Shown here in pieces: positions 1 to 64,000 of a stretch of 64,000 bases of DNA (its first letter is position 1; each line of letters starts with the position of its first letter). The DNA comes from Stieleria bergensis. GTDB lineage: Bacteria; Planctomycetota; Planctomycetia; Pirellulales; Pirellulaceae. A program made the translations under genes and the position numbers. The stretch lies in NCBI GenBank assembly GCA_007745635.1, contig CP036272.1, positions 3,492,358-3,556,357 on the forward strand, written 5' to 3'. The notes beneath the pieces are model-generated. The model did no database searches and was not told the origin of the DNA. It was given only the letters and a program-made list of their open reading frames with translations.

Positions 1-201
1 GAAAAACGCCTGTCGCCGTTGGTCTCAGCGGGGCGAATCCGTTCGCTCCAATCCAGTCTGATCAGGGATCCAGACCGCCACGATGTTCCCGATCGCTGGC
101 AGCGACAGCAAACCGAACGCCGCCTCGCCCGATTTGCAAATTCCATTTTAGCTTCAATTGCCAAGACGAACACCGGACCGTTGGCTAAATTGTTGTCATG
201 A
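1..201 (+). CDS. 3' end of an unidentified protein (partial)
   Basis: An open frame enters from the left edge and ends at TGA 199-201, giving the last 66 residues. They are basic and hydrophilic (Arg/Gln-rich, ending ...GPLAKLLS) and I do not recognise the family. The stop overlaps the next start in an ATGA arrangement (198-201), which suggests translational coupling with the DapA-like gene and supports this frame being real. No domain can be named from this fragment. Confidence 0.5.
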
Positions 202-1184
202 CCACACAAGATCACCCGAATCACGAAACCGCCTCGATGCGTCTCGATCCCCATTCACTCCGTCGTCCCAAGCGCGCCATCACGGGGATGTCAGCGATCC
301 TTTTGCCGATGCAGGACGAAACACGCATTGACTGGTCAGGCTTTCAGGAACACGTTCAGAACACGTTTGACTGCGGCTTAATCCCCGCGATCAACATGGA
401 CACTGGCTATGCAAATCTGATTGACGAAGCCACTCGTCAGCAGGCACTGCAACTGACCCAGGAAATCGCAGATGGGCGAACCTTTCTCAGTGGAGCCTTT
501 GTTGGTGACCGAGCCAACGACGCATTCAACTTGCCAGCCTATCGGTCGGCAATGGACGAGATCGCGTCGCATGATGGCACTCCGATCATCTTTCAATCCT
601 ATGGACTAACGCAAGGGACGACCACTGAGATCATCGAGCGTTATCACGCGATCAGCCAAGCTTGTGAGAGCTTTTATGCGTTTGAGTTGGGAACAATGTT
701 TGCTCCCTTTGGCAGTGTCTATTCCTTGACGGCCTACAACGCATTGATGCAGATCCCGAACTGTCTTGGCGCCAAACATTCCTCGCTCTCGCGCGAACTG
801 GAGTGGCAGCGTCTTGAACTTCGCAATCAGCAACGGCCTGACTTCCTGGTATTAACCGGCAATGATTTGGCCATTGACATGGTGATGTACGGTAGCGATT
901 ACTTGCTGGGCCTGAGCACGTTTTCGCCAGAAGCCTTCGCGCGACGCGACAGAATGTGGCTCGAAGGGGATCATCACTTTTACGAACTCAATGACCTTCT
1001 GCAGTACCTGGGTGCGTTCGCGTTTCGCCCGACCGTTCCAGCTTACAAACATAACGCAGCCATGTTTCTAAAGTTGCGCGGTAAGATCGTCTGTGATGCC
1101 ACTTATCCCGGGGCCGACCAACGCCCGGCGTCGGATCGCGAAGTGCTGGCTGCCATTGCGGACCAACTGGCGACATTCCTCTAG
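198..1184 (+). CDS. Dihydrodipicolinate synthase/N-acetylneuraminate lyase family protein (DapA-like aldolase)
   Basis: The 328-residue protein looks like a TIM-barrel class I aldolase of the DapA/NanA superfamily. Members form a Schiff base between a lysine and a pyruvate-like substrate. The likely Schiff-base lysine is K193 in the context [12 protein letters not shown], at the end of a predicted beta strand. The usual GTTGE loop is replaced by NMDTGY (about 67-72), so the substrate is probably not that of true DapA. Residues 1-24 may be a poorly conserved extension. The start overlaps the upstream stop (ATGA), and an OYE-like oxidoreductase follows 87 bp downstream on the same strand, so the two may act in one catabolic or secondary pathway. 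Family placement is solid; substrate is unknown. Confidence 0.8.
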
Positions 1185-1271
1185 GACAGTCGTTGCCAAC
1201 TCGCATTCGTTTTGCCAACCGACCAGCGCTGCACTTCCCTGCTCTTCTGACACTCTTCCCAAGTCTTCCCC

Positions 1272-2711
1272 ATGGCCAAGTACCCTCGCGTTGCCAGTCT
1301 GAAAACCGTCGATGACTTTCGTGGTCGATTAAATGACCTGGACCTTCGCATGCCAGTGCAGGACAGGGTTGAGCCCGGGCCGGATTCGGTGCTCGCTCAG
1401 CCTGCGACCGTCAACGGTGTCTCGATCGGCAATCGCTTCTGCATTCTGCCCATGGAAGGCTGGGACGGAACGACCGACGGTCGGCCCACTGACCTGACCC
1501 GACGGCGCTGGCAAAACTTTGGGATCAGCGGCGCTAAACTGATCTGGGGTGGCGAGGCAGTGGCGGTGCGTCACGATGGACGTGCCAATCCCAATCAACT
1601 GTGCATGCAAGGGGATAACGCCAACGAGATCGCAGAACTGCATGACTTATTGATTCACGCCCACCAAGAACGTTTTGGGGACACGGAAGATCTGCTGGTT
1701 GGGCTGCAATTGACGCATAGTGGCCGCTATGCACGCCCGAACCAAAAAGCCGTTGCTGAACCTCGGGCGGTGCAACGCAACCCCGCCCTTGATGATCGTG
1801 TTGGCGTCGTCGATTCATCTGGATTGATCAGTGACGATGAGCTCAAATCCCTGATCGAAGACTTTGTTCGATCCGCCGTCGAGGCACAGAAGATCGGATT
1901 CCGTTTCGTCGATGTCAAACATTGTCACGGTTACCTCGGGCATGAGTTGTTAAGCGGCATGGATCGTCCGGGCCCTTTTGGCGGCAGCTTCGAAAACCGA
2001 ACGCGATTCCTGCGTGAGATCGTCGCGGGCATCCGTGCAGAAGCTCCGGGGCTGGAAATCGGCGTTCGATTCAGCTTGTTTGATTTCGTACCGTTTGTGA
2101 CTGGCGACGATTCAGTGGGCACGCCAGACCAGCGTGGCGACTCTCGACTGCACTTTGGTTGCACGCATGACGGTCTGGGGATCGACCTTGAAACCCCCGT
2201 GCGGTTTGTTCAGCTGCTCGATTCACTGGGCATTCGCCTGATCTGCACCACAGCGGGCAGCCCTTACAGCACGCCACACCTACAGCGACCGGCATTCTTT
2301 CCGCCCAGTGATGGATATCAACCGCCAGAAGATCCGTTGGTGGGCGTTGATCGCCAGATTCTGGCCACCGCGGCGCTTAAACAGCAATGCCCCGACGCGT
2401 TCATCGTTGGTTCCGGCTACACCTACCTGCAAGACTGGATCGGTCATGTAGGTCAAGCGGTGGTTGACGCTGGCATGGCGGACTCGATTGGCTTGGGCCG
2501 GATGGTGCTCTCGTATCCCGATTTGCCAGCGGACATCATTGCGGGCACACAGGTCCAGCGCAAACGCATCTGCCGAACGTTTAGCGACTGCACCACGGCG
2601 CCACGAAAAGGCATGATCAGCGGTTGCTACCCCTTGGACCCGTTTTACAAGCAGATGCCCGAGCGAACGGAGCTTGCGAAGTTAAAGAAAGAATCAACCA
2701 ACATGGTTTGA
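1272..2711 (+). CDS. NADH:flavin oxidoreductase, Old Yellow Enzyme family
   Basis: This 479-residue protein has the layout of an FMN-binding OYE barrel. Visible motifs are QLTHSGRYARP (about 146-156), HCHGYLGHELLS (217-228, the family's catalytic His region), GGSFENRTRFLREI (237-250) and a C-terminal phosphate-binding region around IVGSGYTYLQ followed by GMADSIGLGRM. The enzymes reduce activated C=C bonds with NAD(P)H. The tail has three cysteines (RICRTFSDC...SGC) in the area where 2,4-dienoyl-CoA reductase-type members bind a 4Fe-4S cluster, but the spacing is not canonical and the extra FAD domain is absent. It follows the DapA-like gene on the same strand. Substrate unknown. Confidence 0.88.
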   Translation: MAKYPRVASLKTVDDFRGRLNDLDLRMPVQDRVEPGPDSVLAQPATVNGVSIGNRFCILPMEGWDGTTDGRPTDLTRRRWQNFGISGAKLIWGGEAVAVRHDGRANPNQLCMQGDNANEIAELHDLLIHAHQERFGDTEDLLVGLQLTHSGRYARPNQKAVAEPRAVQRNPALDDRVGVVDSSGLISDDELKSLIEDFVRSAVEAQKIGFRFVDVKHCHGYLGHELLSGMDRPGPFGGSFENRTRFLREIVAGIRAEAPGLEIGVRFSLFDFVPFVTGDDSVGTPDQRGDSRLHFGCTHDGLGIDLETPVRFVQLLDSLGIRLICTTAGSPYSTPHLQRPAFFPPSDGYQPPEDPLVGVDRQILATAALKQQCPDAFIVGSGYTYLQDWIGHVGQAVVDAGMADSIGLGRMVLSYPDLPADIIAGTQVQRKRICRTFSDCTTAPRKGMISGCYPLDPFYKQMPERTELAKLKKESTNMV

Positions 2712-2715
2712 TCCG

Positions 2716-3426
2716 CTACGATCGTTCGTCGCCTTCGTCCGGATCGTCGCCAAACACATCACCGACATCGTCGCGATCATAGAACTGCACACCAACAGGA
2801 AACGCATCGGTGGCCGTGACAACGCGTTCGATTTTCTGGCACTCCGCTCGCAAGTCACCCGCGCTCCCATTTCCTTGCACATAGATGCACAGGCCGACTT
2901 GCCCGTCTTCATCGACATCTTCAAAGAGTTCCAAATCCGAATAACCAACGGAATGCAACCGTTTAGCCGTGGCGTGCAAGTCATGGATCGTTTCAGCGCC
3001 GATCAGGAACGCCCAGGGGACGTCCTCACCGGGTTCAAACTCCAATGCTGCGAATTCAGTCAGCCGATCGGGAGCGGATTCGAATTCGATCCAGCCCATC
3101 ACTTCATCCAGATCCTGCAGATCGATCGCTTCGACGACGTCCACTCCCAAATAGCTTAGACCCGACTGCAATGCCAGTTGTTTGAACGCCGCATCGGCAA
3201 CACGAACGTCTTGGGGGGTGGCTAAATCGGCGTGTTTGGCAACGACAAGATAGCTCCCCTGCTGAACGGCGGCCTTGTCATGAACTTGCGTCTCAAAACC
3301 CGAGGGCAGGTGGGAAGCGAAATGGGAAGCCGCTTCGGCTCTGTCCGCTGTGCAAGCAAACATCCAGATCAGGCCGGACGGATACGGCTCCCCCAGTTGT
3401 TGAATCAATTCATCACTCGTTGCCAC
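2716..3426 (-). CDS. Hypothetical acidic protein
   Basis: Unrecognised cytoplasmic protein of about 236 residues with a strongly acidic C-terminus (GDVFGDDPDEGDERS). The layout suggests two alpha/beta halves; the second (about 150-225) faintly recalls the RraB/ferredoxin-like fold, which is only a guess. The reading frame extends to an ATG at 3465, but a GTG at 3424-3426 has AGGAG seven bases upstream and gives a natural N-terminus (VATSDELIQQLGE), so I prefer it. It converges on the OYE gene with 4 bp between stops. Confidence 0.7.
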   Translation of the reverse strand: MATSDELIQQLGEPYPSGLIWMFACTADRAEAASHFASHLPSGFETQVHDKAAVQQGSYLVVAKHADLATPQDVRVADAAFKQLALQSGLSYLGVDVVEAIDLQDLDEVMGWIEFESAPDRLTEFAALEFEPGEDVPWAFLIGAETIHDLHATAKRLHSVGYSDLELFEDVDEDGQVGLCIYVQGNGSAGDLRAECQKIERVVTATDAFPVGVQFYDRDDVGDVFGDDPDEGDERS

Positions 3427-3681
3427 GACAATGCTCCTGTTCTGGTTAACCCGCTGGATGATCACCCATCGCCCCCAAGCGGAACAACAGTCATCTGGCT
3501 AGACCGAGCGTCTCGCAGGGAATCGCGTCACAACACCAGCGACGAGGTAAACGCTCAATTCTTGACCCGCTGGTTTTAGCACCTTCCTACAGCCTAGGAA
3601 ACTACGGTATGATGGTAATCGGTTCCGATTGCGACCCGCAATCTTGACGATCAGCCGAATCCTAATCTACCACCAGTTGCC

Positions 3682-4398
3682 ATGTCCGTTGATTACAAGT
3701 CACAAGTTGATGAAGGCCTACTGCATCGCCTGCAATCCTTGCACGCTCAAGTGGCGGACTTGGAGGGGCAATTGGCTCGCGGTCCAAGGCAGATTGCCGC
3801 CAGTGAGGCGATTGTGCAGCAAGCCCAGCAGGCATTGGCCGACGCCCAGCAAAAGGTGAAGGACGTCAAACTGGCCTGCGATGAAAAGCAGTTGCAACTC
3901 AGCTCACGTGAAGCGCGGATTGAGGAATTAAAAGCCAAACTAAACACCGCCGCAAGCAACAAAGAGTTCAGCCTTCTCAAGGACCAAATCGCCGCCGACA
4001 CGCAAGCCAACAGCGTTCAAAGTGACGAGATCATGGAAGCCTGGGAACGCATCGATGAACTGACCAACCTCGTCGGCCAGGCTGAACAAGAGCTCACCGA
4101 AAAGCAAAGCGAGTTGATCGAACGCACCGAGAAAGTGCAGCAGCGAATGAACGTTGTCACCTCCGATCTAGAACACGTTCGACAGCAACTCACCAATGCC
4201 GAAGCGAAACTGCCGCCGGTGATGATGGACGACTACCTGCGATCAACCGGCGCTCGCGGCGAAGAAGCATTGGCACCGATTGAAGACGGTTGCTGCGGAG
4301 TCTGCAACCAGATGCTGACCACACAGATCGTCGATCGCATCCGATTGAAGTACTTGGCTACCTGTCCCAATTGCTCGGCATGGCTGTACAGCATTTAG
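3682..4398 (+). CDS. Zinc-ribbon coiled-coil protein (CdsZ/DUF164-like)
   Basis: A 238-residue protein with a long N-terminal coiled coil (about 5-185, Gln/Glu/Lys-rich heptads) and a C-terminal C4 zinc ribbon: CGVC (about 204-207) and CPNC (about 230-233). The family is widespread in bacteria and includes CT398/CdsZ, implicated in secretion-system or nucleic-acid contacts, but its general role is not settled. coaE starts 48 bp downstream on the same strand, and this pairing of a zinc-ribbon coiled-coil protein with coaE and rho forms a housekeeping run. No membrane segment or signal peptide is visible. Confidence 0.85.
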   Translation: MSVDYKSQVDEGLLHRLQSLHAQVADLEGQLARGPRQIAASEAIVQQAQQALADAQQKVKDVKLACDEKQLQLSSREARIEELKAKLNTAASNKEFSLLKDQIAADTQANSVQSDEIMEAWERIDELTNLVGQAEQELTEKQSELIERTEKVQQRMNVVTSDLEHVRQQLTNAEAKLPPVMMDDYLRSTGARGEEALAPIEDGCCGVCNQMLTTQIVDRIRLKYLATCPNCSAWLYSI

Positions 4399-4445
4399 GC
4401 TGCCAGCCAACTCGAACGCTACAATCCTGCTGATAGTTTGGAAAC

Positions 4446-5111
4446 ATGATCATTCTGGGTTTGGTCGGAACGCCAGCGGCCGGAAAATCGACAGCCGCAC
4501 AGTTCCTTGCCGACCAAGGTGCGTTTTGGATCAACGCTGACTTGATCGCTCGCAGTTTCCTCACACTGCCGGCGGTGGTCGATGGCGTGCGTCAGCGACT
4601 TGGCGACGACGTGGTCCACTCAGACGGCCAGCTGGATCGGACGCAGCTGGCAAAACATGTCTTTGGAGTGTCCAAGGAACATCAAGAAAATCTTCAGTTT
4701 TTAGAATCGTTGCTGCATCCTCCAACGAAACAGGAGATCTATCGGCAGCTGGAGACCGCTGCGGAGCGGAAAACACCGGTGGCATTGCTTGATGTGCCGT
4801 TGCTATTCGAATCCGATTGGGACGTCTGCTGCGACCAAATCTGGTGTGTCGATGCGAGCCGCGAGACCCGCTTGCAGAGGACGCTCAAGCGAGGCTGGAG
4901 CCCCGATCAGCTGGCCAAGCGAGAAGCCATGCAAACGCCGATAGAGACCAAAAAACGGCTCAGTCAAGTCGTTATGTGCAATGACGCCACCTTAGCTGAA
5001 TTTCACGAAATTCTCGCTAGACAGTGGTCACAGGTAGCGGCAATGATTGACCGCGTGCCAAACACGAATGATCGTCACTGTCGTTCCGAAACAGGGCCAA
5101 ATCGCAGCTGA
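4446..5111 (+). CDS. coaE: Dephospho-CoA kinase
   Basis: The protein phosphorylates the 3'-OH of the ribose in dephospho-CoA, the last step of coenzyme A synthesis. The P-loop GTPAAGKST sits at residues 8-16 and is followed by INADLIAR, the family's acidic motif. VALLDVPLLFES and VDASRETRLQR match the lid and CoA-domain signatures, including the RxxR stretch. Length (221 aa) is normal, with a short polar C-terminal tail that is likely dispensable. It lies 48 bp after the zinc-ribbon gene and 409 bp before rho. Confidence 0.95.
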   Translation: MIILGLVGTPAAGKSTAAQFLADQGAFWINADLIARSFLTLPAVVDGVRQRLGDDVVHSDGQLDRTQLAKHVFGVSKEHQENLQFLESLLHPPTKQEIYRQLETAAERKTPVALLDVPLLFESDWDVCCDQIWCVDASRETRLQRTLKRGWSPDQLAKREAMQTPIETKKRLSQVVMCNDATLAEFHEILARQWSQVAAMIDRVPNTNDRHCRSETGPNRS

Positions 5112-5520
5112 GATTGATTCCTGACGGCTCCTGCTGTAGGAATTGCATGTCCGGAATCTTAGGATGGACTCCCATCGAACACGCCGTTCACGATTGTCGG
5201 ACCAGTTTGCCCAACGATTCTGAGTGCTGGCAACAGGCAATCCCCCTCAGCACATAGAATCAGTACTGACGCGCGACAGAAGACGCCCGCACACGATTTG
5301 GTCACCGGTTTAGCCGTGATCCCCAAAACACTACCTCATTGTATTCTTTTCACTCCCCTCTGGCGGCATTGTCGGAACTCGGACATTGCCAAGCCCTTTA
5401 CAGAGCGCATGAAACAAACGTGGAATGTGCGCTGCCTTTTCACTCATCCCTCCAGATTCGCACCACTGCGGACCAACCCCATCTCTTTTCCTACCAAAAC
5501 GTCGATTGACGTTCGATATC
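5112..5520 (+). other. Long leader region upstream of rho
   Basis: About 409 bp lie between coaE and the preferred rho start. Open frames here are short and lack coding character. In many bacteria rho is autoregulated by termination within its own leader, so a long untranslated leader would fit, but I see no clear hairpin/T-run that decides it. Confidence 0.3.
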
Positions 5521-7026
5521 ATGCAACCAAACCGTCCCTTAGGTGATGAGTCACGGTCCAGCCATCGCGGCGCCAAACGCTATGGCGGAGCGCGAGGGAA
5601 TGGCAATGGGCGACGCCCACGGCACCCTGACGAGCGCGTCGACCGGCGCATTCGCGAGCTGGACGCGGAACGAGATCCGTTGTCACTGCCAGAGGAAATC
5701 GTCAGCGAGGCAACACGAGTTGGCAAAAGCGTCGGTGTGCCTACCGAAACTGACGGCCCCCAGATCACCCTGGACCTCTTGCAAGAGAAGAGTGACGAAG
5801 AACTGATCCAGATGGCGATTGCCGAAGGCATCAAGGACGCCGACCGCTTGGAAAAGCAGGAATTGATCTTTGCCATTCTGAAACAAGGCATGAAAGTCGG
5901 GGGACTCATGTATGGCGAAGGCACCCTTGAGATCCTGCCCGATGGGTTTGGCTTCTTACGTAGCAGCAAGCACCATTACATTTCATGCCCAGACGATATT
6001 TACGTCTCGCCGAGTCAAATCCGTCGATTCGGGCTGCAAACTGGCAGTCACGTTGCCGGTCAAATTCGTCCCCCCAAAGAAAACGAGCGGTACTTTGCCT
6101 TGCTGCGGATCGAACGCATTAACCAGCGTGATCCATCATCTCGCTCGTCCGCGATTCCGTTCGACGAACTGACGCCCCTACACCCCGACCATCGGATGTT
6201 GTTGGAGCACGATGGCGGTGAACTTTCCACGCGCGTCGTGGACATGCTAACGCCCATTGGTTTCGGCCAACGAGGCTTGATCGTCAGTCCACCGCGCGCC
6301 GGCAAGACCGTCCTGATGCAGAGCATGGCTCGCGCGGTCCTGCACAACTATCCCAATGCTTACGTTTTCGTCTTGTTGATCGACGAACGGCCCGAAGAGG
6401 TCACGGACATGGAACGCGAGGTTCAAGGACCTCAGTGCGAAGTGATCAGCAGTACCTTTGATGAACCCGCACAGCGTCACATTCAAGTCGCTCAAATGGT
6501 CATCGAGAAAGCCAAGCGGATGGTCGAAGCAGGTGTCGACGTCGTCGTGTTCCTGGACTCCATCACTCGCTTGGCCCGTGCTCATAACAGCGAGGGAGAA
6601 TCGACTGGCAAACTGCTCAGCGGTGGCCTGGATGCTGGCGCAATGCAAAAACCAAAGTCCATTTTTGGCTCCGCTCGCAAGACCGAAGAAGGAGGCTCGC
6701 TGACCATTCTCGCGACCGCCTTGGTCGATACTGGCAGCCGAATGGACGATGTGATCTTTGAGGAATTTAAGGGGACGGGCAACTTGGAGATCGTGCTCGA
6801 TCGCGGTTTGGTGGATCGTCGTATCTGGCCCGCGATCGACATCAGCAGCAGCGGAACACGCCGCGAAGAAATCCTTCTGGACAAAGAAGAGTTCCATCGC
6901 ATTTCTACACTGCGTCGCGTCTTGGCGGAGCTTTCCCCCGCTGACGCGATGAATGAACTGACTAAGAAACTGAGAAAGACTCAGAACAACGCCGAATTTT
7001 TGATGAGTGTGAAGGATGTCGACTAA
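5521..7026 (+). CDS. rho: Transcription termination factor Rho
   Basis: Hexameric RNA helicase that ends transcription at unstructured C-rich sites. From the ATG at 5521 it is 501 residues; an in-frame ATG at 5425 would add 32 residues without Rho character. Residues 1-55 are Arg/Gly/Asp-rich and disordered, typical of extended N-termini in several phyla. The RNA-binding cold-shock-like domain includes [17 protein letters not shown] (131-147). Walker A is SPPRAGKT (256-263) and Walker B lies in [23 protein letters not shown] and [14 protein letters not shown] carry the Q and R loop regions. The 3' end overlaps ribH by 11 bp. Confidence 0.97.
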
Positions 7027-7516
7027 TCAAGCCCCAGCAGACGCCGCCGTCCCTGAAATCAGCGGTTTGGATGGCCCCTTTCCCGCCGGAGACGTCGTGA
7101 TCGTCGCCAGTCGCTACAACGCCTCGATCTGCGATTCACTTGTCAAAGGAAGCTTAGAGACGCTGGCTGAAGCAGGGATCGACGGTGATCGCGTCCGTGT
7201 GGTTCGCGTGCCCGGCGCTTGGGAATTGTCCCTGGTCGCGGCTCAGCTTCTGCCACGCGAGGACGTGGCCGCCGTGATCACGCTAGGTTGCGTGATCCGC
7301 GGTGAGACGACTCATGACCAGCATATCAACCGTGCGGTCAGTGATTCACTGATGCAGTTAAGCCTGCAGTGCGTCAAACCCATTGGCTTTGGACTCTTAA
7401 CCTGCAACACCTTGGAACAAGCTCTCCAACGTAGCGGAGGCAACGTGGGCAACAAAGGCCATGAAGCGGCCGAAGCTGCACTGGAAATGTTGCGTCTGCA
7501 GTTGAAGATCGCCTAA
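7016..7516 (+). CDS. ribH: 6,7-dimethyl-8-ribityllumazine synthase
   Basis: Catalyses condensation of 5-amino-6-ribitylaminouracil with 3,4-dihydroxy-2-butanone 4-phosphate, the penultimate step of riboflavin synthesis. The family blocks are visible: [38 protein letters not shown] (catalytic His region), [18 protein letters not shown] and the C-terminal [11 protein letters not shown]. Length (166 aa) is normal with a 20-residue N-terminal extension. The start codon lies inside the end of rho (11-bp overlap), implying coupling. Its stop overlaps by 4 bp the stop of the convergent membrane orphan. Confidence 0.95.
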
Positions 7517-9903
7517 CGCTTTGTCGTCAGAATGGGCTGGACATCATCGTCCCATCGCACGCACAGTTCCATTTCCACACGCAGCTGATGGTGCACCCGC
7601 GAGGCCAATTTCTCCAGGTCGCGAATCTGTTGCTCTCTGGCCTTCGCTTGGACCACCCGCTGTGCGAGTTGCTGTCGTTTTGCATAGCTGACCAGTTGTG
7701 CGGATTCACCGCGCGCTTGCGTCGCGGCCGCTAACTGCTTGACCATTTGCTGCTTGATCTGTTCAAAATCCTGCCGGCTCTTCGCAAACGTCGGTTGCGA
7801 AAAGCTCCACCAAGGTTCATTGGGAGCAAAACGCGCCAAGTAACTGACTCGGCAAGTCAACTGTTGCTCGGTGGCGATTTCAAACTTCAACGCCAGGGCC
7901 GGAGCGTCGGGTTGCAACGCATGCACCACGGCGATCGCCGTTCCCTCGCAACGGGCGCTGTTGAACGGATGAAGCCACGAGACCTGCAGAGGGTCCGCTG
8001 GCGACCGCTCCGCACCGGCTAGCTGCAATGATAACCTGCCCCGCCGCCGATCGATGGGCCAGCGAAGGGGCCAGCTCTTTTCGCTTTGCGTGCTTGCCAA
8101 GCTTAGCGTCAGAGGTGCTGCCGTTTGTCGTGGACGCAAATAGACAGCGTCACCCGATGAGGTAACACGCGTCTGAACCAATTGTTGAACGAACTCTGCC
8201 TGCCGTCCGGCGTCCGTTAATTGAACCAGTGACTGATCCGCCCGCGTCTTCAGCCTCAGCAAGTCCCGCTGGCCCTCACGCAGCACGAACTGTCCCTCCG
8301 CAAAGCGATTCAAAACGCTTCGTTCGCCGCTGGGGAACTCGATCGACAGCGGTTCATTGGCCCGGTGGATCAGGCCAGATACAGTGAACTGAATTGGACT
8401 GCTGTATCCAACGGGTACCGATGAACAGCGCAACAGCTTCGACCGGGACTCAGACTGCAGCGTGGTAGATGTCACTGCTGACTGCTCGGGCTGTTCTGCG
8501 GCCAACAATCCGTGCAAATCGATTGGCGATTCGTGGCGAAGCGTCGTGTCCATGATGGCAAGTCGCGAGTGTTGCCCTGCTGGTTGCTGGATGCTTTCGG
8601 CACCGGCGTCCTTAGAAGCCATGCGCTGCGAGACGCCTTTGAGTTGCAATTCCATTTCATCGATCAGCTTGGTGACTTGATCGATGCGGACCTGTGTCTT
8701 TGACTCCGATGGCTGCGACTCGTTCCTAGTTACCGACGCTGTGACATGGGCTGGAGATTCTTGAGTGGCCGGCGGCGGTGCTTCCGATCTGATGGAGGCC
8801 GTCTTTTCCAATGGTGGTTGCTGCCGATCGATGCTCCTGGGCTGCGGTGTCGAAACACTCGAAGCTCCGCGCAGCCAACGGATGGGTCCAACGGCGATGA
8901 TCCCCGCAAGGATCAGGGTCACGATCGCACCGATCACGATCCAATCTTGCGGCCGCACTTTGGGCAGAACGATTCCATATTTCAACCAGGCCTGGCTGGC
9001 GAGGCGAAAGAAGACACCTCGATGCGGTTTGCTTTGATCCGACGATTGGCTTGGCTCAATCTGATCCGCAAACCGATCCTCAATCGCGTTGCAAAACAGA
9101 GCGGCGATGTCACTGCGTCGCGATTCAGTCGCCAACAACTGCTCTTCATCGACAACATCTTCCGGCAAACGACTGGCAGAAGGCTGCACATCATTGGCAA
9201 CTGGCTTCTCGTTCTGCGGTGCAGTTCCGCTGGACGTCTCATCGGCAGCGAGGCGTTCCAGACGCTGACTCCAACTCAGCGATGCAGTCTCGGGGTCCGA
9301 TGTCGCGGCGGCGGATTGCCCGATGCCAGAAACTTGCGAAGCGGGACTGGCTGGCGAAGTGCGATTGGCCGGTATTTCACGACTGGCCGGTATTTTACGC
9401 CTGGCCGGTGCGTGAGGATCGTCTGGCGCCTTGCGATAGCGCAGCAACACCTGGCTATCGATGCTCAATGAGTCGAGCCAGTCGTCTCGTTGATCGGACT
9501 CCCGCCTGACAGCCTCTGCCACAGACAGCAGCCCACCGGCGAAGTACGCCTCCATCGCCTGTGGGGCAACACCTTGCTGCTTGACCAGATCACATACCGC
9601 TTGGATTTCCAGCAATTGTTTACCGATTTCAGCGAGCTGCTGTTGCTCAGTGACGGTGCCAGCTTTGCGAGCAACGTGAGTGCCCGCTTCGTGAAACACC
9701 AGCTGTTCGCTGTTTCCGCCACCGACCGCGCGTTCGCCGGTGGCGAGCTGTTGATTCGCGCCAGCGCTGGAGCGTCTTGTCGCAACTGTCTGCTGGCTGC
9801 CGTGTGGCGGAGCGAGGTCATGGGGCGCATGCGGGCCATCCACCACGCGTTGAAGCGTTTGGTTGGCGTTAGAATCAGTGATGGAATTGTTGGAATCTGC
9901 CAT
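7513..9903 (-). CDS. Large single-pass membrane protein of unknown function
   Basis: Not recognised. From the ATG at 9903 it is 796 residues; the frame extends to 9996 but the extra 31 residues look non-coding. The N-terminal half is polar and low-complexity (Gln/Ala/Ser/Pro), with a short PAS/PAN repeat near 170-190 encoded by 18-bp direct repeats around 9361-9420. One hydrophobic segment (about 321-339, DWIVIGAIVTLILAGIIAVG) splits it into a cytoplasmic front and an exported back half. A coiled-coil region follows the membrane segment, and the C-terminal 300 residues are predicted beta-rich. Only the topology is visible; the function is open. Confidence 0.7.
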   Translation of the reverse strand: MADSNNSITDSNANQTLQRVVDGPHAPHDLAPPHGSQQTVATRRSSAGANQQLATGERAVGGGNSEQLVFHEAGTHVARKAGTVTEQQQLAEIGKQLLEIQAVCDLVKQQGVAPQAMEAYFAGGLLSVAEAVRRESDQRDDWLDSLSIDSQVLLRYRKAPDDPHAPARRKIPASREIPANRTSPASPASQVSGIGQSAAATSDPETASLSWSQRLERLAADETSSGTAPQNEKPVANDVQPSASRLPEDVVDEEQLLATESRRSDIAALFCNAIEDRFADQIEPSQSSDQSKPHRGVFFRLASQAWLKYGIVLPKVRPQDWIVIGAIVTLILAGIIAVGPIRWLRGASSVSTPQPRSIDRQQPPLEKTASIRSEAPPPATQESPAHVTASVTRNESQPSESKTQVRIDQVTKLIDEMELQLKGVSQRMASKDAGAESIQQPAGQHSRLAIMDTTLRHESPIDLHGLLAAEQPEQSAVTSTTLQSESRSKLLRCSSVPVGYSSPIQFTVSGLIHRANEPLSIEFPSGERSVLNRFAEGQFVLREGQRDLLRLKTRADQSLVQLTDAGRQAEFVQQLVQTRVTSSGDAVYLRPRQTAAPLTLSLASTQSEKSWPLRWPIDRRRGRLSLQLAGAERSPADPLQVSWLHPFNSARCEGTAIAVVHALQPDAPALALKFEIATEQQLTCRVSYLARFAPNEPWWSFSQPTFAKSRQDFEQIKQQMVKQLAAATQARGESAQLVSYAKRQQLAQRVVQAKAREQQIRDLEKLASRVHHQLRVEMELCVRWDDDVQPILTTKR

Positions 9904-10508
9904 TTCCGAACCAACTCGACAACACAATGCTCTGCTGGCCTGTTTGACAACGGGCCAACGTGTCTGTGGTGGAACCACATAGGAGGGACACCTCAAAGCA
10001 TCGGAAGTTGGTCTCGGCCTTAATCACGACAGCTTCTGAATCCAAGCTGCTTCGAACACAACGGCCTGCCTGACCGGAAGAATCCACAGTACCTAAACCC
10101 CTACGTTTTCGCTGCAGTCTGAACCTTTCCATCCACCCACGCTGAACGGAAAGGACCGTATGTCGGGTTCAAGATATCGTATGTCATGGATTGCCTCCTT
10201 TAGACGATGGCGGAAACGTCACAAGGGAAGCAAGCATACTTTCCAACACTACCGAGTGAAACCGGGAAGATCGACAGCTACCAGCGATGCTGGTCTGCGT
10301 GCCAAAGATGGATGAAGTCAATCGACCATGAACACGAAGGACACCAGCAGCGGCAGCAAGCAAGCCTGGCTTTGCCATTGGTCGAATTCTTGGACGACTT
10401 GCAAAAAACTACCCTGACGGCTCACAGCGACGGACAGTCGACCAGTGGGCCGTCTCCGCGATCAATCGTGCAAAGAAAGTTCCTGATGGCATTGCACTGG
10501 CTCTAAAA

Positions 10509-11444
10509 GTGGCGATGCAACTGCGGGACGCACTGTGCATGATTCCGCATGGCTACGACAGAGAGGGCAAAAAGAAATGGCGGAACTTTAAAAGTACAAT
10601 GCCGACAGTCAATCACACCCATGATGACAGGCTAGCAGAGGCCGTAGCGTCGTTTCTAACGAGCAAGCAGAATAGCGTAACGCCCAGACGCACAAGAATC
10701 TAAAGCGCTCCCTGACCCAGTTCACGACAGCGTGCGAGGGGATGACGCTGGATCAGTCGGTAGCGTCGGCGAACTTGCAACTGTATCTCAACAACATTGC
10801 GAACAGCGGAGAATACGCGACAACGACAGCGAAGGCGGCAGTTGCTGACGTCGGTACGTTCATTGGATGGCTACACAAGTTCGATCACATCCACAAGTTG
10901 CCTAAGCTCGTCGAACTCGGCGAGTTCATTGCATCGACCGGTTACACGACACCGAACGTTGTCGATGAGGACGTTGTTCGGGAGATGGTTGCCCTGGCGG
11001 GCGTCAGTCGCACTATGTTCTTTGCGGGCTGAACTTTGGGTTCACCCAGCGTGATATCGCGAAAATGCAACCGCCTGTCGATGGCTACCTGGAACATCGA
11101 CGACCGAAACAGCTAAGCACAAGCGAGACCCGACGGTCAAATACGCGGTCTGGTCGGAGACTGACGATGCGTTGCGACTGCTGGCCGGTGTTAACTTGTC
11201 CTACGAGTCGGCAGTCACAAAGAAACTGCGGGCAGACTGTAAGTCAGCAGGAATTGATTACATGCCCCACAAGATGCTTCGCAAGGCTTCAGCAACTGTT
11301 CTGCGGAATTCTGAGTTCAGTTCGCTGGTGGATTACTTTCTGGGACATGGCCCAGAGTCGATGGCAGATCGCCACTACGCCAGCATCGAGCAATCGCGTT
11401 TCGATGCTGCTTGCTTGTACGTGCGTCAACACTGGCTGTCGTGA
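10509..11444 (+). pseudogene. Decayed tyrosine recombinase (phage/element integrase)
   Basis: Pieces of one site-specific recombinase lie in three frames. The N-terminal part reads ...DRLAEAVASFLTSK (10509-10703). After a shift come a SAM-like core-binding segment (TTTAKAAVADVGTFIGWLHK) and VVDEDVVREMVALAG (10742-11032). Then come LNFGFTQRDIAKM near 11035 and the catalytic C-terminus from about 11125: YMPHKMLRKASATVL and VDYFLGHGPESMADRHYAS, which carry the H-x-x-R, LGH and nucleophile-Tyr regions. The RY motif HY-A at about 11376-11381 holds the presumed catalytic tyrosine. At least two frameshifts make it inactive. It marks the left part of a degraded integrated element. Confidence 0.72.
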
Positions 11445-11649
11445 TCGTGCACGTTCGACGTGCGTAGGAGGAAAACCCTGGAATCCGATTCAGTTTCAAT
11501 TCGCGGTACTGTTTTCGCGGCCTCCGCTTGCTCTGGGCTTCTAAAAACGGGTCCACTCCCTCCTGTGTACCGCATGACTGTCTTGACCAAACGTGTCACG
11601 GGAGCCGCCAACAATTGACCTTAATGATTTCAATCCCCCCTAGGAGATT

Positions 11650-11844
11650 ATGATGACAAAATACACTGCCGAAGATGCTTATATCGAAAAGCACGCACAG
11701 GCCGTTGAAGTTCTTGAAGGGTCTGCAAGGCATGCCATCCCCTGGCGACGATGATCCACCAATCGACTGGGACCATGTCGGTGACATCGGTCGCGTGCTT
11801 GATGTGCGCAAGCAGATGGAAGCCTCGATGTGGAATCGACTTTA
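11650..11844 (+). pseudogene. Small acidic protein gene split by a frameshift
   Basis: A good ribosome site (CTAGGAG, 6 bp upstream) precedes ATG 11650. The frame reads MMTKYTAEDAYIEKHAQ... for 33 codons and stops at TGA. A different frame continues with GDDDPPIDWDHVGDIGRVL and ends at TAA (11842-11844). The two halves together look like one approximately 60-residue acidic protein broken by a frameshift around 11720-11740. Family unknown. It belongs to the same decayed island as the recombinase. Confidence 0.45.
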
Positions 11845-11896
11845 ACAATCAACAACAACCAAGCGGGCTTCGGCCGGCAAGAACCAGAAGATCAGA

Positions 11897-12616
11897 ATGA
11901 AGAAGATCACAGACTATAAAGTGACCAGACAGCTCGGAACATACCGTGTCCGTTATAACTGTCCAGGATGCAAGATAGCACTTAGCAACAAACTAGATGA
12001 TTCAGGAGCCATCGACACCTGCCCTGAGTGCGGCGAGACCTATCACGTCCCAGGACTGCCAGAGAAGGCTGAAGTTGACAGGCAACAACAGGAGTTAGCT
12101 GCCGAGAAGGAGCGGAAGCGGAAAGAGAAGGCTGAAAAGAAAGAGGCGGAGAGGGCAACTACTACCGCCCGTTTGGAGAAACTTAGGCCCGAGCGGCTAC
12201 CTGACCCAAATCCCAAGCCAAAAGCCTCGGCTGGCGACGCTAGAAATAGAAGCGACATCGGGTACTTCCTCAACCCAGTCGAGTTATACAGAGAAAGCAA
12301 CGCATGGAGATATCACAACAAGCGGTTCCCTGCTCTGTCGCTCTTGGTGCGGGCTGGTTCGAGCGCAACCCTTTCGATCTTCTTTTTCTTTACGTTTGCC
12401 ATCTGCGCCCTGGGGATTGCTTTGTTTGTTGCAATGATCTTAGCCCTGAATCAGGGGGATTCGCTTTCCATCGCACAGTTCGGTGCTCAAATGCTTGGGT
12501 TGATTTTCCTGTACATCATCAACTGCTGGTTCGCCGTTGTGCGGTTGGCCCTGGCTGACTTCGTTCGCACGCAACTGTCTATTGAAGAGAATATTCGAAA
12601 GTATAAGGGAGAATGA
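11897..12616 (+). CDS. Zinc-ribbon membrane protein
   Basis: A 239-residue protein of unknown role. The N-terminus has a C4 zinc ribbon: CPGC (about 21-24) and CPEC (about 41-44). A highly charged Lys/Glu coiled coil follows (about 58-95), then a linker and two strong hydrophobic segments (about 157-180 and 193-218), so the C-terminal part sits in the membrane and the ribbon in the cytoplasm. It is the only apparently intact gene inside the decayed island, between the recombinase remnant and the capsid remnant. It could be island cargo or a resident gene. Confidence 0.65.
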   Translation: MKKITDYKVTRQLGTYRVRYNCPGCKIALSNKLDDSGAIDTCPECGETYHVPGLPEKAEVDRQQQELAAEKERKRKEKAEKKEAERATTTARLEKLRPERLPDPNPKPKASAGDARNRSDIGYFLNPVELYRESNAWRYHNKRFPALSLLVRAGSSATLSIFFFFTFAICALGIALFVAMILALNQGDSLSIAQFGAQMLGLIFLYIINCWFAVVRLALADFVRTQLSIEENIRKYKGE

Positions 12617-12758
12617 AAACGAAACTGAAAACGCAGCAATGTTTTCACCTGCTTAAGGCGTGGCACCAGTCTTTCACGGTATCGTTCTCGGTGCCATCAA
12701 CGACAACGTCCGCCAGACGAATCCAGCGGATGTATGTTTAATCTTGATCAACATCAAA

Positions 12759-13563
12759 CTATGCCGCGTAGCTCGATTTCAGAATGCAAGTGACGTCGGC
12801 GATGGCAAACCAACATCGCGCCCAACTGATAATCTCGCACTTATCTTCAATCGCGAGTCCAGCGGTTGACTGATCCGTCAGCTTGTGGCGGATCTCGACC
12901 GAGCATCGGGCCGATGATTCCAGGTCGCCAGAGAACCAATAGACATTGCCGATGTTGCTGCAGGGAAGCCGACAACAGAAGTGACGGGGAAGCCAGCGAA
13001 GAATCCAGTGGCACCCAGAGCTGCTTGACCAGCAGCCATGGAACCCTTTGCTGCGGCACTGCAAATCATCGAGATTGATTCGTCCTCGCCTGGGCAGAAA
13101 CGGAGGATTCCAGAATCTCGGAGTAATCCGGTGCGGCAACATTGTCGGTAATGCCGCTGGCCGAGTCTAGCTCGCTGATGATGAACCCGTTAACACTTGA
13201 GATCAATCCGCGTGCATGACTGGCCATCACTGTTTCGAAACTGTCGGGTGCATCGTTGACGCCAGCAAGCCAGTCTTGGACGAGTTCGTTAGATGTAATT
13301 CTCCTGGCACCATACTTGACGTAACCCACACTCGCTTGCGCGAACGTCGTATCAGAGGCTGTTGCCTGGCCCTCTTCGCTGACCGCATCGATAGTCGGTT
13401 CGGCCGACCAATAGGCCACGTCTCCAGGTACACGCTGGCGTCGTGATAATTCGGGAACACCCATGACATCATTCAGCAACCGATATCGCTGCAATGGCCG
13501 CGAGAAAGCTTGGTCGAGCGAGGATTAGAGGACGCTAGGCGTGTTGGCGGTGCTTAATGCCAT
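12759..13563 (-). pseudogene. Decayed HK97-type phage major capsid protein
   Basis: The reading starts at ATG 13563 after TTAGGAAATAAATC, hits an in-frame TAA at codon 13, then stays open in the same frame to 13066. This part has capsid-like features: YGARRITSNELVQDW, then ETVMASHARGLISSVNGFII, which match the spine-helix region of HK97-fold capsids. After 13070 the signal moves to other frames (FFAGFPVTSVVGFP near 12980; FSGDLESSARCSVEIRH and TAGLAIEDKCEIISW to 12759), matching the capsid C-terminal G-D-x-x motif and beta strands. One nonsense codon and at least one frameshift make it dead. Family call is from motif recognition only. Confidence 0.6.
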
Positions 13564-14132
13564 GATTTATTTCCTAAGAAAGATTGATTGATGAATGGGA
13601 AAGAGCAGGGACAGACGCGCGGATCTGGGTGGAACTGATCGGTTTCAGCGATCCACGTGCCTCAAGCTCTTCACGGCACTGCGTACGATCCACGGGCCAT
13701 GCCAGAACTGGACCGAACCCGAGTTATTCAATCTGGCCGCTAGTGTCGCAGCATTCAAGCCAGACGCAACACAAATCGAGCTACTGACGGAACTGTTGGA
13801 CAGTGCATCCGATCTTGGCGAGATGGGCCGTCCCGGAAACTTCCTGGGGCGTGATCATGCTGGGATTCGATAAGATTGCTTACAAAGGTGAACTGCGGTC
13901 TCACGACTTTCAGTTAGCAAAGATGAACGAGCGAACGACGACAAACACTAAGACGGGCTTGCTGATTGAGTCGAATACCTTGGTTTTTGCTTGGCTTGGC
14001 GCCTTGCTTGCTGTTTCGAGTGCAAGGCTTTTGGCGACTTTGGGCGAAAAGCCTTGCACGTGATTGCGTTCCAAGCGACTATCCCGAACCAGTTGTAGAA
14101 CACCTACGGCGTTCGGAGACAATGTGTGTGGG
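13564..14132. other. Degraded intergenic part of the island
   Basis: Open frames here (for example 13595-13873 on the + strand, with DATQIELLTELLDSASDLGEM) have some coding flavour but no family I recognise. They are broken by frame changes. I take this as debris of the inserted element. Confidence 0.35.
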
Positions 14133-14519
14133 GCCTGTCCCCAGGGTGCGCTGCGCGACCCTGGGCTATGGGGTAGAACACCTTCGGCGTTCAGGCATTC
14201 AAGACTGGAAACAGTCCCCGGAGGATGATTGTGATCCCCTCTTTCGTGCTCTTCGCGTCCTTCGTGGTTTTTTCCCGGTTTTGCGACGATTGCCAGCCTG
14301 TCCCCAGGGTGCGCTGCGCGACCCTGGGCTATGGAATAGAACACCTTCGGCGTTCAGGCATTCAAGACTGGGGACAGTCCCCGGAGGATGATTGTGATTC
14401 CCTCCTTCGTGCTCTTCGCGTCCTTCGTGGTTTATTCCCGGTTTTGCGACGATTGCCAGCCTGTCCCCAGGGTGTGCTGCGCGACCCTGGGCTATGGAAT
14501 AGAACACCTTCGGCGTTCG
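14133..14519. repeat. 163-bp tandem repeat, about 2.4 copies
   Basis: The segment starting GCCTGTCCCCAGGGTGCGC occurs at 14133, 14296 and 14459, an exact 163-bp period, with the third copy ending near 14519. Each unit contains a hairpin (CCCAGGGT...ACCCTGGG) and a GAACACCTTCGGCGTTC stretch, plus TCTTCGCGTCCTTCGTGG. A partial match lies just left (14095-14115). A reverse-oriented relative lies at 27321-27373. No open frame is conserved across the units. It looks like a dispersed non-coding repeat that has locally multiplied. Confidence 0.85.
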
Positions 14520-15239
14520 GAAATGATGCGCGATGACAATCCGCTCGATGGAATCTCGCTGGCAACCGTGGTGTGTTTCCCAGATTCTGTTGGCCGAAGA
14601 AAACTCAGCCTCGAGGCCCGCTCGCCGTAGGTGTTCTACACTTGCTATTGGGCGTTGCGTCGGGAGAGCAAGTGCCACCTGCTGCATTGGAGTTAGCCAG
14701 AGGTGGCTCTACCATCCGAGCCAGCAGTGTTGATTAAATCAGCAAGCCCTAAGACGTTCATGCGGTCCCGACTTGCTGCCGCTGTCAATGCTTTCAAAGC
14801 AATGCGATGCGATGCATCCATCTACGGATCGCAGCGGTCGATTGCTTTGCTTGGAACGTGCATCAGCATGACTTTGTTGCGGGCCCGTTGTCTGCACTGC
14901 TGGAATTGTCGTTTACCTTGCAGGACATTCGCGACGGCAATGACGTCGACGAATACTTAGTCTGCGATGGCCTGACGTCGTTCCGAAGGATGTGCCGACG
15001 AAACTTTCGTCAGAGGAGAGCGTCGTACTGACCACAGTGGGCAGCGATTCAACAGCAACCAAGCGAAATGGTTAGAGAAGACCGCCCGTGATCTCAGACA
15101 CGAATTTATTGAAAGCGATTAAGTCAAATTGGGACCAGGGTTCAACAGAAAACGTTTCACGCTGTCTTTTTCAGCGTCTATGTACTTTCGTGTTGTTTTC
15201 CTGGCTGACAGGAACAGGCCGCAAAACGCAACCTGTTGG
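14520..15239. other. Gene-free debris between repeat and beta-propeller gene
   Basis: About 700 bp. It starts with another fragment of the repeat family in reverse (CGCCGTAGGTGTTCTACAC, 14622-14640). Short frames such as 14807-15031 (LSALLELSFTLQDIRDGNDVDE) look protein-like but have no recognisable family and are not continuous. I could not support a gene. Confidence 0.35.
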
Positions 15240-16607
15240 TTACTTCTGTTGCAGGTCGACGGCGACGATCTCTTTGTCGTTGCGAATGAAGGCCGTGTGT
15301 TCTGCGTACGCCGGATGGCTCCAGACAACGGGACGGCCGAAGGCTTCATTTGTTGGCTCAACCACTTGCATCCGCCCCAGTTGCTTCATTCCATCGGCAG
15401 TCAGATCGGCTATGATCAGCTCTCCCGTCTCGCTAAACAAAAGGTACCGCTTGCTGTCACCGATCCGAGTCAGAAACGCGGTGCCGTGTTTGATCATGCG
15501 TTTTTCATCAGGCTTGGTGGCTTCAAAGGTTTCCCACAAGCGATCGCCGTTGTCGCCATCGACGGCAATCAGCTTGCCAGTCAAACAATCTGTCCCATAG
15601 ACCACACCATCGACAAACATTGGCGGTGCATTGCTGCAGTGAACGGCATTCTTGGTCTCGCCGTGCCAAATCGCCTTGGCGGTTGGCTGATCCGTCCCCA
15701 AATCGGCCATCATCGCTTCGGAATGAATCGAACTCGCATACATTCGGCCGCCAGAAACCATTGGCTGAGCAATCGACATCTCATACGAGGGCTTCATCGG
15801 AATCAGCCAATGTGAGTCGCCCGTCGCGGGATCCAAACTCTGGACGCCTTGCGGGTGGAAAACGACCAACTGACGCGTCCCACCGGCTTCAATGATCTGT
15901 GGGGGACAATATCCGGCCGGCACGTCCAGCGCTTTCCATGCCGTTTTTCCAGTGCGTTTGTCAAAGGCTACCACCCCCTGCCCTGCTCCACCAACCATGG
16001 TGTACAGCAAGTCGCCGTCGACCAGTGGATGGGCCGAGTAACCCCAGATCGGAACCTCGGCGCCGAAACTCTTGGGTAGATTCCGCTGCCAGATCACGTC
16101 CCCTTTTGATGTGTTTAAACAGGTCAGGTCACCTTCGGCGCCAAGCAAGTAAACTCGATCACCGTCAACGGTCGGAGTTGCCCGTGGACCAGCTGGGTAA
16201 CTGATCGAATAGGGACGCTCGTAGGAGTAGCTCCACAGTTCCTTGCCGGACTGGGCATCGAGCACGAGCAAGCGTTCTTTGCCCTTTAGCTCACCTCGCA
16301 AATTCGGACTGTTGACGATCTTGCCGCCTTCCATTTGATAGTCGAACAAATAGACCTTGCCATCAGCAACCGCAGGACCGGCGTAGCCGGCGCCAACAGG
16401 CACTCGCCATTTCACCGGCAAGCCATCAGAGGGAATTTCCTGCACAATGCCAGTCTCGCGATAAACGCCGTCGCGATTGTCTCCCATCCATCCGCTCCAG
16501 TCGTCCGCGTCACTGGATGCCGTTCCTAGCAAACAGCCAGTCGCAAGTACACAGGCGGTCGAAGTGAGCAACCATCGCGTCAAGGAAGCGCGAATCATTT
16601 TGGGCAT
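15240..16607 (-). CDS. Secreted PQQ-like beta-propeller protein (BamB-like repeats)
   Basis: The protein has 455 residues from ATG 16607, chosen because CGGAG lies 8 bases upstream and a signal peptide follows at once (basic MPKMIRASLTR, hydrophobic LLTSTACVLATGC). A Cys in ATGC could be lipidated. The rest is built of PQQ-like blades with the typical A-x-D-x-x-x-G-x-x-x-W pattern: VLDAQSGKELW, LNTSKGDVIWQ, FDKRTGKTAWK, SLDPATGDSHW, AVDGDNGDRLW. Such proteins in planctomycetes are secreted and lack proven PQQ use, so I do not call it a dehydrogenase. It neighbours a pectate-lyase-like gene on the same strand, 137 bp apart. Confidence 0.87.
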   Translation of the reverse strand: MPKMIRASLTRWLLTSTACVLATGCLLGTASSDADDWSGWMGDNRDGVYRETGIVQEIPSDGLPVKWRVPVGAGYAGPAVADGKVYLFDYQMEGGKIVNSPNLRGELKGKERLLVLDAQSGKELWSYSYERPYSISYPAGPRATPTVDGDRVYLLGAEGDLTCLNTSKGDVIWQRNLPKSFGAEVPIWGYSAHPLVDGDLLYTMVGGAGQGVVAFDKRTGKTAWKALDVPAGYCPPQIIEAGGTRQLVVFHPQGVQSLDPATGDSHWLIPMKPSYEMSIAQPMVSGGRMYASSIHSEAMMADLGTDQPTAKAIWHGETKNAVHCSNAPPMFVDGVVYGTDCLTGKLIAVDGDNGDRLWETFEATKPDEKRMIKHGTAFLTRIGDSKRYLLFSETGELIIADLTADGMKQLGRMQVVEPTNEAFGRPVVWSHPAYAEHTAFIRNDKEIVAVDLQQK

Positions 16608-16784
16608 CGGTAAATCTCCGAAAGTAACATTGGACAGAAAGTGTGACATTGAATCGCTCAGTGGGCTTTGCTGAAACCTTTACACCAAACACGTTGCGAA
16701 CGCGGCGCCGAAGCGAATGAATCTTGATGATCGACCGTCAATCCTAACCGAATGGAGCAAACAAACCAGCATCATTGCGATCCG

Positions 16785-18251
16785 CTAACGATCGCTGGGG
16801 TTCGCAGCCAGAAAACTCGCCAAGAGTTGCAGGTTCTTGGCCGTCTCCTTCATGAAAATCGTTGGTCCCGAACGCTTATGGTAACGCATGGGCAGGTCGC
16901 TTAGCCAGGCACCGCGAGAATCCATCGCGTCAATCACTGTCTTGACGCGTTGCTCGGAAACAGGTGAACTTGACGGCAGATACTCCAGCGGGGTCACCGA
17001 CGCACCCTGACGTTCCCTCGTTAGCTCCCTGGCCAGTTTCAAGTGACTTTGACGCAGACGCGGGCACTGATCGCTGATTTTGAAGCCATAGTGGGTGGGC
17101 AGATCGGCATCCGAGTAGGTCAATTGGTAATCCTTCGTGAAATAGATCGGCCGGTTGGATTTCAATTCGTAAAACCTGGCCAATTGACCATTCGGCAAGC
17201 GACTGCGTTCAAAGTAATCCAACGCCTTGGGCATCGGTCGCAAGTATCGCTGTTCGCCGGTGTGCCTGGCAATCATCATCAGTGATCGCATGACGCCAAA
17301 CGATTCGCTGGAAGCGATCGCCGGCATCTCGAACTTCCTTGCCCAGATCGGCTGCATTTGCTGGTTGTATTGCTGAGCCCAAGCGGGCTGAGGATCTGGT
17401 AATTGACTTTCCAACAGAGAATCCGCCAAACGACGTGCCGCAGTCAAATAGCGTGGATCGTCATAGACACAATCCGCCAGCAGAAGCAACTGCATGACAT
17501 CAGGCGCCAGGTGATCATTTAGCGTATAGCGGGACCAGTATTGCTGATGCCCTGGGTAGGTCCGCGGCCACTGATCGGGAACACTGGCGACTCTGGACGG
17601 CGTTTCGTCCTCCGGCAAGCGTTGATCCGTCCAAACCTGCGGAAAGCCTCCACCGGAGAACTGTCCCCGTTCCAGAAGCCCCTTTAGTCCGTACAGTGCC
17701 GCTTCATGGACTTTGGCGTTGCGAAACTCCAGTGCGTGATCCAAGTCGATCAGAAAGCGTAGCGCCGATTGAGTTTTGTCGTCGTCCAAGGAGGATTGAT
17801 CTTTCTTCTTGCGGGCTGGCTCATCAGCTCGATAGGCCCACTTACGGCGTCGCTGGGGATCAAACTCGACCATTGCTTGCCAGCCGCCGCTGCGCATTTG
17901 ACCACTGATCAGCGCCGTTGACGTTTCCACCGCAGCCTCTGCAAAACGCTGCTCCCCCGTGGCCCGGTACAGGGACACGAAACACTGACCTAGCGTCGGA
18001 GTGCCGGGAGGCTGCACCCAGATCGTGTTTGTCTTAACAACACCCTCACCTTCACGAAGCTGAAGATCCTCGCTGTAAGCCCACAGATACCCGCCTTCGG
18101 TGCTGACCTGTTGGGTCAAAAATTGTGTCGCCTTCAGTGCCGCCTGCAAGACTTGATCACGACGGGGCTCCTCCGAGCGAGCAAAGGCAGCAAAGAACAA
18201 CAAGCACGCAAGGACAGAAACAGTCCCACGACGAATTAAGAAAAGGTTCAT
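16785..18251 (-). CDS. Secreted pectate lyase-like protein (PL10 type)
   Basis: The 488-residue protein has a signal peptide (MNLFLIRRG then a hydrophobic stretch ending near residue 26, FARS-EE). The body is predicted alpha/alpha toroid and carries stretches typical of the planctomycete pectic-acid-lyase family: DDDKTQSALRFL, YTLNDHLAPDVMQLLL, PAWAQQYNQQMQPIWARKFE and MPAIASSESFG. PL10 enzymes cleave polygalacturonate by beta-elimination; the actual substrate here is not shown. It is divergent from the sulfatase at 18.6 kb, and sits upstream of the beta-propeller gene on the same strand, which fits a polysaccharide-degrading neighbourhood. Confidence 0.8.
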   Translation of the reverse strand: MNLFLIRRGTVSVLACLLFFAAFARSEEPRRDQVLQAALKATQFLTQQVSTEGGYLWAYSEDLQLREGEGVVKTNTIWVQPPGTPTLGQCFVSLYRATGEQRFAEAAVETSTALISGQMRSGGWQAMVEFDPQRRRKWAYRADEPARKKKDQSSLDDDKTQSALRFLIDLDHALEFRNAKVHEAALYGLKGLLERGQFSGGGFPQVWTDQRLPEDETPSRVASVPDQWPRTYPGHQQYWSRYTLNDHLAPDVMQLLLLADCVYDDPRYLTAARRLADSLLESQLPDPQPAWAQQYNQQMQPIWARKFEMPAIASSESFGVMRSLMMIARHTGEQRYLRPMPKALDYFERSRLPNGQLARFYELKSNRPIYFTKDYQLTYSDADLPTHYGFKISDQCPRLRQSHLKLARELTRERQGASVTPLEYLPSSSPVSEQRVKTVIDAMDSRGAWLSDLPMRYHKRSGPTIFMKETAKNLQLLASFLAANPSDR

Positions 18252-18562
18252 GTCAACGAGCCAACGAGTTCGCGTGTGTACAACGTAGCGTGCAAGCGCG
18301 CGTTAATGCCACAGAATACACGAAAGCGACGCCCACCGGTGTGCTGAGTTCATTGGCGCGTGCAAGCACGCACACTGCGAAATCAATCCCGGTGCAAGGA
18401 AAAAGGCCGTTGTCACCAGAATACAGACAGGTTCAAAGCAGCGGACGAGAAACGAAGCCATGGCCACGTCGAAACCATCCCAATGGCAGGAACACCACGA
18501 CGGGAAGCCGCGCCGTGGGCGCTTCCCGCACGGATAATCTGGTCTTTTCGACACGAGGCATT
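18252..18562. other. Divergent intergenic region with a small inverted repeat
   Basis: About 310 bp between the lyase (- strand) and the sulfatase (+ strand), so it should hold both promoters. The only structure I see is an 8-bp inverted repeat CGGGAAGC/GCTTCCCG at 18501-18508 and 18521-18528. Confidence 0.35.
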
Positions 18563-20167
18563 ATGATAGTGAATTCGAACCCCACTCCCTGTGCACTCCC
18601 CACTGACAGCATGAACGTGAAACGAGCTGATTTCCCTCTTTTGACTTCGATCCTCGCCCTGCTTTTTTCGGCGCTCGCTGCGGTGCCAGGGGCTGGCAAG
18701 GTTCTGACCGCCAAGCAGCCCAACATCGTGTTCGTGCTTTGCGATGACCATCGCTACGATTGTCTCAGCATCGCCGATCACCCGTTCATTGAAACGCCTC
18801 ATATTGACGCCATTGGCAAGCAAGGCGTCTGGATCAAGAATGCCTATGTCACCACCTCGTTGTGCTCACCCAGCCGGGCTTCGATTCTGACTGGCCAGTA
18901 TGCTCACAACCACCGCGTTGTCGACAACTACCATCCCGTCGATCCCAACCTGATTTTCTTTCCGCAACATCTTCAGGCTGCGGGCTATCAGACTGCGTTC
19001 ATCGGGAAGTGGCACATGGGAGGCCACATTGATGATCCACAACGTGGATTCGATCACTGGGTGGCATTTAAGGGACAGGGAACCTATTGGCCCGATGGGC
19101 ATGGGACAACACGCGAAGTCCCGCAAACAACCTATGACGGCTTCAATGTCAACGGCAAGCGCGTCCCGCAAAAAGGGTACATCACCGACGAGTTGACGGA
19201 CTATGCCTTGCAGTGGCTCAATCAGCGCCAGGAGGACAAGCCATTCTTTCTGTACGTCAGCCACAAGGGTGTTCACGCCGACTTCGTTCCTGCCGATCGG
19301 CATCGCGGTCGCTATGACAGTCAACCGCTGCCGATCAAGATCCCAACTGTTAAAGAGATGAGTGACGGCAAACTGCCCATGTGGGTTCGCAATCAACGCA
19401 ACAGTCGGCATGGTGTTGATTTTGGTTACAACATGCCGGACTTTTCTCCATCGGTCTACTATCGCCGCTACTGTGAATCAATTCTTTCGGTCGACGATAG
19501 CGTCGGTCAACTGAACCAGTACTTGAGCGATGCGGGACTCGCCGACAACACAATCTTTGTCTACATGGGCGACAATGGGTTCCAGTTTGGTGACCACGGC
19601 TTGATTGACAAACGTGTTGCCTATGAAGCCAGCGCCAAGGTTCCGTTGCTGATCAAAGCCCCGGGCAGCATTCCAGCTGGCCAGGAGTTTCAAGGCGTCT
19701 TTGGCAACATCGACATTGCCCCAACATTGCTGGAAGCTGCCGGTGCCGCGAAACTGCCCAGCGAAGACGGCATCAGCATGTGGAAGTCGCTGTGCAGCGA
19801 GGATCAACGCAGCCCCGTACGCACCCAGCTGCTGTACGAATATTACTGGGAACGCAACTACCCGCACACGCCGACCTTGCACGCTGTGATTGGTGGTCGA
19901 TGGAAATACATTCGCTGTCACGGACTGTGGGATCGTGACGAACTCTATGATCTGGAAGCTGACCCCGGGGAACTGAACAATTTGATTGATTCCGCTGAGC
20001 ACCAAGAAAGAATTAAGCAAATGAACCACGATCTGTGGTCATTGCTGCAAGAAACCAAGGGCGACGAAGTGCCATTGCTGGAAGACCGCGGCCCTGTGTT
20101 CCCATGGCGAGATCGCAAGCACGCTCCACAGGCGAGTTTTCCGGCGGAATACTACGAGTCGCGTTAA
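18563..20167 (+). CDS. Secreted type I sulfatase
   Basis: The protein hydrolyses a sulfate ester, probably on a marine polysaccharide. The formylglycine motif CSPSRAS follows VTTSLC, and the metal site starts at NIVFVLCDDHRYD. GKWHMGG and YMGDNGFQFGDHG are further active-site blocks. The frame is open from 18125, but homology begins only after 18600. ATG 18563 (GAGG upstream) and ATG 18611 both give a signal peptide (FPLLTSILALLFSALAAVPGAG); the true start could be either. Activity needs a formylglycine-generating enzyme, which is not in this window. The next gene, 126 bp downstream, is the redoxin fusion. Confidence 0.92.
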   Translation: MIVNSNPTPCALPTDSMNVKRADFPLLTSILALLFSALAAVPGAGKVLTAKQPNIVFVLCDDHRYDCLSIADHPFIETPHIDAIGKQGVWIKNAYVTTSLCSPSRASILTGQYAHNHRVVDNYHPVDPNLIFFPQHLQAAGYQTAFIGKWHMGGHIDDPQRGFDHWVAFKGQGTYWPDGHGTTREVPQTTYDGFNVNGKRVPQKGYITDELTDYALQWLNQRQEDKPFFLYVSHKGVHADFVPADRHRGRYDSQPLPIKIPTVKEMSDGKLPMWVRNQRNSRHGVDFGYNMPDFSPSVYYRRYCESILSVDDSVGQLNQYLSDAGLADNTIFVYMGDNGFQFGDHGLIDKRVAYEASAKVPLLIKAPGSIPAGQEFQGVFGNIDIAPTLLEAAGAAKLPSEDGISMWKSLCSEDQRSPVRTQLLYEYYWERNYPHTPTLHAVIGGRWKYIRCHGLWDRDELYDLEADPGELNNLIDSAEHQERIKQMNHDLWSLLQETKGDEVPLLEDRGPVFPWRDRKHAPQASFPAEYYESR

Positions 20168-20293
20168 GTTTTCGCTTAAAAGCCTCCGATTGGGCGATTT
20201 GCAGTCTGAACCAACAAGAACGATAGTGCCAAGGGTTGCACATTTTTATATCATCTAGTGCACTCATTGATCATTTTCTATTTCGAGGGGCTT

Positions 20294-22063
20294 ATGTTGA
20301 TCCATTCACTGCGTCGCGCCTGCGCGCTCGTTCACTCGTTCGCACTCATCCTGTGTTGGATCGCTGCTTCGTCCGCTGACGAAGCGCGCAGTCCGCTGGG
20401 CAACACCGTGGATGACTTTCGTTTACGGAGCTGTTACGGCAACGAAGTCTCGCTTAGTGATTACGCCGACTCCAACGCCGTCGCCATCGTTTACCTTGGC
20501 ACCGAATGTCCACTTGCCAAACTTTACGGCAACCGGCTCACTGAACTGCAACAAAAGTATGCAGACAAAGGCGTGCAGGTCATTGGCATCAATTCGAATA
20601 CCCAGGACGGCGTCCGCGAATTGCAGGCCTATGTCCACCGGCATGACATTGCATTCCCAATGCTGAAGGATCCCGGGAATCGTGTTGCCGACGCGATGGG
20701 CGCTGAACGCACCCCGGAAGTCTTTCTCATCAACAAAGAACGCCAAGTCGTCTACCACGGACGCATCGACAACCAGTACGGAGTTGGCTACTCGCGTGAG
20801 CGTGGCACGATTTCCTACCTGGGGCAGGCGATCGACGAACTACTTGCTGGCAAACCGATCAGCACCCCGGCGACCGAGCCAGTTGGTTGCTACATCGGCA
20901 AAGTCTCCGAACAGGAAGCCGTGGGTGAGATCACGTACAACAAGCACATTGCAGCGATCTTGAATGCCCGCTGCGTAAGCTGTCATCGCAAAGGCGAAAT
21001 CGCTCCGTTTACCTTGACCAGCTACGACGATGTGCTGGGCTGGGAGGACACCATCCTGGAGGTCATCGCAGACAAACGCATGCCACCCTGGAACGCCGAT
21101 CCTGAAGTGGGCCACTTTGCCAACGATCCCAGTCTGACCAAGCAAGAAATCGAATTACTGAAGACTTGGGTCGATAACGGCATGCCAGAAGGCGACCCTG
21201 CAGACCTCCCTGAACCGCCCCAATTTGTCGAAGGCTGGCGAATCGAACAACCGGATCAAATCCTGTTCATGAATGAAGAGGAGCAACCCTTTGAAGTTGC
21301 GGCGCAGGGTGTCCTCGATTACCAACGATTTGTTGTCGACCCCGGTTGGACCGAAGACAAATACATCACCGCCGCCGAAGCAAGACCCGATTGCCGCGAG
21401 GTCGTCCATCACATTCTAGTCTATGTGGTTCCACCAGGTGCACGGCGCACGGACATCAACGCCATCGTCGCAGGCTATGCACCGGGCAGCGCACCAACGA
21501 GACTGCCTGAAGGAGTCGCGATCGAAGTCAAGGCCGGCAGCAAACTGCTCTTCGAAATGCACTACACCCCCAACGGTTCAGCACAAACAGACCTGAGCTA
21601 CGTTGGCGTGCGTTTCATGCCCAAAGAAAAAGTCACCCGATTGTTGCGTGGTGCTGTAGCGGTGGACAGGCGACTTAAGATTCCTGCGGGAGATCCCAGT
21701 AAAGTGGTCGAAGCGGGATATAAGTCAGCGCAGGACGAATACCTGATCAGCATGACTCCACACATGCACTTGCGTGGCAAGTCATTTCGCTATGAAATGA
21801 AGCGCCCCGATGAGCCGTGGCAGCCATTGCTTGACGTGCCGCGATATGACTTCAATTGGCAGCTGAAATACGAACCCAGTGAACCCGTCCACCTTCCGGC
21901 CGGGACTAAAATTAAGTGCACCGCCGTGTTTGACAATAGCGATGCAAACCTTAGCAATCCCGATCCTACGGTCGAAGTCGAATGGGGAGATCAAAGCTTC
22001 GAAGAGATGATGATCGGTTTCATGGAAGTCATCCCAGTCAAGGAAGACTTCCAGCGAGACTGA
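20294..22063 (+). CDS. Secreted redoxin - cytochrome c - copper monooxygenase-like fusion protein
   Basis: The 589-residue protein starts at ATG 20294 (GAGGGG just upstream) with a signal peptide to about residue 29. Three modules follow. A thioredoxin-fold redoxin domain (about 35-190) keeps one cysteine, C72 in GTECPLAK, so it resembles AhpC/TSA rather than a CxxC thioredoxin. A c-type heme segment has CVSCH (227-231), KRMPPWN, and LLKTWVDNGMPEGD. A C-terminal domain like the copper type II ascorbate-dependent monooxygenases (PHM) has VVHHILVY (370-377), EMHYTPNG (421-428) and TPHMHLRG (488-495), all with possible metal-binding His. Exported redox enzyme; substrate unknown. Confidence 0.88.
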   Translation: MLIHSLRRACALVHSFALILCWIAASSADEARSPLGNTVDDFRLRSCYGNEVSLSDYADSNAVAIVYLGTECPLAKLYGNRLTELQQKYADKGVQVIGINSNTQDGVRELQAYVHRHDIAFPMLKDPGNRVADAMGAERTPEVFLINKERQVVYHGRIDNQYGVGYSRERGTISYLGQAIDELLAGKPISTPATEPVGCYIGKVSEQEAVGEITYNKHIAAILNARCVSCHRKGEIAPFTLTSYDDVLGWEDTILEVIADKRMPPWNADPEVGHFANDPSLTKQEIELLKTWVDNGMPEGDPADLPEPPQFVEGWRIEQPDQILFMNEEEQPFEVAAQGVLDYQRFVVDPGWTEDKYITAAEARPDCREVVHHILVYVVPPGARRTDINAIVAGYAPGSAPTRLPEGVAIEVKAGSKLLFEMHYTPNGSAQTDLSYVGVRFMPKEKVTRLLRGAVAVDRRLKIPAGDPSKVVEAGYKSAQDEYLISMTPHMHLRGKSFRYEMKRPDEPWQPLLDVPRYDFNWQLKYEPSEPVHLPAGTKIKCTAVFDNSDANLSNPDPTVEVEWGDQSFEEMMIGFMEVIPVKEDFQRD

Positions 22064-22124
22064 ACAAGCGTCGGCACGCACGGTGCAAACGACGCGACCG
22101 GCCAGCAAACGGCAACCAACAGCA

Positions 22125-23126
22125 TCACAGCGGCGCAACGCCGCTGTGGATCGGCTTGCTCTCTGCACTTGGACTGACGTCGATCCCCTCGTCGACGCCC
22201 AGCAGACGATTGCGAACCATCGGGATTGCCTGTTGGTGAATCGCAATCAGCGTGCATCCGCTGCTTAACCAGGGCTTGGCCGTAAAGCACAGCGCCCGAT
22301 GCTCCGGCGCATACACCGCCGTCTGGTAGTCCAATGCCTTCAATTCATCAAGGAACTGCCCCAGACTGACTCCGTAACGTTTGCTGCTGGTCTGCATGTC
22401 GATCATCAAGACCGGCGGATTACCTTTTCTTAACCAACGCGTGGCACCACGAAGTGCCAGCGGTTCGTAACCGTTCAGCGACACACGCAGCAAAGCGTAG
22501 TCGCGTTCGTCCAATGCTTCGTCCAACCGAACCACGTTCATGCCGTTCAGTTTTCCCCAGTGCAATCGATCCATTCGCACATGAATCAGTTCATCCTGCC
22601 TGGACGAATCTCCCTCGAGAACTCGCGATGTGGCTCCCACGGCACGCGGGTGCACATGCAGATTCGTCAGGCGGTTCATCAGGGTGCTTTCCACCAAGGA
22701 CAGACGAGCCCGTTGATCGACTTCGAACGCGTCGATTCTTCCTGCATCACCAACCAAGCTCCTCGCCAGCAGACTGTATGCGCCGATATTGGCGCCCACA
22801 TCGATGGCGCAATCGTCGCGGCGCAGGTAGTCTTTCAGAAAACTCATCTCCCGGTAATCGGGAAGCGTTCCAAAAGTCGCAATCCGCCGCGCAACCGAGC
22901 TCCACGGATAACAGCGCAGCTTCATCCCGTGATAGCGAAGGTCGCGTGGTTGCTCGGTCAGCACACGCCGCAGCCCCCAGAAACAGGACCGCAACATTGC
23001 CGGGAACGCCCGATGTTTCGGGCTGGGATGATCAATGATCTCGCGGAAAAAATGTATCAAACGTCTAAACAACGTTCCTGCCCCCGTCAGCAACTGAACT
23101 TCTGCATCGACCAGTCGTTGTCGCAA
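22125..23126 (-). CDS. FkbM family methyltransferase
   Basis: A 333-residue SAM-dependent methyltransferase. The SAM site is AIDVGANIGAYSLLA, followed by IDAFEVDQRARLSLVEST. The late motif VLMIDMQTSSKRYGVS and RWLRKGNPP fit the FkbM family, which O-methylates sugars, lipids or small molecules. No signal peptide. It is convergent with the redoxin fusion, 61 bp apart. Strain-specific surface-glycan modification is a usual role for this family, but no glycan cluster is visible here. Confidence 0.85.
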   Translation of the reverse strand: MRQRLVDAEVQLLTGAGTLFRRLIHFFREIIDHPSPKHRAFPAMLRSCFWGLRRVLTEQPRDLRYHGMKLRCYPWSSVARRIATFGTLPDYREMSFLKDYLRRDDCAIDVGANIGAYSLLARSLVGDAGRIDAFEVDQRARLSLVESTLMNRLTNLHVHPRAVGATSRVLEGDSSRQDELIHVRMDRLHWGKLNGMNVVRLDEALDERDYALLRVSLNGYEPLALRGATRWLRKGNPPVLMIDMQTSSKRYGVSLGQFLDELKALDYQTAVYAPEHRALCFTAKPWLSSGCTLIAIHQQAIPMVRNRLLGVDEGIDVSPSAESKPIHSGVAPL

Positions 23127-23279
23127 CGCCGGTACACCTCACGGGCGCGTGAGAATCACGGCGCGAGACGATGTGAAACAGTACCAGAGCACCATGCATC
23201 GGGCTGCAAGAATGTCCGCAGTCCGTCGAGCGGATCACCGACATCAAGAACTCTGGTAGCGATCAGATCAGTTGGAGGC

Positions 23280-25544
23280 TCAATCCTGTGCCTCAAATGA
23301 CTTCTTGAAGAACTGATCCGCTTGGCGAACCATCTGATCAAACCAGCCTTGCCGTGATACAAAACCATGCGGAGCGTCCTGAATGACCGTCAACCCACTT
23401 GGAATCCCCAACTCGTCAAGCCGCTGTCGAAACGCAACCGCGTGCGTGCTCGCATCGTCCTGCTGGCCGGCGATGAACCAACACGGTGGATCGTCTTTGT
23501 CCAGATGTTGCAGAGGCGAAGCCAGTCCATAGGCGGCGCTTCGCTCATCCAAGGAACCACCCATGAATTTTCTCCAGATCAAACCACGCTGCGGATGTGC
23601 ACTGATCTCCCGCGTGCGAGCGGACAGAAAATCGGTTTGAGCTCCCATCGGAACAGCGGCCTGGATCCTGCTGCTGTGGCCCTGATGACCGCCGTCGCCT
23701 TCCAACTCCGCCACACCGCCCGACGACGCCAACAGCGCCGTCAAGTGACCACCGGCAGACAACCCGATCGCTCCGATCTTCTCAGAGTCGATGCCATAGC
23801 GACTGGCATTGGCACGCAGAAAACGTACCGCCGCCTTACAGTCCTGGATCGCTGCCGGAAACGCGGCTTCGTCGCTTAGACGATAAGAAATTGTTGCGGC
23901 GACGTAGCCTCGCGAAGCCAATCCCTGGGCCACTTTCTCATGGTGGACGCGACTGCCCTTCTGCCAGCCTCCGCCATGGATACAGACGATCGCTGGCAGT
24001 TGTCCCCAAGCATTTTTGGGCCGATAAACATCCATCTGCAACGTCCGATCGCCGTACGTTGCGTAGGTCACATCCTTGTCCGCATTGAGCTGACGGAGCT
24101 GGTCTTCGGAAATCCGCGTTGGGGAATCAGCGCTGGCGTCCGCCTGGCCTGCTGGACGCGCGTCTCGACGCATCTCTTCCTGGAACAAGATCGACATACC
24201 GCGCAATTTCTGCAGAATCTCGCCGTCCCGCACCGGCTGACTTTCCCCCGGATCGCTGACCAAATCGTACAACGTCAACGAAGGATTCAAGTACAGTTTC
24301 CATTGACGCCAACGCACCGCAGCCAGAGCACCTTGGCTGCCATGGTAGAAGAACGCCTCGCTGTACTCGTTTCGACGGATTCGCTGGGACCATTCGCCGT
24401 CCGGTTGCCAGCGTCTTCTGAGAGGAACATCCGCGTTGAGGGAGAGTTTCTGCGCGGGCCCAGGCACGCCGGATGTCTTTCCTTGTAACAGGGGACTGAG
24501 ATCCCGACCATCGATCACGACCTCCTCCGGAACGCGAATGCCCGCCAGGCTGGCCAGGGTCGGGTACCAGTCCATCGCGCGGACCACGGCCTTCGACGTC
24601 GCCTGCGTTTGCAGCCCAACGCCCGGCCCCCAGGCGATCGCTGGCACTCGAATGCCACCTTCAAATGTAGACAACTTGCGACCGCGGATTGGCTGTTCGG
24701 AATTCCTGCCCGGACCACGACCATTATCAGACAGGTAGAGCACCACAGTCCGCTCATCAAGCTGGCGCTCCCGAACTGCGTCCATCAATCGACCAACGTG
24801 GTGGTCCATCTCTTGTATTGCGTCACCGTATTCGCCCCACTCGGACGACCCGACGAAGTCTTCCCCGACGCCCAGTGGATGGTGAAGCATTGTGTGCGGC
24901 AAATACAGAAAAAAAGGAGACTCTTGATGCTGATCGATAAACTTGATCGCTTCGTCTGTGTACGCCTTGGTCAACTCGGCCGGGTCAGCGGGCCGCTTAA
25001 CCACTTCCTCGTTCCGCATTAATGGGACACCGCCCTGTTCCTCGAAGTAAACCACTTCGACTGGATCCAAATTATGCAGCAACCCAAAGTAATGGTCAAA
25101 GCCCTGGTACTTCGGCAGCAGCGGTTTCTCGAACCCCAAATGCCACTTCCCAATGCATGCCGTCGCATACCCTGCCGACTGGAATAGCTCTGCCACCGTG
25201 ACTTCGTCGGGATGCAGACCGTACTGCGAGTCGGCCCGATGCACCCAAATGTGATTGCCAACACGCCTTGGATAGCACCCCGTCAACAGCCCGGCCCGCG
25301 ATGGGCTACAGATCGGTGCGGCAGCGTAATAATCCGTAAAGCGAGTGCCCTGTTCGGCCAACGCATCAATGTTTGGAGTCTTCACCTCGCTGGCGCCGTA
25401 ACACCCCAGATCATAATAGCCTTGATCATCCACCAGAATCACAATCACATTGGGACGTTGTTGCCCCGCAGCATCGTCCGCACGAGCTATCAACATCTGG
25501 CAACAAACTAACGCAATCAGAGCGGCAGCACGAATAGACAGCAT
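23280..25544 (-). CDS. Secreted sulfatase fused to an alpha/beta-hydrolase (esterase)
   Basis: The protein has 754 residues from ATG 25544, where a signal peptide begins (MLSIRAAALIALVCCQMLIA). Residues about 30-480 are a type I sulfatase: NVIVILVDDQGYYD, formylglycine motif CSPSRAG (79-85), GKWHLGFEKP and YLSDNGRGPG. Residues about 494-754 are an alpha/beta hydrolase of the BD-FAE/esterase type: oxyanion HGGGWQKGS, nucleophile GLSAGG (S596), a DD pair near residue 695, and His in APHGF (726). Fusing desulfation with de-esterification suits a decorated polysaccharide. The frame extends to 25709 but that part is not coding. Confidence 0.9.
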   Translation of the reverse strand: MLSIRAAALIALVCCQMLIARADDAAGQQRPNVIVILVDDQGYYDLGCYGASEVKTPNIDALAEQGTRFTDYYAAAPICSPSRAGLLTGCYPRRVGNHIWVHRADSQYGLHPDEVTVAELFQSAGYATACIGKWHLGFEKPLLPKYQGFDHYFGLLHNLDPVEVVYFEEQGGVPLMRNEEVVKRPADPAELTKAYTDEAIKFIDQHQESPFFLYLPHTMLHHPLGVGEDFVGSSEWGEYGDAIQEMDHHVGRLMDAVRERQLDERTVVLYLSDNGRGPGRNSEQPIRGRKLSTFEGGIRVPAIAWGPGVGLQTQATSKAVVRAMDWYPTLASLAGIRVPEEVVIDGRDLSPLLQGKTSGVPGPAQKLSLNADVPLRRRWQPDGEWSQRIRRNEYSEAFFYHGSQGALAAVRWRQWKLYLNPSLTLYDLVSDPGESQPVRDGEILQKLRGMSILFQEEMRRDARPAGQADASADSPTRISEDQLRQLNADKDVTYATYGDRTLQMDVYRPKNAWGQLPAIVCIHGGGWQKGSRVHHEKVAQGLASRGYVAATISYRLSDEAAFPAAIQDCKAAVRFLRANASRYGIDSEKIGAIGLSAGGHLTALLASSGGVAELEGDGGHQGHSSRIQAAVPMGAQTDFLSARTREISAHPQRGLIWRKFMGGSLDERSAAYGLASPLQHLDKDDPPCWFIAGQQDDASTHAVAFRQRLDELGIPSGLTVIQDAPHGFVSRQGWFDQMVRQADQFFKKSFEAQD

Positions 25545-25785
25545 GGCAGGCAGAACCAAAGGAACGGGAAGCGTGGGGAAAGCTGATATTCTAGTCTCTT
25601 TTCTACTGCCCGTACCGACCAGCGATAGATGGAAGAGCGAATCTGGCAACCGCTTCAGTGCATCCCCAGAAATCCCGAAGTCTCCCGCCACTGTTAAAAC
25701 TTGAATCATGGTCGCCCGGAGGGCAGACTCTGGCTTCCTAAAACGATTTTATCTTCGTTGGCTGCAACCGACGGGGAGACCATCG

Positions 25786-25968
25786 TGAACGAAGTAAATC
25801 TTATTGAATCCCTGGGCAAGTTCCAGCGGCGGAAACCCGCAGTGTCTTTCGAGACTTTTTCCGTCGACAGTCGCAGGAAATGATCTGCGAAGTCATGTCA
25901 GCAGAAGTCACCGACCTTTGCAGCTCCGAAACATCCCATCCCCCACCGCGAGAGCGGCTGTGTTAGAT
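25786..25968 (+). pseudogene. N-terminal fragment of an IS256/mutator-type transposase
   Basis: The stretch reads MNEVNLIESLGKFQRRKP, then after a frame change FRDFFRRQSQEMICEV and MSAEVTDLC, resembling the start of IS256-family transposases with their ...RDFFRxxxxE...EMxEL helices. A third frame (APKHPIPHRESGCVR) may continue it up to the edge of the IS110 sequence. It stops abruptly there and I found no downstream half. This call is from pattern memory only. Confidence 0.4.
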
Positions 25969-25969
25969 G

Positions 25970-27307
<1,338 letters not shown>

Positions 27308-27320
27308 CTACGTCTGCGCC

Positions 27321-27373
27321 GAACGCCGTAGGTGTTCCATCCTCACAGCCCAGGGTCGCAAAGCGCACCCTGG
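27321..27373 (-). repeat. Dispersed repeat copy related to the 14-kb tandem repeat
   Basis: GAACGCCGTAGGTGTTCCA...AGCCCAGGGTCGCAAAGC is the reverse complement of the core of the 163-bp repeat units, with several mismatches. It shows that the repeat is dispersed and not tied to the 14-kb locus. Confidence 0.65.
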
Positions 27374-27464
27374 ATATCCATTCTCGTTGCCGAACAAACC
27401 AAGGCAACCGGGAGGGTGTTGCGGTGAAGGGTGCGTTTTGCGACACCATCGGGGGTGTTCTATC

Positions 27465-27499
27465 AAAAAACGAGCTACCAGATGACCCTGGTAGCTCGT
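27465..27499 (-). terminator. Intrinsic terminator (minus strand)
   Basis: A perfect 12-bp stem (ACGAGCTACCAG, 27470-27481, and its complement 27488-27499) with a 6-nt loop is followed on the minus strand by six T residues. It lies about 100 bp after the stop of the small secreted protein gene and should end its transcript. Confidence 0.82.
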
Positions 27500-27600
27500 C
27501 ACAGTTCGATCGACGTTCGTCCGGGAAATTTCCTCTGTCGTGGACTCCCCAGCCTAACGCCACAGCGAATTGAATTTCTAGCCTGCTCGGATGCCGGCCT

Positions 27601-27864
27601 TTATCGGCCCAAGAACGTGCGGCGCAACCAAGCGTTCTTGCGACGCTCGAGTTCCATGAGGTTCTGGAACACATTGGTTGGGCGGCTACGGTACACGCGA
27701 CGTGTTTGCGTGACTGGAGCAGACTCAACGACAACTTCGGTTGCTGCCTGACTGGTTGTCTCGGCGTTCAAGACGCTTACAGCAGTGTTGTCAGCGCTGC
27801 TAACCGATGCTGACGAAGCGGTGAACAAGGCTGCAGCAGCAGCCACTAAGAAAAAGCGTTTCAT
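27601..27864 (-). CDS. Small secreted protein, planctomycete type
   Basis: An 87-residue protein with a clear signal peptide from ATG 27864 (MKRFFLVAAAAALFTASSA). The frame is open 12 codons further up, but MKRFF is the natural start. The mature part is Val/Thr/Ala-rich, then ends in a basic tail, NLMELERRKNAWLRRTFLGR, a motif I associate with small exported planctomycete proteins of unknown role. Followed by a strong intrinsic terminator, so it is a single-gene transcript. Confidence 0.75.
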   Translation of the reverse strand: MKRFFLVAAAAALFTASSASVSSADNTAVSVLNAETTSQAATEVVVESAPVTQTRRVYRSRPTNVFQNLMELERRKNAWLRRTFLGR

Positions 27865-28113
27865 CGAATAGTAACCTGTGCGTGGGGAACGTAGTTTCAC
27901 ACCACATCCTTACACAGTTTTAGATTCGCTTGCGTCTCAATCATCAACTGTCGCTTAAGAGACGAAGATTCTCTATCCCGCAAAACAGGAAGTGCTCAAT
28001 TTTCCTTCCTGATTGATCTTATGCACCTAATCAAATACAACGAATACCACGCGGCGGGAGCAGAACATTCAAGCGGTTTGCAAAGATTCGCTAAAGCCCT
28101 GGCAAGATCAACC

Positions 28114-28602
28114 CTAATCCTGGTAGCCATATTGCTTCTTAGCCAAAAACGTCCGCTCCTCCACGCCGCTCTCGGTGCGGAAGGCGACGTAGCCTTGCGA
28201 CTCGATCTTGGCGCGTTCTGCGTCCGTTAATGTCTCTTGAATCTCACGACGAATCAATTCGTCATCAATGTATTTGACAACCAGCGAAGCTGTCACAGCC
28301 GTGACGACCACCGCGACAGACAGAATCCGTACTCCGGGATAAGGCAACAAGATAACCCGGCTGGCGATCGCCATCGAGACAATCGCATAGCCACGCAAAG
28401 CAACCTTGTAGTTCACCAGATCCTCCGTCGCGGCTTCCTCAACCGCTCGATCGATCTGTTCCCTGGTTTGCTCTGCGGACTCTGACAAGGCTTGGGAGAC
28501 GGAACTGTCCTTGCACCCCGAAAGTGCAACCGTAGCCGAACACGCCGAGAGCGTTAGCCAATGCCGCCGACTGATGGATGCCATAGGATTTGCCCTTGTC
28601 AA
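28114..28602 (-). CDS. Putative lipoprotein with a membrane segment
   Basis: The 162-residue protein begins with a signal-like stretch (MASISRRHWLTLSACSATVALSGC) whose SGC could be a lipobox. ATG 28602 or the ATG six codons later (28584) may be the start. A Glu-rich helix follows, then a hydrophobic pair of segments (about 70-108), then a polar tail ending FLAKKQYGYQD. Not recognised. It is on the same strand as the methyltransferase and separated from it by about 160 bp. Confidence 0.65.
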   Translation of the reverse strand: MTRANPMASISRRHWLTLSACSATVALSGCKDSSVSQALSESAEQTREQIDRAVEEAATEDLVNYKVALRGYAIVSMAIASRVILLPYPGVRILSVAVVVTAVTASLVVKYIDDELIRREIQETLTDAERAKIESQGYVAFRTESGVEERTFLAKKQYGYQD

Positions 28603-28765
28603 ACGTGGTCAAGAGAATGCTCCGCAACAACGGAGCCAGAAACAGGCCAGCCCCATCAAGCCAGCGTTTGCTGACGAGCACTTGCCAACCGGTGACACAA
28701 CCAATGCCCCACAGATAGGCAGCATCCGTCGCCGCTCAGGGCGCGCTTCGAATGTTGACTCCAGA

Positions 28766-29602
28766 TCAACGACCTTGTCGAGGACGTCCCAAGCGTTTCA
28801 GAACGTCCGCCGTCGGTACTGCTTGGATCTCCGCGAGACCGCTGTCACTTCGAGCAAAGAACATCAAGTGCTGCCAAGGCAGTTCATTGTACTCTCGCAC
28901 CAATTTGAAACCATTGGCATGATACTCTTTCAAAATCTGCTGCTTGGACATTTTGTGTAGCAACTTAATTGGCACACTCGGATCTTCTTCGCGATACTCT
29001 AGCAACGCCACCACGCCGTCTTTGCTTAATGAACGACGAATGCCCCACAACATGCTTTGTGGATGCGAGAACTCGTGATAAACATCGACCATCAATAAGA
29101 GATCGATCTTGTCAGCTGGCAGCTTGGGGTTATCAATCTGACCGAGCACGGGCTTGATATTCTTTAGATCCAGACGTGAGGCGCGTTGATCAAGCTTCTG
29201 CAACATCTCCGATTGAATATCAACGGCGTAAACAGCTCCTGCCGCGCCGACTTCCTTGGCCATCGGCAGCGTCCAATAGCCGTTGCCACAGCCAAGGTCG
29301 CAAAGCACCATGCCGGGCTTGAGCCGGAGTTGCTTGAATGACTCCGACGTGTTTTCTTCTTGGTCGCGATCGGAACGAATCAACCAAGGGGCGCCCAAGT
29401 GACTCATGGGTTGCGCGACCTGCCGGCCCAAGTAAACGCGTTGAGGTTTCTCGTTGGGCTTGTCCGCACTGGGGACGAAATCTTTTGGCGCAGCGCCGGA
29501 CTCTTGGGCGACAGAAACGTTTGAACAGATGAAGGCGGGAGCCAACAAAGAGACAGCCAGCAACGCTAGCGAAACAGCACAGTGGCGGGGAGTTCTCATC
29601 AA
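28766..29602 (-). CDS. Exported class I SAM-dependent methyltransferase-like protein
   Basis: A 278-residue protein with a signal peptide (MMRTPRHCAVSLALLAVSLLAP, cleavage near SVAQ-ES) and then a Rossmann methyltransferase: VLCDLGCGNGYWTLPMA (motif I), VYAVDIQSEML, LLLMVDVYHEF and VVALLEYREED. An N-terminal segment YLGRQVAQPMSH...PWLIRSDRDQEE is the planctomycete form of this family. An export signal on a SAM enzyme is odd, since SAM is cytoplasmic. Either the signal is a membrane anchor or the substrate is outside. Methyl acceptor unknown. Confidence 0.85.
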   Translation of the reverse strand: MMRTPRHCAVSLALLAVSLLAPAFICSNVSVAQESGAAPKDFVPSADKPNEKPQRVYLGRQVAQPMSHLGAPWLIRSDRDQEENTSESFKQLRLKPGMVLCDLGCGNGYWTLPMAKEVGAAGAVYAVDIQSEMLQKLDQRASRLDLKNIKPVLGQIDNPKLPADKIDLLLMVDVYHEFSHPQSMLWGIRRSLSKDGVVALLEYREEDPSVPIKLLHKMSKQQILKEYHANGFKLVREYNELPWQHLMFFARSDSGLAEIQAVPTADVLKRLGRPRQGR

Positions 29603-29614
29603 TGATTCCTAACG

Positions 29615-30082
29615 TTAACAGCTAAATGAACTGTTATCATTCAAGCGAAAGTCAGGTTCGAAGGCGCTCTCGAACGAGTACACATTGTCGAAGTCTTGGC
29701 GACGATCGGAGTCGCTCTTTCGCATTTGTTCAATTCGAATCAGATTGTAAACGATCTCACCGAAGTCGCTGGTGCTACAGACGCCCCATTTGCCAAGGAC
29801 CAGTTGCGCCAGCAAGCCAAACTGCTCGATGGCATACAACCGGCAGCTTTCACACAACTCTTGGCCGGTCACATGGGCGGAACGGACGACGGTTTCGGCG
29901 GGAAAACCATCGTCATCCAGATCGTTCTCAACACCGATGCTCTCTGGCAACTCTTGACGAAGTTGCTGGCCGAATTGCAGAGCCTCGCGAACGAATTGGT
30001 ACGCTTCGTACTTATAACGCGGATCTTCTTTGAGCAGTTTCCGCATGGTCTGAATCGGCGAGTTCGTCAGTTCGTTGCTCAT
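29615..30082 (-). CDS. Minf_1886 family protein
   Basis: 155 residues from ATG 30082 (MSNELTNSPIQTMRKLLKED). It matches the Planctomycetes/Verrucomicrobia-restricted Minf_1886 family: RYKYEAYQFVREAL, HVTGQELCESCRLYAIEQFG, VLGKWGVCSTSDFGEIVYNLI and DFDNVYSFESAF. No function is established for the family. The frame is open upstream to 30163 but homology starts at 30082. It lies next to ricT on the same strand, in a housekeeping setting. It gives good phylum-level evidence for the window. Confidence 0.85.
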   Translation of the reverse strand: MSNELTNSPIQTMRKLLKEDPRYKYEAYQFVREALQFGQQLRQELPESIGVENDLDDDGFPAETVVRSAHVTGQELCESCRLYAIEQFGLLAQLVLGKWGVCSTSDFGEIVYNLIRIEQMRKSDSDRRQDFDNVYSFESAFEPDFRLNDNSSFSC

Positions 30083-30356
30083 ATCCAATTTCAACTGGGT
30101 TAAACGCCAGCACAGAAGAACACTCGTTTCTTCGAAAAAGCTCAGCACCAGGTCGTCGTCCAATCATACCGCATTGGCGAGACAATTTCCGACGCATTTT
30201 CACCGAATCAGTTCCAATCGGCATCAACATCGACGGCAAACAATCTTGAAGGCGTTCGGCGAAATCGATGACGACGGCAATCCACATTCTTGGTCGCGTC
30301 GTTGTCGGACCATCACGGAGATAGCCAGCTTACTCCCTGGACCTCTCTCTGTCACG

Positions 30357-31193
30357 CTAGGGTGACTCTAGGACGCTGACGATTTTATCCGATGATATTA
30401 ATATCTTTCGGTTATCGGAGGTCAATACCATCAACTGTTGCGACAGAATGTCCTGTGCAATCACCTGTACGTTTCCATCCTTTGTCAACAATTGTGCACC
30501 AACTGGCGGCAATTGCCTCGACATTTCCTCATAAGTGTCGAATTCATATCGCAGACAGCACTTCAGTCGACCGCAGCGACCGGAGATTTTGGTCGGATCT
30601 AACGTCGAGCGTTGCAGCTTGGCCATCTTCATCGAAACAGGTGGCATTTTGCTCAAAAAGCTTGCACAGCAAATCGGCCGGCCACAATCTCCATAATCCG
30701 CCACTAATTTGGCTTCGTCTCGCACCCCGATCTGACGCATTTCAATCCGGGTCTGAAACTCCCGCGCCAATTCCCGCACAAGCTGCCGAAAATCAACGCG
30801 GCTCTCAGCGACGTAGTAAATGATCACGCGTTCGCCACCAATCAGACGCTCGACGTCAACCAGATCCATGGTTAGCCGCAGTGTGTCAACCTGCTTCTGG
30901 CAGACGGCCAAATCGGCTCGCAAAAGCGACTGCAAGTGCTTCACCTGTTTCTGATCGTCGCTGGTCTGAGCTCGAACGATCCGGCCAGCGACGGATTCTT
31001 CACCAGACTCCAAACTCGCCGGTGAAGCCTCGATCAAGACGATCCCGGTCTCGGTGCCTCGATCGGTCCGCACAATCACGGCATCCTGGTAGCGATACGA
31101 TTCGGTGGCGTTCACAACGCCTAACAGCCTCATCGAGCCGTAGCGGACCACGTACTGCAACGATTGTCGTTTCTCAGTTTTTGCATTGTCCAT
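30357..31193 (-). CDS. PSP1 domain protein, RicT-like regulatory iron-sulfur protein
   Basis: A 278-residue protein with the PSP1 C-terminal domain. The family core is clear: VDFRQLVRELAREF, RIEMRQIGVRDEAK, GDCGRPICCASFL and SGRCGRLKCCLRYE, with cysteines that bind iron-sulfur clusters in RicT/YaaT. In Firmicutes RicT acts in the Y-complex (RicA-RicF-RicT) that helps RNase Y mature mRNA; RicA/RicF are not seen here, so only the family is sure. It is divergent from the cyclase-fold gene at 31.5 kb. Confidence 0.9.
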   Translation of the reverse strand: MDNAKTEKRQSLQYVVRYGSMRLLGVVNATESYRYQDAVIVRTDRGTETGIVLIEASPASLESGEESVAGRIVRAQTSDDQKQVKHLQSLLRADLAVCQKQVDTLRLTMDLVDVERLIGGERVIIYYVAESRVDFRQLVRELAREFQTRIEMRQIGVRDEAKLVADYGDCGRPICCASFLSKMPPVSMKMAKLQRSTLDPTKISGRCGRLKCCLRYEFDTYEEMSRQLPPVGAQLLTKDGNVQVIAQDILSQQLMVLTSDNRKILISSDKIVSVLESP

Positions 31194-31494
31194 CGAAGAC
31201 TCTTAGTCTTTCCCAAAGCCCGCCCTGGGCAGACGACAAATCAACTCAACCCCGCCGCGTGACGGCACTGCTTCAAGACAAGGGAATGTCTCAGGCAGGT
31301 ACATCCCGGGCAGCGATCAACGCAAATGTCGATCCATTGAACGCAGAACGTCCAGCGCCGCCGCATAATCATCTACAATCAAACGCCCAGCGAGGTGATT
31401 AATCGATTGTACCGCAAAGCGGATTGGAAAAGTAGACTGTTCACCTTCCCTGCCGTTCAGCTTTGCAACACTTCATTCCCCTGCAGGTGCATTC
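31194..31494. other. Divergent intergenic region
   Basis: About 300 bp between the RicT-like gene (- strand) and the cyclase-fold gene (+ strand). It must hold both promoters. I see no clear operator or hairpin. Confidence 0.3.
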
Positions 31495-32490
31495 GTGTCC
31501 GTTCTGAAATGCCTGACGAGCCTTGCAATCGCGCTATCGATCACCACTTCGCTGCCCGCGACTTCACCGGAGCCCGCGCAGATTCGCGCCGCCGTCAAAA
31601 GCAGCCTCCCGTTCATCGAAGACAAAGGCGTTTGGTGGATCGAGAAAAAGGACTGCGTCTCCTGTCACCGTGTCACCAACATGGTCTGGACGTTGAGCGC
31701 CGCGAAACGCCATGGATTCCAAGTCAGTGAGCAGCTTGATGAATGGATCGACTGGACCATTGAATCCTCACTGTCCAAAAATGACGAGGACAAGATCGCT
31801 GGACAAGCCAACAAAGAAGGCGTTGCACAGCTGCTGATCGCCCTGGGGGAACGAGCCGATCAGGACCCGCATCAACAACTCGCGGATCTGTTGTTGAAAG
31901 ACCAGCAAGACAACGGTTCTTGGAAGGCCGGTGGCCAGTTGCCTGCACAGAAACGCCCCAAACCGGAAACCGATCAGACCTCAACGATGTGGCTCGCGCT
32001 CGCCATGCAGCAGAGCAAACCAAGCCCGCGACAGGCCCCTGTTCTCGCAAAGGCGGAAACGTTCATCAAACAGGCACCGGACGGGAAAAGCACCGAATGG
32101 TTTGTGCTGCGTCTCTTGCTGGCCAACCAAACCAACAACAACGCCCAACGCGATGAAATGGTCAAACAACTGATCCAGCAACAACAAGCCGATGGAGGCT
32201 GGGGGTGGATGGTTGATGCCGAAAGCGACGCTTTGGGCACTGGGATGGCGGTCTACGCACTAACACAAGCGAAGGCAACAGAACCGCTAGACGCTGCTGG
32301 AATTCAATCGTCGATCGAAAATGCCCAAACGTTCCTGGTCGAAACCCAGCGTGAAGACGGTTCCTGGCCCGTAAAGGGGACAAAAGAGAAACGAAAAGAC
32401 AAAGTTTCCGAAACAGCGGTCTACTGGGGAACCACCTGGGCCGCGCTGGGCTTGATCCATACCCTGCCCGAACCAGCAGCAAACAAGTGA
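31495..32490 (+). CDS. Secreted protein with CxxCH motif and squalene-cyclase-like repeats
   Basis: The 331-residue protein starts at GTG 31495 with a signal peptide (LTSLAIALSITTSLPATS). Near residue 60 it has KKDCVSCHRVTNM, a c-type heme motif. The rest resembles the alpha/alpha barrel of prenyltransferase/squalene-oxidase repeat proteins: QQDNGSWKAGGQ, QQADGGWGWM and TQREDGSWPVKG carry the QW motif. Substrates and heme binding are not shown. A GC-rich CxxCH plus QW-repeat protein with export signal is common in planctomycetes but not characterised. Confidence 0.78.
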   Translation: MSVLKCLTSLAIALSITTSLPATSPEPAQIRAAVKSSLPFIEDKGVWWIEKKDCVSCHRVTNMVWTLSAAKRHGFQVSEQLDEWIDWTIESSLSKNDEDKIAGQANKEGVAQLLIALGERADQDPHQQLADLLLKDQQDNGSWKAGGQLPAQKRPKPETDQTSTMWLALAMQQSKPSPRQAPVLAKAETFIKQAPDGKSTEWFVLRLLLANQTNNNAQRDEMVKQLIQQQQADGGWGWMVDAESDALGTGMAVYALTQAKATEPLDAAGIQSSIENAQTFLVETQREDGSWPVKGTKEKRKDKVSETAVYWGTTWAALGLIHTLPEPAANK

Positions 32491-32594
32491 GTACAAAACA
32501 CGCTGGTGGGAGAGCCGCTAACCGGGACGAAGTCTCGCAACAAGAAGATGCTGCTGATGAACTGGCCGCCCCAGGCATCTGACGTCACTGCGTC

Positions 32595-34250
32595 CTATTG
32601 AAACAACTTGAGCGAGATCTTGCCGTTCTTCTGTTGGACGTCCCCTGCTGAACTGGGGTGGTCTTCGCGATACTGATCAATCAGTTCTCGCAACTCGCTG
32701 ACTTCACTGCGGCATTCAAACGCAGATTGATCCCGGCGGTTGGTGATCATCACAATCGTGTCACGCGGCTTGGCATGCTTCAAGGCCCAGTGAAGAGCTT
32801 CATTCCGGCCAGCGACCAAACGCATCGCCGCACACTCGCGGACGCCATCAAGCAATTGATGCGCCTGCTGCAGGAACTGCCTGCGCGAGTCTTGCTTGGC
32901 CGTCACAACACAGTGGTCGGCAAACCGTTCCATTAACGTTCCCATCTCGGACAGGTCGGCGTCGCTGTCCCCTTTCCCGATGGCCAGGACGCACCAGGTT
33001 TTGCCTCCCGCACCCGACGCTTTTGCCGAACGCAATGCCGATTTGATTCGCGCCGGGGTCCCCGCAGATTCCAGGACAACGGTTGCGTCTCCACAACCGA
33101 CGATTCGCTGGCCGCGTGCGGGCACCGATCGCATGCTGGACAAATGAGTGGCGATCTGCTGCAGTTCCATGCCAATCAATCGGCCGAACGCGGCGGCCGC
33201 CGCAATGTTGCCCGCCATGTGCAAGCCACAGAGTGACGATTCCATCAACGCACTGCAATCACCTGAGGTCAGCATGATGGTTGACATCCCACCGGACTGA
33301 TCCAAAATCATCGCTGCCGATTCGCATCCCGGTGTATTCCCATACGCAATCGCTTCGCAGTTAGCATCCTGTGCCGCCTCGATTGAACGCTGATCGTCAT
33401 CCGGATGAATGATCACTCCCCGAGGCGACAACCGATCAATCACGCAGTCCAACACGTCTGGGCCAAAGTCTTGAGTCACTTCGTGCCGTCCAGCAACGAT
33501 CAGAACATCAAGCTCGACCGAATCGTACAGCCCGTTCTTGGCCTGATTGGCATGAAGTTCAACGATTGCAACCTGGCTGTGACAGTCGTTCGCATCGCCC
33601 ATCCACTGTATTAACGCCGGTCCAGCAAGTGTTGGTTGCTGCGATGTCGCTTTGATCACGCCATCGGATGACGCCAAATCACACTGGTAGGCCGTCCGCA
33701 GTGACTTGGCGTTCGTTAACGTCGCGGCCAACAAACAGGTTGTTGTTTTGCCGCTGTCGCCAATCACACCGACAGTAAGCATTTGCTGAGCCGGTTGGCC
33801 GTGCAGCGCGGCCAGCAATTCACTGTGAGCGTGATCCAGATTACCAATCACGCACTGGGAAATGGGACAGGGAAGCAGCTGTTCCGTCAAAATGCCGCCT
33901 ACACCGCGGGCCAACGCCGTGGCGACAAATTCAACGGGGTCATGTTCGCCAATCTGGTAAAGAGCCAATTCGCCTTCCTGGGCCGAACCGACCGAGTGGG
34001 CGACTTTTTCAACCACGAGATCGTTGCAGCCATAGAACGTTGCATTGGGAAAGAGACTCCGTAGAGCAACGCTTTCCGGCGACTGACTTGCCGCCGGCTG
34101 GTGATCAAGGCCCTTCGCCTCGGAGGTCTTCGCATGGCCAATCGAGGGCTCGGTGCGAACCACACGCAATTTGGGTGCGGACGAAGCTGAACCGGGACGC
34201 TTGAAATTTGCGCGAAGCGGTCCTTGTTGATCGTCAAATGAGAAACGCAT
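32595..34250 (-). CDS. Divergent Mur ligase family protein (MurE-like)
   Basis: 551 residues from ATG 34250, chosen by GGAGG seven bases upstream; the open frame runs on to 34409. The fold is Mur ligase: P-loop VGVIGDSGKTTTC, ELHANQAKNGLYDSVELDVLIV at the position of MurE's ELSSHAL..., and VVTAKQDSRR near the C-terminal domain, then GRNEALHWAL. The canonical GTNGKTTT P-loop reads GDSGKTTT and the aspartate-His site (LSRDHLDYH in MurE) is AGRHEVTQDF. The DAP-specificity DNPR motif is absent (KQDSRR). Likely a ligase with a changed substrate, or a non-catalytic relative. No murein cluster is nearby. Confidence 0.78.
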   Translation of the reverse strand: MRFSFDDQQGPLRANFKRPGSASSAPKLRVVRTEPSIGHAKTSEAKGLDHQPAASQSPESVALRSLFPNATFYGCNDLVVEKVAHSVGSAQEGELALYQIGEHDPVEFVATALARGVGGILTEQLLPCPISQCVIGNLDHAHSELLAALHGQPAQQMLTVGVIGDSGKTTTCLLAATLTNAKSLRTAYQCDLASSDGVIKATSQQPTLAGPALIQWMGDANDCHSQVAIVELHANQAKNGLYDSVELDVLIVAGRHEVTQDFGPDVLDCVIDRLSPRGVIIHPDDDQRSIEAAQDANCEAIAYGNTPGCESAAMILDQSGGMSTIMLTSGDCSALMESSLCGLHMAGNIAAAAAFGRLIGMELQQIATHLSSMRSVPARGQRIVGCGDATVVLESAGTPARIKSALRSAKASGAGGKTWCVLAIGKGDSDADLSEMGTLMERFADHCVVTAKQDSRRQFLQQAHQLLDGVRECAAMRLVAGRNEALHWALKHAKPRDTIVMITNRRDQSAFECRSEVSELRELIDQYREDHPSSAGDVQQKNGKISLKLFQ

Positions 34251-35026
34251 CGTCTGGCCTCCATGCCTGAATCTGAGTGCGAAAACTTGGTGCGTTTGTT
34301 GTTTTCCTTTCAGCAGCGTCACACGATTGCGTGAACAAAGCTTCCAAGGGTTCCGAAAGGGATCTGGAATGCCGCAACACAAAGTGCTGACAACCGAAGC
34401 CTTCGACAACGTTCGCGTCCTTGCGAGTGTTTTTCAACGACCGCCAACTGAAGTCAATTCACACGCTGTGAACCGATGAGATTGGCGGTCAATCCATGTC
34501 GCTGGAACCGGCTAACCGCGAAACCATTCGCGTTTCGATCTCTCAACGACAGTGGCAATTGTTCGCCTGACAAGTTTTGGGTCAATAGAATTCACCAAAT
34601 TTTTTTTGCGACCTCCGTTTTACCGTGTTTTCAGGATTCCGAGACGTTTACACCTGCTTTTACCCGGCCATTCCGTGCTAGCAAACAAATCTTTGGCAAT
34701 TCGAACCTGACCACAAAAAACGCCCAATTGGGTTGCAATTCGAAGCCGAAGGACACCTCCTGACGCAGATTTCTGACCTATGTTTCAAATGGCGTTCTTT
34801 CCCGAGCAGTTGTGTTCTGCTCGTTGAGTGTGTCACTGAACTCGGCGATTCTCGCCGGGGCAATCAGACACGGTTAGAACTTTTTGGGGACGAATTCGAC
34901 GACTGGCCAGCCACGATTGTGCAGTCAATGCTCAATGCAGCGTAACTGTCAAACGAAGGAAAGGATGGTTTCGGTACCAGGAGGCACGCGAATTTATAGG
35001 GCCCACGGCGAATTCTGGAACAGCAG
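34251..35026. other. Intergenic region of about 775 bp
   Basis: Between the Mur ligase (- strand) and the small membrane protein. Frames such as 34476-34763 have no family and no good start. AT-rich tracts lie near 34600 (AATTTTTTTTGC) and a TTTATAGGG stretch near 34994. I see nothing else. Confidence 0.3.
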
Positions 35027-35164
35027 CTAACTGCCTGCCAGTATCACGCAGAGGCCGACGACAAAAGCCACAAGGACGATGGCACACCCAATGTCCTTCA
35101 TCTCATCACGCCAGCTCCGAGGTGGCAGCGGATTGGGAGGCGCATCCTCTTGTGCTGTGTCCAT
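35027..35164 (-). CDS. Small single-pass membrane protein
   Basis: 45 residues from ATG 35164: an acidic, Pro-rich start (MDTAQEDAPPNPLPP), then one hydrophobic segment (IGCAIVLVAFVVGLCVIL) at the C-terminus, giving a tail-anchored shape. The frame is open further upstream but lacks coding character. It is divergent from the ECF sigma factor gene with about 109 bp between. Not recognised; the composition supports a real gene only moderately. Confidence 0.45.
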   Translation of the reverse strand: MDTAQEDAPPNPLPPRSWRDEMKDIGCAIVLVAFVVGLCVILAGS

Positions 35165-35273
35165 AGACACAAAGCGAGATCCGCAAGACCCGTCATGCGC
35201 GAAATCTCGGGAATCTCTGAAATCCGCGCATAGTCGCTGGGCGGATCTCGCTTCTAAGGTTGAGGGCACATAC

Positions 35274-35843
35274 ATGGATTCTGCGACATCACGATTGGAG
35301 GCGAGAATTACACGGTTGCGGCCCGTCCTGTTGACGCTGGCCGAGGCATTGATCTCTCCTGCGCTGCGAGTCGAGTTGGATGCATCCGATCTTGTCCAGC
35401 AGACTTTGATGGAAGCTCACCAGCAGTCGGAGGCACTTGCATCGTTCGATGATGGCTCGTTCTTTGGCTGGCTGCGAAAAGCGCTTCGGCACAACGTTCT
35501 CGACGCGGTTAAACATCTCAGCACTCAGAAAAACAACGCCGCACGTCGAGTCCGGGCCGCAGACATCGACGATTCATTTGTCCGTCTCGAAGAACTGCTC
35601 GTTGCCGACGATACGTCGCCCAGCGAGATTCTTCAGCGAAACGAGCAAACCGCACGTCTACTTGCAGCGATCCAGGAATTGCCTCGCAATCAAAGAGAAG
35701 CGGTGATCCTGAAACATCTGCGAGGATGTTCGCTTCGACAGTTGGCGGAAGAGCTTGGGCTATCAGAAACAGCCACTGCCGGATTGCTGCATCGTGGACG
35801 AAAACAACTTGTGGAACGGCTGGAGCATTGTGGCGATGCGTGA
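35274..35843 (+). CDS. ECF sigma factor 1 (planctomycete type)
   Basis: 189 residues from ATG 35274, with GAGGG about 9 bases upstream; the frame is open to 35079 but lacks homology there. Region 2 is ALRVELDASDLVQQTLMEAHQ and region 2.4 GWLRKALRHNVLDAVKH. Region 4 is IQELPRNQREAVILKHLRG followed by LAEELGLSETATAGLLHRGRKQL. It resembles the planctomycete/verrucomicrobia sigma factors linked to Ser/Thr kinases. Its last 8 bp overlap the kinase start (ATGCGTGA), so the two are translated together. It should direct RNA polymerase to a small regulon. Confidence 0.9.
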   Translation: MDSATSRLEARITRLRPVLLTLAEALISPALRVELDASDLVQQTLMEAHQQSEALASFDDGSFFGWLRKALRHNVLDAVKHLSTQKNNAARRVRAADIDDSFVRLEELLVADDTSPSEILQRNEQTARLLAAIQELPRNQREAVILKHLRGCSLRQLAEELGLSETATAGLLHRGRKQLVERLEHCGDA

Positions 35844-36678
35844 ATCAACAGAATTCAAGGACAATTCGGTCTTAACAGACGAGCAGTTGGCAGAACTCGA
35901 GCGTGCTACAGAGCAGTGTGGCAGCACTCTGACGACAAACATCGGCAACGCCGAACGTGACGAGTTCCATCATTGCTATTCATTGGTGGACTCCCTGGCA
36001 TCTCCTGTTCGCAATGCGGTGGTCGAGATTTCGAAGCCGCCAGTTCTTCCTGACTACGACGATCTTCAGGAGATCGGTCGTGGCGGGATGGGGATCGTCT
36101 ATCGTGGTCTTCACAAGAAGACTCGACGAATTGACGCCATCAAAGTGATCCGCCCGGATCGAGTATCCACTGTCGCAGGTGCTCATCAGCGCGAGTTACA
36201 GCGTCAGTTGCAACAGGAGGCTCAGCTTGCGGCTCGTGTTGCGCATGAGCATATCGTTCCGGTGTATCAGGTTGGTGAGGTAAACGGCTGCCCCTGGTTC
36301 TCCATGCAGCTCGTTGAAGGACAGAGTCTGCGCGACCTCATGTACGAAGGCCCGATATCGCCGCAAAGAGCGGCGACGCTCATTGAGCAGATAGCCCGCG
36401 CCGTTGACAGAGTTCATCGACACGCCGTTCTGCATGGAGACATCAAGCGTTTAGGGAGAAACGCAGCCTGCTTGATGAGGACCAACGGCGGCGAGCCACC
36501 TAGGGGAATGCGTGCCTCTGCAGCGTTTTTGTACGTCGCCGAGAACGCTCACGTTCCCCGTTCACTTCTTGCCGAAATGCCGCCGCAGCGGCGTAAATTG
36601 CGAAAATCTTTCGCGAATCGATGTATAGACATTGGAATCTCGCGCAATGTACGGGTGAGGACCATCCATGGAACATGA
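35836..36678 (+). pseudogene. Truncated Ser/Thr protein kinase
   Basis: 280 residues from ATG 35836. The kinase lobe starts at DDLQEIGRGGMGIVYRGL with the glycine-rich loop, then the VAIK-equivalent lysine in DAIKVIR. A helix-C and hinge region follow (EHIVPVYQVGEVNGCPWFSMQLVEGQSL). The catalytic loop reads AVLHGDIKR, then diverges: residues after about position 210 (RLGRNAACLMRTNG...) no longer resemble a kinase. The DFG metal loop and C-lobe are missing, and HRD is HGD. In intact planctomycete kinases of this type a long C-lobe and WD/TPR domains follow. It is likely non-catalytic: a pseudogene, or a regulatory remnant kept for sigma factor control. Confidence 0.82.
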
Positions 36679-37189
36679 AGCGACACTACGAATACTCGTA
36701 TCCGACCGTGCCCGGTTATTGGCGTACGTTTGGTCGATAGTGCGTGACGAACATGCCGCCGAAGACCTGTATCAAGAGTTGCTTGTCGTTGCGATGGGAC
36801 GCGTCGAGACGTTCGGCGATTCCGTTCACCTCCTGAAGTGGTCACGAGTGACGCTCCGAAATAAGGCATTGGAGCATCTGCGTCGGCAGCGGAAGGCATC
36901 CTTGCCAATGGCTGGAGACGTACTCGACTTGCTGGAAGATCATTGGGCCGAATACGACTCGCTTGATTCCGCCGAAATGACCGAAGCACTTCGGCACTGC
37001 CTTTCTCGATTAACCTCCAAAGCTCGTCAGCTTGTCGAGTTGCGCTATGAACAGGGATTACGTGGGACGGAAATCGCACAAGCGACCGATCGCAAGACAC
37101 ACTCCATCTACGTCGCACTGAGCAGAGCTTACAAGACGCTCGGGGAGTGCATTGGCGGAAGAATTCCAAAGGAAAAGCCGCATGCCTGA
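36668..37189 (+). CDS. ECF sigma factor 2
   Basis: A 173-residue ECF-type sigma factor starting inside the last 11 bp of the kinase frame, with GGTGAGG 8 bases upstream. Region 2: RLLAYVWSIVRDEHAAEDLYQELLVVA. Region 4: LTSKARQLVELRYEQGLRGTEIAQATDRKTHSIYVALSRAYKTL. Its stop overlaps the FecR-serpin start by 8 bp (ATGCCTGA), the same arrangement as sigma 1 with its kinase. This gives the classic planctomycete pair of ECF sigma factor plus FecR-like anti-sigma protein. Confidence 0.9.
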   Translation: MEHEATLRILVSDRARLLAYVWSIVRDEHAAEDLYQELLVVAMGRVETFGDSVHLLKWSRVTLRNKALEHLRRQRKASLPMAGDVLDLLEDHWAEYDSLDSAEMTEALRHCLSRLTSKARQLVELRYEQGLRGTEIAQATDRKTHSIYVALSRAYKTLGECIGGRIPKEKPHA

Positions 37190-39179
37190 TCCGATCAATC
37201 CAAGACTGGCCGAACTGTGTCAGTTATTTGCCGATGACGCGCTCGACCCGTCGCAGGAAGAGGAATTCAACACCCTGCTACGGAATGATGCTTCCATACG
37301 TGATGCGTTCGTTGCCTACTGTGTTCACTCTCAGCTACTGAAAGAAATGCTGAAACGTGACAAAGCATCTGACATCGAACCGTCAGCGAAAGCAACGTTA
37401 CCGGTCCAAAAGCAGATCTCACACAGGTTCGTCGCGCTCGCGTCGATTGCCGTCATCACCGCGAGTCTTCTCGTCGCAGTCGCGGTCTGGCACTATTGGC
37501 CAGCGACTCCCGAGACTCTGATCACGGAAGGGGATTCCAGGCCAGAATCTCCGGTAGAGCTAGTGGCCGCTCATTGGAAAATCACGCCGACCGGCGAGGC
37601 GGACTATGAATTCATCGAGCCAACGCTCGTTCGCCTCGATCGTGGCGAATTGTTCGCCGAATGGATTGTCGGGGACGATCCAGATCAGCCATCGCGCAAC
37701 GGCGAACCGACGGAACTACGCATCACTACCACGGAAGGCGAAGTGATCGCCCGAGACACACGTTTCATTGTTGGAACCCACCAAACGAATTCAGAAGAGG
37801 AGAAACCGATGTTGAGATCACTAACGCGAGTGTTTGTGCTTTCCGGCCTAGTTACTTTGACCACGTCGTTGGGCAGCATCGAAGGAACATCAGGTGAACT
37901 GTTGGCGGCGGAAGTGGACAAGGCCCCCTCCAAGCTGACGATGGAGGCGAATAGTGATTTCGCCTGGGATCTTTATGCTCAAATAGCTAAAGAAGACGAA
38001 GACGGCAATCTCTTCTTCTCGCCTTATTCGATCTCCAGCGCGTTGGCGATGACCATGGAAGGGGCACGTGGTCGGACGGCCCGCGAAATGGGTGACGTAC
38101 TACAATTTCCCGACGCTGTGCGGCGCATTGGCGTTGACGACCAACGGATCCCCTGGGAAACGGCCAAAATTCACACCGGTATGGGCGCCATTAACAATCG
38201 GCTCAACCGCGCTCAGAAGCCGTACGCATTGAAAGTGGCCAACGCGCTGTGGGGCGAGCAATCCTCCCGCTGGCGCCCGGAGTTTCTGAAAACGCTCGAC
38301 GAGCCGTACGGAGCCACATTGAGGAAGGCTGACTTTGTTCGCAGCAGCGAACGCGAACGCCAGCGGATCAACCAATGGGTTGAGGATCAGACCGAACAGA
38401 GGATCAAAGAGCTTTTGCCTAAGGATCCGCCTGTTATTACGGGGAACACACGGCTGGTCCTGACCAACGCCATCTACTTTAAAGGCAATTGGTCGCAGCG
38501 GTTTGATGCGAAGCAAACCAACGACATGCAGTTCACGACGGCCAGCGGAGAAAAGGTTACTGTGCCAACCATGTGGTTCGATCCCGGCAATGCAGATAAC
38601 AAACGTAACACACTCAACGGCTACTTTCCTTTCGGCTACGCCGCGTTCGATGCCCAAGGAAAGAGCACACGTAACCGAGGCCGAACTCACTTCGAAATAC
38701 TCGAGATGCCCTATGCCGGCAACGAATTATCGATGTTTGTCTTGCTGCCAACCAAGCACGATGGAGTGCCTTCGCTGGAACAGCAACTCAATCGTAGAAA
38801 TTTGGAGCAGTGGCTCAGCACGGTAGAAAAACGAGAAGTGGAGGTCTATTTACCAAAATTCAAAATGGAAACGGAGTTTGACTTGGTTCCAACACTGAAG
38901 GCACTAGGCATGCGGACAGCATTTGATGGGGCGGATTTTACGGGCCTCTGCGAGTCGGGCGGTCTGTCTATCTCTGCCGTTCGTCACAAAGCCTTCGTCG
39001 AGGTTAATGAAGTCGGCACCGAAGCCGCTGCTGCAACCGCAGTTGTGGCTGCTGAATCGGCACCCCCACCCACTCGCACCTTCAAAGCGTTGCGGCCATT
39101 TGTCTTCCTGATCCGAGACAATACAACCGGCAGCATTTTGTTTGCCGGACGGATGATGAAACCAACAGGTGAGCAGTAA
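37182..39179 (+). CDS. FecR-like anti-sigma protein fused to a serpin
   Basis: 665 residues from ATG 37182. Residues 1-60 are the planctomycete anti-sigma N-terminus (NPRLAELCQLFADDALDPSQ; LLRNDASIRDAFVAYCVHSQ). A membrane segment follows (about 83-105), then a FecR-type beta domain ending ITTTEGEVIARDTRFIVGTHQ. A second leader-like segment starts at residue 210 (MLRSLTRVFVLSGLVTLT), preceded by a good ribosome site (GAGGAG, 6 bases before ATG 37809). A complete serpin follows (about 252-660) with FFSPYSISSALAMTMEGARGRTA and a hinge near 610. The serpin may be translated on its own from 37809 as a secreted inhibitor, or as part of a fused membrane protein. Confidence 0.88.
   Translation: MPDPINPRLAELCQLFADDALDPSQEEEFNTLLRNDASIRDAFVAYCVHSQLLKEMLKRDKASDIEPSAKATLPVQKQISHRFVALASIAVITASLLVAVAVWHYWPATPETLITEGDSRPESPVELVAAHWKITPTGEADYEFIEPTLVRLDRGELFAEWIVGDDPDQPSRNGEPTELRITTTEGEVIARDTRFIVGTHQTNSEEEKPMLRSLTRVFVLSGLVTLTTSLGSIEGTSGELLAAEVDKAPSKLTMEANSDFAWDLYAQIAKEDEDGNLFFSPYSISSALAMTMEGARGRTAREMGDVLQFPDAVRRIGVDDQRIPWETAKIHTGMGAINNRLNRAQKPYALKVANALWGEQSSRWRPEFLKTLDEPYGATLRKADFVRSSERERQRINQWVEDQTEQRIKELLPKDPPVITGNTRLVLTNAIYFKGNWSQRFDAKQTNDMQFTTASGEKVTVPTMWFDPGNADNKRNTLNGYFPFGYAAFDAQGKSTRNRGRTHFEILEMPYAGNELSMFVLLPTKHDGVPSLEQQLNRRNLEQWLSTVEKREVEVYLPKFKMETEFDLVPTLKALGMRTAFDGADFTGLCESGGLSISAVRHKAFVEVNEVGTEAAAATAVVAAESAPPPTRTFKALRPFVFLIRDNTTGSILFAGRMMKPTGEQ
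37711..37870 (+). repeat. Leader cassette copy 1 (FecR tail, RBS, signal peptide)
   Basis: A 160-bp segment that matches 39297-39456 without any insertion or deletion; by hand count 136 of 160 bases agree (about 85%). It codes for the end of the FecR domain, a ribosome site and the first 20 residues of a signal peptide. The offset is exactly 1586 bp. Confidence 0.85.
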
Positions 39180-39296
39180 TCTTCGATGAATATTGACCTG
39201 CGGGACTGCTGCACGCTGACAGTTCAAAACGGTTGCCCCGAATCGCTCACTGCCAGCACGTTGATACGACGTTGCAGAGACGTTGCGCGATTCCAC

Positions 39297-39456
39297 CGGA
39301 ACTGCGCATCACCACGCCCGCAGGCGAAGCGATTGCCCGAGACACACGCTTCATTGTTGGAAACCACCAAATGAATCGAGAACAGGAGAAAGCGATGTTG
39401 AGATCACTAGCGCGAATGTTCGTGCTTTCCGGCCTGGTGACTTTGACCATGGGGCT
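39297..39456 (+). repeat. Leader cassette copy 2 (FecR tail, RBS, signal peptide)
   Basis: Second copy of the 160-bp segment at 37711-37870. Here it precedes the HEAT-repeat protein. The FecR-tail part (ELRITTPAGEAIARDTRFIV) has no FecR gene attached upstream, so this half is a remnant. Confidence 0.85.
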
Positions 39457-41902
39457 GGTGGCACCGCTACACGCCGCGCCGCCCAAGCCGACCCCCGAAG
39501 ACCAGCGGGAAGGCATGAAGCGGGTCGATGCGTTTGGCAAAATGATAGTGGGGCGGGTTTTCGACGCGCGGGAAGTGAGCCCCAAGCGCGCCGACGCCGT
39601 CCGCCAGAGCAATCACGACGAGGTCGTGGCCTTCTCCATGACGTTGAAAACGTCAGAAGAAAGGCTCCATTTCGCAAACATGCTGCTCGATGATATCGTC
39701 GAAATCCTAACCGACAGGACCCTGGCCGAGGTGGCGGGCCCGCTGCTTAAAGATCAGGACTTGCGGGTCCAGAATTGGGCATTCCTGGCCATCCACAAGA
39801 GCAAGTCCGGTGCCCGGTACGCCAAGGAACTGATCGCGCTTGCGGGTAAGGAAGATCCGCCGAAACAATGGCTGACGCATTTGATTTGGGCGATGAGGTC
39901 CTCCGACCACGAGGCATTCACTCAGCCGCTGGTCAAGTTCACCCGCCACGCCGACACAGAGATTCGTCGCGAGGCGGTCATCGCGTTGCCTCATCTCTCC
40001 CCGGAGCAAACCCTCAAGGTCACGCCTCAACTGCTAAATGACAAAGACCGAGTTATCCGTCACTTGGCAATCCGTGCCCTGGGCCGCTCGCGTGTTCCCG
40101 AAGCCTTCCCGTTGATCAGGCCCTTGCTCACCCACAAGTCGTGGCTCATCCGCGAAGAAGGCATCGAGGCACTGGTAGATCTCACCAAGACGAGCGACTG
40201 GAAGACCAACCCGGTGATGCTCAAGAAGGTGCGGGATGCGTTCGGCCCTCAACTCCGCAAGGCGCTGAGTGATGAATATCGCAGAGTCCGCGAGAAAGCC
40301 AGCGAAACCATGAGAGTCTTAGGCATCCCACGCAAGGCCAACAAAGCCCGTGACTCCGCCTCAACCACAACATCAACAGGCAATGCCGCCGAAAACATCG
40401 GCGTCGACATCGACGACAATGGCACGAAAACGGACGAGAAGGAGCTGCCCATCGCAAAGGCCAAGCTCGCCGAAGCGGCAGCGGTGGCGGACACCTTCAT
40501 CAAGTTGGCCGCGAAGAGCGATCAGCCGCTGACCGCCCAGCAGCTTCAACCGTTGGTCAAGCAGCTGTGGGTTGATTGGCACGAGGCAAACGAAGCTGTG
40601 AAAGCATTTGTGAAGATGGGGCCGAAGGCTGCCGCGGCGGTGGATGCCATCCTGCCGGGCACGATCGACGACTCGGCGCCCAAAAAATGGACATTCGGCA
40701 GTTCTGCCCCACTCGGCGAGTTTCATCGCGAGGCTCTCAAAGCGATCGGCGCGGCGGCGGTACCCGCGCTTTGCAAGGTGGTCAATGATGAAAACGCCAA
40801 ATTCGAGCTGCGCGAACAAGCCCAACGGGTGCTTAGTGATCTGCGGCCAAGGCCGGAGGATCGTGAACTCTACATCGACACCATGCTGGCACAGCGAGAC
40901 GAGGGCAACTCGTTGAGTACTTTCGCGATCGCAGCTTTGGCCCAAATGGGCTACCGCGATCTTTGGATGGCGATCCCCATTTTGTCGGACGCGGAGAGGC
41001 TGCGGGATCCTATGTACGGCGATCTGCCACTGGCGTTGCATTACATCAGGCCGGTGATCGATCAGGCCATCAAGGACGGCGTACCGGTGAAGTCGTGGTG
41101 GACGCCGAAGCTGCGTGATCGCCTGTTGGCGTCACTTGGTGATGCGAACGCATCCATGTTCGGCCCGTCGCACAAAATCATCGCGTTATTCGTTCTGGCA
41201 GGAGATGATGCGATCGTGCCGTATTTGCTCGACTATGTTCGCAATGGAAAGGCTGGCGGCTTGGCAGCCGTTTCCGCTTGGGCACTTGGGGAACTGAATC
41301 GAAAGGAAGCCTTGGAAGATGTGCTTGATCTGTTAACCCGCATTCCGCTCGACGACCTCTACCAGACAGAATTTCGGCCGATAGCCGCCGCTGGAAAGCT
41401 AGGCGGTAAGGAAGCGGTTCCCGCGTTGATCGAAATGCTCAAGTCCGACCGCGGTGCAGCTGAACACGCAGCTTTGGCCTTGGCACGGATCGGCGACAAG
41501 CGCGCCGTCGAACCCGTCAAAGCTTTATTCAAACGCAGCCTGAAAGGCGGCCCAGCGTTGCAGCACACAATGACCGCGATGGTCATGTTCGGCGAGGACG
41601 ATGCGGTGGACCAGACGATCAAACAAGTTTTTAGACCCGGTCGAAACTGGGATCGCATCGGCCCGGAACATGTGATCGAAGCCATCCTCGACCTGAAGGA
41701 CATCAAACTACGGCATCACGGTATTCGACTCATCATGCAAGGCACCTTCAACCCTCCAAAGGGCATCCATCACACGGTCCTGCCGGACATTCGCGAGGTC
41801 TTCGCTAAGCGGTTTGGTCTTGAAGAAAACGGCTTCATCGAACCTCATGAATTTAGACAATGGTGGGAAATGAATTGGACACGCTTCGGTGAAGGGGAAT
41901 GA
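39395..41902 (+). CDS. Secreted HEAT-repeat protein
   Basis: 835 residues from ATG 39395, preceded by CAGGAGAAAGCG and giving a signal peptide (MLRSLARMFVLSGLVTLTMG, then LHAAPPKP). The frame is open to 39233, but that part is a FecR-tail remnant. The rest is an alpha-solenoid of HEAT/PBS-type repeats (LLKDQDLRVQNWAFLAIHK; RREAVIALPHLSPEQ; IRHLAIRALGRSRVPEAF; EHAALALARIGDKRAVEPV), with an acidic Ser/Thr-rich linker near 310-350. The C-terminal 100 residues (GTFNPPKGIHHTVLPDIREVF) differ. Such solenoids bind proteins. It is the second secreted cargo after the duplicated leader. Confidence 0.82.
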   Translation: MLRSLARMFVLSGLVTLTMGLVAPLHAAPPKPTPEDQREGMKRVDAFGKMIVGRVFDAREVSPKRADAVRQSNHDEVVAFSMTLKTSEERLHFANMLLDDIVEILTDRTLAEVAGPLLKDQDLRVQNWAFLAIHKSKSGARYAKELIALAGKEDPPKQWLTHLIWAMRSSDHEAFTQPLVKFTRHADTEIRREAVIALPHLSPEQTLKVTPQLLNDKDRVIRHLAIRALGRSRVPEAFPLIRPLLTHKSWLIREEGIEALVDLTKTSDWKTNPVMLKKVRDAFGPQLRKALSDEYRRVREKASETMRVLGIPRKANKARDSASTTTSTGNAAENIGVDIDDNGTKTDEKELPIAKAKLAEAAAVADTFIKLAAKSDQPLTAQQLQPLVKQLWVDWHEANEAVKAFVKMGPKAAAAVDAILPGTIDDSAPKKWTFGSSAPLGEFHREALKAIGAAAVPALCKVVNDENAKFELREQAQRVLSDLRPRPEDRELYIDTMLAQRDEGNSLSTFAIAALAQMGYRDLWMAIPILSDAERLRDPMYGDLPLALHYIRPVIDQAIKDGVPVKSWWTPKLRDRLLASLGDANASMFGPSHKIIALFVLAGDDAIVPYLLDYVRNGKAGGLAAVSAWALGELNRKEALEDVLDLLTRIPLDDLYQTEFRPIAAAGKLGGKEAVPALIEMLKSDRGAAEHAALALARIGDKRAVEPVKALFKRSLKGGPALQHTMTAMVMFGEDDAVDQTIKQVFRPGRNWDRIGPEHVIEAILDLKDIKLRHHGIRLIMQGTFNPPKGIHHTVLPDIREVFAKRFGLEENGFIEPHEFRQWWEMNWTRFGEGE

Positions 41903-42056
41903 TCCGGTGTTAAAGAAAATGGCTCAACCCAGACCACGCCCGTAAGGCGGTTACATCAATTCCATTCGCAATTGGTGACGTCATCAGATTCTGTTGAACT
42001 TCTCACAGCCCGTCGCGTCCAAACCTTCACCACACGAAAACGCGAATACCATCGAT

Positions 42057-43298
42057 ATGTCAGAAAAGCCTGTGCCTCGGGATGATCAACAACCTTCCAA
42101 TCAAACGCAAGCAGCCACGGCTACCCAGCCTCGCTGCAGTTCGCTGGCGATTGTTACATCAGGCGTCGTTGCCCTGTTGGCAATCATGTCGGTGATGGCG
42201 GTAAGCAACACCGGACCGTTCGCCGTGTCGCAACAATCGGACCATGCCTACGCCGCACCGCCAGTTCTAAAGAGTCAGTACACCGCTAAGCAGATCGCCG
42301 CTGCGAAAAAGCATGAATCGTATGCCACGTTTTACAACGCGCAATTGATCGTCGTCGGCAAAGTTGCGAAGGAGCAGGGCCCGGTCGCCGCGATTCCTGG
42401 TGCGGAAAACAGACCACCCCAGTTTCAATGGACGCTCTACCCGACTCAATCGTTGTACATCAATAGTCAGTTTGCCAAGAATTACGAGAGCTACGATCTG
42501 GGTCGCGTGGCGGATGCGGATCTGAAATCGACACCTTACCTGCTTGCCCAAAGTTTCGGCAATCGGCAAACCTATCTCGGCCGTGCGGATAAAGACATTA
42601 TCCAGGTCGCGGCCATCGCGATCGAACAACACACCCATGCTGACGCCGTGCGACTGCAACAGGCGAAGACAAACCCGGAAAAGAATCCGCTCTTCAAAAT
42701 CGTCCAGGATGCCGAAAATCTGGCGACCGTTGATGTGGTGGACGGCAGGGTCGGCGTTACGGTCTTCGACGCGAAAGGCAATGTCATTTCTCAGACCAAG
42801 TCGCTCAAGAAGGGCCAACACGTCGCCATCTTGTCAGCGAATTTCCGTGGCAATCTCCCCAATGACGCCCCGGTAGGAAGTTTCTTTTGGGTGGATGAGT
42901 CGCAGCAATCGCCGGTCGAATCGCAACCCGTGCTGGTTGTCTGGGAACTCAAGCAGGGCAAAGTTCACGCAACGCATTGGGCCACCATGGATGAAGCAAC
43001 CCTGCGCATTGCCGCCGCCGCCTTGAAACGCGATTTCAAAAGGTTCGCCATTGACGCGAAGGGGCCACTGAGTTTTAGCAGTCGCGGGTCGTTTGGCCCA
43101 GGCGGACAAGACCACCACGACCATGACCACCACGACCATGACCACCACGACCATGACCACCACGACCATGACCACCACGACCATGACCACCACGACCATG
43201 ACCACCATGAACATGCCGCCCCTGACTATGACGACAAGAAGAACAGCCATGGCGGCGATCCCGAAGCGGACAATCCTGGCGTTAAAGATTCGGAGTGA
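42057..43298 (+). CDS. Membrane-anchored protein with a His/Asp-rich metal-binding tail
   Basis: 413 residues from ATG 42057; the open frame from TTG 41994 adds 21 non-coding-like residues. A hydrophobic segment (about 30-53, LAIVTSGVVALLAIMSVMAV) anchors or exports it. The middle is a soluble domain of unknown family (KIVQDAENLATVDVVDGRVGV; GSFFWVDESQQSPV). From about residue 352 it has seven DHHDH-type pentapeptides (six DHHDH, the last DHHEH) encoded by 15-bp tandem units at 43110-43214. Such runs bind zinc, nickel or copper. Function otherwise unknown. Confidence 0.78.
   Translation: MSEKPVPRDDQQPSNQTQAATATQPRCSSLAIVTSGVVALLAIMSVMAVSNTGPFAVSQQSDHAYAAPPVLKSQYTAKQIAAAKKHESYATFYNAQLIVVGKVAKEQGPVAAIPGAENRPPQFQWTLYPTQSLYINSQFAKNYESYDLGRVADADLKSTPYLLAQSFGNRQTYLGRADKDIIQVAAIAIEQHTHADAVRLQQAKTNPEKNPLFKIVQDAENLATVDVVDGRVGVTVFDAKGNVISQTKSLKKGQHVAILSANFRGNLPNDAPVGSFFWVDESQQSPVESQPVLVVWELKQGKVHATHWATMDEATLRIAAAALKRDFKRFAIDAKGPLSFSSRGSFGPGGQDHHDHDHHDHDHHDHDHHDHDHHDHDHHDHDHHEHAAPDYDDKKNSHGGDPEADNPGVKDSE
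43110..43214 (+). repeat. 15-bp coding tandem repeat (DHHDH), seven units
   Basis: Seven units of GACCACCACGACCAT or a close variant run in frame inside the metal-binding protein. Units are almost identical at the DNA level, suggesting recent expansion by slippage or unequal crossing-over, and copy number may differ between strains. Confidence 0.9.
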
Positions 43299-43373
43299 GA
43301 CAAGGCCGTTTGACTTGACAATCTCCTTGTGGCGAGTGTTGCGACCTCTCGAACCAAGCTGACGGACACCAAA

Positions 43374-43460
43374 AGTGGTGACAGGATTTGAACTCCGTAA
43401 ATCCCTTCCAGGCAGTGGTTTCAAGCAATTGCCCTTCATCGCCAGCTGAACCGTGTCGCC
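43374..43460 (-). pseudogene. Remnant resembling tRNA-Ser (UGA)
   Basis: Read on the minus strand: the ends GGCGACA and TGTCACC could pair as a 7-bp acceptor stem with one mismatch. The anticodon loop CTTGAAA (UGA anticodon) and GAGTTCAAATCC with the T-loop TTCAAAT follow in the right order. The anticodon stem and T-stem do not pair cleanly, and a variable-arm-like stretch (TGGAAGGGATTTACGG) sits between. This looks like a decayed tRNA-Ser. It is a pattern call without a covariance model. Confidence 0.35.
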
Positions 43461-43519
43461 TGTTTGAACTGACTGAGTTGCCATGAGTCGTTCGCGTAAC
43501 TCGTTCTCATCAAAAGAGA

Positions 43520-43553
43520 AACAGCTCGCCGCGAATCAACGCGACGAGCTGTT
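43520..43553. terminator. Strong hairpin, possible bidirectional terminator
   Basis: Arms AACAGCTCGCCGCG (43520-43533) and CGCGACGAGCTGTT (43540-43553) pair with one mismatch around a 6-nt loop. TTTT follows on the + strand and TCTCTTTTG follows on the minus strand. It sits about 220 bp after the His-rich gene and 50 bp before the next gene. Confidence 0.6.
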
Positions 43554-43601
43554 TTGAATTCAAGTCGAGGGGGCAAGATTTGAATTGATGGAGACAGTGA
43601 G

Positions 43602-44156
43602 ATGTTAACCAGCCCCAATGCAAATGCCCCGTCACAGAAACTGGACACCGGTTTTGGATTTGACATCGCCGATGCGGTGGTGGAACGTTTTCGACGCAAA
43701 ATGTGGCGCCGTCAGATTCGTGCTTCGCGTTATGCGCACGCACATTCCGATGCCGTGATGATCCACTTGGCGATGACCATGACGACGATGTTTGGATTCT
43801 ATTGTTGTCTAGGAGCGCTTAATGGGTTGATGGCGTGCTGGATTGCCCTGGTCCAAATCTTGGTCGTGTCGGCGTGGGCACCTTGGCGAACGGCATTGGC
43901 TCACGGGCTGCTGTGCGGACTTGTCCTGTGGATGGGCCTAGAGAGTTGGGCGCCGATCGTACTGGGCCCCGGTGCCCTGTTCGTTGGTTTATGGGTCAAC
44001 ACCAATACCTACGCTCGATTTCGCAGTCGCTGGTACAGTTCGGGGATTCCGAGCCGACCGCTGAGCCTGTTTCAGATTTTGACGCGAGCGGTGTTTGCCA
44101 CGCCCACACTGATGGTCCTCTTCGAGCGACGAATCCGTCAGTCACGGGCTAGATGA
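43602..44156 (+). CDS. Membrane protein of unknown function
   Basis: 184 residues. A polar N-terminus (SQKLDTGFGFDIADAVVERFRRKMWRRQ) precedes three or four hydrophobic segments (about 51-75, 78-95, 101-118, 120-135). A basic tail follows (ARFRSRWYSSG, FERRIRQSRAR). No family recognised. It lies alone between the terminator-like hairpin and the 630-bp gap before tkt. Confidence 0.6.
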   Translation: MLTSPNANAPSQKLDTGFGFDIADAVVERFRRKMWRRQIRASRYAHAHSDAVMIHLAMTMTTMFGFYCCLGALNGLMACWIALVQILVVSAWAPWRTALAHGLLCGLVLWMGLESWAPIVLGPGALFVGLWVNTNTYARFRSRWYSSGIPSRPLSLFQILTRAVFATPTLMVLFERRIRQSRAR

Positions 44157-44788
44157 GCATTGCGCTATGGTGCCGATGTCGACGACTGCTAACGTCAATC
44201 GTCCTGTGACTTTCCGAGATCCGGCGTTTTCCGAGACCTGTTCTGTTTGCAGCGGCCTGACTTGGTCACCAGCTCGGCCTGACTTGTACTGGCTCGGCCT
44301 TACAGGCCGCTCTAGACGGGCCAGATTTGCCTCTGCGAGCCTCCCATTCTGGCGACTCTCTGATGGAGGTTTCGCCCCCTAGCCTGGCAAAATTGAACCT
44401 GTAGAAGCCTGGCAAATCGGGGCATGTTCAAGTTTTCTCCGCCGCCCACCCTTCTGTTGACCTTAGGGCGTTCTAGAGAGGGAATCCCCAACCGCTAGTC
44501 AGCCTCTGTACCCTTCCGCAACAGAGCCAAAGCGGTTAACCTCTGCCTTTGTGGAGGTATGCCGCCTGAAGCGCGGACACGCCTCTGAAAGGTGATCGCA
44601 TCGCGATTCACCCTGCTGGCTGTGAATCTGACAACCAACCTGTGTTCGTCAGTCCAACTAGCTCGGAATGCCATCCGCTAGCAGGCGGAGTTCTTCGACG
44701 ACAGAACGGTTCGAAGTCTGCTGCCCTGGGATCGCATCCGACATTGTCTATAAGTCCAAACGTTCTCAATCATAAAGTAGTTCCCGTC
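44157..44788 (+). other. Gene-free 630-bp region upstream of transketolase
   Basis: No supported gene. It has short repeated words: GGCCTGACTTG twice near 44251-44290 with CTCGGCCT repeats, AGCCTGGCAAA twice near 44380-44415, and CCTCTG four times (44330, 44503, 44540, 44582). It also has a hairpin GGTGATCGC/GCGATTCACC near 44597-44618. A long structured 5' leader of tkt or a non-coding RNA is possible. Confidence 0.35.
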
Positions 44789-46834
44789 ATGAGTGTAGCA
44801 TCGACTGACATTGATACCCTGGCCGTCGATACGATCCGTTCGCTGAGTATGGACGCCGTACAAACCGCCAACAGTGGCCACCCTGGTACCCCCATGGCGT
44901 TGGCGCCGATTGCTTATCAACTGTTCAACTACTCGATGCAGTACGATCCAGCGAACCCAAGCTGGCCGAACCGCGATCGCTTCGTGCTCTCATGCGGCCA
45001 CGCTTCGATGCTGCTTTACAGCACACTGCACTTGGCTGGCGTCAAAGCCGAAGACCACGACGGCAACGTTCTGGATGAACTGGCCATCAAGCTGGACGAC
45101 ATCAAAACGTTTCGTCAGATCGGCAGTGTATGTGCCGGGCACCCCGAATACGGTGAAGCCGCTGGCATCGAGACCACCACTGGACCTCTGGGAGCCGGGG
45201 TCAGCAACAGTGTTGGCATGGCGATGGCACAAAAGTGGCTAGCAGAGAACTACAACACCGACGAACATCAACTGTTTGACTACAACGTTTATGCGTTGTG
45301 CAGCGACGGTGACTTGATGGAAGGCGTCGCCTGTGAAGCAGCGTCCCTGGCCGGACACTTGAAACTGAACAATCTGTGCTGGCTGTACGACGACAATCGC
45401 ATCACCATCGAAGGTGACACCGATCTGGCCTACAGTGAAGACGTTGCCAAGAAATTCGAAGGCCTTGGCTGGAATGTCTTGCAGGTCAACGATGTCAACA
45501 CGCTCTCAAACTTGAGCGAAGCGATCGATGCCTTCAAAGCATGCAGCGATAAACCCACCATCGTGATCTGCAAAACGATCATTGGTTGGGGAGCCCCAAA
45601 CAAACAAAACACACACGGCGCACACGGTGCTCCACTGGGCTGGGACGAAGTTGAACTGGCCAAAAAAGCCTATGGATTCCCACCGGAAGAAAAGTTCTAC
45701 ATCCCAGACGGAGTCGTCGAGCAATTCCAAAACAACCTAGCAGTTCGTGGCGAGAAAGACCACGCTCAGTGGAATGAACTCTGGCAAGCGTACCAGCAAG
45801 CCAACCCAGAGAAAGCCGCTGAACTGCAGGCAATCTTTGATCGCAAGCTTCCCGAAGGCTGGGACAAAGACATCCCCGTGTTCCCAGAAAGCGAAAAAGG
45901 TGACGCGACACGAAACAGCGGCGGTGCTGTGCTGAACGCCATCGCACAGAACGTGCCCTTCATGCTTGGTGGATCTGCTGACCTGGCACCCAGCAACAAG
46001 AGCAACTTGAAATTCGAAGGTGCCGGCGAGTTCCTGCCGCAGCACTACGGCGGCCGCAACTTCCACTTCGGAATTCGCGAACATGCGATGGCGGGCATCG
46101 TTAATGGTATGTGTTTGACTGGTCTGCGTGGCTACGCTGCGACGTTCTTTGTCTTCACCGACTACATGCGTGGCGCGATGCGACTGTCGTCAATCATGCA
46201 TCAGCCAACGTTGTACATCCTGACACACGATTCGATCGGTGTCGGCGAAGACGGTCCGACCCACCAGCCCGTCGAGCAGCTTTCCGCTTGCCGCGCCATC
46301 CCCGGCTTGAACGTTTTCCGTCCCGGTGACGCCAACGAAGTTGCCGAGTGCTATCGCACGGCAATGGAGACCGGCGATCATCCTGCCGCAATGGTGCTTT
46401 CACGCCAGAACATGCCGACCCTGTGCCGCGAAAAGTACGCTCCGGCGTCCGGTTGTGCGAAAGGTGGCTATGTGCTGTCCGATTGTGACGGCACACCAGA
46501 TGTCATCCTGATGGGCAGTGGCAGCGAATTAAATCTGTGCGTTTCAGCCGGTGAGAAACTAGCCGAACAAGGCAAGAAAGTCCGCGTGGTCAGCATGCCT
46601 TGCATCGACATCTTCCTAGAACAATCCGCTGAGTACCAGGAATCGGTGTTGCCTGCCTCGGTGACCAATCGAGTGGCGGTTGAAGCCGGCTTGCGAATGT
46701 CTTGGGATCGCTTCCTGGGTCTCGATGGCAAGTTCATCGGCATGAGCGGCTACGGCGCCAGCGGCCCATTCTCCAAGGTCTACCAGCACTTCAACATCAC
46801 CGAAGAAGCCGTGATTGAGGCTGCCAACGCCTAA
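44789..46834 (+). CDS. tkt: Transketolase
   Basis: 681 residues from ATG 44789 (MSVASTDIDTLAVDTIRSLS); the frame is open to 44642 but that part is not homologous. It transfers two-carbon units in the pentose phosphate and Calvin-type pathways with thiamine diphosphate. Visible blocks are SGHPGTPMALAPIAY, NRDRFVLSCGHASMLLYS, GPLGAGVSNSVGMA, LCSDGDLMEGVACEAASLAGHLKL-type ThDP motif, FGIREHAMAGIVNGM and THDSIGVGEDGPTHQPVEQ. Length is normal. A clear intrinsic terminator follows. Confidence 0.97.
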   Translation: MSVASTDIDTLAVDTIRSLSMDAVQTANSGHPGTPMALAPIAYQLFNYSMQYDPANPSWPNRDRFVLSCGHASMLLYSTLHLAGVKAEDHDGNVLDELAIKLDDIKTFRQIGSVCAGHPEYGEAAGIETTTGPLGAGVSNSVGMAMAQKWLAENYNTDEHQLFDYNVYALCSDGDLMEGVACEAASLAGHLKLNNLCWLYDDNRITIEGDTDLAYSEDVAKKFEGLGWNVLQVNDVNTLSNLSEAIDAFKACSDKPTIVICKTIIGWGAPNKQNTHGAHGAPLGWDEVELAKKAYGFPPEEKFYIPDGVVEQFQNNLAVRGEKDHAQWNELWQAYQQANPEKAAELQAIFDRKLPEGWDKDIPVFPESEKGDATRNSGGAVLNAIAQNVPFMLGGSADLAPSNKSNLKFEGAGEFLPQHYGGRNFHFGIREHAMAGIVNGMCLTGLRGYAATFFVFTDYMRGAMRLSSIMHQPTLYILTHDSIGVGEDGPTHQPVEQLSACRAIPGLNVFRPGDANEVAECYRTAMETGDHPAAMVLSRQNMPTLCREKYAPASGCAKGGYVLSDCDGTPDVILMGSGSELNLCVSAGEKLAEQGKKVRVVSMPCIDIFLEQSAEYQESVLPASVTNRVAVEAGLRMSWDRFLGLDGKFIGMSGYGASGPFSKVYQHFNITEEAVIEAANA

Positions 46835-46897
46835 TCAAATCACGGTGTTGAATCTGCGATGGGTGTCGCTGAGAGTCCATCGATCGACTATCATCAG

Positions 46898-46928
46898 GGC
46901 GGCGAGCAGTCAGTCTCGCCGCCTTTTT
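46898..46928 (+). terminator. Intrinsic terminator of tkt
   Basis: A perfect 9-bp stem, GGCGGCGAG (46898-46906) and CTCGCCGCC (46915-46923), with an 8-nt loop, followed by TTTTT. It lies 64 bp after the tkt stop and just upstream of the ExbD gene, which separates the two transcripts and argues against the ExbD gene starting at 46859. Confidence 0.9.
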
Positions 46929-46954
46929 CTATGCCCGTCCGACAGGGTTGCATC

Positions 46955-47374
46955 ATGAAGGTTCCAGTCGACACACAGCGAGAATTCACCGGAGCCAATA
47001 TGACTCCGATGATTGATGTCGTGTTTCTACTGATCATTTTCTTTCTGGTCTCAAGCCATTTGGCCCGACAGGAAAATCGCCTGCCCGTCGAACTGCCGAC
47101 CGCGGCAACGCACCAACCGCTTGACATGACGCCCGTGGATCTGACCATCACCGTCGATGTTGACGGCCGCTGGCTTGCTGCCGGTCGCAGCGTGCAGTCC
47201 GCACAACTGCAAGGCATGCTGGACGAATTGGTTCGTGAGAATCCCCGCGATGTTGCCATTCGGATCCGGACCGATGGCTCGGTGAATTATTCGGTCGTCG
47301 AACCCATCCTCGGCCACTGCGCCCAAAGCGGCATCGTCGACGTTCGACTCGCCGTGAAGACCAGCACACAGTAA
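46955..47374 (+). CDS. ExbD/TolR family biopolymer transport protein 1
   Basis: 139 residues from ATG 46955 (MKVPVDTQREFTGANMTPMID), chosen because the open frame further upstream crosses the tkt terminator. A single membrane segment (VVFLLIIFFLVSSHL) carries the conserved Asp in MTPMIDVV, the proton-path residue of ExbD/TolR. The rest is a periplasmic domain. Normally works with an ExbB/TolQ channel, which is not in this window. The second ExbD follows 60 bp later. Confidence 0.88.
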   Translation: MKVPVDTQREFTGANMTPMIDVVFLLIIFFLVSSHLARQENRLPVELPTAATHQPLDMTPVDLTITVDVDGRWLAAGRSVQSAQLQGMLDELVRENPRDVAIRIRTDGSVNYSVVEPILGHCAQSGIVDVRLAVKTSTQ

Positions 47375-47434
47375 ACAAAACCGAACGCTGCTGAAAGCCG
47401 TCTATGGCCCACCAGCGACAGCCTGACAACGACG

Positions 47435-47884
47435 ATGCGAACCCCCACCCGTAGCAACAGCCGATCCTTGGAAGTCAAAATGACTCCGATGATTGACGTG
47501 GTGTTCCTGTTGTTGATCTTCTTTGTCTGGACCAGCAGTTTCGAAGACCCAGAATACGACTTGCCCAGCGCTTTTGCTGAAAAGCCCCAGCAAACGGGCA
47601 GCCGTTCCACGTCAAGCGAGGTTCCCGTCGACCCGTTTGATGAAATCATCATTCGGCTCACAGTGTCAGAAGATCATCTGCAAGTTCAGATGGGCGAAGA
47701 ACCTGTCCTTGGTTTAGCGTCCCTGCAAGAGCGTGTTGCAGCCATCATGAGCATCGGCGTCCAACCACCCATCGTGATCGATCCCGATGGAGACGTCAGT
47801 ATGAAAGACGCGGTGAAAGTCTATGACACCGTCCGCGCTGCAGGCGCTGATCGCGTCCTGTATGCGACCGAAGGGCCTGGCTGA
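47435..47884 (+). CDS. ExbD/TolR family biopolymer transport protein 2
   Basis: 149 residues. Membrane segment with the conserved Asp (MTPMIDVVFLLLIFFVWTSS), then a periplasmic part with VDPFDEIIIRLTV and PIVIDPDGDVSMKDAVKVYD, typical of ExbD. It pairs with the gene 60 bp upstream. The pair should energise outer-membrane or periplasmic processes from the proton gradient once an ExbB partner is present. Confidence 0.87.
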   Translation: MRTPTRSNSRSLEVKMTPMIDVVFLLLIFFVWTSSFEDPEYDLPSAFAEKPQQTGSRSTSSEVPVDPFDEIIIRLTVSEDHLQVQMGEEPVLGLASLQERVAAIMSIGVQPPIVIDPDGDVSMKDAVKVYDTVRAAGADRVLYATEGPG

Positions 47885-47962
47885 TCGCGGGCTTGATGTT
47901 TGCAGCGATTCAGCGATCACTGTCAGAAGTGCCTCGTTGGCGGTCAGACATTGCAAACGCGT

Positions 47963-49237
47963 CTACTGACTTTTCATCGCCCGTGAAGTTTCAACGATGA
48001 CGGGTTTGTTCAACAGAACATTGACCACGTCGGCGGCCCATTGCAGATTGCCTCCCTTGCGAATGGTATGCATCACTTGTCGCACTGACATGTGCGGGCG
48101 ATAGGGTCGATCGCTTAACATCGCATCGATGGCATCCGCAACGGCAACAATCTGCGCGTCCTTTGGAATTTGATCGCCAGCGAGTCCATTGGGGTACCCC
48201 GAACCGTCCCAGGCTTCATGGTGATATTTCACAGCGTCCAGGGCGCCCTCAACCGCTGGCACACTTTTCAGCATCTCGTAGCCGATCACCGTGTGCCGCT
48301 TGATCTGATTGAACTCATCTTCTGTCAATCGATCGGGCTTCAGATAGTACTCATCGCGAATCCCAACCATGCCGATGTCATGCAAGACGCTTCCCAGATG
48401 AATGCGTCGCAACTGCGCTCTGCTGTAGCCAAGTTCCTTGGCAATCATACCAGATAAATGGGACACACGCAGGCTGTGACCTTCGGTGTATTGGTCTTTT
48501 GAATCCAGCGTAGTGGCAACGGACTCGGCCATTTGGTGGACACTGGCGGCGATCCCGTAATAAGTTCGTTCATTCGCGCGATGGCCAGCGACCAAGGCAG
48601 CGGTCGACTTCAGCAGTGCCAGCGTCGCCTCGTCAAACGGATGGTCCGTGCGATGACGCAGCGCCAAGAGCGTTCCATATGTGTGGCTATCGTCGCGAAC
48701 CGTTGCTCTGGCGGCCCAGATTTGCCCGCCATCGCCGGCATTTAGCTCGCCAACCGTCACATTGCCTTCCGCGCTTGTCCCTGTTAACTGGTCACTTGCC
48801 GCTTGAAAGCTCGTCGGTGAAATTCTCAGCCCTGCCGTTGCGTAAAAGCCGGGCTCAGCGAGCAGTTCCTGGTCGCGAGTCACCATCGCGTCGACTTCGC
48901 TGGGAACAAGTTCCGTCAACTGTAGCGCCAACGATCGTACACGCAGGGCCTTGGCAGCATTCGACAGCAACTCTCGTAGGCTTTGCTGATAGGGCTCGTT
49001 TGAAAATCCAATCTGCGGCACGTTGGACAAGACGTGCAACAGCGGGTGGGCTGTTTGATCGCTGCTGACCGGATGATCCGCAACGGGCCGGGCTTCGGCC
49101 GTTGTGGTGTGCGCCGGTGTAGGCGTCCAACTCGTCCTGGCGTCAGCGGTGACAGTCGGCGTCACGCCGCTCCCGTCTCGCCCCGTGTTCGGGTCGGATG
49201 CGGACGGAAAGTGAGCTGGAAATCCGGATGAGTTCAT
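47963..49237 (-). CDS. HD-GYP domain protein (probable cyclic-di-GMP phosphodiesterase)
   Basis: 424 residues from ATG 49237 (MNSSGFPAHF); an ATG at 49324 is also possible. A disordered Thr/Ala/Pro-rich front (about 1-80) is followed by a GAF-like sensor (about 85-240; LRVRSLALQLTELV, ALRHRTDHPFDEATLALLKS). The HD-GYP domain has the metal residues HSLRVSHL, HDIGMVGI and the HHEAWDGSGYPNGLAG signature. It should hydrolyse c-di-GMP; the domain fits, activity unproven. It converges with the second ExbD gene. Confidence 0.9.
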   Translation of the reverse strand: MNSSGFPAHFPSASDPNTGRDGSGVTPTVTADARTSWTPTPAHTTTAEARPVADHPVSSDQTAHPLLHVLSNVPQIGFSNEPYQQSLRELLSNAAKALRVRSLALQLTELVPSEVDAMVTRDQELLAEPGFYATAGLRISPTSFQAASDQLTGTSAEGNVTVGELNAGDGGQIWAARATVRDDSHTYGTLLALRHRTDHPFDEATLALLKSTAALVAGHRANERTYYGIAASVHQMAESVATTLDSKDQYTEGHSLRVSHLSGMIAKELGYSRAQLRRIHLGSVLHDIGMVGIRDEYYLKPDRLTEDEFNQIKRHTVIGYEMLKSVPAVEGALDAVKYHHEAWDGSGYPNGLAGDQIPKDAQIVAVADAIDAMLSDRPYRPHMSVRQVMHTIRKGGNLQWAADVVNVLLNKPVIVETSRAMKSQ

Positions 49238-49678
49238 CGTTGACAAGCTAGAAGAGAAGCAAAGAAAAGCAGCTCCCATGCTGGATTTCGGGTGACGATT
49301 CCGCAGGGGCAGCAAAATTGACATCGGCCATTACAATTCAACCGCTTAACGCTATGCCGTGACTAGAAACCCGTGACGGGAAACGATCAATCCGCCGGGC
49401 AATCTTATGACGCGGACGTCGGCTTGTACCAATTACTCCAACAAATGCGTCTGTTCTGGCACGACGCCCTATAGCATTACCACTCAGGAAACTCAGACGC
49501 ATTCAGCTCTGCTGATACACCGGCCCAGACAGACCGGCCAACACACATTGAACGCAGCAATGACTACAATGGTCTCCCCACCGGGCCCTTGAATCGACGG
49601 CCCAAACGGTGAATCCGAAGTCGCTTCCCGAGCGAGAGTCCGTAGCCTGCCTCCCCAACCCTGCTGAGACCCAACAAG

Positions 49679-50617
49679 ATGACACTGACCTGGAAATCGC
49701 CCGCACTGCACCTGGCGTGTTTCGCCGTCGCTTTGATCAGTCCACTGTTCCTCCCCAGCGACTCTCGCGTCCTCGCCCAGGAACATGCCGGTCAGACCAT
49801 GGAACTGTGGCAAGGCGGCGTGCCTGGCGTCACACTCAAGGCGGACGGCGATGTTCCCAAACTGATCCTTCGCAAAGTCAAATCCGATCAGCCCACCGCC
49901 GGAGTCGTGATCCTGCCGGGCGGAGGCTATGGGGGCCACGCGATCGGTCACGAGGGGCATGACTTTGCGGATTGGTTTGAATCCATGGGCGTGACATCAG
50001 TGATCTGCACCTATCGTCTACGCGGCAAGGGCAACGCGGGAAAGGGCTACGGACATCCGGTCCCCATGCAGGATGCTCAGCGGGCCATTCAAACCATGCG
50101 TGCCAACGCCAAGCAATGGAACCTCGACCCAAACCGAATCGGCGTGATTGGCTTCAGTGCTGGCGGACACCTCTGCAGCACCGTCTCGACACAGTTTAAC
50201 GAGGGCGAACCGGCCAGCGTTGATCCAATCGCACGCGTCTCCTCGCGTCCAGATTTCAGCATCCTGTGCTATCCAGTGATTGGCTTTGACAAACCGTACA
50301 CGCACCTGGGAAGCCAACGCAACCTATTGGGTGCCAATCCGGATCCAAAACTGGTTGCCTCGCTATCGAATGAATCGCGAGTGACTAGCAAAACGCCACC
50401 CACGTTTCTGTTTCATACCGCAGAGGACAAACCGGTGCCGGTTCAAAACAGTGTGCAGTACTATCTGTCTTGCATTCAGCATAACGTGCCGGTCGAGATG
50501 CACCTCTTCCCAGAGGGGCGACACGGCCTGGGGTTGGCAACGCAACAAGCCGGGGCCAACCAATGGCCAGCCCTTTGCAAAGACTGGCTGAAACGCCGGG
50601 GCATTCTCAACAAGTGA
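49679..50617 (+). CDS. Secreted alpha/beta-hydrolase (esterase/lipase-like)
   Basis: 312 residues with a signal peptide (MTLTWKSPALHLACFAVALIS, cleavage near VLAQ-EH). It has the oxyanion loop ILPGGGYGGHA, nucleophile elbow GVIGFSAGGHLC, and a His in PEGRHGLGLA near the end. The layout is the BD-FAE/acetyl-xylan esterase-like group, which deacetylates polysaccharides; the substrate is unknown. It is convergent with the FAAL-ACP-oxoamine synthase gene with 19 bp between stops. Confidence 0.88.
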   Translation: MTLTWKSPALHLACFAVALISPLFLPSDSRVLAQEHAGQTMELWQGGVPGVTLKADGDVPKLILRKVKSDQPTAGVVILPGGGYGGHAIGHEGHDFADWFESMGVTSVICTYRLRGKGNAGKGYGHPVPMQDAQRAIQTMRANAKQWNLDPNRIGVIGFSAGGHLCSTVSTQFNEGEPASVDPIARVSSRPDFSILCYPVIGFDKPYTHLGSQRNLLGANPDPKLVASLSNESRVTSKTPPTFLFHTAEDKPVPVQNSVQYYLSCIQHNVPVEMHLFPEGRHGLGLATQQAGANQWPALCKDWLKRRGILNK

Positions 50618-50636
50618 CACGCAATGCGATCATTCG

Positions 50637-53600
50637 TTAACCACTGGCAGCACTGCTGACTGGCTGAAATCCGAGTTCACTCAAATGATGCGTCACCCGT
50701 TCGGCGGTGAAACGAATCTGTTCCTCGGTGTGTTCACTGGTGATAAAGAATCTTAACCGAGCGGCCGATTCGTCGACCGCTGGATAGAGAATCGGCTGCA
50801 CGTTGATCGCATCGGCCTTCAAGCGATTCGACAACCGCAATGCCACCAGCGAATTGCCAGTGATCACTGGCACAACGGGCGTCTGATTGCTTTCCCCCGT
50901 ATCAAGCCCGGCATCCCGGCACAGATTCAGGAACAACTCGCTGCGTTGCCGCAACCGTTCCACGCGATCTGGCTCGCGTGCCAACACGTCCAGTGCTCCC
51001 AGCGCCGCACCGACCTGTGCTGGAGGCATTCCGACGCTGAACACGAAACCGGGCGCGGTGTAACGCAGCAGTTCAACCAAACTGTGACTGCCGGCGATGT
51101 AACCGCCACAGGAGGCGGCGCTTTTTGAGAGCGTGCCCATCCAGATGTCTACGTCTTTGGCATCCATGTCCCAGTATTCAGCCATGCCGTGACCGGTCGT
51201 CCCCATGGTGCCAAAGCTATGTGCCTCGTCGACCATCAGCAATGCTTGGTGGCGTTTCTTAACGTTGACAAATTCTGGCACGTTGCTGAAGTCGCCATCC
51301 ATGCTGTAAACACCTTCGACGATGATCAGCACCCGTCGGTATTGCGAACGTGTCTCAGTCAGCACTCGATCCAGAGCTTCAAAATCGTTATGCGGGAACG
51401 GACGTCGCCTGGCACCGGAGAGCAGTGCCCCTTGCACGATACTGTTATGCGACAAAGAATCGTGCAGAATCAGATCTCCTTCGCCAACCAGATGCCCAAT
51501 GGTGGTTTCATTGGTCGCGTGGCCACCGACCATCAAGATGCAGTCTTCGACGCCGATCCAGTCCGCGATCTGCTTTTCGAGTTGTCCATGGATTGGCTTC
51601 TCGCCGGACACAAGACGACTCGCCGAAACACTTGTCCCATATTTCTGAATCGCGTCGCTGGCGAACTGATTGACATCGGGGTGACCGCTCAGGCCAAGAT
51701 AATTGTAGCTCGCAAAGCTAATCATCTCTTGCCCATCGATCAGCGTGGTATCGCCGACGGTGCCTTCATGAACACTAAAATACGGGTTGGGAACCCCGGT
51801 CATGTTCAGCTGTTCTTTGATCGACATCAACCGCCTGAACTCGCCAAACTGTGAAAAGTCGTACTCCGGCTCGACCGTCTGAGCAGCGGGGGCCGGGTGC
51901 CGATCCTGTCCCAACGAATCATCGCCAACTTTGTCTAATAGATCTCCAGCCAGCAATGCCTGGGCGCGTGCTGCGGCTCCCGGAGGCATGTAACGTTCAA
52001 TGGCTGCCCCAGTTTGGCCAATCGTTTCGATCTCATCCAAGACCTGTTCCGGAAAACGCCCGCCGAAGGTGCGTTCCAAGTTCCGAGCGATTTCCAGCCG
52101 TTCTAAACTATCCAGTCCAAGATCCAGAACAATGTTAGTCTCTAGCGAGAGTGCGGCGGCACGTTCACCGGCAACACGTCGAACAAAGTGCTCGATCGCC
52201 GAGACAATGGCAGCGTCAACGTCCAAGTTCTCTGACGAGGTACCGCTTGCCGCGGCGGCCTGCATCATCGTGCCCTGGGGATCCTGACTTCCGAATCCAC
52301 CACCAACTTCTTCCCAGCGCACCCACTTGGCGATCAACTTCAACTCATTGTCACGGACGGCGTGCAAACAGGCGTGACGCTGAATTTTTCCACTGCTGGT
52401 TTTGGGAACGCTGCTATTGCGAACCAGGTAAACCGCATCGGGTGGCAGTTCGTGCTGTTCGGTGACCGCGCGTCGAATCGCCTGAATCTCACGATCCCAA
52501 TCGACATCCCGCAGCCGAGCAACTTCCGCAACGATCGCTAACTGTTCCCGGTTATCATGCTCCATGGCGAACGCACCAACGGCACCGGCATGCACCACTT
52601 TGCTGGCCTGTTCAACCGTCTCTTCGATGTCTTGTGGATAACGGTTGACACCCCGGACGACGATCATGTCCTTCAGTCGGCCAGAGACGTAGAGTTGCCC
52701 GTCATACAGGAACCCTAGATCGCCGGTCCGCAAAAAGGGGCCGCGACCGTCTTTGGTTTTCGCTTGGAACGTTTGTGTTGTCGCATCCTCGCGACGAAAA
52801 TAGCCTTTCCCGACCGATGGGCTGGACACCCAAATCTCACCGATGGTGTCGCCGGGCAGAACTTCACTGGTGTCTGGATCGACGATCAACACCGTTTCTT
52901 TTGGCAACACTGCACCGCAGGCAACCAGTTGTCGCGCGACGTCGCTGTCCTCAGCAACAGGCAACACACGTTTTGTGTCCAAAGCGTTGCGGTCAAAGCA
53001 CTGGGTGATCGGCCGCGGCGATTTTGGCCCACCGGTCACGATCAACGTGGTTTCGGCCATGCCAAAGCAAGGCAGAAACGCTTCGGAGCGGAATCCATAG
53101 GGAGCGAACTTTTCCGAGAACGCTGCCAGTGTGCTCGAACGGATTGGCTCTGCGCCATTAAACGCAATTTCCAGTGTACTGAGATCCGTGCCCGCGATCT
53201 CGTCGTCATGCACTTTGTCAACACACAACTGGTAAGCGAAATTCGGCCCACCTGTGATGGTGATGCCGTACTTCGAAATCGCCTTTAACCAACGTGCGGG
53301 TCGCTGTAGAAACGACATGGGGCTCATCATGTAGTTGCTGCAACCGATGAACAGCGGCATCAGCACGCCACCGACCAGTCCCATGTCATGATAGGTTGGC
53401 AACCAGGACAATCCTCGTGTATTGGCTGACGGTTCAAACCCATGGCAAATCAATTCGGAATTCGCGATCAGGTTTCCGTGCGTCAACATCACGCCTTTGG
53501 GCGTCCCCGTCGATCCGGAGGTGTACTGCAAGACGGCCAAAGTGTCCGAGGAGAGCGTGGGCGTGCGATAGCGCTCTGGGTCTCGCCGTTCGGCATTGTC

Positions 53601-54053
53601 AGTGCCCAGCACTTGAATCCCCACCAAGTCCCCGTGGTCACTGATGCGGTCTGTCGTTGCTTGATTGGTCAACGCCCATTTCGCGCCTGCATCAACCACA
53701 ATGGATCGAATGCGAGATGCCTTGCGATTCTGCCGCGGCGGGAATGCCGGAACGGCGACTGCGCCGGCCGCATGGCAGGCGAACAAGCCAACAATGAAAT
53801 CAAGGCCGGGTGGATACAGCAGCAACACACGATCCCCTGGTCGGATTCGACATGTGCCTTGCAAGTAGCCAGCCAAGCCGATGACTTCGTCGCGCAGCCC
53901 CGCGTAGGTCAGCAGACTCAGAGCGTCGGTCGTCTCGTTATCGATCAGTTCATACGCAACCTTCTCCGGACACTGCTGTGCCCAGTGATGAAGTACTGCG
54001 ATGAAGTGATCTCGCGGTGGCCCGTCGCCGTCAAAGTATTTCCGTAGATCCAC
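50637..54053 (-). CDS. FAAL - acyl carrier protein - alpha-oxoamine synthase fusion
   Basis: 1138 residues with three modules. Residues 1-590 are a fatty-acyl-AMP ligase: P-loop TSGSTGTPKG (178-187), PPRQNRKASRIRSIVVDAGA (FAAL-like), FGMAETTL and C-terminal lysine region KTSSGKIQR. Residues about 610-700 are an acyl carrier domain with LGLDSLE, S649 being the phosphopantetheine site. Residues 730-1138 are a PLP enzyme of the alpha-oxoamine synthase family (KBL/SPT/AONS): SRLVSGEKPIHGQLE, VDEAHSFG (D942, H945), and GTLSKSAASCGG with Schiff-base K977. It should activate a fatty acid, load it on the ACP and condense it with an amino acid, releasing CO2. Confidence 0.9.
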   Translation of the reverse strand: MDLRKYFDGDGPPRDHFIAVLHHWAQQCPEKVAYELIDNETTDALSLLTYAGLRDEVIGLAGYLQGTCRIRPGDRVLLLYPPGLDFIVGLFACHAAGAVAVPAFPPRQNRKASRIRSIVVDAGAKWALTNQATTDRISDHGDLVGIQVLGTDNAERRDPERYRTPTLSSDTLAVLQYTSGSTGTPKGVMLTHGNLIANSELICHGFEPSANTRGLSWLPTYHDMGLVGGVLMPLFIGCSNYMMSPMSFLQRPARWLKAISKYGITITGGPNFAYQLCVDKVHDDEIAGTDLSTLEIAFNGAEPIRSSTLAAFSEKFAPYGFRSEAFLPCFGMAETTLIVTGGPKSPRPITQCFDRNALDTKRVLPVAEDSDVARQLVACGAVLPKETVLIVDPDTSEVLPGDTIGEIWVSSPSVGKGYFRREDATTQTFQAKTKDGRGPFLRTGDLGFLYDGQLYVSGRLKDMIVVRGVNRYPQDIEETVEQASKVVHAGAVGAFAMEHDNREQLAIVAEVARLRDVDWDREIQAIRRAVTEQHELPPDAVYLVRNSSVPKTSSGKIQRHACLHAVRDNELKLIAKWVRWEEVGGGFGSQDPQGTMMQAAAASGTSSENLDVDAAIVSAIEHFVRRVAGERAAALSLETNIVLDLGLDSLERLEIARNLERTFGGRFPEQVLDEIETIGQTGAAIERYMPPGAAARAQALLAGDLLDKVGDDSLGQDRHPAPAAQTVEPEYDFSQFGEFRRLMSIKEQLNMTGVPNPYFSVHEGTVGDTTLIDGQEMISFASYNYLGLSGHPDVNQFASDAIQKYGTSVSASRLVSGEKPIHGQLEKQIADWIGVEDCILMVGGHATNETTIGHLVGEGDLILHDSLSHNSIVQGALLSGARRRPFPHNDFEALDRVLTETRSQYRRVLIIVEGVYSMDGDFSNVPEFVNVKKRHQALLMVDEAHSFGTMGTTGHGMAEYWDMDAKDVDIWMGTLSKSAASCGGYIAGSHSLVELLRYTAPGFVFSVGMPPAQVGAALGALDVLAREPDRVERLRQRSELFLNLCRDAGLDTGESNQTPVVPVITGNSLVALRLSNRLKADAINVQPILYPAVDESAARLRFFITSEHTEEQIRFTAERVTHHLSELGFQPVSSAASG

Positions 54054-54983
54054 AGGGTTTAACCAGAACGATTATCAGGTGGTGAAGGCCCTTCGTTCCT
54101 GTGCTTTCAGAGGCTGTATCACATTGATCAGCAAAGAAAACGGCGGAACGCGACCAGTGTTGGGAGTATTTGCCGGTCAATCGGTCCATTCGGCTACCGG
54201 CGTTCTCGCGGATGACAACGATCGCAAAGCCGACTGAGAACTCCAGCCAATCTCGGTGCCTTGTAACGCCTATGCCGATTCCTCACCCGGTGCACATTGT
54301 GCCGACAGCGGATCGCCTGGGGCGCTTTCACCATCCACAAAATCGAAGCCCAAGAGACTGGCGAAACCATGGCGATGGGCTCTCGATGAGGCACCGGCGT
54401 CGCTGCCAATCCACCGCTTCTGTTCGCAAGCAGAAGGCACTGCACCAGCACGGTCCTCATGTCCATCCGAGGCTCGCTTTCCGCTAGACGCGGCACCGCG
54501 ACTGCGGTCTTAAGGATTAACGCACGACGCTGATTCGTCAATGCGTCGCACCCGCAAAATCGCCATTACCAGCCTTTGCGATACTGGATGGCCAATCCTC
54601 GCCCAGTGTGACACCATGCCGGGAAACCGCCAAAGCCTACTGACAAACCAGCGTGGAGACCGAAAAGCCAGCCGGCGATTAACTGACTCCGTTTGCACAC
54701 CGCAGAAACGCGACACAAATTTGGCCCTCCCTGTGACATCGGAACGTGTCAGCGCTGTTGGAACAAAGTTCGACAAAGCTGGATCGCCAGGGGTTCCCCC
54801 GAAAACAATCGGCAATCGTCTACCAGAGGAGCGTGACAAACGTAAACACTATCAATCATTCCGGCACGGTTTGGACATGGGGGATGTGCGCCAATTCGCC
54901 GAGAATATGGTGGATCCCCTTCATTCATCGTGCTGCGAGCTAGTGTCTTGCAGAGAAGCATCCCGACCACTCATGGAGTCCCC
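54054..54983. other. Gene-free region between the megaenzyme and the BLUF gene
   Basis: About 930 bp between two divergent genes, so it holds both promoters. Frames at 54170-54487 and 54541-54987 lack a convincing start, composition or family. The GC level and repeat content look ordinary and I see no clear hairpin. Confidence 0.35.
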
Positions 54984-55511
54984 ATGACTTTAACCCGCTT
55001 GATCTACAGCAGTCAGATCTCCGACGACTTCGAGCACCACGACATCAAGAAAATCCTGGCGATTGCGAACAAACGAAATCATCAAATGGGGATCTCGGGG
55101 CTTCTGCTCTTTGACCACAAGTATTTCCTGCAGTGCATCGAGGGACCGCGGCCAGAAGTGAACCGCCTGTACAGCAGAATCGTCACCGATCCGCGGCACA
55201 CTGACATCACTCTGCTCGATGTGTCCGACATCACAAACCGTCAGTTTGGATCGTGGGGAATGGGTTACGTCCCAGACGCCAAAATCACACAGAAAATCAT
55301 TTTTAAGTATAGCGCCACCCAAAGCTTTGACCCGGCAAAAATGAGTGGCAGTGACATCATTGATCTATTGCTTGACCTGCGAGAGCACATTCCCGTCATT
55401 GACCTACGCGAGCAATCCGAAACGCAACGACAGTCCTCCACAAACACGCCTGTCGCCCCCGTCGATGCAACACCAACCACCAGCATCGGTGGCGACACCG
55501 CAAACGCGTAG
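54984..55511 (+). CDS. BLUF-domain blue-light photoreceptor
   Basis: 175 residues from ATG 54984, with GGAG 5 bases upstream (an ORF from 54930 is longer but not homologous). A complete BLUF domain fills the first 95 residues. The flavin-switch residues are Y8 (RLIYSS), N32 and Q50 (YFLQCIEG), and W91 (FGSWGMGY) matches the family tryptophan. The rest is a helical C-terminal cap and a disordered Thr/Pro tail, so it is a single-domain BLUF that must act through a partner. BLUF domains sense blue light through flavin hydrogen-bond changes. Confidence 0.93.
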   Translation: MTLTRLIYSSQISDDFEHHDIKKILAIANKRNHQMGISGLLLFDHKYFLQCIEGPRPEVNRLYSRIVTDPRHTDITLLDVSDITNRQFGSWGMGYVPDAKITQKIIFKYSATQSFDPAKMSGSDIIDLLLDLREHIPVIDLREQSETQRQSSTNTPVAPVDATPTTSIGGDTANA

Positions 55512-55628
55512 ATAGCCGTAGAGCCATGCAGCCGGCCCCGTCAGCCATTCCAAACAATCATGCCAGACGCAGTCCCTTTTCCAACAGCGTCAGGCGGCCG
55601 CAATCAAGTCACTCACTGATCGGCTACA

Positions 55629-56045
55629 ATGATCGGTATGAGCGATCATCCCGAACAGAATCCCTACCGGCCCGTTGATCTCAGCGAAAACCCCCCATCG
55701 GAATCATCCACGTGGCCGGAATTTCATCGAACGTACCAGAAAGAGTGGTTACGGTGGCGCAGACGTTGCCACTTGATTTCCTTTGCTTCTCTTCTGATGT
55801 GCGGCGGATTCGCTTGGCCAATCATCGCGGGCTGGATTGATGGCCTCACACTGGGCGTCTTTCAATCCTTGTCCATTGCCAGCATGCTTCTGGCCATCAC
55901 GACGTTTGTCTTTGGCCCCATCTCCTGGTTTTGGTTGCGGAAGACGCGCCAGACACTCAAGGAACGCTCTGCCGCCAAAGAGGGCAACGGGAACACACCC
56001 GCGAAGTCATTTGAATTAGGCAAAGACCATCCGATTGACGGATAG
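55629..56045 (+). CDS. Small membrane protein of unknown function
   Basis: 138 residues from ATG 55629 or 55638. A polar N-terminus (SDHPEQNPYRPVDLSENPP) recalls small planctomycete membrane proteins. A basic stretch and two hydrophobic segments follow (about 49-68 and 77-103, ending WFWLRK), and a charged tail. No family recognised. Near the BLUF gene on the same strand, 117 bp apart; a functional link is not shown. Confidence 0.6.
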   Translation: MIGMSDHPEQNPYRPVDLSENPPSESSTWPEFHRTYQKEWLRWRRRCHLISFASLLMCGGFAWPIIAGWIDGLTLGVFQSLSIASMLLAITTFVFGPISWFWLRKTRQTLKERSAAKEGNGNTPAKSFELGKDHPIDG

Positions 56046-56349
56046 TCCGGCCACCACAGTCCCTGGCACACATCTTGCGACCGATCACCGTTCCGGCATC
56101 AGACCGATGCTGTGACAGTCATTGCAAGCCATCCGCTAGTGCGACGGCCCAGACGTTGACTCACCGCAGCCAAGTTCACCGCTGGCTGGCTGCCGCGACG
56201 TGAAAAGCTGTCTAAACGTGCAAACGGGCAGCGTGTTTCCGACCGCCCCAGCGTCTGGCAACTATGCTATCATTGCTTCTCGAAACCGAAGATCAACGCT
56301 GATCCCAACCAGCCTGCTCTGCCGTCCTATTCTTGTTGAAGGCGACTTG

Positions 56350-57909
56350 ATGAACAACCGATTGCAACTTGGCGTTGCCATTCTTACTTTGGCATTTCTC
56401 CTGACCGCCCGCAACACTCAAGCCAAGCCACCGAACATCCTGTTCATCTATACCGATGACCAATCAACCCGCACCGTTGGCTGCTATCCTGACGCCTACG
56501 ATTGGGTCCGCACTCCCAATATCGACGCATTGGCCAAGCAAGGCGTGCGGTTCAACCATGCGTATATCGGTTCCTGGTGCATGCCGTCTCGTGCGACCAT
56601 GCTGACTGGCTTGCACCAGCACGGAATTGAATCCATGCGCATGGAAGGCGAATACCCAGGCAGCGCATACGATCCGGCGCAATGTCGGTTCTGGCCCTCC
56701 GTCTTCCGTCAACAAGGCTACACCACCGCTCATATCGGAAAATGGCACACCGGAGTGGATGCGGGCTACGGTCGAGACTGGGACCACCAGATCGTCTGGA
56801 ATCGCCCCCGCCATCCCGCCAACGCGCCGTTTTACTATGACAATCAACTCATCAGCAAAAACGGTGGACCACCGGAACTGGTCAAAGGTTACACCACGGA
56901 CAAGTACACTGACTGGGCAATGGATTACATCCGTGGCGAGGGACGTGAAGAGGACAAACCCTGGTACCTCTGGCTCTGTTACGGCGCTGTTCATGGACCG
57001 TTCACTCCAGCGGATCGCCATTTAGACGATTACAAAGACATTGACGTGCCTGTGCCAGCGGATGTTTATCCACCGCGTCCGGGCAAGCCCCAGTACATCC
57101 GCGATGCAGCGTTTTGGGAACCGGGGCCAGACGGCCTGCCGGTTGAACGCAAGGTCCGTGATAAGCCTCCTGTCGGGATGAAAGACATGGCTGGCCGAAA
57201 GCTCAAGGATTGGGTCAGGCAGTATCATCAAGGTGTGGTTGCCATTGATGAAAACGTCGGCCGACTGATGCAAGTGCTGGATGAAACGGGACAGGACCAA
57301 GACACTCTGATCGTCTACACTTCCGATCAGGGCTTTGCATGGGGGCAACACGGATTCAAATCCAAAGTCGCACCGTACCGGGCGACGGTGGAAGCACCTC
57401 TGATCATTCGCTTGCCTGGCCAGCAAGCGGAACCCAGTGCGGGACGAGTCATCACGGCACCCGTCAGCGGCGTTGACCTACCGCCAACCTTCTTCGCTCA
57501 GGCCGGAATCGAACCGCCTTGGAAAATGCACGGACACGATCTCAGTCCACTGCTTGGCAAACAACCCAAACAATGGCAACACCCCGCTATGCTAGTTCAC
57601 ACCGGCAGACAATATGGATCGGCAACGAATACAATTCCAGACAACGACGACCCAGCGCTCTACCATGGTCCCGGCGTTCCCTGGTATGTGATGCTCTCCG
57701 AAGGCAAGTACAAGTACATTCGGAACCTGGTCAGCGGCGAAACGGAAGAGCTGTACCAAATGCAGCAGGATCCTGAGGAGTTGACCAATTTGGCGCAATC
57801 CCCTCAGCACCGTGAGTTGCTACTGCAGTTCCGTCAGTCAATGGTCAGAGAACTCAAACGCACCGACGCGGGCATGGTTGATCAGTTGCCGCCGGCATCA
57901 ACCGACTGA
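56350..57909 (+). CDS. Secreted type I sulfatase
   Basis: 519 residues from ATG 56350, which starts a signal peptide (MNNRLQLGVAILTLAFLLTAR). The formylglycine motif is the CMPSR variant (GSWCMPSRATML), fitting Cys-type sulfatases. Metal-binding blocks are NILFIYTDDQSTRTVG, GKWHTGVDAG and YTSDQGFAWGQHGFKSKV. The frame extends up to 56200 without homology. It lies between a small membrane protein and the MoxR operon. Substrate unknown; a polysaccharide sulfate ester is likely. Confidence 0.92.
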   Translation: MNNRLQLGVAILTLAFLLTARNTQAKPPNILFIYTDDQSTRTVGCYPDAYDWVRTPNIDALAKQGVRFNHAYIGSWCMPSRATMLTGLHQHGIESMRMEGEYPGSAYDPAQCRFWPSVFRQQGYTTAHIGKWHTGVDAGYGRDWDHQIVWNRPRHPANAPFYYDNQLISKNGGPPELVKGYTTDKYTDWAMDYIRGEGREEDKPWYLWLCYGAVHGPFTPADRHLDDYKDIDVPVPADVYPPRPGKPQYIRDAAFWEPGPDGLPVERKVRDKPPVGMKDMAGRKLKDWVRQYHQGVVAIDENVGRLMQVLDETGQDQDTLIVYTSDQGFAWGQHGFKSKVAPYRATVEAPLIIRLPGQQAEPSAGRVITAPVSGVDLPPTFFAQAGIEPPWKMHGHDLSPLLGKQPKQWQHPAMLVHTGRQYGSATNTIPDNDDPALYHGPGVPWYVMLSEGKYKYIRNLVSGETEELYQMQQDPEELTNLAQSPQHRELLLQFRQSMVRELKRTDAGMVDQLPPASTD

Positions 57910-58187
57910 GTTTGTGCCTGTGTCGACGCTTCAATGTTGACACGAAACCGCCGCTTTGCAGCAGCGAACGCGTAGGCTTTGTCGACCAATCGGCAGCCTC
58001 AACAATCCGATCGCGCCCTGTCCGGCACGCATCGAACAGCCTGTTTGATCTTGCTCAGCACGGCAGTGACGGATATCTTCCCTATTTGGCGCCTGGCCGC
58101 CGCAAACCGTCTGATGTTTTGCGGCGTAGGATCAATGGAATGACCACACCTTTCAGTTGATTGGATTCAGTTTCACAAGGGGATACG

Positions 58188-59195
58188 ATGGCCGCGGAAA
58201 CGGTTTCTCACGAAGCGATCAATGCTTTGACCGCACAAATCAAGCAACAGAGCGAACCCTTTCAGCGGATCGTTGGACAAGTCAATCAAGTGCTTGTCGG
58301 GCAAGAGCAACTGGTCCATCGAATGCTGATCGGTTTACTTACCGGCGGCCACTTGCTGATTGAGGGTGTCCCCGGGCTGGCCAAGACCACTGCGGTGGCC
58401 AATCTTGCGAAAGCAATCGACACCGGCTTCCAACGCTTGCAATTCACTCCCGACTTGCTGCCGGCCGACTTAATTGGAACCCTAGTCTATCGGCCCCAAG
58501 ACCAAACCTTCGTGGTCCAGAAAGGCCCGATTTTTTCCAACCTTATCTTGGCAGACGAGATCAATCGGGCGCCCGCGAAAGTCCAAAGCGCCCTGCTGGA
58601 AGCCATGCAGGAAGGCCAGGTCACAATCGGCAGTGAAACCTTCCCATTGGATGAACCCTTCCTCGTGATGGCGACTCAGAACCCGGTCGAACAAGAGGGA
58701 ACGTACCCGCTGCCGGAAGCCCAGACAGACCGGTTTATGCTAAAGGTGGTGGTCGAATATCCAACTCGTGATGAAGAGCTGGAGATTCTTCGCCGCATGA
58801 GCAAAACGCACACCAAGTTCGATGTTAAAGCCGTTACCACGCCCGCCGAGATCATGGCGGCTCGTCGGTTGGTCGATCAAGTGTACGTGGCTGAAAACGT
58901 GGAGAACTACATCGTCGACCTCGTCATGGCGACTCGCACCCCACAGGCCTACGGGCTTGATCTGGCTGACCTGATTCAATTCGGCGGATCCCCTCGGGCT
59001 ACGATCAATTTGGCATTAGCCGCCAAAGCAAATGCGTTCCTCTCCGGCCGCGGCTATGCAACACCACAGGACGTGAAAGCCATCGGCTTGGACGTCTTGC
59101 GTCACCGAGTGATCGTGACCTACGAAGCTGAGGCCGAAGAGCGAACAAGCGAAGCGATCGTTCAAGAGATTTTGGATCGCGTTCAGGCGCCCTGA
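58188..59195 (+). CDS. MoxR-type AAA+ ATPase
   Basis: 335 residues from ATG 58188, with AAGGGGATACG before it. Walker A is EGVPGLAKTT, Walker B is LILADEINRAP, and ATQNPVEQEGTYPLPEAQTDRFM covers sensor 1 and the arginine-finger region. MoxR ATPases act as chaperones, often with DUF58 and VWA proteins, and here it is the first gene of such an operon (DUF58, BatD-like, BatA, BatB, BatC). Confidence 0.94.
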   Translation: MAAETVSHEAINALTAQIKQQSEPFQRIVGQVNQVLVGQEQLVHRMLIGLLTGGHLLIEGVPGLAKTTAVANLAKAIDTGFQRLQFTPDLLPADLIGTLVYRPQDQTFVVQKGPIFSNLILADEINRAPAKVQSALLEAMQEGQVTIGSETFPLDEPFLVMATQNPVEQEGTYPLPEAQTDRFMLKVVVEYPTRDEELEILRRMSKTHTKFDVKAVTTPAEIMAARRLVDQVYVAENVENYIVDLVMATRTPQAYGLDLADLIQFGGSPRATINLALAAKANAFLSGRGYATPQDVKAIGLDVLRHRVIVTYEAEAEERTSEAIVQEILDRVQAP

Positions 59196-59252
59196 CTCCG
59201 TTGCACGATCGTTCCGATTCGCTGAGCGCCGCAACACCCATGTGAAGTCGCC

Positions 59253-60128
59253 ATGGTCCCCAAAGAAGTCCTGCAGAAAATTCGTCGCATCCAGATTCGC
59301 ACCTCTCACAAGGTAGACGAGTTGCTCGCTGGCAATTGGCACTCGGCCTTTAAGGGACGCGGGATCGAGTTTGAAGAGGTTCGGCCTTACCAGGTTGGCG
59401 ATGACGTTCGCGCCATCGATTGGAACGTGACGGCACGAAGCGATCAACCATTCATCAAACTGTTCCATGAAGAGCGAGAGCTCTCGGTCATGCTCCTGGT
59501 CGACCTCAGTGCCTCTCAAGCGTTCGGAACCGGCGAACAAACCAAGCGAGACATCGTGGCGGAACTGGGCGCGACACTGGCGATGAGCGCCATTCGCAAC
59601 AACGACAAGGTCGGCCTGACTCTGTTTACAGATGATGTTGAAAAGTCCATCCCGCCGCGCAAGGGACCGCGTCACGTCCTGCGATTGATTCACGAGTTGC
59701 TCTATTGCTCCCCCGTCGGATCAGGAACCAGCATCAAGCAAGCACTGCAACATTTGAACCGCACTTGCAAACGAAGAACTGTCGTGTTCCTCATTAGTGA
59801 CTTCATCGACAACGATTACGAATCAGTGTTAAAAATCAGCGGTCGCAAACACGATATCGTACCGATCGTCGTTCATGATCCTCGAGAGATCAACATGCCC
59901 AACGTAGGCATGATCAAGCTGCGTGATGCCGAGTCTGGTGAAACGATCCGTCTGGACACCTCCAACCGCAAGAATCGACAACTGTTCGAAAAACTCGCTC
60001 GGCAGCAGAGTGAAGAACGCGATCGCCTGTTCCGCCGCATCAAACTGGCTCCCATTCATGTCACTACCGATGGTGACGTTGTCGAGACGTTACGGAAATA
60101 CTTTCATCAACGCGAGGCACGACGATGA
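59253..60128 (+). CDS. DUF58 domain protein
   Basis: 291 residues. The DUF58 core is clear: RPYQVGDDVRAIDWNVTARSDQPFIKLFHEERE and the VWA-like MIDAS start MLLVDLSAS. Such proteins follow MoxR ATPases and form part of the Bat system. The stop overlaps the next start (ATGA at 60125-60128), so the pair is coupled. It is probably cytoplasmic, as no signal or membrane segment is seen. Confidence 0.92.
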   Translation: MVPKEVLQKIRRIQIRTSHKVDELLAGNWHSAFKGRGIEFEEVRPYQVGDDVRAIDWNVTARSDQPFIKLFHEERELSVMLLVDLSASQAFGTGEQTKRDIVAELGATLAMSAIRNNDKVGLTLFTDDVEKSIPPRKGPRHVLRLIHELLYCSPVGSGTSIKQALQHLNRTCKRRTVVFLISDFIDNDYESVLKISGRKHDIVPIVVHDPREINMPNVGMIKLRDAESGETIRLDTSNRKNRQLFEKLARQQSEERDRLFRRIKLAPIHVTTDGDVVETLRKYFHQREARR

Positions 60129-61192
60129 TGCGCCGTTGGTCTTGGTGGATCGCGAAAGGGTGCCAGTTGTTTGTGGCGTTGCTGTGCTGCAGCCACATCG
60201 CAACCGCTCCGCGCGCCCTAGCGCAGGACAGCGCCGGCGTCCTGGCAAGTTCCAAATTGGAACAGGTAACATTTGATGCGCGTCTCTCTGAAACCTCCGT
60301 TCAGGTCGCGCAGCCGTTTTCGGTGTCAATCACCGTGATCGCTCCCAAGGGGGCTCGTGTGCGGCTGCCAGAGATTTCTGCGAAGCTCGGCAAATTTGAG
60401 GTGACAGAAATCACGGATCGCCTTGATCTGCCGATTGATGGTGAAGCGACAAAACGCCAATGGGTTCGGCGGGTCACACTGGAAACCATTCGCACGGGAC
60501 AACAAGAGATCCCGCCGCTACAGGCCACCGTCGCTATCGACGAACAGGGAAAAACGCTGCTCTCCGAACCGCTGACCATTGATGTCGTCAGCGTCCTAGA
60601 GAATCGTCCAGACACCAGCCAGCCTCGCGCCGTCCGTTCCGTCATTGATCTCAATGAACCTCTACCTTCCCCCGATCCCAAGTGGCATCGTTGGGCATTG
60701 GGTGGCGGTGTCGCTTTTTTTCTCGCGTTGGCGCTACTGGCTTTCAAGCGACGCCGACCATCGATCAGCGCACAAGACTGGGCCTTGAGAGAAATTGAGG
60801 TGCTGCGTGATTCCGGCGTCATCGTCGAAGGTCACGCTCAACTTGTCACCAGCGAGATTTCAGCGATCCTACGCGAGTACGCAGAGCTGGAACTCGGGAT
60901 CAATGCTGCAAGTCTCTCCGGCGAACAGTTCATGAACTCGTTGGCGGAGCAAAACGGCCTGTGCGATGAGTTGCTGACGGAGTATCAATCGATCTTCGAT
61001 ACCATCGAGTTAACAAGCTTTGCCGGCCTAGCCATCGGCCCCGGCGAACTGGCACGTCTAACCGATCGAGCGGAAACGCTGATCAAGACAACCGCCACGC
61101 AACTGGATCAAACACACAGCGTTTCATCATCCCCCAAACCAACCACCGCCGCTGACATGAATCTCAACGAACCACCGGTTTCCACTGGATAA
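60125..61192 (+). CDS. BatD-like membrane protein
   Basis: 355 residues. A signal peptide (FVALLCCSHIATAPRALAQ) is followed by a beta-rich extracytoplasmic domain (about 40-180), a membrane segment (about 190-210, WALGGGVAFFLALALLAF), and a cytoplasmic helical part with DWALREIEVLRDSG and ILREYAELELGINAASLS (DUF4381-like). It has the shape of BatD. It starts inside the DUF58 stop (ATGA) and precedes two VWA proteins, as in Bat operons. Assignment is by layout and context. Confidence 0.72.
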   Translation: MMRRWSWWIAKGCQLFVALLCCSHIATAPRALAQDSAGVLASSKLEQVTFDARLSETSVQVAQPFSVSITVIAPKGARVRLPEISAKLGKFEVTEITDRLDLPIDGEATKRQWVRRVTLETIRTGQQEIPPLQATVAIDEQGKTLLSEPLTIDVVSVLENRPDTSQPRAVRSVIDLNEPLPSPDPKWHRWALGGGVAFFLALALLAFKRRRPSISAQDWALREIEVLRDSGVIVEGHAQLVTSEISAILREYAELELGINAASLSGEQFMNSLAEQNGLCDELLTEYQSIFDTIELTSFAGLAIGPGELARLTDRAETLIKTTATQLDQTHSVSSSPKPTTAADMNLNEPPVSTG

Positions 61193-61207
61193 CCTCGGAG
61201 ACTGCTG

Positions 61208-62278
61208 ATGTTTGCTCACCCTTGGCTGTTATTGCTGTTACTGCTTGTGCCGTTTGCTGCGTGGAGAGTCTTTGCGCGACGCTCTCAACCTGGCATTCGT
61301 TTCAGCAGCGTCGGTCTTGCCAAACAACTGCGACCGACGCTGCGCCAGCGTCTGGCATGGCTGCCACCTGCACTCACCATCGCTGCGCTCGTTTTCTTGA
61401 TCATCGCCATTGCACGTCCTCGTGAAGGGAGATCACAGACGTTCATCGATTCAGAGGGCATCGCCATCGAAATCGTCATCGACCGCAGCGGAAGCATGCA
61501 GGCGCTGGACTTTAAACTTGATGGCGAAAACGTTGATCGCTTGACCGCAATCAAAAACGTCGTCACAAAGTTTGTCAACGGAAGCGACGATCTGGAAGGC
61601 CGTGTGAGTGATCTTGTTGGCCTGGTTAGCTTCGCTGGTTACGCCGACGCCAAGACACCGCCGACGCTAGACCACCAGTTCTTGGTCAACCAGCTCGACA
61701 ACACCGAGATCGTCAACTCACAGGCAGAAGACGGCACGGCGATCGGCGACGCTATCTCATTGGCCGTGGAGAAACTGGTCGCACTGGACAACCGTCAGAA
61801 AGACAAAGTTAAAAGCAAGATCATCATCCTCCTAACCGATGGCGAAAACAATGCCGGCGACATGGATCCCGTCCAAGCCGCCGAACTGGCTCAAACACTC
61901 GACGTGAAAATTTACACCATCGGTGTCGGCACCAAGGGACAGGCGCCCGTTCCCGTGATCGACCGTTTTAGCGGACGTAAGTTCCTGAGAATGATCGATG
62001 TGAATATCGACGAAGACACGCTCACGAAAGTGGCTCAGGCAACGGGCGGCAAGTATTTTCGCGCCGTGGACACCGATTCGCTTGAGAACATCTACCGCGA
62101 AATTGACGCCCTGGAAAAGACCAAGGTCGAGGCTCAACATTACGTGGACTATCGCGAGCTAGCCGTACAAGATTACCGCGTCGCAGGGTTTTCCATTCCA
62201 CCGCTGTTGCTGCTAGCCTTCCTGTTGCTGCTCCTGCGCTGGGTCCTACAAGAAACCTGGTTGAGGGAATTGTCATGA
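61208..62278 (+). CDS. batA: VWA domain protein, BatA-like
   Basis: 356 residues with an N-terminal membrane pair (LLLLLLVPFAAW; ALTIAALVFLIIAIARP), a von Willebrand A domain with MIDAS DRSGSMQ (D-x-S-x-S), and a second membrane segment near the C-terminus (PPLLLLAFLLLLLRWVL). It resembles BatA of the Bacteroides aerotolerance operon. Its stop overlaps the batB start by 4 bp (ATGA 62275-62278). Confidence 0.9.
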   Translation: MFAHPWLLLLLLLVPFAAWRVFARRSQPGIRFSSVGLAKQLRPTLRQRLAWLPPALTIAALVFLIIAIARPREGRSQTFIDSEGIAIEIVIDRSGSMQALDFKLDGENVDRLTAIKNVVTKFVNGSDDLEGRVSDLVGLVSFAGYADAKTPPTLDHQFLVNQLDNTEIVNSQAEDGTAIGDAISLAVEKLVALDNRQKDKVKSKIIILLTDGENNAGDMDPVQAAELAQTLDVKIYTIGVGTKGQAPVPVIDRFSGRKFLRMIDVNIDEDTLTKVAQATGGKYFRAVDTDSLENIYREIDALEKTKVEAQHYVDYRELAVQDYRVAGFSIPPLLLLAFLLLLLRWVLQETWLRELS

Positions 62279-63366
62279 ATCCCGATGTGCAAATGGGTCA
62301 CCCCGCCAGTCTCTGGCTGATCGTTCCAGTCTTGGCTGGTTTCCTGATCGCTGGCTACGCTCTCGATGCGCGGCGCCGGGCTGCCCTTCAATTTTCATCG
62401 CGGACCGGTGGACAGCGCCGACTCGTTGGCCGTAGACATCTCTGGTCGGGGCTTCTGGTCGGGACCGCTTTGATCTGCCTTGCCTTGGCGATGCTGGACA
62501 TCCGCTGGGGAAAGACTCGCCGTGAAGTGCCTCAAAAAGGCATCGAGGTCATGTTTCTGCTGGATGTCTCACGCAGCATGTTGGCCGAAGACGCCACACC
62601 AAACCGCCTTGAACGTGCCAAACAACAGATCTTGGACATGATCGCGGAAATGGCAGGCGATCGCATCGGCTTGGTCGCCTTCGCTGGCGACACTCGCCAA
62701 GTCGTGCCCATGACAACGCACTACGACGATTTCCGCGACAGCCTAAAAAGCGTGGGACCACACACCTTAAAACGTGGTGGTTCCAAACTTGGGCAAGCCA
62801 TTGAATCGGCCGCTTCAGGATTCATCTCAATCGACAATGATCACAAAGCCATGGTCATCCTGACTGACGGAGAGGACCAAGAGAGCGACCCCGTCACGAT
62901 CGCCAAACAACTGCACGAAGAGAACGGCGTGCGGATTTTCACCATCGGACTCGGTGACTTCGAAAAAGGGGCTCGAATCCCCGATCAACAGGACAAGTTC
63001 AATCAGTTTGTTCAGCATGAGGGCCAACAGGTTTGGTCCAAACTGAACGGCTCGATCTTGAAAGAGATCGCGACCGAAACCGACGGTGCCTACATCCCAG
63101 CAGAAACCAAACAGGTCAATATGGCGGATGTGTATCACCAATACGTCGCCAACGTCCCACAGACAGAGTTTAAAAGCGCGACCATCGATGCGTACACACC
63201 GCGTTTCCAGTGGTTTGCCATCCCAGCGTTGATTCTGCTGATGCTGGAAATCTGGGTCAGCACCGCCAAAGCAAAACATCACAAAGACACGCGGGTCAAT
63301 CTGCCGCAGAACAGTCGTGAACACCATTCATCCACAGACCAGCCGTCTGGCACACATGCCGCATAA
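62275..63366 (+). CDS. batB: VWA domain protein, BatB-like
   Basis: 363 residues. Two N-terminal membrane segments (SLWLIVPVLAGFLIAGYAL; WSGLLVGTALICLALAML), the VWA domain with MIDAS DVSRSML, LVAFAGDTRQVVPM and VILTDGEDQESD, then a C-terminal membrane segment (WFAIPALILLMLEIWV). Coupled to batA by ATGA. It has the usual BatB layout. Confidence 0.9.
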   Translation: MNPDVQMGHPASLWLIVPVLAGFLIAGYALDARRRAALQFSSRTGGQRRLVGRRHLWSGLLVGTALICLALAMLDIRWGKTRREVPQKGIEVMFLLDVSRSMLAEDATPNRLERAKQQILDMIAEMAGDRIGLVAFAGDTRQVVPMTTHYDDFRDSLKSVGPHTLKRGGSKLGQAIESAASGFISIDNDHKAMVILTDGEDQESDPVTIAKQLHEENGVRIFTIGLGDFEKGARIPDQQDKFNQFVQHEGQQVWSKLNGSILKEIATETDGAYIPAETKQVNMADVYHQYVANVPQTEFKSATIDAYTPRFQWFAIPALILLMLEIWVSTAKAKHHKDTRVNLPQNSREHHSSTDQPSGTHAA

Positions 63367-63378
63367 AGGAATGTCTAG

Positions 63379-64000
63379 ATGAAGCATGCACTCTATTTAT
63401 TCGCCTCCCTGTTGATCGCACCAGCGTGGGTCACAGCGCAGGAACCCGAACCATTCGCCGCAAAGATCAACGCTGCCAACAAGCTTGTCCAACAAGGTGA
63501 ATACGAACCCGCCATTGAGGAATACCAAGCACTGAAGGCCAGCGCCTCGCAACGCGACCACTTGAACTACAACCTAGCCGTTGCCCACTTTAAAAACGGT
63601 GACATCAGTCCTGCCGCTGAACTCTTTGAAGCGACGTCGAAATCCTCCGACACTCAAGTGGCATCTGACAGTCGATACAACTTGGGAAATTGCCGCTACA
63701 GCGAGGCACTGCAACAGCAACAAGAGGCTCCTGACGAAGCGATTGAGCTCTTAAACCAAGCAATCACCAACTATCGCAGTGCCCTTCGACTGGACTCCAC
63801 CAACGCCGACGCCCGGGCGAACATCGAACTCGCCGTCAACTTGCTGGACCAATTGGACCAACAAAACCAAGACCAACAAAACCAAGACCAACAAAACCAA
63901 GATCAGCAAAACCAAGATCAGCAAAACCAAGATCAGCAAAACCAAGATCAGCAAAACCAAGATCAGCAAAACCAAGATCAGCAAAACCAAGATCAGCAAA
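63379..64000 (+). CDS. batC: TPR protein with DQQNQ repeats, BatC-like (partial, runs off the edge)
   Basis: Open from ATG 63379 (13 bp after batB) to the window end. A signal peptide (MKHALYLFASLLIAPAWVTA) is followed by TPR-like helices: NKLVQQGEYEPAIEEYQALK, YNLAVAHFKNGDISPAAELF and RYNLGNCRYSEAL. From 63856 it becomes a run of DQQNQ pentapeptides that continues past the edge. TPR plus VWA neighbours fit BatC. Length cannot be judged because the gene is cut. Confidence 0.82.
   Translation, partial: MKHALYLFASLLIAPAWVTAQEPEPFAAKINAANKLVQQGEYEPAIEEYQALKASASQRDHLNYNLAVAHFKNGDISPAAELFEATSKSSDTQVASDSRYNLGNCRYSEALQQQQEAPDEAIELLNQAITNYRSALRLDSTNADARANIELAVNLLDQLDQQNQDQQNQDQQNQDQQNQDQQNQDQQNQDQQNQDQQNQDQQNQDQQ
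63856..64000 (+). repeat. 15-bp coding tandem repeat (DQQNQ), at least nine units
   Basis: Nine complete units of GACCAACAAAACCAA or the GATCAGCAAAACCAA variant run to the window edge. The first three units use GACCAA, later ones GATCAG, so expansion occurred inside one subtype. The length is open at the right edge. Confidence 0.9.

What the first reader, a model, noticed from the sequence alone, without database searches (positions are those of the whole stretch)
37711..39456. Duplicated FecR-tail/leader cassette in front of two unrelated secreted proteins
A 160-bp segment (FecR end, ribosome site, signal peptide start) occurs at 37711-37870 before the serpin and at 39297-39456 before the HEAT-repeat protein, collinear without gaps and about 85% identical by hand count, while the proteins behind it are unrelated. 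In copy 2 the FecR part is only a remnant. This looks like cargo exchange: a leader and its regulatory upstream being reused with new secreted genes, possibly kept under one ECF sigma factor.
Basis: seen in the sequence. Interest (0 to 1): 0.75.

Follow-up and report, generated by a model that had tools for sequence, protein, structure and literature searches.

The report
Anti-sigma serpin gene with internal start
One bacterial gene runs without a stop from a predicted membrane regulator into a serpin (protease inhibitor) and carries a ribosome-binding motif and an ATG inside, so it likely makes both a tethered and a free inhibitor; a worn second copy of that inner segment now heads an unrelated gene, where it would likely act as start and export signal.

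The parts
36668..37189 (+). ECF sigma factor gene; its last 8 nt overlap the start of the FecR-serpin frame
   Evidence: PF04542 and PF08281; best NCBIfam match TIGR02989, E 8e-34, 116.8 bits, under its cut-off of 124.55
37182..39179 (+). one open frame of 665 codons: predicted anti-sigma helices, TM, FecR domain, then serpin
   Evidence: P0001
37194..37367 (+). predicted N-terminal helical anti-sigma domain (residues 5-62)
37431..37487 (+). predicted TM helix (residues 84-102)
   Evidence: 19-residue hydropathy 2.63; helix 81-105
37542..37934 (+). predicted FecR domain, residues 121-251, which includes the so-called leader
37711..37872 (+). repeat copy 1 (codons 178-230: FecR strands, inner ribosome motif, inner ATG, next FecR strand)
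37798..37802 (+). inner Shine-Dalgarno motif AGGAG, 6 nt before the inner ATG
37809..37811 (+). inner ATG in frame with FecR and serpin
   Evidence: Met at this place in 17 of 19 FecR-cargo frames
37944..39164 (+). serpin domain (residues 255-661) with hinge GTEAAAATAV
   Evidence: PF00079 positions 1-370; PDB serpins, E down to 1.7e-76
39297..39458 (+). repeat copy 2
39384..39388 (+). Shine-Dalgarno motif AGGAG kept in copy 2
39395..41902 (+). HEAT-repeat gene (835 aa) starting at the copy-2 ATG; first 28 residues read like a signal peptide
   Evidence: P0009; HEAT families; hydropathy 1.81 at residues 5-23

Best explanation
The 160-bp repeat is a 53-codon stretch near the end of the predicted FecR domain in a single open frame that also encodes a serpin; it holds a ribosome-binding motif and an in-frame ATG and likely lets that frame yield two proteins, a membrane-tethered anti-sigma-FecR-serpin and a free secreted serpin, while a diverged second copy would likely serve the HEAT gene only as start site and export signal. 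Shown from sequence: the single frame and its conservation, the inner motif and ATG above background, the two copies. Predicted: in the long product the segment folds as the last FecR strands and the serpin lies outside the membrane, behind the FecR domain. Inferred: the tethered serpin would act as an extracytoplasmic protease bait or sensor whose cleavage or large conformational change alters how the N-terminal domain holds the neighbouring ECF sigma factor; the short product, begun at the inner ATG, would use the hydrophobic strand as a signal peptide and be the free inhibitor. Copy 2 would be an old, partial FecR duplicate whose start module was joined inside the leader of a HEAT gene.
Against: No expression or translation data. 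2 of 19 FecR-cargo frames (L038, L107) lack the Met, so the inner start is not universal; L107, first found without a FecR model, is one of them, and its FecR part is by eye (no Pfam FecR). Fusions were gathered with models that contain this stretch, which may inflate the Met and hydropathy contrast; frames within a class are related, not independent. The 5-nt motif result rests mostly on sigma-serpins (8 of 8); L044 scores only 3. A duplex-energy score put just 1 of 6 sites (L024) in the best 5% of positions, the other five between the 5% point and the median. The window's inner leader is only moderately hydrophobic (under 1.4 over 19 residues). The window's protein did not reach Pfam FecR at E <= 1; the FecR model has pTM 0.47 and the serpin part of the full model is of low confidence. 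Sensing is inference only.
Confidence: 0.62

Rival explanations
1. Plain fusion: only the long anti-sigma-FecR-serpin protein is made; the inner Met and AGGAG are by-products of the linker residues.
For: Frame uninterrupted in all 15 found; L038 and L107 do without the Met; the stretch is part of the FecR fold; duplex energies at the site are unremarkable in 5 of 6.
Against: Motif enrichment at this ATG in three architectures, including sigma-TM-serpin where the linker is unrelated; Met 17 of 18 versus 2 of 24 in ordinary FecR; copy 2 keeps motif and ATG with most of FecR gone.
Confidence: 0.2
2. Two coupled genes without a stop between them: the free serpin is the real product and the read-through fusion is tolerated noise.
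For: Inner ribosome motif and Met; stand-alone serpins are common in the phylum: 115 of 392 genomes have serpins and most printed frames are of 400-500 aa (list cut).
Against: Uninterrupted frame in the 15 FecR-serpins and 8 sigma-serpins found, some about 40% identical; a FecR fold is kept across the junction; L038 and L107 keep the fusion without the inner Met.
Confidence: 0.13
3. Travelling leader cassette: a leader with its regulatory upstream moves between secreted genes.
For: Two copies before unrelated coding regions; FecR ends before serpin and before DUF3160.
Against: Two copies in the genome; no DNA match in 13 other genomes of the genus; the HEAT pairing was found only here; strong hits in 4 of 241 family genomes, all serpin; no longer flanking repeat, only short chance matches for the spacer.
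Confidence: 0.05

Closest known systems
FecR/PupR family of ECF anti-sigma regulators
   Different: a serpin follows the FecR domain where PupR and FecR (recalled) carry their STN/signalling end; inner ribosome motif and ATG
Serpins, e.g. SerpinB3, conserpin; prokaryotic serpins
   Same: full PF00079 domain with hinge GTEAAAA as in the inhibitory motif ExGTEAAAA quoted in PMC8233489 (passages; x there is E/K/R, here V)
   Different: one chain with an anti-sigma factor; the passages that I saw mention membrane-anchored prokaryotic serpins but no sigma or FecR link
ECF sigma factors with fused extra domains (ECF41, SnoaL_2: titles in the reference list of PMC8103513, passages)
   Same: regulator and extra domain in one chain, as in the sigma-TM-serpin frames found here
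   Different: those extensions are soluble and cytoplasmic (recalled); here a TM segment leads to a serpin predicted to lie outside
Bacterial genes with an in-frame inner start giving two products (recalled class, no call)
   Same: one frame, inner ribosome motif and ATG
   Different: here the inner start would turn a FecR strand into a signal peptide and free a secreted domain

Membership tests
FecR-type anti-sigma regulator | FecR beta domain | tested here: met
FecR-type anti-sigma regulator | N-terminal sigma-binding domain | tested here: inconclusive
FecR-type anti-sigma regulator | single TM and ECF sigma gene next door | tested here: met
   window; sigma-like frame by eye in L024, L025, L028, L029
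Serpin, inhibitory type | complete serpin domain with hinge motif | tested here: met
   PF00079 1-370 of 370; GTEAAAATAV at residues 612-621
Serpin, inhibitory type | inhibits a protease | not testable with these tools
   needs an assay
Gene with in-frame inner translation start | ribosome motif and start codon above background, conserved | tested here: met
   exceptions L038, L107 (no Met), L044 (weak motif); duplex energies unremarkable in 5 of 6
Gene with in-frame inner translation start | both products made | not testable with these tools
   needs proteomics or ribosome profiling
Signal peptide (copy 2, HEAT) | n-region charge, h-region, cleavage site | tested here: inconclusive
   two R, hydropathy 1.81, HAA at 26-28 by eye; no dedicated predictor
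Mobile leader cassette | many copies with varied cargo in one or near genomes | tested here: not met
   2 copies in own genome, none in 13 genus mates at DNA level

The most novel reading that the evidence does not exclude
A serpin has been built into ECF sigma-factor signalling at least twice, once behind a FecR anti-sigma factor and once behind the sigma factor itself, each time as one frame with an inner start: the long chain is a membrane-crossing protease sensor that reads serpin cleavage as a transcription signal, the short chain is the secreted inhibitor it calls for, and in the FecR version the same 20 residues are a beta strand in one product and a signal peptide in the other.
Probability: 0.35. 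Interest if true: 0.88.

Novelty: new variant of a known kind. Interest (0 to 1): 0.68.

Why it matters
[quoted passage not shown] A serpin in one chain with an anti-sigma factor, and separately with a sigma factor, suggests a testable role: sensing hostile proteases and answering with free inhibitor. A segment that is a folded strand in one product and an export signal in another would be an unusual double use of sequence. It also suggests how a secreted orphan gene can acquire a working start from a regulator fragment.

Tried and rejected
Leader-as-cassette: rejected after the single frame, the copy count and the structure. Recent tandem duplication of copy 1: not favoured; over 53 residues copy 2 differs from copy 1, P0002, P0003, P0004 by 12, 12, 9, 12, while copy 1 differs from those relatives by 4, 5, 5, and copy 1 has changes (positions 7, 11 of the stretch) where copy 2 keeps a state of the relatives. 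Spacer 39180-39296: short chance matches only within the window. Rfam on 35000-44000: one sub-threshold hit, far upstream. Promoter/terminator scan of 36400-39600: no more than shuffles. HEAT ancestry: no relative at E <= 1e-20 in 146 other genomes, where at most 6 candidates a genome were scored, nor at E <= 1e-10 among the 7997 candidates scored, so its original leader could not be seen. Low mismatch around the start (1 of 26 versus 23 of 136) is only p 0.07. Duplex energies did not single out the inner start: 1 of 6 sites reached the 5% point. Strands free of charged residues: 4 of 18 fusions, 1 of 24 controls, no clear contrast. First thought that the hydrophobic stretch is a second TM helix: set aside. 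Literature: FecR+serpin 7 papers, serpin+planctomycetes 11, anti-sigma+serpin 13 (12 listed), ECF sigma+FecR+Planctomycetes 1; by listed titles and abstract starts none is about such a fusion; DUF3160-or-FecR gave 2,393 papers of which I saw 10. That holds for this library and these terms only.

Full report
OBSERVATION. The two segments align without gaps over 162 bases, 138 identical. In the 7.1-Mb genome the 301-base query 37600-37900 finds itself, copy 2 at E 1e-47, and nothing else better than E 1. The 13 other genomes of the genus have no DNA match to 37183-37980 at E <= 0.001. What follows the copies is unrelated: serpin and HEAT repeats.

WHAT COPY 1 REALLY IS. The open frame 37182-39179 runs from an ATG that overlaps the end of an ECF sigma gene (36668-37189) straight through the 'FecR tail', the 'ribosome site' and the 'signal peptide' into the serpin. 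Eight database proteins, the window's own among them, match residues 90-255, all with a serpin after it (only proteins of 0.55-1.75 times its length could be found). Genome searches added L024 (a Blastopirellula MAG; L027 is the same place), L025, L028, L029, L038, L044 and L107, so 15 distinct FecR-serpin frames, none interrupted; L107 is FecR by eye, Pfam saw only its serpin. In L024, L025, L028 and L029 a sigma-like frame lies directly upstream (by eye). A search of 147 relatives gave matches in 9 genomes: strong in G000, G048, G073, G037, marginal (E 3e-4 to 9e-4) in 5.

THE INNER START. Between GTxF and that strand, 13 of 15 FecR-serpins and 4 of 4 FecR-DUF3160 frames have a Met; L038 and L107 do not. 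In one search, before L107 was found, this was 17 of 18 against 2 of 24 ordinary FecR (Fisher 1e-8), and the strand was more hydrophobic (1.92 versus 0.55). Caution: those fusions were collected with models that include this stretch. The better test is DNA: for 18 frames with an inner ATG, a Shine-Dalgarno match of at least 5 nt at proper spacing stands before that ATG in 13 (sigma-serpin 8 of 8, FecR-serpin 3 of 6, FecR-DUF3160 2 of 4), against 12 of 276 other in-frame ATGs of the same frames (Fisher 2e-12); at least 4 nt: 17 of 18 against 47 of 276; L044 scores 3. By resampling of mean match length each class gives p <= 7e-5; related frames are not independent. Against this, a duplex-energy score put only L024 of 6 sites in the best 5% of positions; the window's copy 1 (-9.1) just missed its 5% point (-9.5), and copy 2, L025, L028 and L029 lay further towards the median.

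A PARALLEL. Serpins occur in 115 of 392 phylum genomes; most printed frames are 400-500 aa (list cut). Of 18 long frames that I fetched, 3 are FecR-serpins (two of them L038 and L044 again), 8 are an ECF sigma factor continued in frame by a TM segment and a serpin, and 7 are ordinary serpins in long open frames, by eye. Pfam confirms sigma regions 2 and 4 plus serpin in the 5 of the 8 that I scanned. All 8 come from 5 genomes of one family and have a Met with a motif of 5 nt or more right before the TM segment. Among the 30 serpin loci L077-L106 only L084 and L097 show a sigma hit, in the serpin's own frame, and none a FecR hit (flanks about 1.5 kb, small query set). So a serpin has been tied to ECF signalling in one chain in at least two different ways.

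OTHER CARGO. The phylum search with the FecR-strand alignment hit 7 of 392 genomes; outside the window's own genome its 8 matches are 2 serpin (G210), 4 DUF3160, one FecR with a carboxypeptidase-regulatory-like domain and no Met (L046), and one left unread (L043). DUF3160 (PF11369, E 4e-64 to 3e-101 in L039-L042) is in 42 of 392 genomes; of 30 loci read by eye 4 are FecR-fused, 7 (L129-L135) have a short TM-anchored front, L153 a zinc-finger-like front, the rest have other or unread fronts. A family-wide search (241 genomes) gave strong hits only in G000, G048, G073 and G037, all serpin; 78 genomes pass E 1e-5; of the weaker hits I read 8 loci: ordinary FecR proteins, two of them (L160, L161) with a VIT-like domain by eye and no inner Met. 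So what follows FecR has been exchanged over deep time, by fusion.

COPY 2. It keeps AGGAG, ATG and the strand codons, with about 32 FecR codons in front; the sigma gene, TM and most of FecR are absent. The database gene call for the HEAT protein starts at this ATG (P0009). Its first 28 residues read as a signal peptide ending HAA, with a 19-residue hydropathy of 1.81, while the same stretch of copy 1 stays under 1.4. The join lies inside the leader, so the HEAT gene's own c-region may have been kept (inference). Copy 2 is closest to P0003 (9 of 53 differences), not to copy 1 (12), so it is old or came from another lineage; which, the data do not tell.

MECHANISM. Shown: the frames, motifs, copies. 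Predicted: fold and topology, serpin outside, anti-sigma domain inside. Inferred: free serpin from the inner start; tethered serpin as protease bait or sensor acting through FecR. E. coli FecR is processed stepwise, ending with RseP (PMC8144685, abstract), which makes a protease-facing domain at this place plausible but proves nothing.

VERDICT. A new variant of a known kind (FecR-type anti-sigma regulator) with an unusual partner and a likely inner start; the reported duplication is a by-product of it.

Noticed in passing
window 35836-36675: Ser/Thr kinase frame broken off at HGDIK (Pfam Pkinase positions 1-125 of 263) with an unrelated tail, behind a second ECF sigma gene 35079-35843; no other match to 36430-36680 in the genome at E <= 0.001.
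   Followed up: partly
window 43107-43226: 15-bp tandem repeat coding a His-Asp-rich tract in frame 41994-43298, weakly like the zinc protein ZrgA (E 9e-6, under cut-off).
   Followed up: no
window 39395-41902: 835-aa HEAT-repeat protein with no relative found at E <= 1e-10 among the 7997 candidates scored.
   Followed up: partly
L108, L110, L111, L112, L113, L115, L117, L120: ECF sigma factor, TM segment and serpin in one open frame, with inner Met and ribosome motif.
   Followed up: yes
L112: An extra, unidentified stretch of roughly 200 residues sits between TM segment and serpin in one sigma-serpin frame.
   Followed up: no
L129-L135, L153: DUF3160 proteins with short TM-anchored, anti-sigma-like fronts, by eye.
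   Followed up: no
L160, L161: FecR ends continued in frame by a VIT-like domain (name by eye), without an inner Met.
   Followed up: no
L038, L044 (genome G210): One genome carries two diverged FecR-serpin genes, one with and one without the inner Met.
   Followed up: no
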